From an uncultured Opitutia bacterium (GTDB taxonomy: Bacteria; Verrucomicrobiota; Verrucomicrobiia; Opitutales; UBA953), in contig CAIMFJ010000004.1 of the NCBI GenBank assembly GCA_903840355.1, forward strand, positions 496,001 to 560,000: a stretch of DNA of 64,000 bases, given 5' to 3'. Position 1 is the stretch's first letter. The number at the start of each line of letters is the position of its first letter. Made by a program: the position numbers and the translations under genes. The notes beneath the pieces were generated by a model. The model saw nothing but the letters and a program-made list of their open reading frames with translations. It did no database searches and was not told the DNA's origin. Positions 1 to 64,000 of this stretch are shown one piece after another.

Positions 1-1074
1 CGCCAGGCTTTTTTTGCGGAGCAACGCGCCATTTCTGGTATCCAGGTTTTAGTGACGGCCCATCACTTGGATGACGTTGTTGAGTCTATGTTATGGCGTT
101 TAGCTCGAGGCGCTGGGCCCGTTGGGTTGGCCGCCCCGCGCGAGGTTCAAGCATTTCGCGATGGGCATGTGCATTGGCGTCCGTTGATTACTGCGGGCTT
201 AACGAAGGCGGCTTTACAGGCCGAATTACTTCGGGCTGGCATTCCTTGGCGGGAAGATCTGACCAATGCTCAGCCCGTAGCTTCTCGTAATCGAGTGCGA
301 GCTTGGTTGTCGCAGGGAGGCGTCGATGCTTTGGGCGAGCATTATCAGGCCGGTTTTGCGCGGGCGGCCCGTTTACAAGATGACTATCATAAAGCCCTAA
401 TGGCTTGGGCAGAAACTTTGGGCGTCCAACCTCGGGAATCTGAAGCATGTCAGGTGGCAGCCTTAGGGGGAAAACCCGCGACGTTGATTTACGCCGTGCT
501 TGTGCAATTTCTCCAACTCCAAGGCTTAAACGAACCCAGTGTCACCTCGCTGATGCCTTTGGTGGAAGCCATGCACCTTGGTCGAGAACTACGTGCTAGT
601 GTGCAAGGTCGGCTGGTCGAGGTACATCAAGGCCAACTGCGGCTCTGTCGACTCGAGTGGCCGAAACTCGGTCCTGTTTTAAGAACTCTAAAGGAAAACG
701 AAGATTGCCCCGAGAGCGGTTTGCGGGCGGAGCGTAGTGACGTATCTCCCGAACTTTGGGCTGATTTGTCTCTAGGCGACATTCCGCCCCAACAAGAAGT
801 CTATTTAAAAGTCCCACCTGGGATGCCCCTGACTTGGCGAGGCCGACAGGAGGGGGATCGTTTTCACGCCCTCGGGGCTCCCGGTAGTGCCCTGTTGGCG
901 GATATGCTAATCAATCGGAAAATCCCTGTAGAACAGCGAGATGCCTTGCCGGTGGTTTTGGCGCAGGACCAAATTTTATGGGTACCTGGATTGCCGCCTG
1001 CCGACGCTTTTAAGTTAAAGGGTCCGACTTCTGGGGCTCTCCGGTTGACTTGGCGTGGTCCCTGCTTAAATTAA
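1..1074 (+). CDS. tilS: tRNA(Ile)-lysidine synthase TilS, 5' end outside window
   Basis: The reading frame is open from base 1, so the gene starts upstream; 357 codons are visible. TilS uses ATP and lysine to turn C34 of tRNA-Ile(CAU) into lysidine so that it reads AUA. The conserved family segment TAHHLDDVVES (usual form AHHxDDQAET) lies near visible residue 19. The C-terminal substrate-binding region is recognisable from EGDRFHALG followed by the IPVEQRD stretch near the end. The N-terminal PP-loop that binds ATP is not in the window. ftsH begins 11 bases after the stop on the same strand, a pairing seen in many bacteria. The identification is firm. Confidence 0.93.
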   Translation, partial: RQAFFAEQRAISGIQVLVTAHHLDDVVESMLWRLARGAGPVGLAAPREVQAFRDGHVHWRPLITAGLTKAALQAELLRAGIPWREDLTNAQPVASRNRVRAWLSQGGVDALGEHYQAGFARAARLQDDYHKALMAWAETLGVQPRESEACQVAALGGKPATLIYAVLVQFLQLQGLNEPSVTSLMPLVEAMHLGRELRASVQGRLVEVHQGQLRLCRLEWPKLGPVLRTLKENEDCPESGLRAERSDVSPELWADLSLGDIPPQQEVYLKVPPGMPLTWRGRQEGDRFHALGAPGSALLADMLINRKIPVEQRDALPVVLAQDQILWVPGLPPADAFKLKGPTSGALRLTWRGPCLN

Positions 1075-1085
1075 ACCCTCCGCTC

Positions 1086-3074
1086 ATGAGTCAAAACGAC
1101 AACGAGGAAGATAAGAATCCGTCGCGTTCCAATAGTAAGCCCATCATCGTATGGCTACTCTTGATGGCCGCAGTCGTGGCCTTGTTGATGTCCTCTGGCC
1201 CTGCCGGCAACACGGTGCAGCAGTTGAGCGTACCCCAAGTGCTTTCTTTGGCTCAAGAGAAGAAAATTAAGAGCCTGAGCCTGAAGCCCGATCCGACCGC
1301 GGGTTCCGAAAACTGGTACCAAATTTCTGGTGAGTTTGCGGTGAAGGGGGCGGACGAAAAAGACCCTTCGAAGTTCGTGGCGGCGGGTCGTTTGATGGAC
1401 GAAGATTTGCGCCTCTTCCGGACGACGGTGGGTAAAGACGTTCTGAAGGAAATCCCTGCCCAAACCGGATGGACGCAATTTCTCTACAACGTTTTGCCAA
1501 CCTTAGTCATTTCCGGGTTGGTGCTCTTCATGATGTATCGCTTCTTAAAGAATGCGAACCGTGGGGCGATGCAGTTTGCCAAGAGCCGGGCCCGCCTGAG
1601 CTCGACGGATAAAGAGTCGACTACGTTTAAAGACGTCGCAGGTTGCGAAGAGGCTAAGGAAGAAGTGAAGGAAATCGTGGATTTCCTCCGTGATCCTAAG
1701 CGTTTTACCAAAATCGGAGCTTCGATTCCCAAGGGTATTTTGATGGTAGGGCCTCCTGGCACGGGTAAAACCTTGCTCGCTCGGGCTGTGGCGGGTGAAG
1801 CCGGGGTACCTTTCTTGAGCATCAGCGGTTCGGACTTTGTGGAAATGTTTGTCGGTGTTGGCGCCGCTCGTGTCCGCGACACCTTCGACCAAGCTCGTAA
1901 ACTCGCCCCTTGTATTATCTTTATTGATGAAATTGATGCCGTGGGTCGTCAGCGCGGTGCTGGTCATGGTGGTGGTAATGACGAGCGTGAGCAGACGTTG
2001 AATTCGCTTTTAGTAGAGATGGACGGCTTTGATGGCCAAGCAGGCGTCATTGTCATCGCGGCGACGAATCGTGCCGACGTACTCGACTCCGCTCTCTTAC
2101 GCCCGGGTCGTTTTGACCGTCAGGTCTACATTGATTTGCCTGATTTGCGTGGTCGCGAAGCCGTGTTGGCCGTGCATGCCAAGCGTTTTCAAGTGGCCCC
2201 CTCGGTGGATTTAAACCGAGTGGCCCGTATCACATCGGGAATGACGGGCGCCGACTTAGCCAATTTATTGAATGAGTCTGCCTTGCACGCCGGTCGCCGT
2301 CATCGCGATAAAATCGAAATGGTGGATGTGGAAGAAGCGCGTGAAAAGCTGGCGCATGGTCGTGAGCGTAAGCGCGTGATGGACGACGAAGATCGTCGCA
2401 AGACGGCCTACCATGAGGCGGGTCACGCCATTGTGCAGGCCTTGATCGAGGATGGCGTCTTTAAGTTACATAAAGTCACCATCATCCCGCGTGGTGGCGC
2501 CCTCGGTATGGCGATGTACATGCCTATTAAAGAAATCTTAGGTTACTCGAAGCAACATCTCGCGAACTTTATCTGCGTGGCCATGGCTGGTCGCGTTGGT
2601 GAAAAAGTGGTGACCGGTGATATTTCTAACGGCGCCTCTTCCGATATTAAACAAGCCACTCGCATTGCCCGTCAGATGGTATGCGACTGGGGGATGAGCG
2701 ATTTAGGCCCCATTTCCTTTGGGGAAAATGCTGATTCTCCTCCTTTTTTGGGTCGTGATTTAGCTCGCGTCCAGATGCACAGCGATGAAACCGCCCGGCG
2801 CATCGACGAAGCCATTGCCCGTTTAATCAGCGAGCAATACGCGCGGGCTGAGAAGTTAATCAGCGAGCATGCCGAGGCACATCGTAAGATTGCCGAAGCC
2901 TTGCTCGAGTTTGAAACTTTGGACGGCATTCACGTTACCGAGATTATTAAAACCGGGGCGATTCAGACCCCCATCGTCGGTCAGCCAGTAGCTCCCTTGC
3001 CCGTGCGTGAGGCTGGCGTCGTGAATCAGCCCACGCCTGAGTCCGGAACGCAATCCTCGCCAAGCCCTGCTTGA
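1086..3074 (+). CDS. ftsH: ATP-dependent zinc metalloprotease FtsH
   Basis: Membrane-anchored AAA+ protease of 662 residues that degrades misfolded membrane proteins and short-lived regulators. It has an N-terminal transmembrane helix at about 18-36 and a second at about 132-153 flanking a small periplasmic domain. The AAA domain has Walker A GPPGTGKT at about 222-229, Walker B IIFIDEID and the second region of homology ending RPGRFDRQ. The zinc site HEAGH is near 443, with the third-ligand region [10 protein letters not shown] near 517. The frame is open 12 codons further upstream into tilS, but ATG 1086 gives the usual short polar N-terminus before the helix. No Shine-Dalgarno sequence precedes it. 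Confidence 0.97.
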
Positions 3075-3080
3075 GGTTTG

Positions 3081-3099
3081 CCCTCCGTAGTTAGGAGGG
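3081..3099 (+). promoter_or_regulatory. Hairpin that buries the coaE ribosome binding site
   Basis: CCCTCC at 3081-3086 pairs perfectly with GGAGGG at 3094-3099 across a 7-base loop. The right arm is the Shine-Dalgarno sequence of coaE, 4 bases before its ATG. It is one of very few strong Shine-Dalgarno sequences in the window. The structure could couple coaE translation to ribosomes finishing ftsH, whose stop codon lies 6 bases upstream of the hairpin. The pairing is seen directly; the regulatory role is inferred. Confidence 0.5.
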
Positions 3100-3103
3100 T
3101 TTA

Positions 3104-3682
3104 ATGCTCCCTATGGTCATCGGACTCACGGGGGGTATTGGCTGTGGCAAAACCTTGGCTGCTAGCTTTTTTGGTCAGCGGGGGTATATCGTCGTGAATG
3201 CTGATCAGTTAGCCCGCCAGGTTTTAGAGTCACCCGCAGTCTGTGCTTTGTTAAAGCAGCGCTGGGGGTCGGCGGCCTTAGGGTCAGATGGTTTGCCTAA
3301 TCGACCCTGGATTGCGGCTAAGGTCTTTGCGGATGAGGCGGAGCGGGCTTTTTTAGAGTCAGTGACTCACCCTGAAGTCAGCCGGTTGCGACAAGCCGCG
3401 GTCTCGGATCCGAACCAACGTTACATCGTCGAAATCCCACTACTTTTTGAAAAAAATCTCACGGCCGAATTTAAAGCAGTCGTGTGCGTGGCCTGTTCCG
3501 ATGCTGTTCGCTTGCAGCGCTTGCAGGGGCGAGGGGTCGAAGTCGGTGAAGCAAAACGTCGCATTGCATCACAAATGCCTCTAGATGAGAAGGTTAAGAA
3601 GTCCGACTATGTGCTTTGGAATGACGGCGAAGCGAGTTTTTTGGAGAGCCAAGTCCAAAAGTTGATTTCGCAACTTGGGTAA
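3104..3682 (+). CDS. coaE: Dephospho-CoA kinase CoaE
   Basis: 192-residue P-loop kinase that phosphorylates dephospho-CoA on the ribose 3'-OH, the last step of coenzyme A synthesis. The N-terminus has Walker A GLTGGIGCGKT, followed by the family segment NADQLARQVL. Further motifs are EIPLLFEKNL around residues 114-123 and RRIASQMPLDEK in the lid region. Length is normal for CoaE. ATG 3104 sits 4 bases after AGGAGGG; an in-frame ATG at 3113 would give MVIGLTGG but is further from the Shine-Dalgarno sequence. The gene follows ftsH and may be translated with it. Confidence 0.95.
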   Translation: MLPMVIGLTGGIGCGKTLAASFFGQRGYIVVNADQLARQVLESPAVCALLKQRWGSAALGSDGLPNRPWIAAKVFADEAERAFLESVTHPEVSRLRQAAVSDPNQRYIVEIPLLFEKNLTAEFKAVVCVACSDAVRLQRLQGRGVEVGEAKRRIASQMPLDEKVKKSDYVLWNDGEASFLESQVQKLISQLG

Positions 3683-3815
3683 AATGATTCGCGATATTTT
3701 TGGATAATTTCGGTTGCGGAGCGGGTAGGGGGATTTACGTTGAAACCTCCACTCGTCTGTTCCCCAAGACAGGCGAATCACCCACCCCAACTTTACCCCA
3801 ACGGACTTACACGCT

Positions 3816-5531
3816 GTGACGACCGCCGACGATTTCGTCATTCAATTTATCCAAGACAAAGGATTGGTTTCGCCCGCTGACGTGGCGGCAGCCCGTGCTT
3901 CTTTGGCTGAGGTTCCCGAAGGCCAGAACCCTGATACTCTGACTTTGGCTAAGTTGGTCGAGGAGAAGAAGGTTGCCTGGGTTTCCATTACCCGAGCTTT
4001 GGGTGTGGAGTTTGATATGGAGGTGGTGGATGTGAACCAAGTTTCGCCATCGGAAGATTTACTGAAACTTATCAGTCGCGAGCAAGCGGAGCGCCAAAAC
4101 ATCCTTCCCTTGCAGATGGATGGGGTGGAACTCTTGGTGGCTATCGCCGATCCTTTAGACACCGACACGCTTGACTCTTTATCGCGGGTTTTGAAGTTAA
4201 CTTTAAATCCCAAGTTAGCCCCGCCCGATGAGTTGCGTACGGCCATTGCTCGTTGTTATGGCGGCGGCCAGGTAAACGTTTCTTACCAAGACGTTTTCGG
4301 AAAATCCGAAGATGGCGTTTCGGTCGAATTGCCTCAAGGCGGCGAAGTTAAAGAAGACGATGCACCCATCATCCGCTACGTGAACTCTTTGATTGTGGAT
4401 GCGATTCGTCGCAAGGCTTCCGATATTCACTTAGAGCCCTTGGAAAAGCGCTTTCGCGTGCGTTTCCGGATTGATGGTGTGCTCCAAGAAATGAAGGGCC
4501 CCCCCAAGCGCTTGCAGGCTTCGGTGATTTCACGTTTGAAGCTGATGGCCGAAGTTTCCTTGGCCGAAAAGCGCATCCCGCAAGACGGTCGTATTCAGGC
4601 CCGCACCGGCGGTCGTGATATCGACTTGCGGGTATCGGTTTTGCCGACGGTTTATGGGGAGTCCATCGTCATGCGTATTTTAGATAAAGAAGGCCTCAAA
4701 CTCGGCTTGCCGGAGTTGGGCTTCTTTGCCGATGACCAAGCGAAGTTCCAGGGGCTGATTTCTGGTTCTGATGGCGTCTTCCTCGTCACCGGTCCTACCG
4801 GTTCGGGTAAGTCGACGACGCTGTATTCGGCGTTGAACTACATCAATAAGCCTGACCGCAAAATCATCACCGTTGAAGACCCTGTCGAATACCAGATGGC
4901 GGGTATTAATCAGGTGCAAGTGAAGCGCGACGTTGGGATGACTTTCGCGGCCGCCTTACGTGCGATGTTACGTCAAGCGCCGAACATCGTGATGATTGGG
5001 GAAATTCGGGATATGGAGACGGCCGAAATCGCCGTGAATGCGGCCTTAACGGGTCACATGGTGTTCTCCACGTTGCACACTAATGACTCGGTTAGCGCCG
5101 TGACTCGTTTGGTTGATATCGGAGTTAAGCCCTTCTTAGTGTCGGCTGCTTTACGTGGTGCCTTGGCGCAACGTCTGGTGCGTCGGGTCTGTCAATCTTG
5201 TGCCCAGCCTTACAAGCCCACGGCGAAAGAACTTTATTCCATTGGTATGACCGAGCAGGATATTGCGGGGGCCACGCCGATGAAGGGTGCGGGGTGTGCA
5301 AAGTGTGGTGACCGTGGTTACAAGGGTCGCCGTGGCGTGTTTGAAATCTTTGTCATCACGGAAGAAATCCAAGAAATGATTTACTCCGGTGCTAACCTCG
5401 TAGATTTGCGTCGCAAAGCTCGCGAAGCGGGCATGCGCACCATGCGTGAAGACGGTCAACGCAAGGTGGCTTCGGGGATGACGACCATTGAAGAAGTGAT
5501 GGGTGCCACTGTCGCCGACGACGTACTCTAA
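3816..5531 (+). CDS. pilB: Type IV pilus / type II secretion assembly ATPase, PilB paralog 1
   Basis: 571 residues from a GTG start with no Shine-Dalgarno sequence. The N-terminal MshEN-type domain is followed by the T2SSE ATPase domain: Walker [10 protein letters not shown] near 325, [14 protein letters not shown], and STLHTNDS. A four-cysteine zinc element (CQSC near 459, CAKC near 493) is typical of PilB/GspE and absent from PilT. The segment before GEIRD reads LRQAPN where the family normally has LRQDPD, which the second paralog at 6640 keeps. It would power pilus extension or pseudopilus assembly at the inner membrane. pilT follows 4 bases after the stop. Confidence 0.92.
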
Positions 5532-5535
5532 TCTT

Positions 5536-6618
5536 ATGGCTTACGAGATTCATCAATTACTCGAAGCCATGATTGAGAATGGCGCCTCTGACTTGCACTT
5601 GCACGTCGGTCGGGCTCCTAGTTTGCGCGTGAGTGGTAGCGTTATCTCGATTGATGGTCCGGCCCTCACGCCTGAAGATACTGAAAATTTAGTGCAGTCG
5701 ATTACGCCCCCCGATCAGCAGGAGCGCTTGAAGCGCGACGGAGGTTGCGATTTCGGTTTTTCCTTCCACAAGAAAGCTCGGTTTCGGGTGAATGTTTATC
5801 GCGGTAAAGGCTCTCTCGGCATGGTGCTGCGTTTGATTCCAGCGAAGATGTTTACCTTGGAGCAGTTGCGCCTGCCCCCGATGATTAAGGATCTTTTAAA
5901 GCGTCCGCGGGGTTTAATTTTAGTCACTGGTCCTACGGGCTCAGGTAAGTCGACCACGTTAGCTTCCATGATTAATTGGATCAATGAGAACGAAGATGGC
6001 CACATTGTGACCATTGAAGATCCGATTGAATACTACCATGCGCATAAAGGATGCGTGGTAACCCAGCGTGAAGTGCACAACGACGTGCCTTCTTTTGCCG
6101 ACGGCATCCGCTCGGCTTTGCGTCAAGACCCGGACGTCATCCTGATTGGCGAAATGCGCGATTTGGAGACGATTGAAGCCGCCGTTTCCGCGGCGGAGAC
6201 TGGTCACTTAGTTTTCGGTACTTTGCACACCACCGGTGCGGCGCGCACGGTCGACCGCATTCTGGATGCTTTCCCGGCTGGGGCCCGCGACCAGATTCGT
6301 GTGCAATTAGCATCTTCGATTGTCGCCGTGATTTCCCAGTGCCTGTTACGCACGGTTGATGATAAGCGCGTTGCCGCTTACGAAATTATGATTCGCACGG
6401 ACGCCATTGCCGCAAAGATCCGGGAAAACAAAACATTCCAAATTGTTTCCGACATCGAAACCGGTGCCGCCCGCGGCATGCGCACCTTAGATGCCGATTT
6501 GTTGGCCCTCTACCTGCAGGGCACGATTTCTGAAGAGGAAGTCTTCAATTACTGCCAAGACGGCGAGATGATGCGTTCGCGCATCAAGGCCGGCGATAGC
6601 AAACCCACCCCCCGCTAA
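5536..6618 (+). CDS. pilT: Type IV pilus retraction ATPase PilT
   Basis: 360-residue hexameric ATPase expected to drive pilus disassembly and twitching. Motifs are [15 protein letters not shown] near the N-terminus, Walker [10 protein letters not shown] near 132, [23 protein letters not shown], and [15 protein letters not shown]. The C-terminal [10 protein letters not shown] near 288 corresponds to the PilT-specific AIRNLIRE motif. It lacks the zinc cysteines of PilB. The frame extends 11 codons upstream into pilB1, but ATG 5536, just past the pilB1 stop, gives the standard N-terminus MAYEIHQLL. It lies between two PilB paralogs, an unusual order. Confidence 0.93.
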
Positions 6619-6639
6619 CCCCTTTATCTACACCTTCCC

Positions 6640-8322
6640 ATGTTTGACGACCATAGTGACGTAATTCGTGAAATTGCCCTGGAGTCTGGTCTCGTTAACC
6701 AAACTCAAGCCGATGAGATTTGGGAATCTCATGCGAGCACTGGTAAGTCTTTTGCCGATAGTGTGATTGATAGCGGCTTGGCCGATCGCCCCTCGATTCT
6801 GCAAGCGGTGGCGGATCACCTGCAGATTCAATATTACTCGGTAGTCCCCAATGACTTGGCTGATGAGCTCACGAACTTGCTCAAGCCCGCTCAGGCTCAC
6901 AAGTATTTGGTGGTGCCCGTAGCGGATGAAGCCGGCAAGTTGACCCTGTTGGCTAAAGACCCGTTCAACTCGGCGGTGGTGAATGAGCTGACGTTTATTT
7001 TACAGCGGGACATTGAATTAGCCGTCGCCGATCCCGATCAAATCGATAACGCTGTGGTACGCATTTATGGCGAACCTTCGGCCTCTTCGATGGAGGATTT
7101 GTTGGGCGAATTTGATCAAGCGGATAACGCCCCCGTTTCTGACGAGGATGTGATTAATCAAGCCAGCCAGGCGCCGATTATTCGTTTCGTCGACCTCGTG
7201 CTGCAAGAAGCGGTGAAGGCCAAGGCTTCGGATATTCACTTTGAGCCTTTTGAAGACCAGTTCCGCATCCGTTACCGCATCGACGGTTCGCTTTATGAAA
7301 TGGCTCCGCCGCCCAAGAATTTGGCCTCGGCGGTGATTGCCCGGGTCAAAGTTTTGTCGGCCTTAAATATTGCGGAGCGCCGGATTCCGCAGGACGGCCG
7401 GATTAAAACCACGATTGGGGGGCGTGCCATCGACTTGCGCGTATCGACTTTGCCTACGCAGTTCGGCGAGTCCGTGGTGTTACGTATTCTCGATAAGACC
7501 GTCGTTAACCTGAGCCTCGAGGCATTATCGATGCAGGATGACATTAAGGAAGGGATTCGCCAGATGGTGAATCGTCCTAACGGTATTTTCATCGTCACTG
7601 GCCCGACAGGTTCGGGTAAAACCACGACGCTCTATTCCGCTTTGCGGGAAGTGAATACGGAGGATATGAAAATTTTGACAGCGGAAGATCCGGTCGAGTA
7701 CGAAGTCGAAGGCATCATGCAGGTGCCCATCAATCACCAGGTCGGTTTAACGTTCGCGGCGGCGCTGCGTTCCTTCCTGCGTCAAGACCCTGACACCATC
7801 ATGGTGGGGGAAATTCGTGACTTAGAAACCGCCCAAATCGCCGTACAAGCCTCGCTCACGGGTCACGTGGTGCTTTCCACGCTCCACACCAACGATGCTC
7901 CCGGTGCCGTCACTCGTTTGATCGATATGGGTCTCGAACCGTTCTTAATTTCTGCCTCGCTTGAAGGCGTGTTGGCCCAGCGTCTATTGCGCCGGATTTG
8001 TAAGTCCTGCCGCACGGCCTATGAGCCGGACAAGGAAGTCGTGGGCATGCTCGAGGTCGATGCCTTGGAGATTGCTAATAAACAATTCTACTTCGGCAAA
8101 GGTTGTGCCGAGTGCAACCGCTCTGGCTACCGCAGTCGCCAAGGCTTGTTTGAATTGATGACCATCAATGACTCGTTGCGCACGTTAATCACGCAAAAGG
8201 CTCCGACTTTGGTGTTGAAGCAAAAAGCCATCGAGTCTGGCATGCGTCCCCTCCGGGAAGACGGCTTGCGTTGTATCTTTGATGGACTTACCACGATTGA
8301 AGAAGTCTTGAAGTATACCTAA
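6640..8322 (+). CDS. pilB: Type IV pilus assembly ATPase, PilB paralog 2
   Basis: 560-residue PilB/GspE-family ATPase. The N-terminal MshEN-like region is followed by SDIHFEPF and the catalytic core: Walker [10 protein letters not shown] near 320, [21 protein letters not shown] and STLHTNDA. The zinc element is CKSC and CAEC. Unlike paralog 1, every ATPase motif is canonical, so this copy is the likelier main extension motor. It starts 21 bases after pilT; both this spacer and the next contain CCTTTATCT. pilC follows 26 bases after its stop. Whether the two PilB proteins serve one machine or a pilus plus a type II-like system cannot be told here. Confidence 0.92.
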
Positions 8323-8348
8323 CCCTTTATCTGACCCCCCCCACAACT

Positions 8349-9596
8349 ATGCCCGACTATAAGTATACCGCCATCGATCGTAATGGCGCCCAGACCTCTG
8401 GGAAAATTGATGCTAGTAGCGATGAACAGGCCCGCCAGAAGCTCATGGCCCGCGGCCTGATGGTGACTAGTTTGGCCAGCGACAATGGGGCCGGGAAGGC
8501 GGCCATCGCTGCCCCTTCGGCCAAGAAGAGCAGTTTTAGTTTCGGCAAAGGGAAGGTGACGCCTGATGACGTCACCACGATGACGCGCCAATTAGCGACG
8601 CTCATCATTGCTGGTCTACCCTTATTGCGTGCTTTGGAGTTAATCCATAAGCAAGAACGCAATCCTGCCTTTAAGGCCGTGTTGCAAAACGTCGCCGAGA
8701 GTGTTTCCCAAGGTAACAACCTTTCGGAAGCCCTACAGGCTCACCCCAAGGTTTTCGATAAGCTTTTCGTGAACATGGTGCGTGCCGGTGAAGCGGGTGG
8801 GGTGCTGGATAAGGTGCTCGATCGCTTGGCTAAGTTCCGCGAAAAAGCCCAACGCATTCAAAAGAAAGTTAAGTCCGCGATGGTGTATCCCGGCGTGGTG
8901 ATGTCGGTGGCCATTATTATTGTGTACGTGCTGATGGTGAAGGTGGTGCCTGCGTTCCAAAAACTCTTAGACGGTCAAAAGACCCAGATGCCGGCGTTGA
9001 CGCAGTTCGTCGTGGGAATCTCTAAGTTCCTGACCGAGTATTGGTATGCGACCCCAGTCCTGATTGCGGGTTTGTACTTTGGGGCCAAGACCTGGCTCGC
9101 CAGCGACAAAGGAAAGGAAATCTTCGACCGGGTAATCTTCCGTTTGCCTAAGGTTGGTACCTTCATGCAAATCGTTTCCGTCTCTCGCTTTGCACGTACC
9201 TTCGGTACGTTGATGGCTTCGGGTGTGCCGATCTTGCAGTCGATTATGATTACGCGCGACACCTTGGATAACGTGGTGATCGCCAACTCCCTGGTGCGCG
9301 TGCACGACCGCGTGCGCGATGGTGAGCCGCTTTCTGTACCTCTTGAGCAAACTGGCGTGTTCCCTCAAATGGTGACGTCGATGATTCAAGTCGGTGAAGA
9401 GACCGGTCAGCTCCCTGAGATGTTGAATCGCGTGGCTGATATTTATGACGAAGAAGTCGACAATGCCGTGACCGCATTGACTTCCATCATCGAGCCAATC
9501 CTCATCGTCTTCCTGGCCGTGGTGGTCGGTACGATTGTGTTGGCGATGTTCTTACCGCTTATCGCGCTGATCACGAAGATGACCGGCGGTAGCTAA
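8349..9596 (+). CDS. pilC: Type IV pilus inner-membrane platform protein PilC (GspF family)
   Basis: 415 residues with two T2SSF domains, the polytopic platform that PilB and PilT act upon. The N-terminus YKYTAIDRNGAQTSGKI and the segment TRQLATLIIAGLPLLRALE are typical of the family. Membrane helices are visible at about 180-200, 225-245 and 378-402, with a second repeat (SRFARTFGTLMASGVPILQ) between them. It is the last gene of the pilus cluster and is followed by a strong terminator at 9628-9666. The start has no Shine-Dalgarno sequence. No pilins or secretin genes are in the window. Confidence 0.93.
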   Translation: MPDYKYTAIDRNGAQTSGKIDASSDEQARQKLMARGLMVTSLASDNGAGKAAIAAPSAKKSSFSFGKGKVTPDDVTTMTRQLATLIIAGLPLLRALELIHKQERNPAFKAVLQNVAESVSQGNNLSEALQAHPKVFDKLFVNMVRAGEAGGVLDKVLDRLAKFREKAQRIQKKVKSAMVYPGVVMSVAIIIVYVLMVKVVPAFQKLLDGQKTQMPALTQFVVGISKFLTEYWYATPVLIAGLYFGAKTWLASDKGKEIFDRVIFRLPKVGTFMQIVSVSRFARTFGTLMASGVPILQSIMITRDTLDNVVIANSLVRVHDRVRDGEPLSVPLEQTGVFPQMVTSMIQVGEETGQLPEMLNRVADIYDEEVDNAVTALTSIIEPILIVFLAVVVGTIVLAMFLPLIALITKMTGGS

Positions 9597-9627
9597 GCCT
9601 CGCTCGGTTCGCGACCTGTAAAAAAGG

Positions 9628-9666
9628 AGGCGGCTTGCATACCCCTATGCAAGCCGCCTGTTTTTT
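9628..9666. terminator. Strong bidirectional intrinsic terminator after pilC
   Basis: A perfect 13-bp stem (9628-9640 with 9647-9659) with a 6-base loop is followed by six T residues at 9661-9666. It is preceded by a run of A residues at 9620-9625, so it can also stop leftward transcripts coming from the tRNA. It closes the pil operon. Confidence 0.9.
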
Positions 9667-9808
9667 ACTGCTTTATCTTACTTACCCCATTGTCCCGTAG
9701 GACAAAGTTAACATGGATAATCTTGGGAGGAATCTGAGGGGCTACAAGTTAATTTAGCATTTTTCCGGCTGCCAAATCTGTAAACCCTTGATTTCTAGCG
9801 AGATAAAT

Positions 9809-9886
9809 TGGGTGCAGGGGTAGGATTTGAACCTACGACCTTCAGGTTATGAGCCTGACGAGCTAACCGGGCTGCTCCACCCTGCA
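9809..9886 (-). tRNA. Initiator tRNA-Met (anticodon CAT), CCA encoded
   Basis: The minus strand folds into a complete 78-base cloverleaf with anticodon CAT at 9849-9851, T-loop TTCAAAT and an encoded CCA at 9809-9811. The D-stem has the A11:U24 pair typical of bacterial initiators, and GTGGAGCAGCC and GCTCGTC match initiator sequences. It is therefore an initiator rather than elongator tRNA-Met or tRNA-Ile2. Two features are non-canonical. Position 1:72 is a U:A pair (stem TGCAGGG with CCCTGCA) instead of a mismatch. The anticodon stem has A29:U41, so only two of the usual three G:C pairs remain. The discriminator base is C. Confidence 0.92.
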
Positions 9887-9990
9887 ATAAGTGGGAATGG
9901 AAGAAGAAAGGCGGATGGGGTCTGTCGCAAGCCCTTTTTTACTCTTTCGGTAGCGGGTCCGGGTGCGCTTGTGAGTGGGAGAAAATGAGG

Positions 9991-10018
9991 TTGAACGCCT
10001 GTTTTAACGGGAGATTAT
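9991..10018 (+). promoter_or_regulatory. Weak candidate sigma70-type promoter for the vWA gene cluster
   Basis: TTGAAC at 9991-9996 and GATTAT at 10013-10018 are separated by 16 bases and lie about 20 bases before the ATG at 10039. Each hexamer matches four of six consensus positions. This is only a sequence match. Confidence 0.3.
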
Positions 10019-10038
10019 CTTTGAACCCCAAAGCGTAG

Positions 10039-11370
10039 ATGAGCGAGACGTCCCCACCACCGCCCCCGTTGCCTGACGCTACGCCGCCTCCCTTACCTCC
10101 GCCTGCCCCGGTGGTGATTCCCGTGGTCGAGATGGAGGAAAATGCTTTGGGGGTGAAGCGGGCCAAGCGCTCTTGGTTGCAGCGGATTGGTTTTGGCGGC
10201 TTGGCGGTTTCGTTAGGCGTGCACTTTTTTCTGATTATCGGGGCGTTATTCTGGGTGATTTCAACTTGGAGCGATGCCGCTAAGAAAGATCCTGATTCAT
10301 TTTCTACGGGTGCGGGAGGCGGTAATAACGGAGATCGCGCGAGAATGGCTGACCACAAGGTGCAGCCGAAGAATACGAAAACTTTAGCGAAGAACGTTAG
10401 TCGCATCACCAGCAAGAATGCTAATAGTTCCATTTCTTTGCCTGATTTGCCCACGGCTTCTACATCGACGCTGTTGTCGGGGATGATGGCTGGGGGCGCT
10501 TCTAAAGGCTTTGGCGGTGGTTCGGGTGGTGGGATTGGCAATGGGATGGGTTTAGGCGTCGGAGGCGGTAAAAACTTTGTTGGTCGCCCCGTGATGGGTG
10601 CACGTATTATCGCCCAAAAAATCGCCGTTTACATGGACGCCTCCGGTTCGATGGGAGGGTATTTAGATCGCGTTGAAAACGAGATTCGGAAGCAGTTTCC
10701 CGATGCGGACGTTTTCATGTACAATGGTATTTTTACTTTCGTGCAAGACGGCGCCGTCGCGGGCGGACTGCATTTTAAAGGTCAACCTATTGCGCGGATT
10801 GGACCTGGGATTCGCGACACGGATCCCAAGAAATTATCTTCCGTAGGCAAAGCGGTGTTAAAGAAATATGACAGTAATTTTATGGCCGGCTCCGTAGGGG
10901 CTTGGGTGGATATCATGCGTCAAGAGAAGGGGTATGATGCGTTGGTGTTATTTTCTGACTTTGAAGACGGGGTTACGCAGTGGCGTATCAAAGGTGAAAA
11001 AGGCAGCAGCACTAAGGGAGGCTCCAGCTATCCAGTCGTTTATTATGATGGTACCCGCACGGATTTGGGTGGGGGTTCGGATCTGCGTAAACCTGCTGAA
11101 AAAACTTGGGAAGAAGAGTGGGTGCGTTCCTTTGCTGCGGCTAAAGATGGTCGCGGTCCCCGCCTTTACTGTTTCTCAACCGAGCAAGAGCCTCAGCCGT
11201 TGCTCACCAAATGCGTCGTGGCTTCTGGTGGACAGATTAAAATGGTGACGTGGTTAAAGACCGGCGGCGAGCCCCCAGCTGAAGATGCGAATGCCACGAC
11301 GATGATGACTCCGGCAGCTGCGGCCGTGCCTGGTGCAAGCGCTCCTAAGCCCTACAAGCCGCCACGCTAA
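10039..11370 (+). CDS. Membrane-anchored vWA-domain protein with a TonB/TolA-like helix (copy 1)
   Basis: 443 residues. A proline-rich cytoplasmic N-terminus (1-30) and a basic patch (KRAKR) precede one transmembrane helix at about 51-75. The helix contains S58-L-G-V-H62, the Ser-x-x-x-His spacing by which TonB and TolA contact ExbB/ExbD or TolQ/TolR. Then come a linker, a glycine-rich stretch (about 150-178) and a vWA-like domain beginning near 193. Its metal-site motif is D200-A-S-G-S, with FSDFEDG further on. The tail carries EQEPQP and a cysteine also present in copy 2. The role is unknown. vWA domains bind proteins through a divalent metal, so a periplasmic binding role is plausible; coupling to an ExbB/ExbD motor is inference. 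Confidence 0.8.
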   Translation: MSETSPPPPPLPDATPPPLPPPAPVVIPVVEMEENALGVKRAKRSWLQRIGFGGLAVSLGVHFFLIIGALFWVISTWSDAAKKDPDSFSTGAGGGNNGDRARMADHKVQPKNTKTLAKNVSRITSKNANSSISLPDLPTASTSTLLSGMMAGGASKGFGGGSGGGIGNGMGLGVGGGKNFVGRPVMGARIIAQKIAVYMDASGSMGGYLDRVENEIRKQFPDADVFMYNGIFTFVQDGAVAGGLHFKGQPIARIGPGIRDTDPKKLSSVGKAVLKKYDSNFMAGSVGAWVDIMRQEKGYDALVLFSDFEDGVTQWRIKGEKGSSTKGGSSYPVVYYDGTRTDLGGGSDLRKPAEKTWEEEWVRSFAAAKDGRGPRLYCFSTEQEPQPLLTKCVVASGGQIKMVTWLKTGGEPPAEDANATTMMTPAAAAVPGASAPKPYKPPR

Positions 11371-11460
11371 GGGGTAGATGCTAGAGTTGGGGCTTTAGCC
11401 CTGCTTGGTAATGAAGTTCAGGCACACAGGCTTGGGGTAGATTTTAGTTCGTGCAAAATT

Positions 11461-11478
11461 GAGGCATGACGATGCCTC
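11461..11478 (+). promoter_or_regulatory. Hairpin across the start of the second vWA gene
   Basis: GAGGCAT at 11461-11467 pairs perfectly with ATGCCTC at 11472-11478 around a 4-base loop (GACG). It encloses both candidate ATG codons (11466 and 11472) and the GAGG that could serve as Shine-Dalgarno for the second. It may limit translation; the pairing is seen, the function is inferred. Confidence 0.4.
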
Positions 11479-12551
11479 GTGTACTACTGACTCAGCGCCA
11501 TCAGGCGAGTTCATGGCGTAGTTTCCTGTTTTCGTTTACGGTACACCTGCTGTTGATTGCCTTGGCCTGTTGGGTGGTATTGCGGTACGCCACGCCCGTT
11601 CGACTAGAAACGCCTCAATCAATGGTCGTGGCCGGGGGTGCAAGTTCGCCCGCTTTGGGTGTTAAATCGTTTTCCCAAACGAAAACGGCGACCTTAGAGC
11701 GAGCCAAGTTGCAACGGCTCACGGTGAAAAATGCTACCAGTGGTTGCGTGGTATCTTCGGTGGCTTTGCCTAAAATGAAGCCGGGTGGTTCGTTGGGTGC
11801 CAGCGGGCAGGGCTTAGGCAAAGGAGGGCAGGGACACGGTTTTGCTTCGGGCTTGGGGCAGGGTCTGGGCACGGCCAGTGGCTTTACGGGAAAACCAGTT
11901 TTGGGAGCGACGATTCGTGCTAAAAAGGTCGCAGTGTATTTAGACTGCTCAGGTTCTATGAAGCCGTATTTAGACCACGTTAATCGAGAAATCCGACATC
12001 AATTCCCCGATGCCGATGTGTTTCGTTTTGATGGAGCAAGGGTGTTAGCCTACGAGAAAGAAGTCGTGTATGGCCGGGGTTTTCATGGCGTGGCTCCGCG
12101 GGTTCATGAGGCCCCGACGCAGACAATCCTGGCGGACTTAACACCCTACGGTCACCAATTGCAGGAGCGATTTTCTCAGGCCTGTGAAAAGGGTTCGTTG
12201 GGCGCGTGGTTGGATTATATGATTCAAGAGCCCTACGATGCGTTGGTCGTTTTTTCCGACTTTCAAGATGGAGTTCGCATTTATGAGCAAGATTCTCATC
12301 GTGATCCGCGCTTAATTTATTCGGATAGTTATTATCATCCCGTTAATCATGGCCGTGCGTTGCATTATCCCTGGGAGCAAAGATGGTTGGAGCGATTTGC
12401 GTTAGGGCAGCATTTTAAAGGGCCGCGACTTTACCTGTTTACGGTGCAACAAGAGCCCCAGCCGATTTTATTAAAATGCGTGGCTGCTTCGGGTGGGGCG
12501 TCGACTTCAGTATCATGGTTAAAGCAGAAGCCCGCGGTCGAGGCACGTTGA
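11466..12551 (+). CDS. Membrane-anchored vWA-domain protein with a TonB/TolA-like helix (copy 2)
   Basis: 361 residues, a shorter paralog of the preceding gene and 95 bases downstream of it. A short N-terminus leads into a helix at about 20-40 containing S23-F-T-V-H27, the same Ser-x-x-x-His spacing as in copy 1. A glycine-rich linker and the segment FTGKPVLGA precede the vWA domain, whose metal motif is D160-C-S-G-S. QFPDADVF, FSDFQDG, GPRLYLF and QQEPQP are shared with copy 1. It lacks the proline-rich head. ATG 11472 (MPRVLL) is an alternative start, 7 bases after a GAGG. Function is unknown; conservation of both anchor and metal motif argues that both copies work. Confidence 0.78.
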   Translation: MTMPRVLLTQRHQASSWRSFLFSFTVHLLLIALACWVVLRYATPVRLETPQSMVVAGGASSPALGVKSFSQTKTATLERAKLQRLTVKNATSGCVVSSVALPKMKPGGSLGASGQGLGKGGQGHGFASGLGQGLGTASGFTGKPVLGATIRAKKVAVYLDCSGSMKPYLDHVNREIRHQFPDADVFRFDGARVLAYEKEVVYGRGFHGVAPRVHEAPTQTILADLTPYGHQLQERFSQACEKGSLGAWLDYMIQEPYDALVVFSDFQDGVRIYEQDSHRDPRLIYSDSYYHPVNHGRALHYPWEQRWLERFALGQHFKGPRLYLFTVQQEPQPILLKCVAASGGASTSVSWLKQKPAVEAR

Positions 12552-12588
12552 CGGTTGCACCGTGGGCGGGATTGGTTTTAGATGCGGT

Positions 12589-13008
12589 ATGGTTCCCTTT
12601 ACCTCTGAGTTTCGTGCTGCGTTTGCCGATACGGATGCGGCGGGAATCGTGCACTTTACCACGGTCCTCTTTTGGGTTGAGGCCACGGAGGAAGCTCTCT
12701 TTCGCGAGTTAAAGCTACCTTTTTTTGTCCAAGAGGAGGAACGCGTGAAAGGTTTTCCGCGGGTGCGGATTGAGTGTGATTATAAGTTTCCCGTTTACCG
12801 TGAAGAAGTCGTGACCATCGCCCTACAGCCTCAGGAGTTGGGCGACAAAAAAATAGTCTGGAGCTTTAAGGCCACGGTCCAAGGGCGTGAAGTGGCGGCG
12901 GGCGCCTTAACGACCGTGTATGCCCACCGGACGGGGGCGGGGGCGATGGCCGCCGCACTCATTCCGTTGCCTACCTTAACTGGGCTGCGAACCTATTTTA
13001 AATTATAA
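12589..13008 (+). CDS. YbgC-type acyl-CoA thioesterase (hot-dog fold)
   Basis: 139 residues of the 4-hydroxybenzoyl-CoA thioesterase / YbgC family. The signature FADTDAAGIVHF at residues 12-23 contains the expected catalytic aspartate (D16), followed by FWVEATEEAL. Length fits the family. The frame is open to GTG 12562, but ATG 12589 leaves a typical short lead (MVPFTSEFRAAF). In many Gram-negatives ybgC heads the tol-pal operon; here it follows two proteins with TolA-like anchors by 37 bases. The substrate is not evident from sequence. Confidence 0.85.
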   Translation: MVPFTSEFRAAFADTDAAGIVHFTTVLFWVEATEEALFRELKLPFFVQEEERVKGFPRVRIECDYKFPVYREEVVTIALQPQELGDKKIVWSFKATVQGREVAAGALTTVYAHRTGAGAMAAALIPLPTLTGLRTYFKL

Positions 13009-13010
13009 TC

Positions 13011-14399
13011 ATGCCATTCACCGCGTCCCGCCTCTGGTTTTATTTCTTGGGTTGTGCGTTGGTCGTTTTGGTTTGGCAGAGTCAGGTTAAGGTGACGCCC
13101 ATGCATGCCGATGAGGCCGTGCAGTGGTCCCTCGCGAAAGACCTGAGCGAAGGAGTCCCCTACAGCACCAATGAGGATCGCTTTCACGGACCGACTTTAG
13201 CCGCCGTTACTTGGGTTCGCACCAAAGTTGCTGGGGTGTCCTTTAAGGAACTTACGCCAGAGTTTCTCCGTTTTAGTCCGCAGATTTTTTCGGTCATCAT
13301 GGCTTTGGCGGTTGTCCTGGTGCGGGGGGTGAGTTGGTGGGTGCGGGGGGCATGGATTTTCGTCCTGATTGGGGCGGAAGCACTCACGCCGTATGGACAT
13401 ACTTACATCCAGGAGATGCTATTAACGGCGGGGTTTGTTTGGGGCGTGGTGCTGTTTACGCAGGCCCGCCATGCCAAGAATCCGCGAGGCTATTTACTCT
13501 TAGCTGGTTTATGCTTTGGGTGGGCTTTGGCCTGTAAGGTCACCGCATTGGCTTACCTCGCCTTCTTCTTTGCGACCGGTCTTTGGCTCCATAGTGCCAG
13601 TTTTTCACGTCGTAACTTAGCGTGGTTGGGCGGTGGGATTCTGGTGGGTTGGAGTTTTTTCCAAAGCCTCGCATTCACGGACTTACATGGGTTGGTTTCT
13701 TGGTGGTACCAACTCGCCCGGGCTTTTGGCGTTGCGGCAGGGATGTCGGAAGATTCGTTGTGGGCGGAAAGTTACGCCCCGTGGTTTTGGACCGGAGGTG
13801 GCTTGTTGTTGATTAGTTTGGTACGTTGGGTGGCGCGAAGTCGTTTAGGCCACTGGCGAGAGTCCGACGTTGATCTGCCCTTAGCCACCGCTTGGTTGAT
13901 TTATATTTTTCATACTGTTTTGCCGTACAAGACCCCGTGGCTTTTGTTGACAGCTATCGGCTTGGCCCTCGCTTTAGTCGTCCCCGTTTTGATGAGTGGC
14001 CCACGGCGGGAGCAGGCGATCCTCTTTGCCGGGCTGTTGCTCTTGGCGTTTACCGCTCCGCGGGTTTTTGTGCACAGTCAGACTTTGCCTGAGGTTGTTA
14101 AATTTAGTGCGCAGACCGAACAAGTCGCCCAGGCTTACGGCCCCAAGCAATTTTACATCGCCATTGATGGTGGGCACTACTGGCCCTTGCCTTATTATTT
14201 AAGAAAATTCTCCGTGGGCTACGGTTCTTTCCCGACCGCTGAAAAAGCACCGTTGCGACTGGTGCCGATGGTCGACAACAGTCAGCCCGTTGTCGAAGGT
14301 TACCAGACGTTACGGCTGCATCTCCGGGCGGGGGAAGATTATTGGGTGTTAGTTGCCAAAGACCTTAAAGGTCCTCTAATGGACTTTGCTGCCCCATGA
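13011..14399 (+). CDS. Polytopic membrane protein, Agl23 / TIGR03663-like (GT-C fold)
   Basis: 462 residues with roughly nine or ten hydrophobic segments. The first helix ends before M-H-A-D34-E35-A-V, the acidic pair that GT-C glycosyltransferases carry in their first external loop. The N-terminal pattern and length resemble the TIGR03663 family, named flippase activity-associated Agl23. GT-C enzymes move sugars from lipid-linked donors; neither substrate nor direction can be read here. It starts 2 bases after the thioesterase and overlaps the next gene by ATGA, so the three are probably co-translated. Confidence 0.65.
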   Translation: MPFTASRLWFYFLGCALVVLVWQSQVKVTPMHADEAVQWSLAKDLSEGVPYSTNEDRFHGPTLAAVTWVRTKVAGVSFKELTPEFLRFSPQIFSVIMALAVVLVRGVSWWVRGAWIFVLIGAEALTPYGHTYIQEMLLTAGFVWGVVLFTQARHAKNPRGYLLLAGLCFGWALACKVTALAYLAFFFATGLWLHSASFSRRNLAWLGGGILVGWSFFQSLAFTDLHGLVSWWYQLARAFGVAAGMSEDSLWAESYAPWFWTGGGLLLISLVRWVARSRLGHWRESDVDLPLATAWLIYIFHTVLPYKTPWLLLTAIGLALALVVPVLMSGPRREQAILFAGLLLLAFTAPRVFVHSQTLPEVVKFSAQTEQVAQAYGPKQFYIAIDGGHYWPLPYYLRKFSVGYGSFPTAEKAPLRLVPMVDNSQPVVEGYQTLRLHLRAGEDYWVLVAKDLKGPLMDFAAP

Positions 14400-15304
14400 G
14401 TTCTCGTCCTGTCATTCACAGTTTCTCGCACGATGCCCTCGGTGCTCGGTTTTGGGTGCGTATTGCGGATGAAGAGGCAACCTATGCGAAAAACGCCGCC
14501 GCTGGGGTCTTTCAGATGTTGGATGATTTAGATTTCCAACTCGATAAGCGTCATGACAGCGGCCCGATTCAGGCGATTAATTCTATGCCCGAAGGGGCAC
14601 TGGTCACGGCCACGGATTATTTGCGGACGATTTGGGCCTTTGCCCAAGGCTTGCGTGAAGAAACGCAAGGGGCCTTTGATATCTCGGCTGGGGCTTTGTT
14701 TGACTATTGGCAACAGCGCAGTGAATTGCCTTTTAATGCCGATGACGCCGAGTGGACCAAGGCTTGCAGTGCGGTCAAAGAGGGTAAGTTTCAATTAGAC
14801 GGGGCCGAGTTTTCTTGTGTTAAACTGGGTGCAAAGTTGGACCTTGGTGCGATTGTTCGCGGCTTCGCGGTCGATAAGATGGCCGAGATGTTGGAGAATA
14901 ATTGGGGCATTCACCGTGCCTTGTTAATTGGCGGCGGTGGGGTCACCTTGGCCTTGGATCCTCCAGGCGATGCAAATGGCTGGCGGATTGGCGTCGGGGT
15001 GCATTCGGAAATGAAGCTTTGTCGCTTTGCCCTCGCGAGCAAATCGGGGTCGGGACAAGTGGGGCGTCTCGTGGATCCACGCAGTGGTCGGGCGGTTGAG
15101 TTGCCTGAACCGGTTCGCGCGATTGCGACCACGGGTTTGGAAGCCGAAGGGATTGCAATGGCCGCGGCCGTGCTTTCTCCCGCTGAGACCGAAGAAATGG
15201 TCAGCCGGGGTTGCAGTCGGGGCGTCTGGCAGCCCGATGGGACCCGTTGTGGGTCGATGACCTACTTTGATATCTCTGACCGCTTAGATCGTCCTACGGT
15301 TTAA
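14396..15304 (+). CDS. ApbE-like protein with altered metal-site motif
   Basis: 302 residues resembling FAD:protein FMN transferase (ApbE), which attaches FMN covalently to threonines of redox proteins such as RnfG or NqrC. Recognisable motifs are GAFDISAGAL near 98, KLDLGAIVRGFAVDK near 147, LLIGGGGVTLAL, and VDPRSGRAV. There is no signal peptide or lipobox. The C-terminal motif, normally ADALxT with Asp and Thr as metal ligands, reads AEGIAM near 249-254, so both ligands are changed. It may be catalytically altered or bind flavin for another purpose. No target protein is nearby. It overlaps the previous gene by 4 bases and the convergent TPR gene by 11. Confidence 0.7.
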   Translation: MSSRPVIHSFSHDALGARFWVRIADEEATYAKNAAAGVFQMLDDLDFQLDKRHDSGPIQAINSMPEGALVTATDYLRTIWAFAQGLREETQGAFDISAGALFDYWQQRSELPFNADDAEWTKACSAVKEGKFQLDGAEFSCVKLGAKLDLGAIVRGFAVDKMAEMLENNWGIHRALLIGGGGVTLALDPPGDANGWRIGVGVHSEMKLCRFALASKSGSGQVGRLVDPRSGRAVELPEPVRAIATTGLEAEGIAMAAAVLSPAETEEMVSRGCSRGVWQPDGTRCGSMTYFDISDRLDRPTV

Positions 15305-17039
15305 GTAGCTTATCAATGTCATCCAAAAGCTTTTCGCGTTGGGGCGAAAAGAGGAAAAGGTCGGAACCGATTAAATGTTTGGCACTGGCGAGAACTTCTT
15401 TGGGCGGGCGGCGCGTGGCCATCAGGCGTTTTAAGTAGAGTTCTAAATCGTCGCTAATCTTTTTATGATCTAACTTTAGTCGCACAATCTGCAGCAAGAC
15501 CGCTTGATTATTTTCGTTCTGCAGGTGGGTCTGGATTAAGATATCGTTCGCTTCATCAAAGCGGCCCACTTCGATGAGTTTGCGCGCACAGGTGAGCAGT
15601 AGCGCTGGGGGGAGGTTTTTGTTCTCAAGTAGGCGGTGTAGGTTGATTTCACCGATATCGAATTGCCCATCTGAAAAGTAAGCCACGGTGCGCAAGGCAT
15701 CGAAGGTGATGGTAATGTCCGCAGGCCATTGTGTGCGATCAGGGCCGTTATAAAGTTCGTCGACAATGCGAATGCAGTCTCGGGCTTTGCCGGCGTTGAT
15801 TAAACACTCAACGTGGATGAGGGTGAATTTTAGGCGATTGGAGAATGTGTTTTTCTGCGCCAATTTAAGGAGGCGGGCCGTGAGTTCGATGTCGTGGGAG
15901 TTGTTGGCGTAACTGGCCAGTTCGAGCATGGTTTGCTCGCTGCCACCGTATTGCTGAATCAGGCGTTCGATGACTTCTTGGCGTTTAGCCTGACTCTTGT
16001 CGTCCTTCATTAAGTAAAGCGACTGAATCGTGGGGCCGGGCTTATTGGGTTCAGCAATCGTGAGTAAATCCAAGCAGTCTCGGGCCGCGGCCAAGTTGCC
16101 CATTTCTTGTAACCACTTCGCTTTGATGCTGAGCAAGATTTTGGTGTCGGGGTGCTGTTGGAAGCCTTCGTTGATTAACTGCAAAGCCGCTTCGCGATCG
16201 CCCGATTCCCAGAGCATTTGGCTGTAGATAATCAAACCATCCAGCGTGTTGAGTAGTTGATTTTCTTTAATGATTTTAGCGGTTTCATTAAAATTACCGC
16301 GGAGGAGATTAGCTTGGGCGGTGGCGATTAATAGTTCGGTGCGGACGGCGGGTGCGAGGTCGGTTTGCGCTAGGTATTTTTTGCCGACGTTGATCACCCG
16401 TTGGTCCTGATCGAGCATGAAGCAGTGGACCAAGTAATTATGGAAATACTCCGGGTCTTGTTTGGCGTATTCGAGTGATTCTTCGAGTAACTCATAAGCG
16501 TCTAGCGTCCGACCAAAGGCGAAGAATAAACTCGCGCACATTTTCTGGGCCTCGAGGTTGGCGGGCGACAGGTAGGCTCCCGTCCCAATGTATTTGGCGA
16601 ACTCAGCGTAGTCCTGACGGTCATAGGCGGCCTTGGCGATGCTGACGTAAAAATCCCCTTTGCGTTGGAGGTGGGCTAGGCGCCCATAGGACGCTTTTTC
16701 CTTAACCATCAGCGCCCGGTCCCGATGTCGAATCTCGTCGCGACTTAGCGGTAGGTTGGAAAACCAATAGGCAATACTCTCTGGGAAATAGAGGTACATG
16801 TCGGCTCGCCGGGTTGTGGTGATGCCATTCATGTACCGTTGATTGAAGTAGTAGCCTTCGGCACTGAGCAGCCAGCCGAGTAGTGAAGCACAGCTAAGGA
16901 ATAGTGCCGTGCGACCCCAGACAAGACGGTAGGTCGAATCGTGGTAGCCCTTGCGTTCAATCGCTACCATGCCCCAGAGGATGAACCGTACGGGTCGCGA
17001 CCCAGGGGCCTGACTGTACTGGTAGGGGCTATCGGACAT
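15294..17039 (-). CDS. TPR-repeat membrane-anchored protein
   Basis: 581 residues. After a basic, polar N-terminus there is one probable transmembrane helix (RTALFLSCASLLGWLLSA, around 43-60). A long helical region follows with repeated TPR-like pairs, such as the YAEFAKYIGTGAYLSPANLE and NFNETAKIIKENQ segments. TPR arrays bind other proteins; the partner is unknown. The frame continues to GTG 17063, but ATG 17039 is preferred, giving MSDSPYQYS. A TATAAC hexamer lies 4 bases upstream of that ATG. The stop codon lies inside apbE on the opposite strand (11-base overlap). Confidence 0.7.
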   Translation of the reverse strand: MSDSPYQYSQAPGSRPVRFILWGMVAIERKGYHDSTYRLVWGRTALFLSCASLLGWLLSAEGYYFNQRYMNGITTTRRADMYLYFPESIAYWFSNLPLSRDEIRHRDRALMVKEKASYGRLAHLQRKGDFYVSIAKAAYDRQDYAEFAKYIGTGAYLSPANLEAQKMCASLFFAFGRTLDAYELLEESLEYAKQDPEYFHNYLVHCFMLDQDQRVINVGKKYLAQTDLAPAVRTELLIATAQANLLRGNFNETAKIIKENQLLNTLDGLIIYSQMLWESGDREAALQLINEGFQQHPDTKILLSIKAKWLQEMGNLAAARDCLDLLTIAEPNKPGPTIQSLYLMKDDKSQAKRQEVIERLIQQYGGSEQTMLELASYANNSHDIELTARLLKLAQKNTFSNRLKFTLIHVECLINAGKARDCIRIVDELYNGPDRTQWPADITITFDALRTVAYFSDGQFDIGEINLHRLLENKNLPPALLLTCARKLIEVGRFDEANDILIQTHLQNENNQAVLLQIVRLKLDHKKISDDLELYLKRLMATRRPPKEVLASAKHLIGSDLFLFSPQREKLLDDIDKLLKP

Positions 17040-17093
17040 GATGGTTATATCAACTTTACCCACGAAACGGGCAAGTGCGGACTCGCCCGACGC

Positions 17094-19106
17094 CTAGAGG
17101 ATAAATGATAAATCAGAGGCTTGATTTACCGGAGCTAAACAGGTCTCGCCTACGCAAACTTGGTACCCGGTCGCTGGTTCATGTGCGATGAGCCAGAGTG
17201 GACGGTAGGGGCGTTGGTGGGGAGGCGTGTGGGCATCACCCATGAGGACTTGTTGTAAGGTGTCCGTGAAGGCAGCTGGTGCCGCCTTGAGCGTGGCATA
17301 GCCAATCGCATACTGCGTTAAGCCATGGAGGGCGTAGCCAATCGCATCTGGTAAGCGACGACTCAAGCCGCCGTAGGCTTGAGAGAGTTGGGCGAACTCA
17401 TGCCGCCAGAGGGGTTGCTCCTGCAGGGCCTGAATCTTGCCAAAGGCATTGAGGAGGGCGGAGTTACTCGAAGGCGTGGCATGATCAAACCAATCTTTCT
17501 GCCGGACGGCTAAATCGGTGCGTTGTGGGCCGACTAAGAAGAAGCCGTCTTCTTGGTCGTCGCGGAACGTAAAGTGTACGTGTTCTAAAAGTTTTTTAGC
17601 CTTTTCAAGGTAAGGCGTGGGCGAGGTGTGGGTCCAAAGAGCGTAGGCGCTAAGGCTGAGTTCAGCTTCGGCTAGCCAAGCGTAGTCGAGGAGGGTGGCC
17701 TCGCCGCTCGCGATAGAACCGTGTACCACCGGTTTGAGCGAGCTGGCATCGTTGAGCGACAGGCCAATTTTCTCGCTGAGAATTTTTTCGGTTTTTAAAG
17801 CCAACTCGAACCAGTCGTGGCGGCCAAAAATCCACGCCGCTTCTGCAAGGTGGCGAATGAGGAGTGCGTTCCAACTGAGCAGGGCTTTTTCATCGCGCGT
17901 GGGTTGGGGGCGGCGGTTGCGTATTTCAAGTAGTTGCTGTCGGGCGGCGGCAAGGCGCTCGCGGTCGGCGAATTTACCGCGCAACTTGGGAATATTGGCT
18001 CCTTCAAAATTACCTTGATCAGAGATGCCGTAAACTTGGGCGAAATCAAACGCCTGACTGCCGAGGGCCTCCGCAATTTCGGCAGATTTCCAAATATACG
18101 TGGTGCCTTCATGGTGTTGCGTGTCGGCATCCAGTGAGGCGGCGAAGAGACCTTGCGAGAGTTGCATCTCGCGTTGCAACCAACCGATGGTTTCCGCCAC
18201 GACCTGTGCATAGAGGGGGTCGCGATAACGAGCCCAAGCCGCGGCGTAGGTGCCGATGAGTTGAGCGTTATCATACAGCATTTTTTCGAAGTGCGGCACC
18301 GTCCAATCGCGGTCGACGCAGTAGCGGTGAAAGCCACCTCCGATTTGATCGTAAAGTCCGCCGCGGGCCATGGCTCCGAGGGTCATCGTGAGTACCGCGT
18401 CCAATCGGGTGGCGAGTTCGCGTTTCGCTTCAACCGCGGCCGAACCGCGCAGGGTTAAGAGAAATTGCAGCGTTGAGGGTGAGGGGAATTTCGGAGCCCC
18501 CCCGAAACCGCCAAACGAGTCATCGTGTTGCGCACAGATTTTTTCGCCAGCTGCGATAAGGTCGTCCGGGCTTGAACCTTGTCCGTCCGCTTCGGGTGGG
18601 CGGGTCAGGTGCGTTAAGTTTTGCGTGATGGCCTCGGCGTTAGAGATTAACTCTTTTTTATTCCGGTGATAAAAATCCGAGACGCGCATTAGCAATTGGG
18701 GCCAGGGGACTTGTCCGAGTCCGCGGTCTTCGGGAGGGAAATAAACGCCGCCGAAAAACGGACGACCATCCGGCAGGCAGAAACAATTTAAGGGCCAGCC
18801 ACCTTGGCCGCTGACCATTTGGACCGCACTCATCATCAGCTGATCGACCTCTGGCAGTTCCTCGCGGTCGACCTTAATGCAGACGAAGTGTTGGTTCATC
18901 AGGTCGGCAATCCAAGGCTGCGAGAAGGATTCTTGGGCCATCACGTGACACCAGTGGCAGGACGAGTAACCAACGGATACGAGGACTGGTTTATCCTGAG
19001 CGCGGGCCGTGGCAAAAGCCTCAGGGCACCAAGGCCACCAGTCGACGGGGTTGTCTTGGTGCTGCAGCAGGTAAAGGGATTTTTGTTGGGCCAGACGGTT
19101 GGGCAC
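17094..19106 (-). CDS. Thioredoxin-fold DUF255 protein (YyaL / SSP411 family)
   Basis: 670 residues from GTG 19106. The N-terminus [15 protein letters not shown] and NPVDWWPW, the thioredoxin-like active motif C50-H-W-C53-H, and [12 protein letters not shown] are the hallmarks of the YyaL/spermatogenesis-associated protein 20 family. The C-terminal two thirds resemble an (alpha/alpha)6 barrel, as in sugar epimerases ([20 protein letters not shown]). The physiological reaction of this widespread family is not established. The frame is open to another GTG at 19172, but 19106 gives the usual family N-terminus and leaves room for a promoter opposite the divergent gene at 19201. Confidence 0.85.
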
Positions 19107-19200
19107 CTCGCTAAAGTTAGGGTTTGGCGACCGGGTGCAACAAAGACCGTTTATTTCTCCTTCGACTTGCACGAGGCGGGGGAGGGGGTAAGGTCGATTA

Positions 19201-19830
19201 ATGCTTTATCGCCTTCTTTTAACCATCTGTCTTTCGCTGTCAGCGGGAGCGGTGGAGGTGACGTTGCAGTTGCCCGAAGCCGCCGATGAACGCCTTAAGA
19301 CTTTCGCTCATCAAGCCGAACAGCTTGTAAAAGAATGGGAGCCCAAGGTTGCTGATATCTTAGCCTCCGACCCCGCCCGTCGTCCGAAAAACATCACCAT
19401 CATTTTTCGCGAAATGTCGGGTGTGGCTTATTGGGATGGCAAAGCCATCAACGTGTCGACGGCTTGGGTGGCCTCGCGTCCTAAAGACGTTGGCTTAGTG
19501 GTGCATGAACTAACCCACGTGCTGCAAGGTGGCTACCATAAGACCCCCAGCTGGTGGACCGAGGGGATGGCCGATTACGTGCGTTTTGGAGTCATGGAGG
19601 GCGGCCATTTTGGGATTAAAATCGATCCCACGAAGCAAAAGCCTCGCGACTCTTATCGGGTGACGGGCTATTTCTTTTTCCAAGCCGAGAAGAAATACCC
19701 CGGGTTAATTAAGAAATTGCATGAAACTTGTGCTGCGGGGCGTGACCCGGAAGCGACTTTTAAAACCCATTGCGACGGGAAGACGGTCGAGGAAGTCTGG
19801 ACCGATTTAGTCGTCACGCCGCAGAAATAG
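19201..19830 (+). CDS. Secreted basic secretory protein (BSP) family metallopeptidase-like protein
   Basis: 209 residues beginning with a signal peptide ([19 protein letters not shown]). The core contains [10 protein letters not shown] around 101-110, an HExxH-type zinc motif, followed by [12 protein letters not shown], whose glutamate fits a gluzincin third ligand. These match the BSP family (PF04450), known as plant PR-17 proteins and also found in bacteria. The protein is probably periplasmic or secreted. The substrate is unknown. A weak AAGG lies upstream of the ATG. mutL begins 2 bases after its stop. Confidence 0.78.
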
Positions 19831-19832
19831 TC

Positions 19833-21563
19833 ATGGGGAAGATTCGCATTTTAGAAGCTAACGTCGCGAATCAAATTGCGGCCGGGGAAGTCGTCGAACG
19901 CCCCGCCGCAGTGATTAAAGAGTTGTTGGAGAATTCACTCGATGCCGGGGCGACCCGCGTGATGATTGATTTTTCCCGAGGAGGTAAGGCGTTGATGCGC
20001 GTGGAGGATGATGGTTCCGGGATGTTGCCTGAGGAAGCGGAGTTGAGTTTGGCCCGTCATGCGACGAGCAAGATTCGCCAAGCTAAAGACCTCGACCAGA
20101 TTGCGACGTTTGGCTTCCGCGGGGAGGCTTTGCCTTCGATTGCGAGCGTGAGTCGTTTTACCCTGCAAACCCGCCCAGCTGCCGAAGCACACGGGGTTGA
20201 GATTCTCGTCAACGGGGGGAAGATTCTGCATCAAAAAGACCATGGGATGGCGCCGGGCACGCGGATTGAAGTGGCGAATTTATTCCATCCCGTTCCCGCC
20301 CGCTTAAAGTTTTTGAAGTCCGATGAAACGGAGTCGGCTCATATTATTCGCTTAGTACGCTTGTATGCCCTAGCTCACCCTGAGGTTGGCTTTTTATTGC
20401 GTGAGGATGGCCGCGAGATTTTCCGTTCGCCCCGTCAGGCACCTTTACTGGATCGTTTGCGCGAGATCTGGGGGCGCCAAGTGGCGGAAGAGGTCACGTT
20501 GATGCCCGTCTTTGAGCGCTCGGGGATGAAGTTGAGTGGGATGTTAGGTCGACCCGGGGTTTCCCGTGGGACGCGCCAAGAATTGGTGACGGTGGTGAAT
20601 GGCCGGCCGGTTGATAGTCGGACGATGGCCTTCGCCCTGACGGAGAGTTATCACACCTTGATTCCTAAGGGTCGTTATCCATTGGCATTTGTTTTTCTAG
20701 AAATCGACCCAGCTTGGGTGGATGTAAACGTGCATCCGGCTAAGCGGGAAATTCGTTTTCGCGATGAAGCCAAGGTGCGGAATTTTATTATTGAGGCGAT
20801 CTTGTCGGTGTTGCGGGCGAAAGTAGAGTCCGACGTGGGGTTTCCAGTGGTGCCAACACCCACGTTGCCTGGGGCTTTACCTGTTAGTCCGATGAGCCCT
20901 GTTCCGAGTGTTTCAGCCGTACCCGCTTCGCCACTTCCGCCGTTAGTGGTACCGGTTTCGGTTCCGCCAGTGTCTGCCTCGCCGGCTTTACGTTTAGGTT
21001 GGCGTCTTTTAGGTCGGCTTCGAGAGGAGCGGGCCGTTTTTGAAACGCCGACGGGAGTGGCTATTCTCGATTTAGGGGCCGCACACCAACGAGTCCTATA
21101 CGAGAAAATCCTCGAACAATTTCAGGGGCAGCAGGTGATCAGTCAGCCTTTGCTGGTGCCGCTGACCATGGAGCTTGAGCCCTTGGCTGCCTCCGTGCTG
21201 AAGGAGCGTGGCACCTTGCTCACGGCTGCAGGTTTTAATTTTGAAGAGTATGGCCGTAATTTCTGGCGCGTGGCGGCCTTGCCATTTTGGTTAGAACCAG
21301 ATGATGCGTTGACCTTTATTCGCGACCTTTTGGCCGAGATGGCACGGCGTGAAGGGGATTTTGGAAAACCTTCGCTGGCTTACGATGCCTTAGCGAAATT
21401 GGCGGTGCATCGCGCCCGTCGTAAAGGCGATACGATTGCCGATGCTGAGGTGATGGAGTTAGTGCAGGCTTTATTCCGCACCACTCAGCCAGGAACGTGT
21501 CCCAAGGGTCGAAAGACGTATTGGGAATGGACCGATGGTGAAATGACCCGCCGTTTCAGTTAA
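19833..21563 (+). CDS. mutL: DNA mismatch repair protein MutL lacking the endonuclease motif
   Basis: 576 residues. The N-terminal GHKL ATPase domain is canonical: ELLENSLDAGA, VEDDGSGM, and ATSKI with FGFRGEAL. A proline-rich linker spans about 345-390, then the C-terminal dimerisation domain. Most MutL proteins outside MutH-bearing bacteria have DQHAxxE in that domain and a later CPHGRP. Here the matching segments read D413-LGAAHQ and C556-PKGRK, so the metal-site residues are largely gone. The frame extends upstream of ATG 19833 into the previous gene, but MGKIRILEANVANQIAAGE is the normal N-terminus. The stop codon shares a TTAA palindrome with the stop of uvrB. Confidence 0.95.
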   Translation: MGKIRILEANVANQIAAGEVVERPAAVIKELLENSLDAGATRVMIDFSRGGKALMRVEDDGSGMLPEEAELSLARHATSKIRQAKDLDQIATFGFRGEALPSIASVSRFTLQTRPAAEAHGVEILVNGGKILHQKDHGMAPGTRIEVANLFHPVPARLKFLKSDETESAHIIRLVRLYALAHPEVGFLLREDGREIFRSPRQAPLLDRLREIWGRQVAEEVTLMPVFERSGMKLSGMLGRPGVSRGTRQELVTVVNGRPVDSRTMAFALTESYHTLIPKGRYPLAFVFLEIDPAWVDVNVHPAKREIRFRDEAKVRNFIIEAILSVLRAKVESDVGFPVVPTPTLPGALPVSPMSPVPSVSAVPASPLPPLVVPVSVPPVSASPALRLGWRLLGRLREERAVFETPTGVAILDLGAAHQRVLYEKILEQFQGQQVISQPLLVPLTMELEPLAASVLKERGTLLTAAGFNFEEYGRNFWRVAALPFWLEPDDALTFIRDLLAEMARREGDFGKPSLAYDALAKLAVHRARRKGDTIADAEVMELVQALFRTTQPGTCPKGRKTYWEWTDGEMTRRFS

Positions 21564-23545
21564 CGGCGCTTGCGGTATTTCTTCGAGGGCGTCGGTTTGC
21601 CTGTGCGCAAGGCCTCGATTTGATCGCGTAAGGCCGCTGCTTTCTCGAACTGCAGTTCATCGGCAGCAGCCAGCATTTCGGCTTCGAGATCAGCGAGCAC
21701 GAGGGCAATGTCTTTCTCGTCGGTACCTTCGGCCACGGCGAGGATGTCTTCCGCCTCTTCATCCACCAAGCTCTCTTCAATTTTACGACTGGTGCTTTTA
21801 GGCGTGATGCCGTGCTTTTTATTATAGGCCTCTTGGCGTTGGCGCCGATCCGCACAAATTTTCAAGGTGCGGGCGAGTGATTTGGTCATCACGTCAGCGT
21901 AGAGCAACACGCGGCCTTCCACGTGGCGGGCGGCCCGGCCGGCGGTTTGAATCAAACTAGTTTCGCTGCGTAAGAAGCCTTCTTTGTCGGCATCGAGGAT
22001 GCCCACTAAAGCGACTTCAGGTAGGTCGAGCCCTTCGCGCAGTAAGTTAACGCCAACGAGGACATCGAATTTCCCCGCCCGTAAACGTCGTAAGATTTCA
22101 ACGCGCTCGATGGCATCAATGTCGGAGTGGAGGTATTCTACTTTCAACCCATGATCGCGCATGAAGTTAGAAAGTTCCTCCGACATGCGCTTGGTTAAGG
22201 TGGTGACGAGCGTACGCTGATTTTTAGCGGCAGCGATTTTAGCTTCGCCGATGATGTCTTCCACTTGCCCCGCAATGGGTCGTACTTGCATAACTGGGTC
22301 TAGCAAGCCAGTTGGGCGAATGACTTGTTCGGCCACCACGCTCGAGACTTCATACTCATAGGGAGCAGGCGTGGCGGAGACGTAGACGACTTGACCTACA
22401 ATATCATTAAACTCCGCAGGCATCAGGGGTCGATTGTCCAAGGCGGAGGGGAGGCGGAAGCCGAATTCTACGAGGCGTTCTTTGCGGGCCCGGTCACCAT
22501 GGTACATGCCTCCGATTTGGGAGACGGACACGTGGCTTTCATCGATGAAAACCAATTTATCCTTCGGGAAGAAGTCGATGAGGCAGGAAGGGCGTTCGCC
22601 AGGTTGGCGGCCCGACATGTGTCGTGAATAGTTTTCAATCCCGGTGCAAAATCCTGTTTCACGCAGCATTTCCAAGTCATGCTCTACTCGCATGCGGATG
22701 CGCTGGGCTTCTATGAGACGGTTCTGCTTTTCAAAAAATAGCACCCGCTCTTCCATTTCGGCCCGGATGGTATCCATGGCCCGCTTGACGCTCCCTGGAG
22801 CCGTAACGTATTGATTGGCGGGGTAGAGGTCGAATTTCTCGAACGACCTCCCAGGCTTAACACTGATGGGGTCAAGCTCTCGGATGGCTTCTAATTGATC
22901 GCCCCAAAATTCTAAGCGGATGGCTGATTCCATGTAGGCCGGCCAAATATCAATCGTTTCCCCGCGAGCCCGGAACGTACAACGCTCTAAAATCGCATCC
23001 TGCCGATTGTATTGGTTGCTGACGAGTTTGGTCAGAAATTCATCGCGCCGCAGGTTTTGCCCGACTTGCAGCGGAATCATCATCGCCAAGAAATCTTCGG
23101 GGGAGCCTAAACCGTAGATGCACGAAACGGAGGCGATTACGATGACGTCGCGGCGAGAGAGAAGGGCACTGCTGGCGCTGATGCGGAGGCGTTCGATGTC
23201 TTCATTGATGGCCGAATCTTTTTCAATGAAGGTGTCGGTCTGGGGCACATAAGCCTCAGGCTGATAATAGTCATAATAACTGACAAAATACTCGACGGCG
23301 TTTTCGGGAAAAAAGTTTTTGAATTCGGAGTATAATTGTGCCGCGAGGGTTTTATTATGCGAAATAATCAGGGTTGGGCGCTGCTGTTGCACGATGAGGT
23401 TGGCCATCGTGAAGGTTTTGCCCGAGCCCGTGACCCCGAGGAGTGTTTGACGAGCATTGCCTACCCGCAAGGAAGCATCGAGCGTTGCAATCGCAGTAGG
23501 TTGATCGCCCATGGGGCGATAGGCAGAATGCAACTTGAATTCCAT
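21560..23545 (-). CDS. uvrB: Excinuclease ABC subunit UvrB
   Basis: 661-residue helicase-like damage verification subunit of nucleotide excision repair. Walker A GVTGSGKT is at 37-44, the beta-hairpin region YYDYYQPEAYVP near 90-101, VSATPAPYE and the later helicase motifs (TTLTKRMSEELSNF, QTAGRAARH) follow. A UVR domain (ADLEAEMLAAADELQFEKAA) near the C-terminus binds UvrC. ATG 23545 gives MEFKLHSAYRPMGDQP; an upstream TTG at 23566 is less likely. The HAD gene ends one base upstream, so uvrB is the last gene of nadE-glcD-HAD-uvrB. Confidence 0.97.
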   Translation of the reverse strand: MEFKLHSAYRPMGDQPTAIATLDASLRVGNARQTLLGVTGSGKTFTMANLIVQQQRPTLIISHNKTLAAQLYSEFKNFFPENAVEYFVSYYDYYQPEAYVPQTDTFIEKDSAINEDIERLRISASSALLSRRDVIVIASVSCIYGLGSPEDFLAMMIPLQVGQNLRRDEFLTKLVSNQYNRQDAILERCTFRARGETIDIWPAYMESAIRLEFWGDQLEAIRELDPISVKPGRSFEKFDLYPANQYVTAPGSVKRAMDTIRAEMEERVLFFEKQNRLIEAQRIRMRVEHDLEMLRETGFCTGIENYSRHMSGRQPGERPSCLIDFFPKDKLVFIDESHVSVSQIGGMYHGDRARKERLVEFGFRLPSALDNRPLMPAEFNDIVGQVVYVSATPAPYEYEVSSVVAEQVIRPTGLLDPVMQVRPIAGQVEDIIGEAKIAAAKNQRTLVTTLTKRMSEELSNFMRDHGLKVEYLHSDIDAIERVEILRRLRAGKFDVLVGVNLLREGLDLPEVALVGILDADKEGFLRSETSLIQTAGRAARHVEGRVLLYADVMTKSLARTLKICADRRQRQEAYNKKHGITPKSTSRKIEESLVDEEAEDILAVAEGTDEKDIALVLADLEAEMLAAADELQFEKAAALRDQIEALRTGKPTPSKKYRKRR

Positions 23546-23546
23546 A

Positions 23547-24212
23547 TTAACGCAGGCCGCCGGCAACGAGCCAGGCCGGGTCGACGCCTGTTAAATCAGG
23601 GATAATACGGTGAGCTCCTGTAGGAATGAGTTGGTCGGCCGAATTCGTCGTCGCTAACGCAATAGTATTAAATCCGCCGCGGAGACCTGCTTCAATCCCT
23701 GCAAAAGAATCCTCGAAGACAAAAGAGGTTTGTGGGTTACCTTGAGCTAAGGCGCAGGCTTTTAAGAACACTTCTGGGTCCGGTTTACCGTGTTGCACAT
23801 CTTCACTCGAAATCGCTCCTTGGAAAAGTCCATGCAGGTTGAAGAGCTCAAAGGATAACTGCAGATTTTCTTTTTGGGTGGAGGTGCCGATGACGCATGG
23901 GATGCCTAAGGCCTTCAGTTGGGTGGTCAGTTCACGTGCTCCAGGGAGCAAGCGGATGTGGCCTCGGCGGGCGATGTCGCGGTAGAGGGCTTCTTTGCGA
24001 TAAGAGAGTCGCCGAATTTCAGCGGGGTCTTGAGTCCACGCTAAGATATGCGGGATGATGACTTCATTGCGCTTACCAAAGCCTCGTTTAAAGTGATCAG
24101 CGGGCAGGGGTCGACGTTCCTCTTGCGCCAAGGCTTCCCAAGACTGCTCGTGGGCGGTAGAGGAGTCGATGACGACACCGTCCCAGTCAAAAATCGCAAC
24201 CGTTCGTGACAT
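23547..24212 (-). CDS. HAD-superfamily phosphatase / phosphoglucomutase-like hydrolase
   Basis: 221 residues. Motif I is FDWDGVVIDS with nucleophile D9 and acid/base D11, motif II IGTSTQ, motif III lysine in HGKPDPEVFLKA, and motif IV VFEDSFAGIEAG. The helical cap places it in the beta-phosphoglucomutase / phosphoglycolate phosphatase group, and the sequence alone does not fix the substrate. It sits between a GlcD-like oxidase and uvrB with gaps of 5 and 1 bases. That makes phosphoglycolate a reasonable but unproven substrate. ATG 24212 is preferred over the upstream start at 24233, which would overlap glcD. Confidence 0.85.
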   Translation of the reverse strand: MSRTVAIFDWDGVVIDSSTAHEQSWEALAQEERRPLPADHFKRGFGKRNEVIIPHILAWTQDPAEIRRLSYRKEALYRDIARRGHIRLLPGARELTTQLKALGIPCVIGTSTQKENLQLSFELFNLHGLFQGAISSEDVQHGKPDPEVFLKACALAQGNPQTSFVFEDSFAGIEAGLRGGFNTIALATTNSADQLIPTGAHRIIPDLTGVDPAWLVAGGLR

Positions 24213-24217
24213 GGTGC

Positions 24218-25684
24218 TTAGTGTTTGTCCCAAGGTAAGGTGACTTTAACTGGACGGTATTCCCAGACGTTGAGCGGGTCGAAAATTTGACCGGGAGCTA
24301 AAATGTTATTAGGGTCGAGGGCGTGCTTCACGGCGCGCATGGCATTGATTTCAGCGGGCGTGTGTTGCAGCGTGAGGAAGGGCGATTTAGCGATGCCGAT
24401 GCCGTGTTCGCCAGTGATGGCACCGCCGAGGTCGACGACTTTCTGCATGATTTCATGAATCGCTTGTTCGGCCGCTTTGCAGTGCTGCGGATTATCGCGA
24501 TCATACATGATGTGCACGTGGAAGTTGCCGTCGGCCGCATGACCAAACGTCGGGGTGGCTAAGCCAGTGCGATCGCGGATTTCGCGGGTAAATTTAATTA
24601 ACGCCACGTAGTTGCGGAATGGCACCACGATATCTTCGTTTAATTTTGCATTACCCAACGCATACATCGCTTGGGAACAAGTCCGACGGATGTCCCAGAG
24701 GGCTTCGGCGTCGGCTTCGATGTCCGTTTCGCGATACGCCACGGCGAACTTTTTAATCCAGGCACGAACCTTCACGGCATCCTCGGCTAGCGTGGCGGGA
24801 TGGCCATCGACTTCGACGAGTAAAATCGCGTGGGTCTTGGAATTGCCGTGGAGTTCTTCCGTTGAAAACACGCGTTGGCCACGGCGTTTTTCGGCGGCCT
24901 CCACGGTTTGGGTATCGAGAAATTCAAACACTGCCGGGTTCACGCGCTGTCCCATGAGCTCGGCGGCGGCTTCCAGTGCAATTTCGTCCGTGGCACAAGC
25001 GAGGAGGAACGTACGACGAGCGGCAGGTTTATTGACGAGTTTTAAAACGGCTTTGGTGATGACGCCGAGCGTGCCTTCGGAGCCAATCCAGAGGTCTCGG
25101 AGATTAATCCCGCTAACAAATTTTCTTAACGGAGCGGCCCAGCGCACTTTTTCACCCGTTGGTAAGAAACCCTCGAGGGCGTACACGTAATCGCGCACCA
25201 CGCCGTATTTAGCCGCGCGGAGTCCGCCGGCATTGGTCGCAATGTTGCCGCCAATACTGCAATACTTCAGCGAAGAAGGGTCGGGCGGAAAGAATAGCCC
25301 GTGAGGGGCGGCGAGTTCGTTGATGCGGGCGGTGATGGCTCCAGGTTGCACCGTGGCCATCGAGGAAATCGGATCGATGATGATTTCATTCCAGTGATCC
25401 AAGTGAATCACCCAGCCGCCGTGAATGGGGGCACTTGCTCCCGTATTGCCTGTACCTCGACCGCGAACCGTGACGGGGACGCGGTGCTCGTTGGCAAGTT
25501 TTAGGGTGATGCCAATATCCTCTTCCACCTGAGGTCGAACCACGGCCTCGGGCATGAAAGAAAGCCTCATGTTATCGAAGGAGGCCGCGAAGCAGGTGGG
25601 CTCATCGGTGAGCACCTTTTGGGGGCCAAGCTTCTGGAGCAGCGCTTGCGTGGCTGCTGGGTGAGTTTGCAAGGGAGAGGTCAC
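24218..25684 (-). CDS. FAD-linked oxidase, GlcD / D-lactate dehydrogenase family
   Basis: 488 residues from a GTG start. The FAD-binding PCMH domain shows VTVRGRGTGNTGAS, FFPPDPSS and IGGNIATNAGG, then WIGSEGTLGVIT. The C-terminal domain has GHAADGNFHVHI and HGIGIAKSPFL, with the conserved histidines of the family. Such enzymes oxidise glycolate, D-lactate or other 2-hydroxyacids. No iron-sulfur partner (GlcF) or GlcE is in the window. It starts 19 bases downstream of nadE and is followed by a HAD phosphatase 5 bases later. Substrate assignment is open. Confidence 0.85.
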   Translation of the reverse strand: MTSPLQTHPAATQALLQKLGPQKVLTDEPTCFAASFDNMRLSFMPEAVVRPQVEEDIGITLKLANEHRVPVTVRGRGTGNTGASAPIHGGWVIHLDHWNEIIIDPISSMATVQPGAITARINELAAPHGLFFPPDPSSLKYCSIGGNIATNAGGLRAAKYGVVRDYVYALEGFLPTGEKVRWAAPLRKFVSGINLRDLWIGSEGTLGVITKAVLKLVNKPAARRTFLLACATDEIALEAAAELMGQRVNPAVFEFLDTQTVEAAEKRRGQRVFSTEELHGNSKTHAILLVEVDGHPATLAEDAVKVRAWIKKFAVAYRETDIEADAEALWDIRRTCSQAMYALGNAKLNEDIVVPFRNYVALIKFTREIRDRTGLATPTFGHAADGNFHVHIMYDRDNPQHCKAAEQAIHEIMQKVVDLGGAITGEHGIGIAKSPFLTLQHTPAEINAMRAVKHALDPNNILAPGQIFDPLNVWEYRPVKVTLPWDKH

Positions 25685-25703
25685 GGCCTCTCATCAAGCA
25701 CGG

Positions 25704-27647
25704 TTATCCCAATTCGGCAAGCCACGCCGTCGCTTCGGCGTCGGAAGGCATCCGCCAATCCCCGCGGGGGGAAAGGGCTACGGAGCCTACTTTAGGACCA
25801 TCAGGCATCGCGGAACGCTTGAATTGTTGGCTGAAGAAGCGGGTAAAGAAGTTGCGCAACCAGTGCTTGATTTCGGCCTGATCGTATTTGCCGGCAAATG
25901 AGTGCTCGGCGAGCCAGAGAATCTTGGCTGGGCGGTAGCCGTTGCGGACCGCGTGGTAGAGGAAGAAATCGTGTAACTCGTAAGGCCCCACGAGCATTTC
26001 CGTTTGCTGCGAAATCTCGCCATCATCATTTGGGGGGAGGAGCTCGGGGCTCACCGGTGTGGCCACGATGTCTTCTAGAATCGCTCGTTCAGTGCCAACG
26101 TGGCGGGCGTGCGCGGCCCAAGAAACCAGGTGGCGGACGAGGGTTTTGGGGACGCCGATGTTCACGTGGTACATCGACATGTGGTCGGCATTAAACGTGC
26201 ACCAGCCCAAGGCGGCTTCCGAAAGGTCGCCAGTACCCACTACAAACCCACCGAGCTGATTGGCCGTATCCATGAGGATTTGGGTGCGCTCGCGGGCTTG
26301 GGCGTTTTCAAACGTCACATCGTGTTTTTGCAGTGGGTGATGAATGTCGCGCAGGTGCTGTTCGAAGGCGTTATTAATGGGAATTTCGCGCGGCGTGACG
26401 CCGAGGGTTTCCATTAAGCGAATGGCGTTGAGACGGGTGCGAGCCGACGTGCCCGGGCCCGGCATGGTGAGTCCGATAATGCCTTTGCGATCAAGTCCCA
26501 GACGCCCGAAAGCTTCGAGTAAAACTAAAAGGGCTAAGGTTGAATCCAGTCCACCCGAGACTCCAATCACGGCATGTTTAACGCCGGTGTGACGCAGTCG
26601 ACGAGCGAGGCCCGTAGATTGAATCGCAAAAATTTCTTGGCAGTTTTCGTCGCGCTTATGGGCGTCGTTCGGTACAAACGGGTGTTGGCTAAAACGCCGA
26701 CGTAGTTTGGGCGTTTGACCGGTGGGGTGGCCTAATTCGAAACTGATGGTGCGCGTTTTGAGAGTACTCGGAGCGCCAAAGAAAGTACTGTTCCGACGAC
26801 GATCGGCATTAAGACGGTCGAGGTCGACTTGGGAAACGAGCAAGGCGAGGTCGAAGCGAAAGCGCTCAGATTCGCCAAGGATAGTGCCGTTTTCTGCAAT
26901 CAGGCCATGGCCGCTATAAACAATATCAGTACTCGATTCGCCCGCTCCAGCGGCGGCGTAGATGTATGCGGAGAGGCAGCGAGCCGATTGGGCTTTGACG
27001 AGTTCACGTCGATACGCGGCCTTGGTCAGGAGTTCGTCGCTAGCCGATAAATTGCAGAGCAAGTTGGCTCCTGCCAGTGCGAGCGGGCCACTGGGGGGTT
27101 CGACGGCCCAGAGGTCTTCACAGATTTCGATGCCGACGACGCATTCAGGGAGATCTTTGGCTTTGAAGAGGAGGTCGGTACCCATCGGCACGACTTGTCC
27201 GAGGAGTTCGATTTCTGTAACTGGGTTAACGCGGGCGGAGGCAAACCAGCGTTGCTCGTAGAATTCCCCTGTGTTGGGCAGGTGGGTCTTGGGGACGACT
27301 CCGAGGATTTTCCCGCGCGAAACGAAGACCGCGACGTTGAAGAGCCGGCCTGATACTTCCAGGGGAAGGCCTACGAGGGCGGTTAGGCCTAGTCGACCCG
27401 TTGCTTCATTCACCTGTGCCAAGGCCTTTAAGGCACCTTGGAGGAGGGTGCGCTGCCCAAATAAGTCGCCGCAGCTATAGCCCGTCAGGCAAAGTTCGGG
27501 TAAAACCACGATTTCAGCCCCTTCCATCGCGGCTTTTTCGAGGGCTTGGCACACGAGGGTGCCATTGGCGGCGGGGTCCCCGAGCCGGAGGGCGGGGGAG
27601 GCCGCTGCCACAGTCACAAAGCCATGTTGGTGGACGCGTTTGGGCAT
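25704..27647 (-). CDS. nadE: Glutamine-dependent NAD+ synthetase NadE
   Basis: 647 residues with two domains. The N-terminal nitrilase-like glutaminase has VVLPELCLTGYS (Glu), PKTHLPNTGEFYEQRWF (Lys) and GIEICEDLW (Cys near 175). The C-terminal synthetase has the PP-loop SGGLDST near 362 and TGDLSEAALGW. It amidates nicotinic acid adenine dinucleotide to NAD+ with glutamine and ATP. QHGFVTVAAASP at the N-terminus is normal for long NadE proteins and supports ATG 27647. It heads the nadE-glcD-HAD-uvrB set and is divergent from thrB. Confidence 0.96.
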   Translation of the reverse strand: MPKRVHQHGFVTVAAASPALRLGDPAANGTLVCQALEKAAMEGAEIVVLPELCLTGYSCGDLFGQRTLLQGALKALAQVNEATGRLGLTALVGLPLEVSGRLFNVAVFVSRGKILGVVPKTHLPNTGEFYEQRWFASARVNPVTEIELLGQVVPMGTDLLFKAKDLPECVVGIEICEDLWAVEPPSGPLALAGANLLCNLSASDELLTKAAYRRELVKAQSARCLSAYIYAAAGAGESSTDIVYSGHGLIAENGTILGESERFRFDLALLVSQVDLDRLNADRRRNSTFFGAPSTLKTRTISFELGHPTGQTPKLRRRFSQHPFVPNDAHKRDENCQEIFAIQSTGLARRLRHTGVKHAVIGVSGGLDSTLALLVLLEAFGRLGLDRKGIIGLTMPGPGTSARTRLNAIRLMETLGVTPREIPINNAFEQHLRDIHHPLQKHDVTFENAQARERTQILMDTANQLGGFVVGTGDLSEAALGWCTFNADHMSMYHVNIGVPKTLVRHLVSWAAHARHVGTERAILEDIVATPVSPELLPPNDDGEISQQTEMLVGPYELHDFFLYHAVRNGYRPAKILWLAEHSFAGKYDQAEIKHWLRNFFTRFFSQQFKRSAMPDGPKVGSVALSPRGDWRMPSDAEATAWLAELG

Positions 27648-27733
27648 TCTATAGGCTTGGTAACAATCATGTTCACCGTTGACCCTTGGGAGGCAACCCG
27701 AAAGGTCTAGGTCTCTAAAATCTTAGGGGTCCT

Positions 27734-28687
27734 ATGTCATCATCGCCGAAGAAAGAAGTCAGAATCTTTTCGCCCGCCACGGTCGCCAACGTTGCCTGTG
27801 GTTTCGATGTTTTGGGTTTTTGCATCGATCAGCCCGGGGATGAGGTTGTCGCCCGCTTTTCAGACCAGCCAGGGCTACGCATTGCCAAAATCACGGGTGA
27901 TGATGGCCGGTTGCCTTTGGACCCTAAACTGAACACCGCCGGGGTCTCGGCCCAGGCTTTATTGCGCCACTTGGGTAAGGATAACCTCGGGATTGAATTA
28001 GAAATCCATAAGAAGATGCCTTTTGGTAGTGGTTTAGGTTCTTCGGCGGCAAGTGCCGTGGGTGGGGCGTTTGTGGTGAATCAACTTTTAGGCGAACCTC
28101 TGACGCGTCGTCAGTTATTGCCTTTCGTCGTTGCGGGTGAAGCCGCCGCCGATGGAGCCTGGCATGCCGATAACGTCGCCCCCTGTTTATTTGGCGGAAT
28201 TACTTTGATTCGTTCGAACGCTGAGTTGGACGTGATGAACGTTAATATTCCCAGCAACCTGTGGGCGGCGGTGGTGCACCCCGATATTGTGGTGCTGACC
28301 AAGGTGGCCCGCGAAATCATGCCCCGTCATATTCAGCTCGAGACCTCGACTCAGCAGAGTGGCAACTTGGGTGGTTTGTTGTGCGGGTTTTTCCAAAGCG
28401 ACTATGCTTTAATTGGACGTTCGTTGCATGATTTAATCGCCGAGCCCCATCGGCAGCGTTTGATTCCGCAATTCTATCAAGCCAAGCGTATGGCCATGGA
28501 AGCTGGCGCGTTAGGTTTTTCGATTTCGGGTGCCGGTCCCAGTGTGTTTGCTTTGTGTGAAGGCGAAGCCAAAGCCCGGCAAGTAGCGGCGGCCGTCGCG
28601 AAAGTTTTTTCACAGATTCCGATCAAGGCCACGCCCTACGTTTCCCAAATCAATTCAAAAGGGGTTCATGTCATCGACCAAAAATAA
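27734..28687 (+). CDS. thrB: Homoserine kinase ThrB
   Basis: 317-residue GHMP kinase that phosphorylates homoserine on the way to threonine. The N-terminus SPATVANVACGFDVLGF, the ATP-binding loop MPFGSGLGSSAASA and the C-terminal FSISGAGPSVFAL are diagnostic. An AGGGG lies 5 bases before the ATG. A TAAAAT at 27716-27721 could be a -10 element but has no matching -35. The gene overlaps thrC by 20 bases, so the two steps are translated together. Confidence 0.95.
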   Translation: MSSSPKKEVRIFSPATVANVACGFDVLGFCIDQPGDEVVARFSDQPGLRIAKITGDDGRLPLDPKLNTAGVSAQALLRHLGKDNLGIELEIHKKMPFGSGLGSSAASAVGGAFVVNQLLGEPLTRRQLLPFVVAGEAAADGAWHADNVAPCLFGGITLIRSNAELDVMNVNIPSNLWAAVVHPDIVVLTKVAREIMPRHIQLETSTQQSGNLGGLLCGFFQSDYALIGRSLHDLIAEPHRQRLIPQFYQAKRMAMEAGALGFSISGAGPSVFALCEGEAKARQVAAAVAKVFSQIPIKATPYVSQINSKGVHVIDQK

Positions 28688-29981
28688 ATTAGAATTTACC
28701 TCCACGGCGCAGGCGGCTTTACGCGGTAATTTGCGCGAGGTATTATTGTCGCCAGTCCCCAAGGGCGGTGGTCTTTGGGTGCCGACGCAGATTCCAAGTT
28801 TTACGGATGAGGCGTTGGCTCGCTATCACTACGCCGATTACGCGACGTTGGCCGAAGCGGTTTTGGCTCCCTACTTTGCGGAAGAATTAGGGGCGACCGT
28901 GCTGCGCGATCTTTGTCGCGAGGCTTTCAATTTCCCCGTGCCCGTGGTGTCCGCTCCCGGTATGGATCCGCGGTTGGCAGTCCTCGAACTTTTTCACGGA
29001 CCTTCGGCGGCCTTTAAGGATTTTGCGGTGCGGTTGCTCGTGCGCGTTACGGCCCGAGTCTTAGGACAAGACTTTCCCCAAATCACGGTTTTGGCCGCCA
29101 CTTCTGGTGATACTGGAGCAGCGGTGACCGAAGCCTGTGCTGGCGTCCCAGGTGTGCGTGCGGTGGTGCTGTACCCGCGTGTCGGCGTGAGTGCGGTGCA
29201 GGAATCTCAGATTGCCCAAGCTCGCCCAGGCGTTGTGGCCCTGTCCGTCGAAGGCACGTTTGATGATTGTCAGGCCCTCGTGAAGCGGGCGTTAGCAGAT
29301 GAAAGCCTGTCGCAACATCGCCCGCTCTTAACGGCTAACTCGATTAATCCAGTCCGTTTAATTGCCCAGGTGCCTTTTGCTTATCATGCCCGTCGTCTTT
29401 TACCTCAGGGTGGTCCTTGGGGGGTGGTTGTGCCTTCGGGTAATTTAGGGAACGTCGGTGCGGTCCAACTAGCCCGCCGGATGGGTTTGTCGGTAGATGT
29501 TTTGATGGCGGCCACGAATGTGAATTCGCCGCTACCGGAGTTATTCCAAACTGGACAGTATCGTCCGCGCCAAGTTCACCCCACGCTGTCTAATGCGATG
29601 GATATTGGCGCTCCGAATAATTTAGATCGCTTGCTCGCTTGGCGGAGTGGAGGTCCGGCCGTGTCGGCAGTGAGGGTTGATGATGCCACGACGTTAGCGA
29701 CGATGAAGCGAGTGCAGGCCGCTGGGGGCTATGTGCTTTGTCCGCATACCGCCGTGGGATGGAAAGCTGCGGAGGATCTTTTGGTGCAGCGTCCCGAACT
29801 GCAGAAGGTTGTTATTTTTGGCACCGCTCACCCGGCCAAATTCCCCGATGTGTTGGAGGCGGCTTTAGGCCGTCGTGATGCCGTGGCCTTCCCGTTCCCC
29901 TTGCCGCCCCCAGCACCTATTAAAGTGACGCAGGATTACGAATCCTTGCGTCGCATCCTGCTTTCTAATCAAGGGTTCTAA
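28668..29981 (+). CDS. thrC: Threonine synthase ThrC
   Basis: 437-residue PLP enzyme that converts O-phosphohomoserine to threonine. GPSAAFKDFA carries the PLP lysine (about K117), ATSGDTGAAV the phosphate-binding region, and PSGNLGNVGA a later family motif. The N-terminus RGNLREVLLSPVPKGGGLWVP fits the YrhO-free bacterial type. AGGGG sits 4 bases before ATG 28668 inside the end of thrB. A small hairpin followed by T residues lies directly after the stop. Confidence 0.95.
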   Translation: MSSTKNKLEFTSTAQAALRGNLREVLLSPVPKGGGLWVPTQIPSFTDEALARYHYADYATLAEAVLAPYFAEELGATVLRDLCREAFNFPVPVVSAPGMDPRLAVLELFHGPSAAFKDFAVRLLVRVTARVLGQDFPQITVLAATSGDTGAAVTEACAGVPGVRAVVLYPRVGVSAVQESQIAQARPGVVALSVEGTFDDCQALVKRALADESLSQHRPLLTANSINPVRLIAQVPFAYHARRLLPQGGPWGVVVPSGNLGNVGAVQLARRMGLSVDVLMAATNVNSPLPELFQTGQYRPRQVHPTLSNAMDIGAPNNLDRLLAWRSGGPAVSAVRVDDATTLATMKRVQAAGGYVLCPHTAVGWKAAEDLLVQRPELQKVVIFGTAHPAKFPDVLEAALGRRDAVAFPFPLPPPAPIKVTQDYESLRRILLSNQGF

Positions 29982-30004
29982 GCGCCATCTTGAGGCGTTT
30001 TATT
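29980..30004 (+). terminator. Short intrinsic terminator after thrC
   Basis: AAGCGCC at 29980-29986 pairs with GGCGTTT at 29994-30000 (one G-U pair) around a 7-base loop, followed by TATT. It starts inside the thrC stop codon and runs into the end of the opposite lipoprotein gene. The stem is short, so efficiency is uncertain. Confidence 0.45.
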
Positions 30005-30362
30005 CCACCGCTGAGTCATCGTGATCGACTTCCAGTGCTGGGGTTTGTTCGACTTCGAGGGTGGGTTCGAGGACTAAGTTGGTTTCTTCGTTTAGTTTTA
30101 CCTCGATCGTGATGACCTCGGAAAAACTGTCTAGGCCTGCTGCTTCGAGGCTGTTTTGACTGGTCTCAGTGGCGTCGTCTTGGGTGTCAGGATCTGATTC
30201 CTGGGCGGGTTTGGCTGGTGGTGTTTGGGTTTTGGGTTCAATGGTTTCTACTAACTTTGTGTTGGAAACGGCCGGGGCCTCAGAAGCTTTTTCAGTTTGA
30301 GTTGTACAGCAGCCACCGAGGATGAGGTGGGCGATGAGAAGAGGGTGAAGGGAATGCAACAT
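30000..30362 (-). CDS. Small acidic lipoprotein, unknown function
   Basis: 120 residues from ATG 30362 (124 from ATG 30374). A short hydrophobic segment ends in the lipobox-like LILGGC, placing the lipidated cysteine at C18. The rest is low-complexity and acidic, rich in Glu, Asp, Thr and Pro, ending EVDHDDSAVE. I recognise no domain. ATG 30362 is chosen because it begins just past a 10-bp hairpin at 30368-30393; starting at 30374 would place the start inside that hairpin. It is convergent with thrC. Confidence 0.6.
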   Translation of the reverse strand: MLHSLHPLLIAHLILGGCCTTQTEKASEAPAVSNTKLVETIEPKTQTPPAKPAQESDPDTQDDATETSQNSLEAAGLDSFSEVITIEVKLNEETNLVLEPTLEVEQTPALEVDHDDSAVE

Positions 30363-30367
30363 GGTGC

Positions 30368-30393
30368 ATTCCATTCTACAGGCAGAATGGAAT
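30368..30393 (-). repeat. Perfect 10-bp inverted repeat upstream of the acidic lipoprotein gene
   Basis: ATTCCATTCT (30368-30377) and AGAATGGAAT (30384-30393) are exact inverted copies with a 6-base spacer. The repeat ends 6 bases before ATG 30362. It could be a hairpin in the leader or a dimeric operator. There is no U-run on either side. Confidence 0.5.
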
Positions 30394-30403
30394 CTACAAG
30401 CGC

Positions 30404-30415
30404 TTGGCTAGCCAA
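30404..30415. repeat. 12-bp perfect palindrome
   Basis: TTGGCTAGCCAA reads the same on both strands and lies between two other inverted repeats. It could be a protein binding site; nothing else supports a role. Confidence 0.4.
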
Positions 30416-30419
30416 CTAA

Positions 30420-30439
30420 GCCCTAGTGATTTCTAGGGC
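30420..30439. repeat. 7-bp inverted repeat after the 42-aa lipoprotein gene
   Basis: GCCCTAG (30420-30426) and CTAGGGC (30433-30439) flank a 6-base loop, 10 bases past the end of the small lipoprotein gene at 30450. It may be its terminator, but no U-run follows on the transcribed strand. Confidence 0.4.
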
Positions 30440-30449
30440 AAAAACCTAA

Positions 30450-30578
30450 TTATTTCTTGTCGGACGTCGTGGCTGTCGCCGGCGTCGCTTTCGGGTCTTT
30501 GGGCTGTTCGATGACGATGATGCAGCCGCTGAGCAGCAGGGCTGCAGCAAGGGTGAAGAAGCAGACAACCGTTTTCAT
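30450..30578 (-). CDS. 42-residue lipoprotein, unknown function
   Basis: A short frame of 42 codons from ATG 30578 to TAA at 30450. It encodes a lysine-led hydrophobic segment ending in the clear lipobox LLLSGC (C19), then IIVIEQPKDPKATP and a Thr/Ala-rich, lysine-ended tail. The architecture is that of a minimal bacterial lipoprotein. The exbD terminator at 30623-30652 separates it from the upstream operon, so it probably has its own promoter between 30579 and 30622. There is no Shine-Dalgarno sequence. I recognise no family. Confidence 0.65.
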   Translation of the reverse strand: MKTVVCFFTLAAALLLSGCIIVIEQPKDPKATPATATTSDKK

Positions 30579-30622
30579 GTGAGTGGGTATTATTTATGAC
30601 GTGAATCTGGTTTTCACAAATA

Positions 30623-30652
30623 AAAAGACCACCTCATTCTGGGTGGTCTTTT
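30623..30652 (-). terminator. Intrinsic terminator after the exbB-exbD operon
   Basis: AAAAGACCACC (30623-30633) pairs exactly with GGTGGTCTTTT (30642-30652). For leftward transcription the A-rich left arm and flank give a run of U after the stem. It lies 20 bases past the exbD2 stop. Confidence 0.85.
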
Positions 30653-30672
30653 AGGCGGCTTGGTAGCTCGTT

Positions 30673-31116
30673 TTATTCGGGTTCGGCGACGGCGAAGGTG
30701 ACGTTTTTGATTTTGGCCTTAGCCAAAACATCGAGTACGTTAATCACGCGTTCGTAGCGGGCCGCTTCTTCGGCTTGTACGGTAATTAAGAGTTTGTTGT
30801 GCGCTTGTTCGGCCGCTTGGGCCATCTTGGTCATTTCGCTAAAGAGTCCGTCCAAGGTTTTATCCGTTGGGGAGCCTACGGGATCATCGTTAATGGTGAT
30901 TTGACCGTTCTCTGCGACCCCAATGGTCACTTCATCGGGCATTTCGGTTTCCTTAGCCGTTTCGGCATTACCGGGCAGGGTGGTTTTGAGTTCATGTTCC
31001 ACTTTGACGGCACCGGCCATCACCATGAAGAAGAGCATGATCACGAAGACCACGTCGATCATCGGCGCAATCTGGAAGCCCGGATTGGGTTGTTCTTCGG
31101 CTGGAGGGCGCTTCAT
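30673..31116 (-). CDS. exbD: ExbD/TolR-type biopolymer transport protein (copy 2)
   Basis: 147 residues. A short cytoplasmic head precedes a single transmembrane helix starting FQIAPMID21VVFVIML, which contains the aspartate that ExbD/TolR proteins need for proton-driven function. A periplasmic domain ends NVTFAVAEPE. The frame is open to 31212 inside the previous gene, but ATG 31116, 2 bases after the exbD1 stop, is the natural start. It is the last gene of a five-gene set and is followed by a terminator. Confidence 0.9.
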   Translation of the reverse strand: MKRPPAEEQPNPGFQIAPMIDVVFVIMLFFMVMAGAVKVEHELKTTLPGNAETAKETEMPDEVTIGVAENGQITINDDPVGSPTDKTLDGLFSEMTKMAQAAEQAHNKLLITVQAEEAARYERVINVLDVLAKAKIKNVTFAVAEPE

Positions 31117-31118
31117 GG

Positions 31119-31559
31119 TTATTCTTCGCGGTTGAGCCCGGAGAAGGCGATGTTGTCGATACCGGCTTCCGCCCCCCATTCGAGGGCCTTGGAGATGTAT
31201 TTCGCGTGGCACTGACGATCGGCGCGGATGAGTAAGCGGTACTTTTCGTTCGTGCCTTTGCGGGCGGCTAATTCTTTGGCAATCCCGTCTTTGTCATTCG
31301 GGTCGAGTTCACGGTCATCGAGTTTATACTTCGCTTGGCCCGTGGTGGCGTCCCAAGAGATATTGATTAAACCCGCGGCGGCTTTGTCGTCGCGCTTTTC
31401 ACCATTGGCTGCGACGGGCAGGGCGATGTTCTTATCAATTTTAAGAACTTGGGCGGAGGTGATGGACATGAAGAAAATCAAGAGCACCAAGAGCACGTCA
31501 ATCATCGGTGCTACTTGGAATTCTGGCTCTCCGTCGCCTCCTCCGCCTCCGCCTGCCAT
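31119..31559 (-). CDS. exbD: ExbD/TolR-type biopolymer transport protein (copy 1)
   Basis: 146 residues with a six-glycine stretch at 3-8, then FQVAPMID21VLLVLLIFFM, the transmembrane helix with the essential aspartate. The periplasmic domain ends IDNIAFSGLNREE. With exbB upstream (22 bases) and exbD2 downstream it forms a motor that converts proton motive force into work on a partner spanning the periplasm. Two different ExbD proteins suggest a mixed complex or two functions. No TonB or TolA gene is adjacent. Confidence 0.9.
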   Translation of the reverse strand: MAGGGGGGDGEPEFQVAPMIDVLLVLLIFFMSITSAQVLKIDKNIALPVAANGEKRDDKAAAGLINISWDATTGQAKYKLDDRELDPNDKDGIAKELAARKGTNEKYRLLIRADRQCHAKYISKALEWGAEAGIDNIAFSGLNREE

Positions 31560-31581
31560 GGTTTTAAGTCAGGGTTAGGGG

Positions 31582-32388
31582 TTAAGCTTGCGCCTTTTCT
31601 TCGGTCGCAGGGGTCGCCGGAGTGGCGTTCCAATCAGGCTTAGCGGCGTAGATTTCTTCGTCACCAATCGTGTGGCCGGCTACGTCTTCGTAAGGGAAGG
31701 CGCGGAAGAGGCCCGAAGCGATTTCGGTGATGTCGTGGATACCTTTATCGATGCGGTTGCGCAAGAGGTAGTAGGCAATGAACGCGGGAATAGCGATGAA
31801 GAGACCTGAGGCCGTGGCCACGAGCACTTCGCCGATAGCGCCAGAGAGTTTTGAGGGGTCGCCCACGCCCGAGGAGCTGAGGGTGCGGAAGGCGCGCATC
31901 ATGCCCGTCACAGTGCCGGTGAGGCCGATCATCGGACAGCAAACCCCGATAACGGACAGGTAGGAGGTGCGACCCATAAGGTCGGCTTTAATACGGGTGA
32001 TTTCTGCGATGATGGATTCTTCGGTCATCGTCTTGCCATCGGTCGTGAAACCCACGCCCGCGCGGACAACGTCACCGATGGGGGACTTTGCCGCTTTGGC
32101 GTATTGATAGGCACCGATGTAGTCGCCGTGTTTGAAGAAGTCGCGCAGCTGCAAGACTTGTTCTGCAGGGTAGAGTTTCTTGGCGCTGGTGCGGATGAAG
32201 CCATCGACCACGAGCCAGATCATGAGGATGGAGCAAGCCGTGATGGGGTACATGACCCAACCACCTTCTTGGAAACTATCCCAAGCAGTTTTTTCGTGCA
32301 TGCCTGCGGTTTCTTGGGCGTGAGCAACGACGGCACCGAAAGCCAAGAAAGCCGAAGTGGCTAAACTAAGACGGAATTTCATCTTCAT
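31582..32388 (-). CDS. exbB: MotA/TolQ/ExbB-family proton channel protein with signal peptide
   Basis: 268 residues. The N-terminus (MKMKFRLSLA to VVAHAQE) looks like a cleavable signal peptide with a site after residue 24. The ExbB core follows, with a helix around 48-65 (MYPITACSILMIWLVVDG) and two later helices. The conserved segment GLTGTVTGMMRAF and EVLVATASGLFIAIPA are family hallmarks. ExbB subunits with signal peptides occur in several TonB-type systems. The frame is open to 32445, but that would overlap the upstream TPR gene and bury the signal peptide. Confidence 0.92.
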   Translation of the reverse strand: MKMKFRLSLATSAFLAFGAVVAHAQETAGMHEKTAWDSFQEGGWVMYPITACSILMIWLVVDGFIRTSAKKLYPAEQVLQLRDFFKHGDYIGAYQYAKAAKSPIGDVVRAGVGFTTDGKTMTEESIIAEITRIKADLMGRTSYLSVIGVCCPMIGLTGTVTGMMRAFRTLSSSGVGDPSKLSGAIGEVLVATASGLFIAIPAFIAYYLLRNRIDKGIHDITEIASGLFRAFPYEDVAGHTIGDEEIYAAKPDWNATPATPATEEKAQA

Positions 32389-32441
32389 CGTAATCAGGGG
32401 TAGTAGGTTATTTAGGGTAGGTTTTGGAAAGGGGCAAGGAC

Positions 32442-33470
32442 TCACTTATTACCTTCGTCATTTTGGCTATTATCGGTCTTGGCCGGGGTGGTCTTGGGGG
32501 TTTCTTCGGGAAGCACGGTATCGCTGATTTTTTTCTGTTCAGCCTCGGCTAAGAGACGGTCTTCCTTGGAGAGGAGTTTTTTGGCTTCCTCGGCTTCCTT
32601 GGAGACTGGGTAGAAGATGACTAACTCGCGCAAGTAGCGGTTGGAAATTTCTTCCAGTTTTTGTTCGCGGGTAGCCGGGGTGTCCATTCCGCGGAAGGCT
32701 TTAGCGGCCCCGAGCATGGCTTTGGGGATGTGTTCTTTTTGCGAACCGAAGAAGACGGGCACGCGCAGGTAGGTATTCATCGCCAGCTCGTATTTCTTGG
32801 TTTGGAGCAGGGAGTTGCCTTTGACGAGGTGAAGGCGGGCGAGGACGTCGGGGTCGTCGACCTGGCCAATCAGGGCGGTGGCTTCGGTGATAACCGTTTC
32901 ATGTTCGCCCCGGCGGGCGCGTTGCATGAGGCGGGCGAGTTTGATTTTAAGAGCCAGTTCGGGGACTGAGCCGTCATCCGCTTTTTCTAAGTTATCAAGA
33001 AAGGAGGAGAGGGCACTGTCGTTTTCTAGTCGGTCCAGAGCATCCAACTTGATCATCGAGGCCTTGAGCCACCAGCTGCCTGGCACTTTCTTGACGGGCT
33101 CAAAGAGACGAATAATCGGCTCAACGACGGTGAGCGCATTGGAGGAGTCGCCGCGAGCCACACTATTTTGGGCCTCCGTGAGTTTTTCTGGCATAGGCCA
33201 GATGATACGTTCGACGTCGGTAAATTTCTTCGTGGTTTCCATTTCCACGCCGCCATTGGTGGTGAGTTTAGTCACCGTGCCTTTGAGGGTGTTCATGGTG
33301 GCCTTCTTCGGGTCCACGATGGGCTTGGGAGGCAAGGTGGTGGTGTCGACCTTGAAGGGGTCGTTCACTTCCCAGCGGTCGCCGCCCTTGAAGATGAGGG
33401 TTTGTCCGAGGCAAGTAGCCGTGGTGCCTAAGAGGCTTAGGCTTAACAGGCGAAAGAGTGCGGTACGCAT
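32442..33470 (-). CDS. Exported TPR-containing protein of the exbB-exbD operon
   Basis: 342 residues with a signal peptide (LLSLSLLGTTATCLG). The first part includes LIFKGGDRWEV and a beta-rich stretch, then helical repeats resembling TPR units (LHLVKGNSLLQTKKYELAMN). The C-terminus is charged and low-complexity. It begins 4 bases after the large TPR gene and lies 53 bases upstream of exbB. Function is unknown; position suggests a periplasmic partner of the ExbB/ExbD motor. Confidence 0.7.
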   Translation of the reverse strand: MRTALFRLLSLSLLGTTATCLGQTLIFKGGDRWEVNDPFKVDTTTLPPKPIVDPKKATMNTLKGTVTKLTTNGGVEMETTKKFTDVERIIWPMPEKLTEAQNSVARGDSSNALTVVEPIIRLFEPVKKVPGSWWLKASMIKLDALDRLENDSALSSFLDNLEKADDGSVPELALKIKLARLMQRARRGEHETVITEATALIGQVDDPDVLARLHLVKGNSLLQTKKYELAMNTYLRVPVFFGSQKEHIPKAMLGAAKAFRGMDTPATREQKLEEISNRYLRELVIFYPVSKEAEEAKKLLSKEDRLLAEAEQKKISDTVLPEETPKTTPAKTDNSQNDEGNK

Positions 33471-33474
33471 GCGA

Positions 33475-36400
33475 TTAAAGGTTAACGGTGAGCGCGCGGG
33501 CTTCTTTAGCTTCAGGGGTATCCTTGATGCGATCCTTAGAGAGCATCTCGGTGAGGAGTAGTTTCGCTTCAGGTTTTTGGCCCATCTTATTGGCCAGAAC
33601 CTTGGCGGCGCTGAGGTAAGCCTTAGCCGACCAAACTTCGTATTTCTTCCAAGCTTGGTAGCAACGGCGGTAGTAAGCCACGGCTTCGGCGTTATGCCCT
33701 TGGCGTTCTTCCATGACGCCTAACCAATAGAGGCAGCCGGCGGTGGTTTCTCCGCGCCATTGTTTTTCTTTAGCAATCTCTTCGAATTCTTTTTTCGCGT
33801 CGGGATATTTTTCCGTGTTGGCGAGGGCCCGGGCTCGCGCAAAGCGAATTTCCTTTTCCTTCGACATCGTAATATTGTTGTCGATGGCCTCGTTGCAGAG
33901 GGCGAGGGCGTCGGCGGGCTTGTTTTGGCTAAGGCGGATTTCCGCTAAGCCGGCGAAACTGAAGTCAGCATACTCGGAGGAGCGATGATGTTCCATGATG
34001 TACGTGAAATAGGTTTCGGCTTTGGCGGTTTCACCTTTGGTTAACAAGTAATCCCCCACGATGGCTAAAATAGTGGGGCTTAATTCCTCGGCTTTATAGT
34101 TATTCGAAATCTTTTGGAAGTAGGTGTCTGCTTTCTCAGGATTGCGGAGAAAGGTGGCAATTTGCCCCAAGGCAAAGAAGCCGCGAGCTTGGGCGATCAA
34201 AGAATCTTTGTTTTCCTCTAAGCGCAGGTATTTCACTAAATCGACTTCAGCTTTTTCGGCCGTGTAACTGCCCGGGGGCAGGGTGACGCCCGGCTTGACG
34301 CGTTTAACGCGACGCGCGAGTTTTTCGGCCAAGTAAATAACGAGCTTTTCGGCGCCTTCCTGCTTACGGTCATTGATGCTTTCCGCCACCGAGGTGGATA
34401 GAATGCCCAAGGCTTCTTCCTTGGCTTGGGCGATGCTGGCCTGACGGCGTTTATCGACTTCTTCTAAAGCCGCTGCGAGTTCCGTGGAGAGTTTAACGAC
34501 ATCGGCCTTGGCGGCTTCGACGATGGGCTTGGGCGATTCTTTACGCTCTAAGTCATCAACTTTACGACGAGCATCTGCGAGTTGCTGGCTGAACTTCTTT
34601 TGTACCTGGTCGGTTTCTTGGGCGAACTCCGGCTTATCGCCCATGCGTTCCGTCGACTTAATGATTTCGTAAAGGTAATTCAGCGCCTTGGGATCGTTGT
34701 GATTCCAGTCGTAGATTTCTTTGTATAAATCGCGGAGACGTTGGTGTTCGCCGCGACCTGGGAGTAGTTTGCCTAATTCGCGGAGGACGAATTCTAAAGC
34801 GTTGGGGTTTTTGCGGGCGGTTTTGGCGGCATTGATGTAGGCCTCGATGCCTTTGCTCGTGTAGGTCTCTTTGTCTTTTTCCAGCCGGACCTTTTCGTTG
34901 AAGAAGCGCTTCTTTTCAGCGGGGTTTGAGTTCGTGCGCACCTTCATGTCGGCCTCGCGGATGGCCTTGTCGAGGTTTTCGGCTAAACGCATTTCCGCAT
35001 CGCCAATGAGGGTGTGAACTTCGGGGATTTGGTTGACGATTTCGTCGTCTTTGAGGACGGCGTAATCGCGGAGCCAGTCGTTGCAGATCTTTAAGGTCTC
35101 GTCAATTTGCGGAGGATTGAGGCCAAATTTTACAATCCCTTGGCGGTAGCGGACGTCCGCCATGAATTGTCCCTTGGGGTAGTCGGCTTGGTACTTATCG
35201 AAGGCTGTGACGGTTTCTTTATACTTACCTTGGTAGAACCAGCAGAGGGCGCTCATGTAGCTGGCTTGTTGGCGCAGCATGGAGCGTGGGTGGACTTTGA
35301 GGAATTCCTCGAGGGCTTGGCCAGCTTGCTCCCATTCCACGTGCGCGAACAGGCAGGCGGCGATGCGGAAATCGATTTCTTCGACCGTTGGGGCGTCGAG
35401 CTTTTTAACGTTAGCCTTGGCCCACTTGTAATGCTCGATGGCTTCAGGGTATTCTTCGCGATCTTGGGAGATCTCGCCGAGGATGATGGCGACTTGCGAC
35501 AACTCGTCGGAGTCCGGATATTTTTCGAGAAACTCTTTGCACTTCGCTTGGGCTTCGGTGTTTCGGCCGATATTGCGCAGTGCTAAGATATAGTAGTAAT
35601 ACGCCCCGGAGATTTTGCTGAAGTTGGGGTTGTTATCAAAAATATCACGGAAGGCGATGAACGCTTCCCAGGGTTTATTGAGTTCTAGTAAGCACAGCCC
35701 GATACGATACGAAATGAAGGCATCATAGTCCTTGTTTGCGTTAAAATCGGTTTCGATTTTCTTAAATTGATCCACGTCGCCGCGGGCAGCTTCGATTTGA
35801 ATCGTTTGTTCTGGCGTGGGTTTGGGGAATTGTTTCAACAGTGCATCCACTTGCTGTTGGCGGGCTTCGACGGCTTTGCCCACGGCGCGGGCAACCGTGT
35901 TACGACGCAGGGCGCCTTGGTAACTGACTAACGCTTGTCGGTAGAGTTCAGGCTTTTCTTTTTCATCGGCATTTTCCGCTGCTTCAAATCGGGCGTCGCC
36001 GATTTCAATCCGTTGGAAGTTGGAACGCACGATGTCGGCGGGCGAGCCATTGCTGCGCGCATCGATTTCCGACTTCAATTGCTCGGCTTCCTTGGTCATG
36101 CCGAGCTTGGTGTAAACTTCGACTAATTTGAAACCCGCTTCGCGGCGTTCCGGAGTATCGATGCCTTGGGCCGTCGCCGTTTTGAGTAAACCCAAGGCTT
36201 GGCCGAGGGCTTGGCGCTTTTCCGCGTCGGAAGCACTCTTCGATTTCTCTTCAATAATTTTAGCCGAAAGCGTGAAGGCATTGACTCGATCTTCAGCGCG
36301 CAACAGGGGGTTGCTGCGCAGTTTTTCTAAGAGCCCGAGGGCTTGGTCCCACTTGGATTGATTGGCTAAAACTTCGACGAGGCTTAATTGGGCTACCCCG

Positions 36401-36819
36401 CGCTTATTATCGAAGGCATCGAAGAAGTCCTCGGTACCCTTGTCGAATTTCGCCAGAAAGTTGTTAAGCTCGGCCTCGGCTTTGGCCCAATCCTTCATCA
36501 AATAGTAGCAGGTGGCTTTGCGGAATGATAATACGGCCCGTAGGCGAGGTTCAAGGCTAGGGGGGGCCTTTTTGTCGATGTCTTCGTAGGACTTCAGGGC
36601 CTCGGCGTATTTTTTAGCGTCGAGGCTCTTTTCGGCCTTTTTAAATTCTGCCGCTAGCGGGTCTTCCTTCTGCTCAGTTGCGGCGGCAGGTTTGGTTTGG
36701 GCCTGAAGGGTGCCAGGGACGGGAGACAGTGCGAGTAGGATGGCAAGCAAGGTTGCTTTAGCCAACTGGTAGTTGCGGGACTCGGGGATAGCCATCGGGT
36801 ACTTGGAGGGTGACTCCAT
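33475..36819 (-). CDS. Very large exported TPR-repeat protein (1114 aa)
   Basis: 1114 residues with a signal peptide (ATLLAILLALSPVPGTLQAQ). The mature protein is almost entirely TPR-like helical hairpins, recognisable from repeated units such as KKYAEALKSYEDIDKKAP, DREEYPEAIEHYKWAKAN and GHNAEAVAYYRRCYQAWKKY. A long charged coiled-coil-like region lies around 730-830. It opens the operon TPR-TPR-exbB-exbD-exbD. Such a protein could scaffold a trans-periplasmic complex; this is inference. ATG 36795 is an alternative start. A candidate promoter is at 36834-36862. Confidence 0.8.
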   Translation of the reverse strand: MESPSKYPMAIPESRNYQLAKATLLAILLALSPVPGTLQAQTKPAAATEQKEDPLAAEFKKAEKSLDAKKYAEALKSYEDIDKKAPPSLEPRLRAVLSFRKATCYYLMKDWAKAEAELNNFLAKFDKGTEDFFDAFDNKRGVAQLSLVEVLANQSKWDQALGLLEKLRSNPLLRAEDRVNAFTLSAKIIEEKSKSASDAEKRQALGQALGLLKTATAQGIDTPERREAGFKLVEVYTKLGMTKEAEQLKSEIDARSNGSPADIVRSNFQRIEIGDARFEAAENADEKEKPELYRQALVSYQGALRRNTVARAVGKAVEARQQQVDALLKQFPKPTPEQTIQIEAARGDVDQFKKIETDFNANKDYDAFISYRIGLCLLELNKPWEAFIAFRDIFDNNPNFSKISGAYYYYILALRNIGRNTEAQAKCKEFLEKYPDSDELSQVAIILGEISQDREEYPEAIEHYKWAKANVKKLDAPTVEEIDFRIAACLFAHVEWEQAGQALEEFLKVHPRSMLRQQASYMSALCWFYQGKYKETVTAFDKYQADYPKGQFMADVRYRQGIVKFGLNPPQIDETLKICNDWLRDYAVLKDDEIVNQIPEVHTLIGDAEMRLAENLDKAIREADMKVRTNSNPAEKKRFFNEKVRLEKDKETYTSKGIEAYINAAKTARKNPNALEFVLRELGKLLPGRGEHQRLRDLYKEIYDWNHNDPKALNYLYEIIKSTERMGDKPEFAQETDQVQKKFSQQLADARRKVDDLERKESPKPIVEAAKADVVKLSTELAAALEEVDKRRQASIAQAKEEALGILSTSVAESINDRKQEGAEKLVIYLAEKLARRVKRVKPGVTLPPGSYTAEKAEVDLVKYLRLEENKDSLIAQARGFFALGQIATFLRNPEKADTYFQKISNNYKAEELSPTILAIVGDYLLTKGETAKAETYFTYIMEHHRSSEYADFSFAGLAEIRLSQNKPADALALCNEAIDNNITMSKEKEIRFARARALANTEKYPDAKKEFEEIAKEKQWRGETTAGCLYWLGVMEERQGHNAEAVAYYRRCYQAWKKYEVWSAKAYLSAAKVLANKMGQKPEAKLLLTEMLSKDRIKDTPEAKEARALTVNL

Positions 36820-36833
36820 TTTGGGGTGTCCGA

Positions 36834-36862
36834 AAACTACCCCTCCATACGTTCATTGCCAA
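36834..36862 (-). promoter_or_regulatory. Candidate promoter of the TPR-exbB-exbD operon
   Basis: On the minus strand TTGGCA (36857-36862, five of six consensus) and TAGTTT (36834-36839, three of six) are separated by 17 bases. The predicted start site would lie only about 8 bases before ATG 36819. Sequence match only. Confidence 0.35.
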
Positions 36863-36912
36863 GCCTTAACCCAGTAGGGATTACGCCTGTTTCCGTGAAT
36901 AAAAAGTCACCC

Positions 36913-37863
36913 TTAGGCGGACTTAGTGTGACGACCCTTGAGGCCTGTGGCCAAGAGGGTTTCGAATTGCGGGGGAAGTGCCTCTTTGGCGACCACGCGG
37001 ACGGCGGAATGCTGAAAGCCAGTCGCCTCGATCCAGTCATGCAACGTGTTGGGTTCAAACCCCAGCCAGCGGTCGGCGTAGAGCTCGCGAGCTTTTTCAA
37101 AACGGTGTGCTTTGAGGTCTAAAATGAGCACGCGGCCTCCGGGTTTTAAGATGCGGTAAGCTTCGGCGAGGGCTTTGCGGGGATTTTCGGCGTGGTGCAA
37201 AGCCTGGCTGAGCAGGGCGAGGTCGACGCTATTGTCCGCGAGCGGTACTTTCTCGATGTCACCGAGTAGGTAAGTGATATTGGGGAGCTTCTCTTTTTTG
37301 GCGAGGGAGCGCCCGAGTTCCACCATGCGCGGCGAGTTATCGATGCAGTGGACCGATTCGGCCTGGCTGGCGAGGAGGCGTGAGAGGGTGCCGTCGCCCG
37401 CCCCCAGGTCGGCAATCCGTACATGGGGGGTGAGGAGTAGGAGCATCTGGCCTAAAGCCTCCCATGAGCGCCCTGGGCAGTAGTGGCGCCCGAGTCGCTC
37501 GGCGACGAGGTTGAAGTGTTTTTCCGCGTATCGACGGCGTTTTTCGATGATGCGTTGCAGGGCGCGTTGATCAGCCAGTGACTGGCTGTCTTGGGCGGTG
37601 GCGGCAAAGGTCGCTTGGAGAATTTGCTGTGCACCTTTGTCGAGGTCTTGGCTTAACGCGTAGTAAGAGTGCTTGCCGTCGCGCCGGTCGGTCGCGAGGC
37701 CGGCTTTACGCAAGAGTGCTAGCTGGGTGGAGATGCGCGATTGGCGCATACCGAGAATTTCCTGCAATTCCCCAACCGATAACTCGTTGCGGTGTAAGAG
37801 TGAGAGAAGGCGAGTCCGAGTGGGATCGGCGAGTAGTCGAAGGGTTTCCCAGGAGTTGGACAT
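36913..37863 (-). CDS. ArsR-type regulator fused to a SAM-dependent methyltransferase
   Basis: 316 residues. The first 100 form an ArsR winged helix (LADPTRTRLLSLLHRNELSV, then MRQSRISTQLALLRKAGLA as recognition region). The C-terminal part is a class I methyltransferase with motif I IADLGAGDGTLSRLL near 150, then SPRMVELGR, LLSQALHHAENP and ILKPGGRVLILDL. No metal-binding ELCVC motif is present in the regulator part. Fused proteins of this type may sense S-adenosyl compounds; the target is unknown. ATG 37863 is chosen because the upstream extension to 37938 overlaps a terminator. Confidence 0.88.
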   Translation of the reverse strand: MSNSWETLRLLADPTRTRLLSLLHRNELSVGELQEILGMRQSRISTQLALLRKAGLATDRRDGKHSYYALSQDLDKGAQQILQATFAATAQDSQSLADQRALQRIIEKRRRYAEKHFNLVAERLGRHYCPGRSWEALGQMLLLLTPHVRIADLGAGDGTLSRLLASQAESVHCIDNSPRMVELGRSLAKKEKLPNITYLLGDIEKVPLADNSVDLALLSQALHHAENPRKALAEAYRILKPGGRVLILDLKAHRFEKARELYADRWLGFEPNTLHDWIEATGFQHSAVRVVAKEALPPQFETLLATGLKGRHTKSA

Positions 37864-37897
37864 CAGCGTTAGGTTTAGGGGAATTCGGAGGGCTGTC

Positions 37898-37930
37898 AAA
37901 AGAGGAAGCCCCGCAGGGCGGGGCTTCCTC
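37898..37930 (-). terminator. GC-rich intrinsic terminator between greA and the ArsR-methyltransferase gene
   Basis: A perfect 13-bp stem (37902-37914 with 37918-37930) and a 3-base loop are followed, leftward, by four U residues. It lies 20 bases past the greA stop and about 35 bases before the next ATG on the same strand. Confidence 0.8.
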
Positions 37931-37950
37931 AGGAGCAAAATACCGAAGGT

Positions 37951-39930
37951 TTACTTATTCTTATCCACCCAGCGTTCGATGGAGAGCACCTTCCAGTTTT
38001 CGCTCCGCTCGTTGACGGTCGTGGTGAACTCTTCGTCCTTCTTGCGGTTCAAGAATTGTTGCGCCAAGAGGGTGTCGTAAGCGATCACATTCGGACCGAT
38101 TTCTTTGCCTTCGTATGCCCCAAGGATGTCGAAGGAGACTTCGGCCTTGTCCGACAGGCGGAGGAGTTTGATGGAAGAACCAATACCGATGACGTCGGTG
38201 GTGGCGTTGTTGAAGTTGGCGATGCGAGCCTTCTCGATAATCTTGCCCACTTGTTCGGCACGAGCGGTGAGACGAGCGTGCTCTTGGCGTGCCATCTTAT
38301 ACTCAGAGTTCTCTTTAAGGTCACCCATTTCGCGGGCCACGTTGATGGCTTCCAGTGCTTCGGGAATCTTAACCTTCGAGAGGTCGTGAAGTTCTTGGAC
38401 GAATAATTCTTTCCGGGCGGGCGACAGGAAAACGTCTTGGCTACCGGTGTCGTTCGACTTGCTCTTGTTGGCGAGCGTTAAGACCTTACGTTCGATTTCC
38501 GAGATGCGCGTGAGCAGTTTGCTCTTGGTCATTTCGTCAAAGCCTTGGCTGCGGAGCATCATGCGGCTGAGGTCAAAAATGGTTTCGCTGTCGACTTTCT
38601 CGCCGTCCTTCGGAGCGAGGATGTCGGAGATGAGTTTGCGATCCTTGATTAACTCATTGGCCAGTGGGATTCGGGCCGACGAATTGGATTCGAGGGATTC
38701 GGCGTCAATCGAGGAGAAGATGGCGCTGAGCAGGGAAGGCGAAATGAGGCGGTTGACGATTTCAGCGTACTTCTTGCTGTCGCGCGTTTTGATGATCCAG
38801 ATGATGAGCGGGGCGCGGAGTTCCCGGCCTTCGAGCCATTGTGCGAAACGTTCGGCAACTAAGCCGCCGAGGTCTTGATCACAGAGGTAAGCGATGCTTT
38901 CGGAGACGAGTTTAGCCGAGCCACTCTTGGTGCCGCCGATGTCGCGGTTGCGGAGCAATTCAAATGTGCGTTGGGGCCAGTTGTTGCCGTGGTGGGCACG
39001 GATTAAGTCCAGTAAACTACGAATCTTTTCGGTCGTGTGCTGGATGTTCAGGGCCAAGTAAGCCAAGTCTTGTTCATCGCAGAGGGCGATGATGTCCGAG
39101 GCCGTTGGGCTGAGGGTTTCCACGTTTTCAAACGTGGGGCGGAAGAATTTATCGCGGTTCCAGATACCCGAGAGAATCAGGGGTAATTGGGCTTGGCGAC
39201 GCGAGCCCGACAGGCTGGTGATGGCTTTGGCGAGGTCGGCCGAAACCTTGGCCATGTTGGCTTCGGTGGCGGCGGAGCGCGTTTCGCTGGTGGGGCTGTC
39301 GGCTAGCTCGGCCAGGATTTCAAGTTTACGATCAAAGTTTGGCGCCATCTCGTATTGCGCAAACAAGTCTTCACCCAGGTCCTTGGGGGCTTCGAGTAAA
39401 GCGTAGAGGCCACCTTTTTGTTCAGGAATCAGGATGGCACGATCTTTGCGGAGGGCGGCACGCGCTTTGGTCCACCAAGATTTGAAAAGTTTTTGGCGCT
39501 CTTTAGCGGCGCTGAGGGGCAAGGACGCGAAGTGAATCCGGTCCAAGATGTTTTCTAAAGCGTAAGAGGTGCACTCGCCCGTAGGGAATTCAGCCAGAAT
39601 GGTCTTAACTAATTCAGCTGGGTCGGTGGCGACGAGCTTAGCGACTTTTTCTTTGGTCGCATCGGCAAAGGCTGCGGCCAAGAGGCTGTCAGGATTCAGG
39701 ATTTCGATTTTACCGCCCTTGAAAAGCGACTCGTCCATAGCATGGCCGACCTTATTTTGTTCAGGGAAGTCTAGCGTGAAGCGCTTGGAGGCATCATCGT
39801 AGCCACGGATAACTCCAATACCCCAGGTTTGGTGTAGGCAGAAGGCGGGTTGTCCTGCGGCAACTCGATCCTTTGCGGTCTGGAGGTGGTTCGGTTTTAC
39901 ACCGGATGGATTAGGGGCCTTGTTGCTCAT
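37951..39930 (-). CDS. greA: Long GreA-type transcript cleavage factor with Chlamydia-like N-terminal extension
   Basis: 659 residues, about four times normal GreA. The last 160 or so are GreA: the coiled coil has AREMGDLKENSEY near 535, with the acidic residues that coordinate Mg2+ in RNA polymerase, and the end is the FKBP-like domain. The preceding roughly 500 residues start with HQTWGIGVIRGYDD, a small beta module, followed by a largely helical region I do not recognise. Chlamydial GreA is similarly long. ATG 39930 is preferred; the extension to 40005 would run up to the divergent rlmN start region. Confidence 0.85.
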   Translation of the reverse strand: MSNKAPNPSGVKPNHLQTAKDRVAAGQPAFCLHQTWGIGVIRGYDDASKRFTLDFPEQNKVGHAMDESLFKGGKIEILNPDSLLAAAFADATKEKVAKLVATDPAELVKTILAEFPTGECTSYALENILDRIHFASLPLSAAKERQKLFKSWWTKARAALRKDRAILIPEQKGGLYALLEAPKDLGEDLFAQYEMAPNFDRKLEILAELADSPTSETRSAATEANMAKVSADLAKAITSLSGSRRQAQLPLILSGIWNRDKFFRPTFENVETLSPTASDIIALCDEQDLAYLALNIQHTTEKIRSLLDLIRAHHGNNWPQRTFELLRNRDIGGTKSGSAKLVSESIAYLCDQDLGGLVAERFAQWLEGRELRAPLIIWIIKTRDSKKYAEIVNRLISPSLLSAIFSSIDAESLESNSSARIPLANELIKDRKLISDILAPKDGEKVDSETIFDLSRMMLRSQGFDEMTKSKLLTRISEIERKVLTLANKSKSNDTGSQDVFLSPARKELFVQELHDLSKVKIPEALEAINVAREMGDLKENSEYKMARQEHARLTARAEQVGKIIEKARIANFNNATTDVIGIGSSIKLLRLSDKAEVSFDILGAYEGKEIGPNVIAYDTLLAQQFLNRKKDEEFTTTVNERSENWKVLSIERWVDKNK

Positions 39931-40028
39931 TGCAAAAAGTGGTTTTGAAGGTAACAATTCCCTCTTGCAAGCAGGAAGGCAGGGGGCTTTGAGGTCTTCA
40001 GCCATTTACTCGCTGCGACCCTCTCAAT

Positions 40029-41156
40029 ATGGCCTTTAAGCCCGAAAAACCTTCAATCCACGGTGAAACCCCAGATACTCTGGGGGAACGTCTGGTTTCG
40101 GCGGGTCACCCTCGGTATCGGGTCGGGCAGATTTTTGAATGGATTTACCCCCGTCGGGCGGAAAGTGCGGAAGCGATGACCAACCTTCCTGCTTCTTTAA
40201 GAACTTGGTTATCAGATAATTACGATTTTAGTGCCACGGATCCTATGGGCAAGAAGACGGCCTCGGACATAACCCAAAAACTACTGCAAAAGCTCCGCGA
40301 TGGGTCCCTCATCGAAACAGTCATCATTCGCGCCCCAATGGAGGGGGTGGGGCAGGATAAGTCCCGACGTACCATCTGTATTTCTACCCAGGTGGGTTGT
40401 GCCTACGGATGCAAGTTTTGTGCCTCAGGGCTGGAAGGGTGGAAACGCGACTTGTCGACGGGTGAAATTGTTTCCCAATTAGTCCAAGTTTGCCGGATTG
40501 AAGACCAGGCCGACCCCACTAGGGCGGCGCAGGGTTTGGCGTCTTTCGATAACATCGTGGTGATGGGGATGGGGGAGCCTTTGGCGAATTACGATAACCT
40601 CTTAGCGGCTTTACGCATCGTGAATGCGCCTTGGGGTTTTGGCTTCGGAGCCCGTCGGATCACTATCTCAACTTCCGGGGTCGTCCCTAAGATTTTAAAA
40701 TTGGCCGAAGAGCCGCTGGGTTTCCGACTGGCAATTAGTTTACACGGAGCCACCAACGAGGTGCGTAATCAAATCATGCCGGTGAATCGGAAGTATCCTT
40801 TGGAGGAACTGATTCCTGCAGCGAAAGTTTTTGCCCGCCAGCATGGTCGTATGCTCACGTTGGAATTTATCCTGATTCAAGACATCAATGACTCCTTGGA
40901 GCAGGCGAATAAGTTGGCGACGATTGCTCGCGAGCTGCATGCGCACGTGAATTTAATTCCGTATAATAAAGTCGAAGGTTTGCCCTGGGTGCGGCCCTCG
41001 CTCACGCGCCAAGATCGCTTTGTAAAGACGCTGCGGGCCCTCGGAGTCACGGCGACTTTACGCCGAGAAAAAGGGCATGATATCGATGCCGCTTGTGGTC
41101 AGTTGCGCCTGCAGAAGCAGAAGGAATTATCCCAAGAAGCCGAATCAGGCAGTTAA
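40029..41156 (+). CDS. rlmN: 23S rRNA (A2503-C2) / tRNA (A37-C2) methyltransferase RlmN
   Basis: 375-residue radical SAM enzyme. The cluster motif is C124-AYG-C128-KF-C131, preceded by TICISTQVG. MGMGEPLANYDN and RRITISTSGVVPKI are family motifs, and the C-terminal DIDAACGQL contains the resolving cysteine. It methylates A2503 of 23S rRNA and A37 of some tRNAs. It is divergent from greA. Its stop lies inside the convergent rpe gene (12-base overlap). Confidence 0.96.
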   Translation: MAFKPEKPSIHGETPDTLGERLVSAGHPRYRVGQIFEWIYPRRAESAEAMTNLPASLRTWLSDNYDFSATDPMGKKTASDITQKLLQKLRDGSLIETVIIRAPMEGVGQDKSRRTICISTQVGCAYGCKFCASGLEGWKRDLSTGEIVSQLVQVCRIEDQADPTRAAQGLASFDNIVVMGMGEPLANYDNLLAALRIVNAPWGFGFGARRITISTSGVVPKILKLAEEPLGFRLAISLHGATNEVRNQIMPVNRKYPLEELIPAAKVFARQHGRMLTLEFILIQDINDSLEQANKLATIARELHAHVNLIPYNKVEGLPWVRPSLTRQDRFVKTLRALGVTATLRREKGHDIDAACGQLRLQKQKELSQEAESGS

Positions 41157-41795
41157 AGAACGCACGAACTGCTGGCGGTCGGGTGCTTTGAAGAAAGCGG
41201 TACCTGCTACTAAGGTGTCGGCTCCGGCGTCACGGCATTGCAAGCCTGTGGTGACATTGATCCCGCCGTCGACTTCGAGTCGGAACTGGAGCTGTCGGCG
41301 TTGGCGTTCAGCCTTCAGGTATTCGAGGCTCTTGAGGACGCTCGGAATAAAGGCTTGGCCACCGAAGCCGGGAAAGACGGTCATGCAGAGTACGAGGTCG
41401 ACGTCTTCCAAGTAGGGTAAGACGCGCTCAGGGTTGCAGTCGGGATTGAGGGCAATGCCAGCGGACATTCCTTGGGCTTTAATCGCTGCCAAGGTTTGCT
41501 TCATGTCATGCTCAGCTTCGATGTGAACGGTGAGTCGCTGGGCGCCAGCTTTAGCAAACGCTCCGATAAAGCGATCGGGGTGCGTCAGCATTAAATGCAC
41601 GTCGAAATAGAGTTGAGTTTGCGGACGCAAGTCCGCGACGAGTTGCGGACCGAAACTGATGTTGGGCACGAAATGCCCATCCATGATATCGAGGTGCACC
41701 CACGATAGGTTGGCAGCTTCAATGGCCTGAATCCCTGCGGCGAAATGTCCGTGATTCGCAGCTAAGAGAGAGGGGGCAACAATGGGCGGGTTCAT
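41145..41795 (-). CDS. rpe: Ribulose-phosphate 3-epimerase
   Basis: 216-residue TIM barrel that interconverts ribulose 5-phosphate and xylulose 5-phosphate in the pentose phosphate pathway. Motifs are APSLLAANHG, HLDIMDGHFVPNISFGP, DVHLMLTHPD and VDGGINVTTG, which include the metal-binding His and Asp residues. It is the last gene in the rpmF-plsX-fabH-TPR-lptE-rpe set, beginning 2 bases after the lptE stop. The start is ATG 41795; the frame is open to a TTG at 41804. Confidence 0.95.
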   Translation of the reverse strand: MNPPIVAPSLLAANHGHFAAGIQAIEAANLSWVHLDIMDGHFVPNISFGPQLVADLRPQTQLYFDVHLMLTHPDRFIGAFAKAGAQRLTVHIEAEHDMKQTLAAIKAQGMSAGIALNPDCNPERVLPYLEDVDLVLCMTVFPGFGGQAFIPSVLKSLEYLKAERQRRQLQFRLEVDGGINVTTGLQCRDAGADTLVAGTAFFKAPDRQQFVRSLTA

Positions 41796-41797
41796 AA

Positions 41798-42283
41798 TCA
41801 CCAAGCGGTCGTAGCCGCTTCGCGAATTTGGGAGGCGATGTCGGCAAAAAGCGTCGGAGCTAAACTGGCTTCTTCGGAAGTGGCATCACCCACTGGTTGC
41901 AGAGTGGCCGAGGCGGTGAAGTCGCGATTCTTGAAGAGTACTTTCTTGCCGTTATCGGCGGTGAGTGTGCAACGCACGGTATACGTCACACGGAAGGTGG
42001 AGTACAAATAAGCGTCCGTCGTGTTAGCCGTTAGGCCTTCGCGGCGGTATTGCGTCACTTCCGTTTTAAGTAAGCCATCGCCCGTGCCTAATTTAAGACG
42101 CGGATCCATGCTGAAGGCTTCGATGAGCTTTTGTTGTAATACCGCGTGGGTGCCGACGCGCGGCGACGAATTAGTCACCGTCGCGATTTCAATTTTATGA
42201 AAAACCGGTTTCGGACCACCGAGCTGATAAGCGGAACAACCCGCGAGGCAAAGGAGCGAAAGGACTGTCAGGAATCGTCCCAT
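41798..42283 (-). CDS. lptE: LptE-like LPS assembly lipoprotein
   Basis: 161 residues. Signal peptide with lipobox LAGC (C16), followed by SAYQLGG and the pattern of the LptE family (PF04390): short strands with FHKIEIATVTN, then a helix QQKLIEAF. It probably plugs the LptD barrel that delivers LPS to the outer membrane. lptD is not in the window. A TPR lipoprotein-like gene lies 3 bases upstream and rpe 2 bases downstream. LptE proteins diverge strongly, so the call rests on architecture and local motifs. Confidence 0.75.
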   Translation of the reverse strand: MGRFLTVLSLLCLAGCSAYQLGGPKPVFHKIEIATVTNSSPRVGTHAVLQQKLIEAFSMDPRLKLGTGDGLLKTEVTQYRREGLTANTTDAYLYSTFRVTYTVRCTLTADNGKKVLFKNRDFTASATLQPVGDATSEEASLAPTLFADIASQIREAATTAW

Positions 42284-42286
42284 GAA

Positions 42287-43411
42287 TTAGCGGCGATCGG
42301 CGTCGGTTGCCGGTTTGACCGGTTCTTTTTTGAAGCCCAAAGAATCCAAGTCGTCGTTGATAGGTACGGGCTTATTATCGCCGACTAACTTAGGACGTGG
42401 GTAAACGCCGAGCAATTTATCCGCAAAACTCTTGGGAGGGTCTGGGTTCTTTTGCATTTCATCCAATAAAGCTTCGGCTTCTTTTGCAGAGGTGGATTCA
42501 GGTGAGATGCTGCGGCACGCATTGGCCATGAGTTTGGCGGCTTCTGGGTTATTGCGTTTATACCAATAGAATTGGGCTAAATTCAACTTCCCACGGGCAG
42601 CACGGTCGCGCAGTTCAGCGATTTTTTGGGCGGCCGCTTGGGCTCGGGGGTCTTTAGGGAATTGAGCGGCTAAGGTGCGCCAGTGGTCTGCCGACTCGAG
42701 CGTGCTCGTTTGATCCCAATCTGGCCCCATGGATTCTTTGGAGCGCAAGTCGGCGAGGCGTTCTAAGGCTTCGGGTAGGTATTTTGATTTCGTGTAATCA
42801 CTGACGATGCGTTCGAGGGCATCGTTAGCTTCACCGAGGCGATCTAATTCCGTCGCTAAGCGTGCTTTGCGGATAAGGCATTCTTCAGCGATTTCACTGT
42901 TAGGAGCGTAGCGAACGGCTTTATCCCAGAGGCCAATTGCGTGGGCTTCGTCTTTGAACCAGGGAAGCCAACCGCCGAGCATGCGGCGATCGCCATTGGC
43001 AAAACGGTTGGCAATGACGAATTGTAATTCGACGACTTGGTTGAAGCCTGGGAAATTCGAGTGGCGGTTGTAGAGTTCGTCTAAGAGTTCGACGGCATTG
43101 TCGAATTGGGCGCGTTTGACGTAGAGACGAGCCCGTTCTAATAAAGCGACGGCTTCGACTTGGGTGCCTTTTTCGTTATCCCCTAAATTCTCCCAGGCGT
43201 TGATGGCCGCTTTGAGTTCGCCGTTTTCGGCTAGTCGTGAAGCCTGATCCATCAAGGTCAGTAGTACGGCCGTGCGGTTCTCGAGTTTAATATCCGAGGT
43301 TGTCCCGGGTTTAATTTGCCAATGACCTTCGGTGTAAAGGTACTCGGCTTGCGCGAACGGAGCGAGTCCGAGTAGCGCAATCAAGAGGAGGGTTTTAGGA
43401 AATGGGTTCAT
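42287..43411 (-). CDS. Exported TPR protein, BamD-like
   Basis: 374 residues with a signal peptide (LLLIALLGLAPFAQA) but no lipobox cysteine. TPR-like pairs run through the protein, for example RAQFDNAVELLDELYNRHSN and RLGEANDALERIVSDYTKSK, the latter resembling BamD/YfiO repeats. The C-terminus is proline-rich and polar. It overlaps fabH by 17 bases and is followed by an lptE-like gene 3 bases later. A role in outer-membrane assembly is plausible from this context but not shown. Confidence 0.65.
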   Translation of the reverse strand: MNPFPKTLLLIALLGLAPFAQAEYLYTEGHWQIKPGTTSDIKLENRTAVLLTLMDQASRLAENGELKAAINAWENLGDNEKGTQVEAVALLERARLYVKRAQFDNAVELLDELYNRHSNFPGFNQVVELQFVIANRFANGDRRMLGGWLPWFKDEAHAIGLWDKAVRYAPNSEIAEECLIRKARLATELDRLGEANDALERIVSDYTKSKYLPEALERLADLRSKESMGPDWDQTSTLESADHWRTLAAQFPKDPRAQAAAQKIAELRDRAARGKLNLAQFYWYKRNNPEAAKLMANACRSISPESTSAKEAEALLDEMQKNPDPPKSFADKLLGVYPRPKLVGDNKPVPINDDLDSLGFKKEPVKPATDADRR

Positions 43412-44408
43412 GCCAGCGAAGGAGGGTTGCTCCCCAAGTTAAACCAGCTCCAAAGGCCACAATCAGGACCAAGTCGCCGTGTTTGATTTTACCCTGCTGC
43501 CAAGCTTCCTCTAAGGCAAGGGGAATGGAGGCGGCAGAAGTGTTGCCGTAGCGGTCTAGATTGATGGGGAAGCGGTCGAGTCCGACTTTCAATTGCTCAG
43601 CCACGGCTTGAATAATGCGAATATTCGCTTGGTGTGGAATAAACCACGATACTTGGTCGGAATGCACGCCAGCTTGGGCGAGGGCACGTTCGCAAGAATC
43701 AGCCATGACGCGCACGGCATGTTTAAAGACTTCCTTGCCGTTCATGCGCAAGAAGTGTTGTCCCGAACTAATCGAGTTAGGCGTGGCAGGTTGAGCTGAG
43801 CCGCCCGCAGCACAGTGCAGCAGTTCGGCGTTATTACCATCGGCCCCGAGCAGGTTGCTGAGTACGCCAACGTTAGCTTGTGGGGTCGTTTCGATGATGG
43901 CGGCACCCGCTCCATCGCCAAACAACACGCAGGTAGTACGATCGCTCCAGTCGACCACGCTCGATAATTTTTCAGCTCCGACAATCAGGGCGAGACGATA
44001 ACGACCGCTCTTGAGCATGTCAGTGCCGACTTGAAGGGCATAGACAAAGCCAGAGCAGGCGGCCGAGATATCAAAGCAAGGGATGTCGCGACGCAGCCCG
44101 AGTTTAGCTTGGAGCAAGCAAGCCGTGGAAGGGAAGGGGACGTCAGGCGTCATCGTGGCCACGATGACGAGGTCGATGTCGCTGGGTTGCAGGTTGGCCC
44201 GCGCGAGTGCTTTTTGGGCGGCCCTGGCACCCATGTCCGAAGGATTTTCTCCTGGGCCAGCAATTCGGCGCTCGCTGATTCCGGAACGTGTTTTGATCCA
44301 CTCGTCCGAGGTGTCCACGGTCTTGGACAACTCTTCATTGGTTACCACGCGCTCAGGGGTGTGCACGCCAAGGGATCGGATAAAAACTGAAAGTACCGGA
44401 CTGCTCAT
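43395..44408 (-). CDS. fabH: Beta-ketoacyl-ACP synthase III FabH
   Basis: 337-residue initiating condensing enzyme of type II fatty acid synthesis, joining an acyl-CoA primer to malonyl-ACP. The catalytic triad is visible: C118 in SAACSGF, His in WFIPHQANIRI, and Asn in YGNTSAASIPLAL. It lies after plsX, as in many bacteria, 50 bases downstream. The reading frame overlaps the next gene by 17 bases. Confidence 0.96.
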   Translation of the reverse strand: MSSPVLSVFIRSLGVHTPERVVTNEELSKTVDTSDEWIKTRSGISERRIAGPGENPSDMGARAAQKALARANLQPSDIDLVIVATMTPDVPFPSTACLLQAKLGLRRDIPCFDISAACSGFVYALQVGTDMLKSGRYRLALIVGAEKLSSVVDWSDRTTCVLFGDGAGAAIIETTPQANVGVLSNLLGADGNNAELLHCAAGGSAQPATPNSISSGQHFLRMNGKEVFKHAVRVMADSCERALAQAGVHSDQVSWFIPHQANIRIIQAVAEQLKVGLDRFPINLDRYGNTSAASIPLALEEAWQQGKIKHGDLVLIVAFGAGLTWGATLLRWHEPIS

Positions 44409-44458
44409 CGATGGCTTGTGAGGTAAGACCCGAGACGAGGAAAGGAAACCCTAAAACC

Positions 44459-45526
44459 TTAGTTTTCGGGGGGCGTTTGCGAAATAATCGTATTCGTTGC
44501 CACTAAAGCGTCTTGCATACGCTTTCCGGCACCATGTTCGAGGGCTTCTAAGCCCAGTCGAATGGCACTGACAATGCCCTGACGGTTGCTGGATCCGTGA
44601 GCTTTCATGACCAACCCGTTCAAGCCTAAGAGGGGGGCTCCGCCATAGCGCTCGGGCTTTAATTTGCCCTTTAAGTCACGCAATAAGGGGAACATCGCAA
44701 TCCCCCCAGCGAGGTAGACGGGGTTGCGCTTTACCTTAGAGCCAATGAGGTCGCGCAACATGTAAATCAGGCCCTCAAGCGTTTTGAGGATAACGTTACC
44801 CGTGAAGCCATCGGTCACCACCACGTCGCAAGAATCGCCCCAGACATCGAAACCTTCAATCGGTCCAACGTAGTTGATTTGGCTGCCGAGGGCTTTGAGT
44901 AATTGGTGGGTGCGGTTAATGCGCACTCCGCCTTTACCTTCTTCGGTGCCAACGGTCAGGAGGCCGACTCGGGGATTAGAAACCCCCAATGAACATTGGG
45001 CGTAAATGGAACCGAGGATGGCGTTGTGGACTAATTGTTCGGGGGTCGCTTCTGGATTGGCCCCGACATCGAGCAAGATGAAATGTCCTTCCTTGCGGGG
45101 CATGATTGCGGCTAACGAAGGACGTTCAGCGCCTTCCATGGTGCGCAGTTTAATCGTGCCAGCAGCGACTAAAGCCTTGGTATTACCGGTTGAAATCACG
45201 GCTTCAACTTCGCCCGCTTTAAGCATTTCCAGGGCGACCATCATCGATGAATCGCGCTTGGACTTGAGCACGGTCATCGGGGCATCGTCAGAACCGACGA
45301 CGCTATTGGCGTGTTTGAAGATCACGCGCGGGGATTTCAGCCCACGGTGCTCCATCGCCAGCATGCGTAAATTGTCTTCATGCCCGACGAGCACGAGCGT
45401 GTCGTTCGGACTGATGACGCCTTCCTTGATCGCTAAGGCGGCGGCAGCAATGGCTTCAGACGGACCTAAATCGCCCCCCATGCAATCAAGGGCTACAATA
45501 TGTCCAGTCTTCGAAGCTTGGCTCAT
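44459..45526 (-). CDS. plsX: Phosphate acyltransferase PlsX
   Basis: 355 residues. PlsX makes acyl-phosphate from acyl-ACP for phospholipid synthesis. Recognisable motifs are IVALDCMGGDLGPSE at the N-terminus, VISTGNTKALVAAG, ILLDVGANPEATPEQL, and VVTDGFTGNVILKTLEG. It stands between rpmF and fabH, the classic arrangement that links ribosome and lipid synthesis. No Shine-Dalgarno sequence precedes ATG 45526. Confidence 0.96.
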   Translation of the reverse strand: MSQASKTGHIVALDCMGGDLGPSEAIAAAALAIKEGVISPNDTLVLVGHEDNLRMLAMEHRGLKSPRVIFKHANSVVGSDDAPMTVLKSKRDSSMMVALEMLKAGEVEAVISTGNTKALVAAGTIKLRTMEGAERPSLAAIMPRKEGHFILLDVGANPEATPEQLVHNAILGSIYAQCSLGVSNPRVGLLTVGTEEGKGGVRINRTHQLLKALGSQINYVGPIEGFDVWGDSCDVVVTDGFTGNVILKTLEGLIYMLRDLIGSKVKRNPVYLAGGIAMFPLLRDLKGKLKPERYGGAPLLGLNGLVMKAHGSSNRQGIVSAIRLGLEALEHGAGKRMQDALVATNTIISQTPPEN

Positions 45527-45554
45527 AGTAACGGGCTAGGCCCGGAAAAAGAGC

Positions 45555-45734
45555 TTAAGCTCCGGTGTCGATGACTTGACGGCCACGGTACTTGCCCGTG
45601 GAGGGGTCGACGCGGTGCGAGCGACGGAGGGCGCCAGATTCAGCGTCCCGAACGAGTTTGGGGGCGTGGAACTGGTTTGCGCCTCGGCGGAGGCGACTGC
45701 GACGTTTGGACTGTTTACGTTTCGGATTGGCCAT
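45555..45734 (-). CDS. rpmF: 50S ribosomal protein L32
   Basis: A 59-residue frame. It begins MANPKRKQSKRRSRLRRG, the typical basic N-terminus of L32, and continues with NQFHAPKLV and SHRVDP. The zinc-binding cysteines seen in some L32 proteins are absent, so this is the cysteine-free form. plsX follows 28 bases downstream. A candidate promoter is at 45759-45786. The genomic context (rpmF-plsX-fabH) supports the call. Confidence 0.93.
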   Translation of the reverse strand: MANPKRKQSKRRSRLRRGANQFHAPKLVRDAESGALRRSHRVDPSTGKYRGRQVIDTGA

Positions 45735-45758
45735 GGTTCTACGCTGGGTTGAGGGTTG

Positions 45759-45786
45759 GTTCTACCCCTCCCAGCCCCTCGGTCAA
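45759..45786 (-). promoter_or_regulatory. Candidate promoter of the rpmF-plsX-fabH operon
   Basis: TTGACC (45781-45786) and TAGAAC (45759-45764) on the minus strand are 16 bases apart, matching five and four of six consensus positions. The predicted start site is about 18 bases before the rpmF ATG. Sequence match only. Confidence 0.4.
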
Positions 45787-45837
45787 GCCCCCTTTCGATA
45801 TCCTTGCATTAAAGGGGGAGGGGGCTTCTTTTGGGGT

Positions 45838-46389
45838 ATGTCCCGTTACCCGGCCCTTTTCCTTGACCGAGATGGCACCATTATCCACGACCACCATCAT
45901 ACCCATCGGGCCGATCAGGTCCATCTCTTCCCTGGGGTTAAGCTAGGCTTGATGGCGTGTTTGGAGGCGGGGTATCGGTTGTTTATCCTGACGAATCAAA
46001 GTGGGATTAATCGCGGTATCTTCACTTGGGAGCAGTTTCATGAAGTGAATGAGCGGATGTTTAGTTTGCTGGAATTGCCCGCTCCCGGGTTTTTGGAGAT
46101 TAAAGCGGCTCCTGAAAAACCTGACGAGCCGAGTGAGTATCGTAAGCCGAGTCCAAAATTTATTTTAGAAATGATGGTCGAACATGAACTCGACCCCACG
46201 CAGTGCTGGATGGTAGGCGATCGGACTACGGATTGGTATGCGGGTTTAAACGCTGGGATTAAAGCCTGCGCGGTGCGCTCAGGGGCGCCCTGGAAACTAG
46301 AAGATGAGCTGACCGCCAAGGAACGCGGCGTGATTTTTCATGCCGACCTACCTCAGTTTATTCAGCACGAATTAAAACTCGGAAAATAA
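45838..46389 (+). CDS. GmhB/HisB-type HAD phosphatase (probable heptose bisphosphate phosphatase)
   Basis: 183 residues. ALFLDRDGTIIHD holds the DxD catalytic pair, LTNQSGINRG and MVGDRTTDWYAGLNAG the other HAD motifs. This matches D,D-heptose 1,7-bisphosphate phosphatase, which serves LPS core synthesis, and related histidinol phosphatases. The loop that usually holds a CxH...CxC zinc site reads KAAPEKPDEPSEYRKPSP and has no cysteine. A His-rich turn (HDHHHTH) follows the DxD. The frame extends upstream to 45592 over rpmF, but ATG 45838 begins the real domain. It is divergent from rpmF. Confidence 0.82.
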   Translation: MSRYPALFLDRDGTIIHDHHHTHRADQVHLFPGVKLGLMACLEAGYRLFILTNQSGINRGIFTWEQFHEVNERMFSLLELPAPGFLEIKAAPEKPDEPSEYRKPSPKFILEMMVEHELDPTQCWMVGDRTTDWYAGLNAGIKACAVRSGAPWKLEDELTAKERGVIFHADLPQFIQHELKLGK

Positions 46390-46415
46390 AAAAGGACGAA
46401 CCGTAGTTCGTCCTT
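46386..46415 (-). terminator. Intrinsic terminator, mainly for the leftward Cys-repeat gene
   Basis: AAGGACGAAC (46392-46401) pairs exactly with GTTCGTCCTT (46406-46415) around CGTA. The A-rich left flank gives a U-run for leftward transcripts. On the plus strand only two T residues follow, so stopping gmhB transcription may be weaker. Confidence 0.8.
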
Positions 46416-46440
46416 GGGGAAACTTGAGGCGGGCGAAGCC

Positions 46441-46680
46441 TTAAGCCTTAGGCTGCTCTTTAGGGCAGTCAGGGCAGTTAGGGCACTTCTTGCCGTCGTC
46501 CTTCTTTTCTTCGTCACCCGTCACGACTGCCTTAGGTTGTTCCTTGGGGCAATCAGGGCAGTTAGGGCAGTTGGGACACTTCTTGCCGTCGTCCTTCTTC
46601 TCTTCAGCAGAGACGATGACAGCGGTGAGGGCCAACACGCCGAAGGTGAGGCTGAGTAGCTTGATGAGCTTGGAGTTCAT
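46441..46680 (-). CDS. Small exported Cys-Pro repeat protein (79 aa)
   Basis: Signal peptide (MNSKLIKLLSLTFGVLALTA to VSA, cleavage after A25), then two direct repeats: residues 26-51 and 57-79. Each starts EEKKDDGKK, followed by cysteines spaced CPNCPNCPDC (C35, C38, C41, C44) or CPNCPDC (C66, C69, C72), and ends PKEQPKA. Seven cysteines in the mature 54 residues, with flanking acidic and lysine residues, would suit metal binding or disulfide/redox chemistry in the periplasm. I recognise no family. It follows a BtuF-like binding protein by 49 bases and has its own terminator. Confidence 0.75.
   Translation of the reverse strand: MNSKLIKLLSLTFGVLALTAVIVSAEEKKDDGKKCPNCPNCPDCPKEQPKAVVTGDEEKKDDGKKCPNCPDCPKEQPKA
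46444..46605 (-). repeat. Tandem coding repeat inside the Cys-Pro protein gene
   Basis: The stretch for residues 26-51 (46528-46605) recurs for residues 57-79 (46444-46512), nearly identical in protein and very close in DNA. The second copy has lost one CPN triplet. This indicates a recent internal duplication. Confidence 0.8.
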
Positions 46681-46729
46681 AGTGGTATAGCGTGACTGAT
46701 GAGGGTGAGTGAAACTGAAGAGGTGTCAA

Positions 46730-47560
46730 CTACCGCGGGGTGGTTTTCGGTGAGGGTGTTTGCTCAGGTGATGGTCTAAGGACCCCTAAATCATGCTCTA
46801 ATTCAAGCAATCCACTGCCCGGGAGCCAACGATGCCCGCTCGAGGTTTGATAAAGCCGACCGGCCTGCACGCAGGGCAAGTTTTTGATTCCCGCTAAGTT
46901 AGAGAATTCCTGGATTTTCTCCGGCCAAGGAATGATGGGGCTGTCTTGGTCTTGGCTGTTAATCCAAAGGATGGCGTCGGGGTTGATGACGAGGAGTTCC
47001 TCTAAATCGATTTTCTTCCAAGCATCATTTCGTCCCGCCATTTTAAATCCAAAATGTTCTAAAGGTTTCGCTAAATACGAACGTGGTCCTGCCACCATCC
47101 CATCCCAGACAATCATGAGTCGTTTGGGTGATGTTGTTGGGGTCGTTTTGAATTGTGCGACGATTTTTTCCGCGGCCGATTTTTTGTCTAACTTTTCGCC
47201 GAGGAGCGCGATGTCTTCGAGTACGCTGTCTGGTCCTTCAGGATTTAAAACCACCGTGCTTAGGCCGGCTTGCTGACAGCGTTCGGCCCAGAGGGGGTTC
47301 GCTAGGCGCGGTAAGACCACTAAAGTAGGTTTGGTTTGGAGTAAGGCCTCAAGGTCGGGCACGAAGGCGTCGCACAGACGCTTAGCGGGGTGATTGCCGG
47401 GCAAGGGACACCAGCGCGTTGCGGCGACTAACTCTGGGCTGTTTCCTAGATCGAGGATGCATTGCGTGGCTCCCGGACTGAAACTGGCGATGCGTCGTTC
47501 CTCGGCTCGCAAATTGCTGCAGAGTTCGATGACACTAAAAAAAATAAGGAGCCAGCGCAT
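46730..47560 (-). CDS. Periplasmic binding protein, BtuF-like
   Basis: 276 residues with a signal peptide (LLIFFSVIELCSNLRA). RRIASFSPGATQCILDLG at the mature N-terminus and VAATRWCPLPG, then PDLEALLQTKPTLVVLP fit the class III binding-protein fold used for cobalamin and iron chelates. Later segments include WDGMVAGPRSYLA. No permease or ATPase is nearby, so it is an orphan binding protein. It is downstream of pdxA by 4 bases. Ligand is unknown. Confidence 0.78.
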   Translation of the reverse strand: MRWLLIFFSVIELCSNLRAEERRIASFSPGATQCILDLGNSPELVAATRWCPLPGNHPAKRLCDAFVPDLEALLQTKPTLVVLPRLANPLWAERCQQAGLSTVVLNPEGPDSVLEDIALLGEKLDKKSAAEKIVAQFKTTPTTSPKRLMIVWDGMVAGPRSYLAKPLEHFGFKMAGRNDAWKKIDLEELLVINPDAILWINSQDQDSPIIPWPEKIQEFSNLAGIKNLPCVQAGRLYQTSSGHRWLPGSGLLELEHDLGVLRPSPEQTPSPKTTPR

Positions 47561-47564
47561 CCGC

Positions 47565-48470
47565 TTAGGATGAGAGTTGGAGGGCTAACTGAACCGCCGC
47601 GTCAAAACTGCCGCGGTGACAAAGTCCCTTGCCCGCAATTTCATAAGCCGTGCCGTGATCGGGGCTCGTGCGCACAAAAGGCAAACCAAGGGTGAGGTTG
47701 GCGGCATTTTCAAAGTCCACCGTCTTCAACGGCGCTAAACCTTGGTCATGGTACATCGCCACCACGGCATCAAAGTCGCCCTTGAGGTGACGATAGAAAA
47801 CCGTGTCGCCAGAAAGCGGCCCGAGGAGGGTGTGTCCTTCACCGCGTAAGGTTTCTAGCACGGGTCGAATGACGGCATCGTCTTCTTGGCCGAGTAAACC
47901 TGCTTCGCCCGCGTGGGGGTTGAGTCCGCAAACCGCGATGCGCGGTTGGGCGATACCGCGTTTTTGACAGAGATGGATGAGGGCCAAGACCGTGCGACGA
48001 ATGGCTGTGGGCGTGACCTCTTGGCTGACTTTTTGTAACGGCACATGCCAAGTGACTAAGCCTACAGTCATCTTGCCGCCTGCAAAAGCCATCACCGGTT
48101 CGCCACTCCAGCGTGCGGCGAAAAATTCAGTTTGGCCTGGGAAAGCAAAACCGATTTCCGAAAGACCTTTTTTGTTAATCGGTCCCGTAACCACGGCCCG
48201 GAAGCGTCCATCTTGCACGCCTTGAGCGGCTAATTCCATGGCTGCCAGGGCGATGGTTTGGCCGGTGTGATCGGGCTGACCTAGTTGAGCCACGTAATCC
48301 TGCGGCCCCACAGCAAGTCCTGGGCACTTTAAGGTTTTAAGCCATGAGGCGGCTCCAATCGCGACGACGGTATTGGCTAAAGCGGGATTACTTTGTAACC
48401 AAGAGGCTAGTAACTCTGGGCCCACGCCTGCGGGGTCGCCGCAGGTAATCGCTAAAGGACGCAGACTCAT
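47565..48470 (-). CDS. pdxA: 4-hydroxythreonine-4-phosphate dehydrogenase PdxA
   Basis: 301 residues of the pyridoxal phosphate (DXP-dependent) pathway. ITCGDPAGVGPELL at the N-terminus, VVTGPINKKGL, FPGQTEFFA, GLNPHAGEAGLLGQED and YHDQGLAPLKT include the metal-binding His and Asp residues. It overlaps lpxA by 4 bases and precedes the BtuF-like gene by 4. Confidence 0.95.
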   Translation of the reverse strand: MSLRPLAITCGDPAGVGPELLASWLQSNPALANTVVAIGAASWLKTLKCPGLAVGPQDYVAQLGQPDHTGQTIALAAMELAAQGVQDGRFRAVVTGPINKKGLSEIGFAFPGQTEFFAARWSGEPVMAFAGGKMTVGLVTWHVPLQKVSQEVTPTAIRRTVLALIHLCQKRGIAQPRIAVCGLNPHAGEAGLLGQEDDAVIRPVLETLRGEGHTLLGPLSGDTVFYRHLKGDFDAVVAMYHDQGLAPLKTVDFENAANLTLGLPFVRTSPDHGTAYEIAGKGLCHRGSFDAAVQLALQLSS

Positions 48471-49246
48471 GTAGGGCAGACAAACCGCCCGCGTTTACTC
48501 TCCAAGAAGAATCGCAAAAACTTCAACCCCTCGGCGGTGTGATACGCTTGTTTCGCCAGCATGCTTTCGGCCTGTTTCCGGCAATCGCTACCCGAGGTGT
48601 AGATGTAGTGGTAGGCTTTTTTAATTTCGATGAGGGCCGCTTGGGAGACGCCGCGGCGGCGTAAGCCGATTAAATTCAGGCCGGCAATCAAGTCGCGGCT
48701 GTGTGCCAAGGTGTACGGAGGGACATCGCCCGTGATGGCCGCATTGCCCGATACTAAAGAACCTTCGCCGATGCGGCAGAATTGGTGGATGGCGGCTCCG
48801 CCACTGATAAAAGCCGCATCGGTGATTTGCACGTGGCCTGCGATGAGGCAGCTATTCGCCAAGATGAGATGGTTGCCAAGAAGGCAATCGTGGGCGATGT
48901 GGGCCGTCGCCATAATCAGGCAGTCCGTGCCGATTTGCGTCGCTTGCCCTAGCTTGGTGGCGCGGTGAATCGTGACGTGTTCGCGGACTACGGTGCGAGC
49001 GCCGATTTTGACAAAGCTTTCTAATTGCGGGTTGAAGGATAAATCTTGCGGGTCGCCAGCGATGACAGCGTGGTGATCGATGCGCACTTTTTCATCGAGC
49101 TGGGTACCTTCTTTGACAATGGCATGAGCCGCGATTTGGCAGCCATTGGCAATGGTGACGCCGCCTTCGATGATGGCGTACGCACCGACTTCAACATCAG
49201 AACCGAGTTGAGCCGTAGGATCAATCTGGGCGGTGGGGTGAATCAC
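48467..49246 (-). CDS. lpxA: UDP-N-acetylglucosamine acyltransferase LpxA
   Basis: 259 residues with a left-handed beta-helix of hexapeptide repeats. IHPTAQIDPTAQLG at the start and the central ATAHIAHDCLLGN, which holds the catalytic histidine, are typical. Late motifs include LNLIGLRRRG. It adds the first acyl chain of lipid A, so the organism should make LPS. The start is GTG 49246, sharing GTGA with the stop of the upstream unknown gene. No lpxD, lpxB or fabZ is adjacent, unlike the proteobacterial arrangement. Confidence 0.95.
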   Translation of the reverse strand: MIHPTAQIDPTAQLGSDVEVGAYAIIEGGVTIANGCQIAAHAIVKEGTQLDEKVRIDHHAVIAGDPQDLSFNPQLESFVKIGARTVVREHVTIHRATKLGQATQIGTDCLIMATAHIAHDCLLGNHLILANSCLIAGHVQITDAAFISGGAAIHQFCRIGEGSLVSGNAAITGDVPPYTLAHSRDLIAGLNLIGLRRRGVSQAALIEIKKAYHYIYTSGSDCRKQAESMLAKQAYHTAEGLKFLRFFLESKRGRFVCPT

Positions 49247-49854
49247 TTTTCGAAAGGAGTATTACCAAACAGTTCCATTTGCCCGGATTTTACCATATCA
49301 TAAATTCGAAGCAGGCGTAAAAATTGTAGGAGTTCAGAGGGATTCTCCCCAGGGTGGGACTCGACGGCTTGGACGAGGTTTTCTAAAATAGTTCTAAACG
49401 TTAAGACGTGATCGACCCCACTGGCGCGCAAGAGCTGGATGCTTTCACTGCGTTGTGGTTCTTGGGTTGGTAGGCCAGGAAGGATGATGATTTTGGCAAG
49501 GGGAGTTGTTGCGTTAACGGTGAGGTCCGTAAAGGCCTCACGCGCGGCTTCGACGGCCTCTTTCCGGATGAATTCGAGGAGTTCTCCTTTCTTAATCATG
49601 CCTGGTGTTAGGGCTTTGGAGGTGTGCCCCACTCGCACGGCAATCATCGCTGAACTGAGTCCAGGCAGGTCCGAACTGAAGAGTTGAAAGGGCAACTCGC
49701 CTCCAGCACGCGGGGTGGGATTGATGACTAATAAGTCTCCATCCTCGGCAGGGCGTTTGCGGCGTGCTGACACGACGGGCTTGCGGGATTGGCGCACGAA
49801 GAACCCGTGCATCTCGAAATAGTTGCGGACTAAATGGTCATCAACTCCCGCCAT
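49243..49854 (-). CDS. Conserved-looking protein of unknown function between rsmI and lpxA
   Basis: 203 residues that I do not recognise. There is no signal peptide or membrane helix. The N-terminal third contains VRNYFEMHGFFVRQSRK and EDGDLLVINP, which faintly resemble the fold of restriction-endonuclease-like proteins (an acidic strand after an alpha-beta start), but no complete PD-(D/E)xK motif is seen. The rest alternates strands and helices and ends MVKSGQMELFGNTPFEK. It lies 51 bases after rsmI and overlaps lpxA by 4 bases, so it is expressed with them. Confidence 0.6.
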   Translation of the reverse strand: MAGVDDHLVRNYFEMHGFFVRQSRKPVVSARRKRPAEDGDLLVINPTPRAGGELPFQLFSSDLPGLSSAMIAVRVGHTSKALTPGMIKKGELLEFIRKEAVEAAREAFTDLTVNATTPLAKIIILPGLPTQEPQRSESIQLLRASGVDHVLTFRTILENLVQAVESHPGENPSELLQFLRLLRIYDMVKSGQMELFGNTPFEK

Positions 49855-49905
49855 GTCGCTTTTACTCTCGATAAGTTGCCCGTAGGGTCAACCCATGATG
49901 CGAGT

Positions 49906-50634
49906 TCAAAGGGTGAAGTCCGCTGGGGCAATCGCCACCGTAAACTCACCTTTGAGCGAACCACTTTTAATTTTCGGTACCAACTCTCCCAGGGGTCCCG
50001 TGCGAATCGTCTCGTGCAATTTAGTGAGTTCGCGCCCTACGCAGACCACGCGGGTAGGCCCGAGTAGTTCGAGCATTTCTTCCAGAAAATCGCCGATGCG
50101 ATGGCACGATTCGTAGAGTACGATGGTTTCTTCTGCCGTCCGGATGGACTCTAAAAAACGGACCCGGGCGGCATTCTTGGGGGCTAAGAAACCAACGTAG
50201 CGAAATGAGTTGGTCGGCAGGCCTGAGGCCGAGAGCAGGGTGATGATCGCACTGGGGCCGGGGATGGGGGTGATAAGTAAACCGCGCTTGCGACATTCCC
50301 GGGTGAGTCGGAATCCGGGATCGCTGATACTCGGAGTCCCAGCATCGGAGATGAGGGCCACTTGGGCTCCCGCCGCAATTTTGTCGGCTAGTTGAGCCGA
50401 TAATTCTTTTTCATTATGATCGTGGTAAGCGATCATGGGCTTGGTGAGATTGAGGTGACGTAGTAGCCCTCCCGTGACGCGCGTGTCTTCGCAAGCAATC
50501 AAATCACACGCCGCGATGGTGGCGCGGGCGCGATCTGATAAATCGCCTAAATTACCTAAAGGCGTCGCAATGACCCAGAGGCAACCAGTCGCATCCTGGG
50601 GTGAGCCAGGAGCACCTTCGCCTGTAGGGTTCAT
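49906..50634 (-). CDS. rsmI: 16S rRNA (cytidine-2'-O) methyltransferase RsmI
   Basis: 242 residues of the tetrapyrrole-methylase-fold family. WVIATPLGNLGDLSDRA, LIACEDTRVTGGLL, LISDAGTPSISDPG and IPGPSAIITLLSASGLP are diagnostic. It methylates C1402 of 16S rRNA in the decoding centre. It starts 1 base after the 53-aa lipoprotein gene. The usual YraN partner is not present. Confidence 0.96.
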   Translation of the reverse strand: MNPTGEGAPGSPQDATGCLWVIATPLGNLGDLSDRARATIAACDLIACEDTRVTGGLLRHLNLTKPMIAYHDHNEKELSAQLADKIAAGAQVALISDAGTPSISDPGFRLTRECRKRGLLITPIPGPSAIITLLSASGLPTNSFRYVGFLAPKNAARVRFLESIRTAEETIVLYESCHRIGDFLEEMLELLGPTRVVCVGRELTKLHETIRTGPLGELVPKIKSGSLKGEFTVAIAPADFTL

Positions 50635-50635
50635 C

Positions 50636-50797
50636 TTAGCGATAGCCAGGACCTGGCGTGGTCATGCCTGGCAGGCCGCCTTGCCAGCTCGCTGGAGCGG
50701 CTTGAGGCAACATCGAGTCTGCCGGCTTTTCAACGGTTTCACAACCTACCAACGCAAGGAGCGTCACGAATAAGGCGATGACGGCAAGCGAGCGCAT
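50636..50797 (-). CDS. 53-residue lipoprotein, unknown function
   Basis: A short frame with a clear lipoprotein signal: MRSLAVIALFVTLLALVGC, with C19 lipidated. The mature part (ETVEKPADSMLP, then a Trp and a Gly/Pro-rich end) is only 35 residues. It begins 5 bases after the upstream coiled-coil gene and ends 1 base before rsmI, so it is almost certainly translated in the operon. No family recognised. Confidence 0.7.
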   Translation of the reverse strand: MRSLAVIALFVTLLALVGCETVEKPADSMLPQAAPASWQGGLPGMTTPGPGYR

Positions 50798-50802
50798 GAA
50801 AC

Positions 50803-51717
50803 TTAGTTGTTAGCAAGCTTACCGGTGAAAGGCACCAAGGTCACCGCGCCATTGCGGGTGAAGGCACTCAATTCAGAACCCGACAAGATTTGGGCGAAGC
50901 ACATCGCAGACTTAACGGAGGAAATGCGCACCGTGCCAACCTTACGGTCGTTGATGCGTACTTCGAAGCCAGCGTCGACTTTGATGCCGTTGAGTTCGCC
51001 GACCGAGAAGGCTACGAGGCCCTTGGACGGATCGATGACGACGATCTTAGTGAAGAGGGTTTCTGGGCCGAACTCTACTTGAGCCGTGTCGACGGTAGGC
51101 TCAGCGAGAGGATCACGAGGGAAGGGAGGCTTGTTGCCCGTGTTGCTCACGGTCCAGTTGAAGAGTTGAGCGTACTTTTGCGAAACGGCATCGCGGTTTT
51201 CTTGGGCCTTGGTAGCTTTAGCGGATTCAGCTTCGAGTTGTTCCTTGGTGAAGAGGGCACCAATTTTTTCTTTGTCAGCCGCAATTTCCTTCTTGGCTTG
51301 TTCTAACTCAGCGGCGATGGAGTCTTTCTTGCTGTTGGCTTCGGTGACTTGGGCCGTCAATTCGTCGCGCTTGCGCGTTAATTCCGCACGCTCGCCTTCG
51401 AGGGTCGAGACATTGGCGGTGAGGCCTTCAATTTTGGTTTTCTTGTCGGCGACATCGGCTTGGAGGTCCTTGATGTTGCTTTCGAGTTCCGTGATCTTGG
51501 TGCGCTTGGCTTCCAGTAAGGCTTTAACGGACGTACCGATGGCGGTCATGCGGTTGTCGTAATCCTTAGGGGCACTGATTTCGGCGTCCGTCGTGGTCCA
51601 GGTCGTCTTCACCATCGCGGTTTCCATCTTACCTTTGAGCAGGTAGGCAAACACGCACGCAGCAATCGCAGCGGCGACGCCGAGAATACGAATGACCAGA
51701 TTCAGTGTCTTGTTCAT
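50803..51717 (-). CDS. Membrane-anchored coiled-coil protein, unknown function
   Basis: 304 residues. One transmembrane helix near the N-terminus (IRILGVAAAIAACVFAYLL, about 9-27), then a predicted coiled coil over about 65-180 (heptads rich in Glu, Lys, Leu and Ala). A small beta-rich domain follows (VVIDPSKGLVAFSVGELNG and GFEVRINDRKVGTV), reminiscent of MreC-type barrels. The topology would place the domain outside the cytoplasm. It is 28 bases downstream of pgi. Function is unknown; a structural envelope role is a guess. Confidence 0.65.
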   Translation of the reverse strand: MNKTLNLVIRILGVAAAIAACVFAYLLKGKMETAMVKTTWTTTDAEISAPKDYDNRMTAIGTSVKALLEAKRTKITELESNIKDLQADVADKKTKIEGLTANVSTLEGERAELTRKRDELTAQVTEANSKKDSIAAELEQAKKEIAADKEKIGALFTKEQLEAESAKATKAQENRDAVSQKYAQLFNWTVSNTGNKPPFPRDPLAEPTVDTAQVEFGPETLFTKIVVIDPSKGLVAFSVGELNGIKVDAGFEVRINDRKVGTVRISSVKSAMCFAQILSGSELSAFTRNGAVTLVPFTGKLANN

Positions 51718-51745
51718 AGATCGAGTTTAATTAGAAACTTTGGGG

Positions 51746-53323
51746 TTAGGGGATTTGGAAAAGGGTCAGACCGGGGTCACCTTGTTCCTGCTTGGTAACA
51801 GGACCAACGTTACACGAGGTATGTAGCAGAACTTTGAACACCAGTTCATCCGACCCGACAAGCCCAATTTCCTCACAGACTTGGCTGGCGGTTAGCCATT
51901 GGCCCCGACGCTTTTTAAGCAGATCGAGAGCTAGGGCACGGACCTTCAAGGTTTCGGCTGCGGCTTTTTTGCCGGCTTCCACCCCGGGTTGGTGGTAAGC
52001 GTTGATATTCAACAGGCTAGCGTAGAGACCTACCGTGCGTTCAAAGAGGGCAATCAGGCGTCCTACGGCTGCGGCATCGACCTTGCCAAGGGTGATGGTG
52101 ATGCTGGCCCGGTCGCTGCCCGAGAGGGCTTCGCGCGTGCCGAGGAAGAAGGATTGCAAATAGGCCCCAGCGGTTACTCCGGGTTCAACCTCAGGAGAAG
52201 CCCCTTCCCGATCCTTAAGGACTTCGATAAAGACCGCGAAAAAGTTATTCAAACCATCTCTAAGTTGTTGAACGTAAGCATGTTGGTCCGTTGAGCCTTT
52301 ATTGCCGTAAACGGTCAACCCTTGGAGAACGCGGCGGCCTTGGAGGTCTAATTCTTTACCAAGGGACTCCATCACGAGTTGTTGGAGGTAGCGGGAGAAG
52401 AGCAAGAGGCGGTCTTTGTAGGGGAGGACGACCATAGCCTTCGTGCCTTTGCCTTCGGTTAAGTGGTACCAGCTGAGCGCGAGTTGGGCGGCGGGATTTC
52501 TTTTAGCATCTTGTACTCGCGTGAGTTGATCCATGTCGCGGGCACCGGCCAAGAGGCCGTGAATGTCTAACCCTTGCAACGCGGCGGGGAGTAGTCCGAC
52601 CGGGCCGAGTTCGCTGGTGCGTCCGCCCACCCAGTCCCACATGGGGAAGCGAGCGAGCCACTTTTCTTGCACCGCGACGCGATCGAGTTGGCTGCCTTCT
52701 CCGGTGATGGCTACGGCATGGGCGGCAAAATTTAAGCCGGCTTGTTTCCACTGCAACGCCGCTTCGATTTGTCCATTGCGTGGTTCAGGCGTGCTGCCGC
52801 TCTTGGAGGTGACGATGGCCAAGGTGCGTCCGAGGCGGCCTTGGAGGTGCGCAAACACGCGGTCAAATCCATCAGGGTCGGTGTTATCCAAAAAGTGGAT
52901 ACGCATCTTATCCTGTGCCGTGCCCAAGGCATCAGCGACAAACTGTGGTCCTAAGGCCGAGCCGCCGATACCGATGCACAAGAGGTCCGTGAAAGTTCCG
53001 GCACTGCCTTGCACGCTGCCTTGGTGGACTTTTTGGGCAAAAGAACTAATAGAATCAATGGTTTGGCGAATCGCTGCTTGGGTGGCCGCATCAGGGGCCA
53101 GCTCGGGGGCACGGAGCCAATAGTGTCCTACCATCCGCTTTTCGTCGGGGTTGGCAATCGCACCCGCTTCCAAGGCCGCCATGCTCTTGAAGGCTTCGGC
53201 GATGGGCCCCGCCATCTTTTCGTGAAAACCTGCGGGTGGTAGCACGCGACTGAGATCGAGGGCGAACTCCTGCGCTGGGAAGTTCAGGTAGTGTTGGCGA
53301 AATTGAGCGAAGGAATTTGGCAC
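51746..53323 (-). CDS. pgi: Glucose-6-phosphate isomerase
   Basis: 525 residues from GTG 53323. [41 protein letters not shown] and [16 protein letters not shown] are the family motifs, including the catalytic Glu and Lys regions. The C-terminus carries an extra stretch ([15 protein letters not shown] onward) that looks like a small winged-helix-type tail. It is the first gene of a long leftward set. It interconverts glucose 6-phosphate and fructose 6-phosphate. Confidence 0.95.
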
Positions 53324-53420
53324 GGTACTAAATTACCGTGAAAAACGCTGGCTTTGGCAATACTGGAGGCGTCCGTGGCACTCAGTCCACAGACGCACTA
53401 CCAGATAAAAAACGGCCGAA

Positions 53421-55109
53421 TTAGTCGCCGTCCGTAATGGCACCTTCTGAAGCCGACGAAACGAGCTTGGCGTATTTCGCCAACGTGCCGCGCTTTTCTT
53501 TGCAAGGTTGGGCTTTCCAAGACTGCAAACGACGGGCGATTTCTTCGGCCGGGACCACTAAGTTGATTTCGTTTTTGACCGCATCAATGGTGATGGTGTC
53601 ACCGTTTTGCACCACGGCCAAGACACCGCCCACGGCGGCTTCGGGGGTGATGTGACCGACGACGAAGCCGTGCGAACCGCCAGAGAAGCGGCCATCGGTG
53701 ATGAGCGCCACGGTCTTGCCTAAGCCCTTGCCCATAACGGCACTCGTCGGCCCAAGCATTTCGCGCATGCCTGGTCCGCCCTTGGGGCCTTCATTGCGAA
53801 TCACAATCACGTGACCGTCTTTGACTTCGCCGTCCAAGATGCCGCGTAACGAAGCTTCTTCCGACTCGTAAACAATGGCTTTGCCGGTGAATTGATTACC
53901 TTCTTTGCCCGAGATTTTGGCGACCGATCCTTGAGGGGCTAAATTGCCCCGGAGGATGCGTAAATGGCTGTCGGACTTGATGGGGTTGGTGAAGGGGCGG
54001 ACGACATCTTGATCCGCTGCGTAGCTGCCTACGTTAGCCAGGTTCTCGGCCACGGTCTTACCGGTGACGGTCATGCAATGACCATGCAAGAGGCCCTTAT
54101 CTAAAAGCATCTTTAAGAGGGGTTGTAAGCCGCCGATGCGCACGAAGTGGGCCATGTTGTATTTACCGCTGGGCTTTAAATCGGCCAAGACGGGGACGCG
54201 ACGGCCGAGGCGTTCAAAGTCTTCGAGGGCGAGTTTAATGCCCGCGGAGTGAGCCATGGCGATGAGGTGCAAGACCGCATTGGTCGAACCGCCGAGGGCG
54301 ATGACCACGGTGATAGCATTTTCAAAGGCGTCTTTGGTGAGAATGTCCGAAGGGCGAATGTTCTTCTTCAATAATTCTAAGACGGCTTTGCCGGCGCGTT
54401 CGCAGTCGCGGAGTTTGTCCTTCGAATTAGCTAATTGAGCCGAGCTGTCAGGCAAGCTGAGGCCTAAGGCTTCAATCGCCGAGGCCATGGTGTTCGCGGT
54501 GTACATGCCACCACACGAGCCTTCGCCCGGAATGGAACAGCTTTCGATTTCGCGCAGTTCGGCATCGCTGATTTGCTTGCCCGCATGCTTGCCGACGGCT
54601 TCAAAGACAGTCACGATGTCGGCAGGTTTGCCATGGTGCAGACCAGGAACAATCGTACCGCCGTAGACAAAGACGGAGGGGCGGTTCAAACGAGCCATCG
54701 CCATGACGCAACCTGGCATGTTTTTATCGCAACCGCCGATGGTGACAAGACCGTCAAAACCTTCTGCGCCCGTGACCGCTTCCACCGAATCGGCAATGAT
54801 TTCGCGGGAAACCAGCGAATAGCGCATCCCTGGCGTGCCCATCGAAATCCCATCCGACACCGTGATCGTGCCGAAAATTACCGCTTTACCCCCTGCTTCA
54901 TCGGCACCCTTGGCAGCTTCTACCGCCAAACGGTCGATGTGCATGTTACAGGGCGTGACCATGGACCACGTTGAGGCCACCCCGACCACGGGTTTTTGGA
55001 AGTCATCGTCCTTAAAGCCAACCGCACGGAGCATGGCCCGGCTGGGGGTACGATCAGGGCCGTCAACGACCTGTGCGGAATGTTGACGCATAGAGAGGGG
55101 GGTGGTCAT
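53421..55109 (-). CDS. ilvD: Dihydroxy-acid dehydratase IlvD
   Basis: 562 residues of the branched-chain amino acid pathway, an iron-sulfur dehydratase. Cysteine motifs are GGCDKNMPGC and GEGSCGGMYTANTM, with later TDGRFSGGSHGFVVGHITPEA. The third ligand expected near the N-terminal MVTPCNMH is also present. It is divergent from scpB. A TATATA at 55118-55123 lies just upstream but no -35 fits. Its leftward neighbour pgi begins 97 bases away. Confidence 0.96.
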   Translation of the reverse strand: MTTPLSMRQHSAQVVDGPDRTPSRAMLRAVGFKDDDFQKPVVGVASTWSMVTPCNMHIDRLAVEAAKGADEAGGKAVIFGTITVSDGISMGTPGMRYSLVSREIIADSVEAVTGAEGFDGLVTIGGCDKNMPGCVMAMARLNRPSVFVYGGTIVPGLHHGKPADIVTVFEAVGKHAGKQISDAELREIESCSIPGEGSCGGMYTANTMASAIEALGLSLPDSSAQLANSKDKLRDCERAGKAVLELLKKNIRPSDILTKDAFENAITVVIALGGSTNAVLHLIAMAHSAGIKLALEDFERLGRRVPVLADLKPSGKYNMAHFVRIGGLQPLLKMLLDKGLLHGHCMTVTGKTVAENLANVGSYAADQDVVRPFTNPIKSDSHLRILRGNLAPQGSVAKISGKEGNQFTGKAIVYESEEASLRGILDGEVKDGHVIVIRNEGPKGGPGMREMLGPTSAVMGKGLGKTVALITDGRFSGGSHGFVVGHITPEAAVGGVLAVVQNGDTITIDAVKNEINLVVPAEEIARRLQSWKAQPCKEKRGTLAKYAKLVSSASEGAITDGD

Positions 55110-55231
55110 GGTTGAGTTATATAAAAGTCTGCGGTTGTCAGTGAGACAGGCTGCCCTAATAAAAAGAGCAGGGAGCGGACAATGTACCGCCCCGACGTCA
55201 TCGACAATCTCGATTTAAGACCTTTTTCCCC

Positions 55232-56005
55232 GTGGAATTCAACCTCAAGAAAATTATCAAGGCACTCCTGCTCTCCACCTCGGAGTCGGTATCCATCAAA
55301 GATATCCAAAAGGTGGTGCAGCGTTACCACGCCCAAGCCGCCAGTGCTACCTCTGAAGAGCGCCCGGAAGGGGCTCCTCCCGAAGTCGCCCCCCCCGCCC
55401 CGGTGCAGGAGGTGATTCAGGATATTATCGATCAAGTGCCCACTTTACTAACCGCGACTCAAATTCGCGAGGCCGTAGATGCCTTGGAGGCCGAAATGCG
55501 TGAGGCCAACGACTCTTGTCGTATTTTACAAGGACCCGAAGGGTTTCGTTTGGTGATTTCGCCCGCTTACTCGGATTGGGTGCGTTTGTTGCGTGGCGAG
55601 CCTCGTCCGCAACGCCTCAGCGCCGCGGCCCTCGAAACGCTTTCCATCGTTGCTTACCGTCAACCCGTCACGCGCTCAGAAATGGAAGCGATTCGCGGGG
55701 TGTCGGTTGATAGTGCCTTACAACGTTTGCAGGAATTAGAATTAGTGGCCGTGACGGGTCGGGCAGATTTGCCTGGTCGTCCGATTCAATACGGCACGAC
55801 GGATAAATTCCTCGATTTCGCCGGCTTGCGCACGTTGGGTGAATTGCCTGCTTCGGATGTCCTTTCGCCTGCCCAAATTTCCGAATGGATTGCTCGCGCC
55901 ACGACGCCCGTGCAAGTGGGCGATGCCGAAATGGGCTTGCCCTTAGAAGATCAATCTTCGGCGACGGTTGCCACCGAACCTCCTCCCGCTCCTCCTGCTT
56001 CATGA
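55232..56005 (+). CDS. scpB: Segregation and condensation protein ScpB
   Basis: 257 residues from a GTG start. The protein pairs winged-helix domains: the N-terminal part begins MEFNLKKIIKALLLSTSESVS. The second includes LSAAALETLSIVAYRQPVTR and GVSVDSALQRLQELELV, then GRPIQYGTTDKFLDFAGL. These are standard ScpB motifs. A proline/alanine-rich insert at about 45-60 and a similar C-terminal tail are extra. ScpB works with SMC and ScpA in chromosome condensation. scpA is not upstream here. The stop overlaps pheA by ATGA. Confidence 0.93.
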   Translation: MEFNLKKIIKALLLSTSESVSIKDIQKVVQRYHAQAASATSEERPEGAPPEVAPPAPVQEVIQDIIDQVPTLLTATQIREAVDALEAEMREANDSCRILQGPEGFRLVISPAYSDWVRLLRGEPRPQRLSAAALETLSIVAYRQPVTRSEMEAIRGVSVDSALQRLQELELVAVTGRADLPGRPIQYGTTDKFLDFAGLRTLGELPASDVLSPAQISEWIARATTPVQVGDAEMGLPLEDQSSATVATEPPPAPPAS

Positions 56006-57069
56006 GTTTAGAAAAATTTCGAGCTGAAGTAGATCGCATCGATCGCGAGATTTTAAAACTTTTAGCCGCTCGGCTAGAAGTGGCTCGTGCCATCGGCGAA
56101 GCTAAAATGAAAGCGGGTAATCCCGTTTACGCTCCGCAACGCGAAGAACAAGTGTTGCGCGCGCTTACTGAAGCGGCTCCGACGATTCCCGCAACGGGCG
56201 TGCGGGCGATTTTTCGCGAAATCATTTCGCTCTCCATCGGGGCCCAAATGGGTAAGCCCGTCGCTTACCTCGGGCCTGAAGGTTCTTTCACACAACAAGC
56301 CGAACTCCGAGCTTTTGGATCCAGTGTGCCTTCGTTGCCTTTGCGCACGATTGGCGATATTTTCGCTGCTGTCGAATCCGGTGAAGCGGCTTACGGGGTC
56401 GTTCCCGTTGAAAATTCTACCGAAGGCGTCGTGAGTCACTCGCTGGACTTGCTCGCCGAATCGGAATTAAAAGTAGTCGCCCAAGTCACGCTCTCCGTCG
56501 AGCAGTGTTTGGTGGGTTTTGGTTCCTTGGCTGACGTGAAGCGGGTGCTTTCAAAGGACATTGCTTTAGCCCAATGCCGTGGGTGGTTATCGCGCCATGT
56601 TCCAGGGGCTTCTTTGGTAGAAACCGAAAGTACGGCGGCCGCTGTAGAAATGATTGTGCGTGAACCCCAAGGCCAAGCGGCCGTGGCTTCTTCTTCGGCT
56701 GCCGAATCGCGCGGTGTTCCGATTTTAGCACGCGGGATTCAGGACCGTCGCGACAACGCCACGCGCTTTTTTGTGATTGGTTTGGCAGCCAATGCACCGG
56801 GCCCTAAAGAGGAAGTCACGAGTGTCGTCCTCGCGCTCAAACATGAACCAGGTTCCTTGCAAGGAGCCTTGAGTGCCTTTTCCGATCGCGGGATTAATTT
56901 AATCCGCATCGAGTCGCGTCCGAGCCGTCGTCGTGCTTGGGAATATCAATTCTTCATCGATTTCCCCGGACACTGGGACACCCCCGCCGTGCAAGCCGCG
57001 GTGACGGATTTGAAGTCGCGTTGTGAAGTGGTAAAGTGGCTGGGGAGTTACCCGCAATCTGCCGGATGA
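56002..57069 (+). CDS. pheA: Bifunctional chorismate mutase / prephenate dehydratase
   Basis: 355 residues in three parts. The N-terminal AroQ-type chorismate mutase has RAEVDRIDREILKLLAARLE. The prephenate dehydratase follows (VAYLGPEGSFTQQAELRAFG, VPVENSTEGVV, DNATRFFVIG). An ACT domain near the end contains HEPGSLQGALSAFSDRGIN and IESRPS, the phenylalanine-binding site for feedback inhibition. The frame extends to 55885 inside scpB, but ATG 56002 starts the mutase domain. The gene makes phenylpyruvate for phenylalanine. Confidence 0.94.
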   Translation: MSLEKFRAEVDRIDREILKLLAARLEVARAIGEAKMKAGNPVYAPQREEQVLRALTEAAPTIPATGVRAIFREIISLSIGAQMGKPVAYLGPEGSFTQQAELRAFGSSVPSLPLRTIGDIFAAVESGEAAYGVVPVENSTEGVVSHSLDLLAESELKVVAQVTLSVEQCLVGFGSLADVKRVLSKDIALAQCRGWLSRHVPGASLVETESTAAAVEMIVREPQGQAAVASSSAAESRGVPILARGIQDRRDNATRFFVIGLAANAPGPKEEVTSVVLALKHEPGSLQGALSAFSDRGINLIRIESRPSRRRAWEYQFFIDFPGHWDTPAVQAAVTDLKSRCEVVKWLGSYPQSAG

Positions 57070-58007
57070 GTCGTCGTAACCTAGGTGCCCTGATGCTGGT
57101 AGTTTTACTGGTATTGGGTGCATTCTCAGGTTGGGCGTGGTGGAAACGTTGGTCGGCACCGTTGATTCCGATCGTGCTCCGTCCGGCGTTTTCGGTGCAG
57201 GGTATTGATACGGGCACCCCCGTGCGCTTAAACGGCGTCGTGGTAGGGCAGGTCGCGTCGATTGGGTTGCGTCTAGATGAGGAGCAACAATTGCGCCCGG
57301 AAGTGAATTTGACTTTAGATTTAGAGACCATGGCGGACCGCGGTTTGGCGGAGAGATTACGGGCCAAGGATCTGTCCGAGGAAATTCGCGAGGGGTTGCG
57401 GGCTCGCCTCGTTGCGGTGAGTCCGAGTTCTGGTCTTTTACAAGTCGAACTGCTTTGGGACAAAAATGCATCGCTGCCTCCGAAACTTGGAGCACATGAA
57501 GTCCCCATTTTAAGCGGAGGTTTACAGAGTGTTTTGGAGCGTGCGGTGGCAGGTTTGCGCAAAATCAATGAGCGTGACCTCTCTGAAGTCGCCAAGGGGT
57601 TGAGCGACGATTTAGATTACTATTACCCCCGGTCCGACCCTGAGCATGCCCGCGCCTTGAATGTAGCCTGGGTGGCGAAAACGGGACAGTTGGTGTCTCT
57701 GACCTCGCAAGAAAACTTAGGGGCTAAAGCCCAGCGGATGTATGCGGCCTGTCGCTCCTTGCGGGAGGCCGCTGAAAAGGTCGATCAACGAGTGGACGGC
57801 ACGACGCTCCAAGCGCTGCAAATCCACCTGCAAGACGCCCAAGCGGCCATGGAATCCTTTCACGAGGCCTTGGGTTCCGTCGGTCCTCAAATGCAGTCGG
57901 CTTCCGGCGAGGTTTCGGGTGCTTTAAAGGCGGTTTCGGAATTTGCCCGACTCTTGAACCAGAAGGCGAAGGGGTTGACGACTGAGCCGCTACCTCCCGC
58001 ACGCTAA
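57066..58007 (+). CDS. MCE/MlaD-domain lipid transport protein
   Basis: 313 residues. One N-terminal helix (LGALMLVVLLVLGAFSGWAW, about 6-25), then an MCE domain containing FSVQGIDTGTPVRLNGVVVGQV, the pattern common to MlaD and PqiB. A long helical C-terminus follows. Such proteins form rings that carry phospholipids across the periplasm. No MlaE permease or MlaF ATPase is adjacent. ATG 57066 shares ATGA with the pheA stop. The protein is an orphan of the pathway here. Confidence 0.82.
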   Translation: MSRRNLGALMLVVLLVLGAFSGWAWWKRWSAPLIPIVLRPAFSVQGIDTGTPVRLNGVVVGQVASIGLRLDEEQQLRPEVNLTLDLETMADRGLAERLRAKDLSEEIREGLRARLVAVSPSSGLLQVELLWDKNASLPPKLGAHEVPILSGGLQSVLERAVAGLRKINERDLSEVAKGLSDDLDYYYPRSDPEHARALNVAWVAKTGQLVSLTSQENLGAKAQRMYAACRSLREAAEKVDQRVDGTTLQALQIHLQDAQAAMESFHEALGSVGPQMQSASGEVSGALKAVSEFARLLNQKAKGLTTEPLPPAR

Positions 58008-58057
58008 AGGCTTGCGGAAAAGCCCCTGAAAGTGGATAGGTGGAGGCCTTTACTGCT

Positions 58058-59563
58058 ATGGCCGAAACCACCGACAAGATGGAATCTATCATCAACCTGT
58101 GCAAACGCCGCGGGTTCGTTTTCCCTTCCTCCGACATTTATGGCGGGTTCAACGGCTTCTTTGATTACGGCCCCTTGGGCGTGGAGTTGAAGAATAATAT
58201 CAAACAAGCTTGGTGGCAGGACTTTGTGCACCGCCGCGACGACATCGTCGGTCTGGACTCCTCGATCATTCACCACCCCACGACGTGGAAGGCCTCGGGT
58301 CACATCGATAACTTCACCGATCCTTTGGTGGATTGTAAGGAGTCGAAGATGCGCTACCGCGCTGACCAATTGTTCTTCGCCCCGGTGCGCGTGGCCGGTG
58401 AAGTGATTGGTTATGTGGCCGTTTTAGAAGATGACGGCATGCAAGCTAAAGCGGAAGAGCAAGCGAATGACTTGAAGCGCAAGTTGGCTAAGCAAGGGGC
58501 CCTCGAGCCCGTGGTGTTGAAAGACTACACCGAAGCGAAGCCCGAAGAGTATGCTTTAATTCCTTCGCCCGCTACGGGGAAGCCTGGTTCGCTGACGCCT
58601 CCGCGCTCGTTCAACATGATGTTCCAGACCTACGTGGGTGCGATGCAAGATGCGTCGGCCACTGCGTATTTGCGTCCGGAAACGGCCCAAGGGATTTTTA
58701 TTAATTTTAAGAATGTCGTCGATACGGGTCGCGTGAAGTTGCCCTTCGGGATTGCCCAAATCGGCAAAGCCTTCCGCAACGAAATCAACCCCCGCAATTT
58801 CATTTTCCGTTCGCGTGAGTTCGAGCAAATGGAAATCGAATACTTCATTGCCCCTTCGGCGGATTGGGCCACGGCGCACCGCGAATGGATTGAGGGTTGT
58901 TTAGCTTGGTTTGCCTCGATTGGCATCCCGCGCGAAAAACTTTCGCTGTACCCGCACCCCACGGAAAAATTAGCCCACTACTCGAAGGGTACGACGGACA
59001 TCATGTTCGAATTCCCCTTCGGCGTCCAAGAATTGCAAGGCGTCGCCGCCCGCGGTGATTTTGACTTAACGCAACACAGCAACGTCTCGGGTCAGAAACT
59101 CGATTGGTTCGACGAATTAGCCAAGTCGCGCTTCATCCCGCACGTGATCGAACCTTCGGTGGGCGTGGATCGTGTGTTCTTGGCCTTGCTGACGACGGCC
59201 TACCATGAAGATGAAGTCGAAGGGGAGAAGCGCATCGTGTTGCGCCTGCCTGCTCGCGTGGCGCCGTTCAAGGCTGCCGTCTTCCCCTTGGTGAAGAATA
59301 AGCCTGAACTCGTGGCCCGGGCGGAAGCCCTTTATCGCCGTCTCAAGAAGCGCTTCAACGTCTTCTACGATGCCTCGGGTGCTATCGGCCGCCGCTACCG
59401 TCGTCAGGATGAAATCGGCACGCCCTTTGGTATCACGATCGACTTCGACACCGTTGAGAAAGATGCGGGAGTCACGGTGCGTAATCGCGACACCTTGGAG
59501 CAAGTCCGGATGTCCGAAGACGACCTCGTGCGTTTCCTCGACGAACAGGTTAACGGAAAGTAA
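58058..59563 (+). CDS. glyS: Glycyl-tRNA synthetase, dimeric eukaryote/archaeal-like type
   Basis: 501 residues. Class II motifs: motif 1 region [14 protein letters not shown], motif 2 [21 protein letters not shown], and motif 3 [12 protein letters not shown]. The C-terminal anticodon-binding domain includes [16 protein letters not shown]. This is the alpha2 form, unlike the alpha2-beta2 GlyQ/GlyS of most Gram-negatives. GGTGGAGG lies about 10 bases before ATG 58058, one of few Shine-Dalgarno sequences in the window; the frame is open to GTG 58040. Its end overlaps the convergent gene by 14 bases. Confidence 0.93.
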
Positions 59564-61226
59564 CCGTCGCTAAGTCCGCTGCCCATTGCCCTAACTGACG
59601 GCGACCCGTCAGGTTAGCGGCGATGCTCAGGTTTTTCAGGCCTTGCGGCAGGTGGCTTAAGTAGTGCGGGAGCTGTTTTTTCTTCCCTAAGAAGCCATAA
59701 GCGCCGCAGGCTTGCAGGAGGCGTTGGGCTGCGGCGACGTGTAAGAGGTGCGTGAATTCATCGCGCGATCCCGCCCACTCAGAGGCTTCACGAGCATGGT
59801 CTTCGATTTCAATCCGCCATAATTCCATGTCGGGGCGGGTGAGGTAGGGGTCGAAGGCCAATGATGCGAAATCGTAAAAGGCACAACCCTGGCGCAGACC
59901 TTGGAAATCAATCAACCAAGCTTGGTGGTCTTTAATTAAAATATTTTGCGATTGGAAGTCGCGGTGCACCGTCACGGCGGGCTGGGCGAGCAACTCGCGG
60001 GCGAGCGATTCCATTTCTTGGTATACCGCGCGGTCGAATTTGCGGCCTTCTAAAATATTTTCCTTAAAATAATCCCGCTCCCATTGGTAGAGTTTAGTAC
60101 TGAAAGGCTCCATGAGGGCGATGTTCGCCGTCGCCGCTGGCCCTTCGCGGTGGAGTCGCACGACTTGCTCAATGGCTGAGGCCGTGGCCTCCCAGGGGAA
60201 TTGGGGGGCTTGGGCGAGGGTCCATAAATCGGTGGAGCCTAAGTCTTCGAGGATTAAAATCCCGCGGTCCGAATCTTCGCCGTAAACGGTGGGGACATTA
60301 ACTTTGGCCTGATTCTTCAGGGCCTGGGCGAGCTGGCCGTAGAGTAAGTTTTCGGGCCGGGTGTCGTTATAGAGGCAGAGGATGGCACTTTGTTGGTCGT
60401 GGTTTAGGACGCGGAAGAATTGTCGTCCCGACCCGCCCTTGAGAATTTGTTGTGCCGGGTCGAGTTGGTAGCCATACGCCGTTGCGGCCTCTGCGGGACT
60501 TATCGCGCCGCGCACGGGCTTTTCTAAAGCCGCTTTGACGGCTTCGTATTCTTCAATCGTCCCGAGATCATGCCAGTTTTTAGAGGAGTCTAAGAAGCCT
60601 TGAATCGTGTCCGGAGCGGTGGTGATTTGTTTGAGGAAATATTCGACCAACGAATCGCGATTGGGGGGCAGGCTTTGGACGAATTTTTTCGAGACGAGGC
60701 AGATGCCCGTGTATTGGTAAGCGGGGTCCGCACTTCCCAGACGGTTGCGTAAATCTGTCACGCGCCCATCATCGGTGATACGAACGTTGCAGTTCGGTCC
60801 CTGTTCGCGGACGACGAGCGTGACCTCCGCTGCGTTGGCTTGGTGGTAGTCGTAGGCTTGGGTGATGGGACATTCAGAGAGAATGTCGCCATTCCAGACT
60901 ACTAAGGTTTGATCGTCCTCCTGGAGTTTGGAGGCGATGTTCGCCAGGCCTCCGCCGGTTTCGAGTAGCTCGGGTTCGAAGACGAATTCAATCGTGGCGT
61001 CTTGGAACTTTGGCTCTGGAAAGGCCTGTTCCCAGGCTTTGGGGCAGTGGTGGGTGTTGATGATGAAACGTCGCGTGCCAGCGGCGTAGAGTTGCCGCAT
61101 CGCCCGCAGAATCATCGGTTCGCCCGCGAGGGGGAGTAAGGGTTTCGGACATTCCGCCGTGAGCGGACGGAGGCGGGTGCCAAGTCCAGCCCCGAGCAGA
61201 AAGGCCGTTAGAGGGAATTTAGGCAT
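59550..61226 (-). CDS. Fused sugar-1-phosphate uridylyltransferase and sugar kinase (MurU-AmgK-like)
   Basis: 558 residues in two domains. The first, about 1-230, is a nucleotidyltransferase: [14 protein letters not shown] (G12-T23), [11 protein letters not shown] and WNGDIL, most like MurU/ManC-type proteins. The second, about 245-558, is an APH-type kinase with VHRDFQSQN near 417 and WLIDFQG near 433. In Pseudomonas the separate neighbours AmgK and MurU turn recycled MurNAc into UDP-MurNAc; here both would be one chain. Substrate is inferred from this pairing. ATG 61226 overlaps the end of fur by 8 bases, and the stop overlaps glyS. Confidence 0.82.
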
Positions 61227-61698
61227 GGGCCGAGTGGTTCGCACAGTCAGGGCAGATTCCGTAGATTTCCATGATGTGCGTTAAATCTGAGTAGCCCTTG
61301 CTGCGGGCGGCGCTTTCGATGCGGGCGTTGTCACAACCAGGTAGGCGGTCGATGCGACCGCAACGACGGCAAATCACATGGTGGTGATGGTGGTTGGGGG
61401 AGACGAGGGCGTAGAGGCTGCGACCCCGTTCTAAGGGATGGCGTTGTACAATCCCGGCTTCATCTAAAGCACCCAAGCTACGGTAAACCGTGACTAGGTC
61501 CAAGGTGCCATCGCCCGCTTGGGCGTGGATTTCTTCGGCACTGAGGGGGCGGGTCGCCATGGCTAAGACTTTGAGCATGGCCTTGCGGGGCTTGGTGATC
61601 CGCATCGCCTTCTCTTTCATTTTGAGCAGGGCGTTGCCTATACGGTCAGGGCTTCCTTCTCCGCAACAGTCGTCGTCATGACGGTGTCCTTGGGACAT
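61219..61698 (-). CDS. Fur-family transcriptional regulator
   Basis: 159 residues. The winged helix (RITKPRKAMLKVLAMA and DLVTVYRSLGALDEAGIV) is followed by the dimerisation domain with HHHHHVICRRCGRIDRL, the later cysteine in LPGC, and CPDC near the end, which form the structural zinc site. An extra N-terminus, GHRHDDDCCGEG, is rich in His, Asp and Cys and might bind metal. Whether it responds to iron, zinc, manganese or peroxide cannot be told. The frame extends to 61761, but ATG 61698 is preferred. Confidence 0.88.
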   Translation of the reverse strand: MSQGHRHDDDCCGEGSPDRIGNALLKMKEKAMRITKPRKAMLKVLAMATRPLSAEEIHAQAGDGTLDLVTVYRSLGALDEAGIVQRHPLERGRSLYALVSPNHHHHHVICRRCGRIDRLPGCDNARIESAARSKGYSDLTHIMEIYGICPDCANHSAHA

Positions 61699-61783
61699 GC
61701 TGGTAGAATTGGCTTCGTTTATGACAGGGGCAACCACGAATGGCCACTTGCCTCCCTGCAATTGCTGGTTTCGCTAATCGCCG

Positions 61784-62914
61784 ATGAAGTCCGACCTTCA
61801 GTCCTCGACCGCCCGCCCCCCACGCGAACTGTGCCCGGTGGCTTACCAAGACTTTGTCTCCTCCGAGCCTTTCCACCTGGAATTGGGCGGGGTGTTGCCG
61901 GGCTTGACCTTGCGCTACGAAACCTACGGGACCTTGTTGCCTGATAAATCCAACGCCGTGCTCGTGCCGCATGCGTTGAGTGGCGACCATCACGTGGCGG
62001 GTAAATACACCCCGCAAGATGTGAAGTCGGGTTGGTGGGATGTTTTTGTGGGTCCTGGCAAAGCCATTGATACCGATCGCTTCTTCGTCATTGGCATTAA
62101 TTGCATCGGTGGTTGCCGAGGGTCGACCGGTCCACTCTCCATCGACCCACGCACGGGCCAACCTTTTGGCGGTTTCTTTCCAGAGATTACTTTAAGCGAC
62201 ATTGTGCGCGCCCAGCGTCTCGTGATTCAGCACCTCGGCATTAAAAAACTCCATGCCGTGGTGGGTGGTTCGATGGGCGGGATGCAGTCTTTATTATGGT
62301 GTGCGGATTATCCTGCCGACGTGGGACGTATCGCCATCTTGGCCGCCGGGCTTTCGCAATCGCCCATGGCGATTGCGTTAAACGCGGTTTCCCGGGCTTG
62401 TGTGGAAAGCGATCCCAATTATCGCGGCGGACATTATAAGCCAGGGGAAGGTCCCGATACGGGGCTTTCTGTCGGCCGGATGTTGGCCCATATCAGCTAC
62501 CTCTCTTCTGCCGCCTTTGATCAGAAATTTGGACGCGTCCGCGTGGATGGCGCGAAACCAGGCGAGCCAGTGTATTGGCAAGTCGAGAGTTACCTGCATC
62601 ACCAGGGAGCGGCTTTTGTAAAACGTTTCGACGCGAATAGTTGGTTGCGCATTACGCGTGCGGTAGATCGCTTTGACCTCACCGCTCGAGCGGCGGCTGG
62701 AAAGCTGTTTCAGCCTAATGGCCCAGATGTCCTCGCGGTGAGTTTCTCGTCTGACTGGTTATATCCCGTGAATGAAATGAGAATGCTCGTTGCAGCCGCA
62801 ACAGCCGTTGGCGTGAATGCCACGTACCATGAGGTCATCACCGATGCGGGGCACGATGGTTTCCTTTTACCTGATACTGGTCTCAGCGTTCGCTTGCACG
62901 CTTTCTTAGGTTAA
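61784..62914 (+). CDS. metX: Homoserine O-acyltransferase MetX
   Basis: 376-residue alpha/beta hydrolase that acylates homoserine in methionine synthesis. Motifs: HALSGDHHVAG, INCIGGCRGSTGP, nucleophile elbow GGSMGGMQ near 160-167, SSDWLYP with the acid and AGHDGFL with the histidine. GGCRGSTGP (often GGCKGTTGP) fits acetyl-CoA or succinyl-CoA users; the donor is not certain. It is divergent from fur. I looked for a SAM riboswitch upstream and found none convincing. A terminator follows at 62958-62995. Confidence 0.93.
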   Translation: MKSDLQSSTARPPRELCPVAYQDFVSSEPFHLELGGVLPGLTLRYETYGTLLPDKSNAVLVPHALSGDHHVAGKYTPQDVKSGWWDVFVGPGKAIDTDRFFVIGINCIGGCRGSTGPLSIDPRTGQPFGGFFPEITLSDIVRAQRLVIQHLGIKKLHAVVGGSMGGMQSLLWCADYPADVGRIAILAAGLSQSPMAIALNAVSRACVESDPNYRGGHYKPGEGPDTGLSVGRMLAHISYLSSAAFDQKFGRVRVDGAKPGEPVYWQVESYLHHQGAAFVKRFDANSWLRITRAVDRFDLTARAAAGKLFQPNGPDVLAVSFSSDWLYPVNEMRMLVAAATAVGVNATYHEVITDAGHDGFLLPDTGLSVRLHAFLG

Positions 62915-62957
62915 GGGCGTGAGGCGAAGGGCAGGTAGGGGCCATGGAAAATAGGCA

Positions 62958-62995
62958 CAAAAAAAGACCCCGGTTTTGCCGGGGTCTGAATTTTT
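62958..62995. terminator. Bidirectional terminator between metX and rpsA
   Basis: AGACCCCGG (62965-62973) pairs with CCGGGGTCT (62979-62987) around TTTTG. A long A-run on the left serves the leftward rpsA transcript, and five T residues on the right (62991-62995) serve metX. Confidence 0.88.
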
Positions 62996-63007
62996 CTGGA
63001 GCAGCGC

Positions 63008-64000
63008 TTAGTTGCCAGCCTTGTCGAGCAAGTCGCCGAGGCTGTTGAAGTCGCCGCTGCCCGAGGAGCCCGAAGAAGAACCGCTGCCGGAGGTAGGAGC
63101 AGGGGCTCCGCCCGTGGAAGGTCCTTTGATGCGCTCGTAGCTGGAGATTTCGGCCTGCAGGCGCTCAGGATCGTAGTTCGCAGCCTTGATCGAGAGACCA
63201 ATGCGACGATCTTCTTTGTCGATCTTGATGACGCGAGCGGTGACGTCTTGGCCAACCTTGACGACGTCCTTGACGTTCTCGACGCGTTGTTCCGCTAATT
63301 GCGAAACGTGCACCAAGCCGTCGATTTCGTCGGACAATTCCACGAAGGCACCGAAGTTAGCGACCTTGGAAACCTTACCCGTGACCAAGTCACCGATACG
63401 GAACTTGCGGTCGATTTCGCTCCAAGGATCTTCTTGGGTTTGCTTCACGCCGAGGGAGATGCGTTGTTGATCAACATCAACATCGAGCACGATGGCTTCG
63501 ACGTCGTCACCCTTCTTCATCACTTCAGCAGGGTTGTTGATGCGGCGCGTCCAGCTCATGTCGGACACGTGGACCATGCCATCGATGCCGTCTTCGAGTT
63601 CGACGAAAGCACCGTAGTTGGTGAGGTTGCGCACCTTGCCGCGGACGCGAGCGCCCACAGGGTAGTTGTGACGAACCTTTTCCCAAGGATTGGCTTCGAG
63701 TTGGCGTACGCCCAAGGAGATCTTTTGTTCTTCCTTGTTAACGCTGAGGATGACGGCGTCGATTTCTTGGCCAACTTTGAGGATGTCAGAGGGCTTTTGT
63801 ACGCGCTTGGTCCAGGAGAGTTCGGAGACGTGCACGAGGCCTTCGACACCACCTTCAATTTCAATGAAGGCGCCGTAAGCGACCAAGTTAACGACCTTAC
63901 CATGAACTTTTTGACCCACTGGGTAGCGCTTTTCGATGCCTTCCCAAGGATTGGGTTGGGTTTGTTTGAGACCCAAGGAAACACGCTCACGGTCGCGATC
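63008..64000 (-). CDS. rpsA: 30S ribosomal protein S1, 5' end outside window
   Basis: The frame is open to base 64000, where it reads DRDRERVSLGLKQ, so the start lies beyond the window; the TTG at 63976 is an internal leucine. Three S1 RNA-binding repeats are complete, each with a GxxVxGKV...YGAFVEL...GLVHVS pattern, linked by LGVRQLEANPWEK-type joints, and a preceding one is cut off. The C-terminal tail is rich in Gly and Ser and ends LGDLLDKAGN. S1 helps ribosomes load mRNAs with weak Shine-Dalgarno sequences, which fits this genome. Confidence 0.93.
   Translation of the reverse strand, partial: DRDRERVSLGLKQTQPNPWEGIEKRYPVGQKVHGKVVNLVAYGAFIEIEGGVEGLVHVSELSWTKRVQKPSDILKVGQEIDAVILSVNKEEQKISLGVRQLEANPWEKVRHNYPVGARVRGKVRNLTNYGAFVELEDGIDGMVHVSDMSWTRRINNPAEVMKKGDDVEAIVLDVDVDQQRISLGVKQTQEDPWSEIDRKFRIGDLVTGKVSKVANFGAFVELSDEIDGLVHVSQLAEQRVENVKDVVKVGQDVTARVIKIDKEDRRIGLSIKAANYDPERLQAEISSYERIKGPSTGGAPAPTSGSGSSSGSSGSGDFNSLGDLLDKAGN

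Follow-up and report, generated by a model that had tools for sequence, protein, structure and literature searches.

Tandem vWA proteins with a Ser-x-x-x-His anchor helix as probable transducers of an ExbB-ExbD-ExbD motor in Verrucomicrobiota

The window, a stretch of 64,000 nucleotides (C4:496001-560000) of a 2.27 Mb genome (G000), carries two tandem open reading frames on the plus strand. Each encodes an N-terminal anchor helix (SLGVH and SFTVH) and a vWA metal motif, as a sequence-only reading of the same DNA had described. The pair and the gene that follows it are made up of these parts:

10039..11370, plus strand: putative vWA transducer 1 (protein 1), 443 aa; cytoplasmic Pro-rich N-tail, anchor helix, Gly-rich linker and vWA head
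10195..10281, plus strand: anchor helix of transducer 1, aa 53-81, from an AlphaFold2 model
10210..10224, plus strand: SLGVH of transducer 1 with S58 and H62; invariant S58, H62, L65 and A69 share one helix face
10282..10578, plus strand: disordered periplasmic linker of transducer 1, aa 82-180; a conserved R...LP segment (R122, P135), then a Gly-rich stretch
10579..11268, plus strand: vWA head of transducer 1, aa 181-410; DxSxS formed by D200, S202 and S204, with T261 and D307 also invariant
11466..12551, plus strand: putative vWA transducer 2, 361 aa; short N-tail, SFTVH, linker and vWA head with DCSGS
11532..11546, plus strand: anchor motif SFTVH of transducer 2 with S23 and H27
12562..13008, plus strand: 4HBT thioesterase, YbgC/FadM-like; directly follows transducer 2 and is linked to the pair in its own lineage

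Neither vWA protein received a Pfam or NCBIfam name, and neither matched Pfam TonB_C or TonB_2; the head is a vWA domain instead. The AlphaFold2 model of transducer 1, built from a 20-sequence alignment, has one helix (53-81), about 100 residues of disordered linker (81-179, pLDDT <50) and a confident domain at approximately 181-410. Plain Foldseek returned no significant structural match for this protein (best E 9e-3); VIA-align of residues 176-423 then aligned mostly vWA domains in the PDB (best Z 7.3, rmsd 4.6, 154 aligned), including those of Sec23/24, TFIIH p34/p44, Ku, Rpn10 and integrin beta. The metal motif is intact in both proteins (DASGS in transducer 1, DCSGS in transducer 2). DxSxS, T261 and D307 are invariant in 20/20 aligned proteins, and Gly203 varies, with DxSKS, DxSRS and DxSDS found among relatives. 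The R...LP segment of the linker is conserved and has no strand in the monomer AlphaFold2 model; its conservation makes R122 and P135 a candidate motor box of transducer 1. Protein 1 reaches 650-700 aa in several relatives (L033:1495-3474 and similar), where its vWA head contains an additional segment and its C-terminus is extended. Between the two transducers, some relatives encode a third vWA protein that has an apparent signal peptide and no anchor (L045:10253-11011).

Among the force transducers of ExbB/ExbD-type motors, two have been studied well, TonB and TolA. Their shared motif is Ser-3x-His-6x-Leu-3x-Ser, and the contacts with TM1 of ExbB/TolQ centre on the Ser and His of the transducer helix (PMC12905483). 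We counted these positions in an HMM alignment of matches for which the His was not required. Among 175 distinct relatives the His is present in 175/175, and the Ser position is occupied by Ser in 166, Thr in 6 and Ala in 3, so that neither residue varies freely. By this alignment the SxxxH pattern is far beyond chance. The conserved face of the helix comprises the Ser, the His, Leu at +7, Ala (87%) or Gly (9%) at +11 and Val (83%) at +15, and is common to members with vWA heads and members with PA14 heads. The first half of the TonB/TolA motif (Ser, His) alone is retained; Leu is replaced by Ala/Gly and the last Ser by Val.

The relatives that carry names are MAGs of Opitutia (UBA953, UBA957 and others); lakes are the main source, and isolate names point to gut metagenomes for further ones. 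Relatives of protein 1 were found in 37/37 genomes of the same genus, own genome included, and every one of these carriers also holds an ExbB, as the link to ExbB proposed from sequence had predicted. A BLAST search with protein 1 that covered 20 further families of the order found no relative beyond its own family, unlike the profile search, which reaches relatives outside the family. In a phylum-wide search, members of the anchor family occur in 50 of 388 genomes.

Heads other than vWA, which the sequence-only reading had missed, sit on the same anchor. Among 75 distinct anchor proteins there are 34 vWA, 22 PA14 and 13 squalene-cyclase-like toroid heads, with 6 unassigned. Pfam matches above cut-offs in relatives include VWA (L196, L203), PA14 (L182, L196, L199) and squalene-hopene-cyclase-like toroids (L185, L189, L198). 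In the genome under study, paralogs at C4:138.9-141.7 kb match protein 1 in the anchor and linker (56-57% identity) and not in the head. Their heads are PA14 domains, which VIA aligned to sugar-binding PA14 domains at Z up to 12.2. The anchor and linker of transducer 1 are 57% identical to those of its own PA14-headed paralog, and the transducer 1 head is 41% identical to the transducer 2 head. These PA14 heads have the same fold as the carbohydrate-binding domains of Marinomonas adhesin, Epa1 and Flo5, and have a conserved GDD; unlike those of PA14 adhesins and enzymes, they sit on an ExbB-type anchor. At L196, vWA- and PA14-headed members occur in tandem with near-identical anchor and linker and an N-terminal SAM domain on both. 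This SAM domain is cytoplasmic, lies before the anchor of the two tandem transducers (L196:8729-11741) and could cluster them.

An ExbB-ExbD-ExbD set is located at 30673-32445 on the minus strand, 18 kb from the vWA pair, in an operon of the following genes:

31582..32445, minus strand: member of the transducer-linked ExbB clade; Thr present in GTV and ATA, as are Pro in AIPA and Ser in TM1
31119..31559, minus strand: ExbD-1; APMIDV Asp present
30673..31212, minus strand: ExbD-2; APMIDV Asp present
32442..33470, minus strand: 342-aa periplasmic protein, weakly Mul1B-like (NF052542); beside the motor, as in transducer operons of other genomes
33475..36819, minus strand: 1114-aa TPR protein, candidate partner; beside the motor, as in transducer operons of other genomes

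The essential motor residues are found in this set. The TPR and Mul1B-like genes lie upstream as in relatives, but the operon in the window has no transducer gene, and the vWA pair is about 20 kb from ExbB in many other genomes of the genus too. Elsewhere in the phylum the two are joined. In 14 of 40 loci, which were picked for carrying a member and are therefore not a random sample (several of the genomes are related), a family member lies directly downstream of exbB-exbD-exbD on the same strand. The member overlaps the exbD stop by 4 bases in 7 of those 14 loci. The adjacency count carries no formal null; with the few exbD sets that a genome has, a given gene is estimated to adjoin one by chance in well under 1% of cases. 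The slot after exbD is also filled by PA14-headed (L199, L209) and toroid-headed (L189, L207) members, and at L180 and L193 a member heads a TPR-Mul1B-exbB-exbD-exbD run.

In the ExbB phylogeny the window ExbB clusters with nine transducer-linked motors (support 100/99). The TonB-linked, TolA-linked, C2 and C7 ExbBs of the same genome fall outside this clade, three of them on long branches whose exact placement is unsure. A search with the window ExbB scored 644 bits for itself, 180-270 for linked motors of other genomes and 56 for the next ExbB of its own genome. Together, the operon neighbours in relatives and the ExbB phylogeny uphold the tie to this motor that had been suspected from the sequence.

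The genome encodes five ExbB/ExbD sets. Those on C2 (L069:5972-6921) and C7 (L070:5899-9795) are ExbB/ExbD pairs without a TonB-like gene, one of which adjoins a 927-aa TPR protein. A TonB at L068:7124-7765 (C5:302.1-302.8 kb) adjoins its ExbB-ExbD and a TonB-dependent receptor and, unlike E. coli TonB, has no membrane His (SSCLVG in the helix). Directly after a further ExbB-ExbD pair lies a 267-aa TolA/TonB-like protein with SIAIH, Ser at +15 and no Pfam match (L067:4425-5228, C1:59.4-60.2 kb). The absence of a tolA gene, which the sequence-only reading had anticipated, therefore does not hold; the transducer model is unharmed by this gene, since a distinct ExbB clade goes with the vWA family.

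To compare the numbers of motors and transducers, seven genomes were searched with the anchor profile and the window ExbB. We found four transducers and one close ExbB in each of the own genome, G304 and G284, 11 and one in G356, and six and one in G228. In G268, 10 transducers accompany one close ExbB and a weaker one, and G099 has four transducers with two ExbBs of the motor clade, so one motor per genome is not universal. With 4-11 transducers against mostly one close ExbB, most members in these genomes are therefore encoded away from the motor, a point missed in the sequence-only reading, and the 18-kb arrangement in the window is thus unsurprising.

These observations make it probable that both proteins transduce proton-motive force in the manner of TonB and TolA, act with the ExbB-ExbD-ExbD set at 30673-32445 and share a chassis with exchangeable heads. 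From the comparisons above we infer docking, force transmission, the identity of the partner and the biological role as follows. The Ser-x-x-x-His helix would dock laterally on this motor's ExbB pentamer, and the disordered linker of about 100 residues would span the periplasm. The vWA head, with its metal-binding (MIDAS) site, may grip a partner, possibly the TPR or Mul1B-like protein of the motor operon or an outer-membrane target, and motor cycles would then move the gripped partner. Anchor and linker would form the chassis on which heads (vWA, PA14, alpha-alpha toroid) are swapped, with one motor serving several transducers. We lean, with less confidence, toward a modular arrangement found throughout the phylum: a single ExbB-ExbD-ExbD motor would drive a set of transducers with a common anchor and linker and swappable heads (vWA, PA14 of the sugar-binding type, toroid), most of them encoded at other sites in the genome. 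The Verrucomicrobiota envelope would then have a general proton-driven tool-holder, as opposed to one system dedicated to transport or tethering.

Some points count against the motor reading: in its own genome the pair lies outside the motor operon, and the aligned helices keep only the Ser and His of the TonB/TolA motif. The anchor could have a role independent of the motor, or the C2 or C7 set could be the partner instead. Docking on another motor of the genome (C2, C7, TolA- or TonB-linked), or on several, is rather unlikely. There are five sets to choose from, and TonB and TolA can each interact with the other's motor according to the main text of PMC12204202, but of the ExbBs in this genome the window ExbB alone belongs to the clade that is operon-linked to the family, and the 56 bits of the next one contrast with 180-270 for linked motors elsewhere.

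The neighbours of the pair suggest two other readings. Genes resembling pilT, pilB and pilC (5503-9596) lie directly upstream, and are kept with the pair through the lineage; among same-lineage loci long enough to include this position, most have them there. PilY1 is an example of a vWA protein at the pilus tip, and the pair might be anchored vWA adhesion or assembly proteins of these type IV pilus genes, the motor link being irrelevant in this lineage. We regard this as unlikely: a gap of about 440 bases, with what looks from the sequence like a tRNA gene on the other strand, separates the pair from pilC; members elsewhere accompany exbB-exbD-exbD; and the invariant His of the membrane helix would be left unexplained. 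Downstream, the YbgC-like thioesterase, conserved after the pair in this lineage, had been taken as an indicator of a Tol-type system. It scores under the cut-offs of the tol-pal equivalog (28.9 against 141 bits) and of TIGR00051 (38.5 against 68.7), and outside the lineage a thioesterase was found near the family once only, about 9 kb off (L190). YbgC was therefore ruled out as a functional link, being lineage-specific. The genome also has a separate ExbB-ExbD-TolA-like set. A tol-pal-like system made up of the pair and ybgC is accordingly very improbable. Among those neighbours of the pair and the motor that were annotated, a subset of all, no TolB or Pal was found.

If the transducer reading is correct, the fusion of one anchor to unrelated binding domains would make the motor a general power outlet. 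This would go some way to explaining why ExbB/ExbD sets occur without a TonB gene, as three do in this genome. PA14 heads point to glycans and would bear on polysaccharide handling by Verrucomicrobiota, and the single histidine offers a simple test for each family member.

The pair resembles TonB and TolA in its N-terminal Ser-3x-His helix, disordered periplasmic linker and ExbB/ExbD-type motor, and differs in having no TonB/TolA C-terminal domain and in the Ala (+11) and Val (+15) that replace Leu and Ser. The motor operon resembles Akkermansia MUL1, in which a large TPR protein lies beside a small periplasmic protein and ExbD genes; the match of the 342-aa protein to NF052542 Mul1B (E 2.2e-5) is below the cut-off. 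MUL1 was ruled out as an identical cognate system, since no anchor-family gene occurs in the flanks of the loci in two g50 genomes (taken as Akkermansia by their Mul1B scores).

The sequence-only reading considered the system possibly undescribed; the class was proposed in June 2025. The main text of PMC12204202 (Williams-Jones et al.) puts forward vWA force transducers of the PVC group that have SHLS helices, a motor-box beta-strand predicted after the helix, and AF3 models in which the helix docks on the ExbB/TolQ pentamer; the window pair is a member of the class as set out there. Common to both are the Ser/His anchor helix, the disordered linker of about 100 residues, the vWA head and the PVC distribution. 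According to that text, such genes in the PVC group often have a TPR gene, a tolQ-like gene and a pair of tolR-like genes as neighbours, whereas the window pair is in tandem, 18 kb from its motor; this neighbourhood is present in 14/40 of the relatives' loci and is not required of all members. The Leu and Ser of SHLS are not kept in the window pair, which does not exclude membership, as the full motif is described in 'many', not all, members. PA14 or squalene heads are not mentioned in that main text, nor was a count of motors against transducers found there. A description of such heads with ExbB/ExbD was likewise not found in the literature searched, whose coverage left out most subscription journals. 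The window and its relatives thus extend the class, as given in that main text, by other heads on the same anchor and linker and by an excess, in the seven genomes searched, of 4-11 transducers over mostly one close ExbB.
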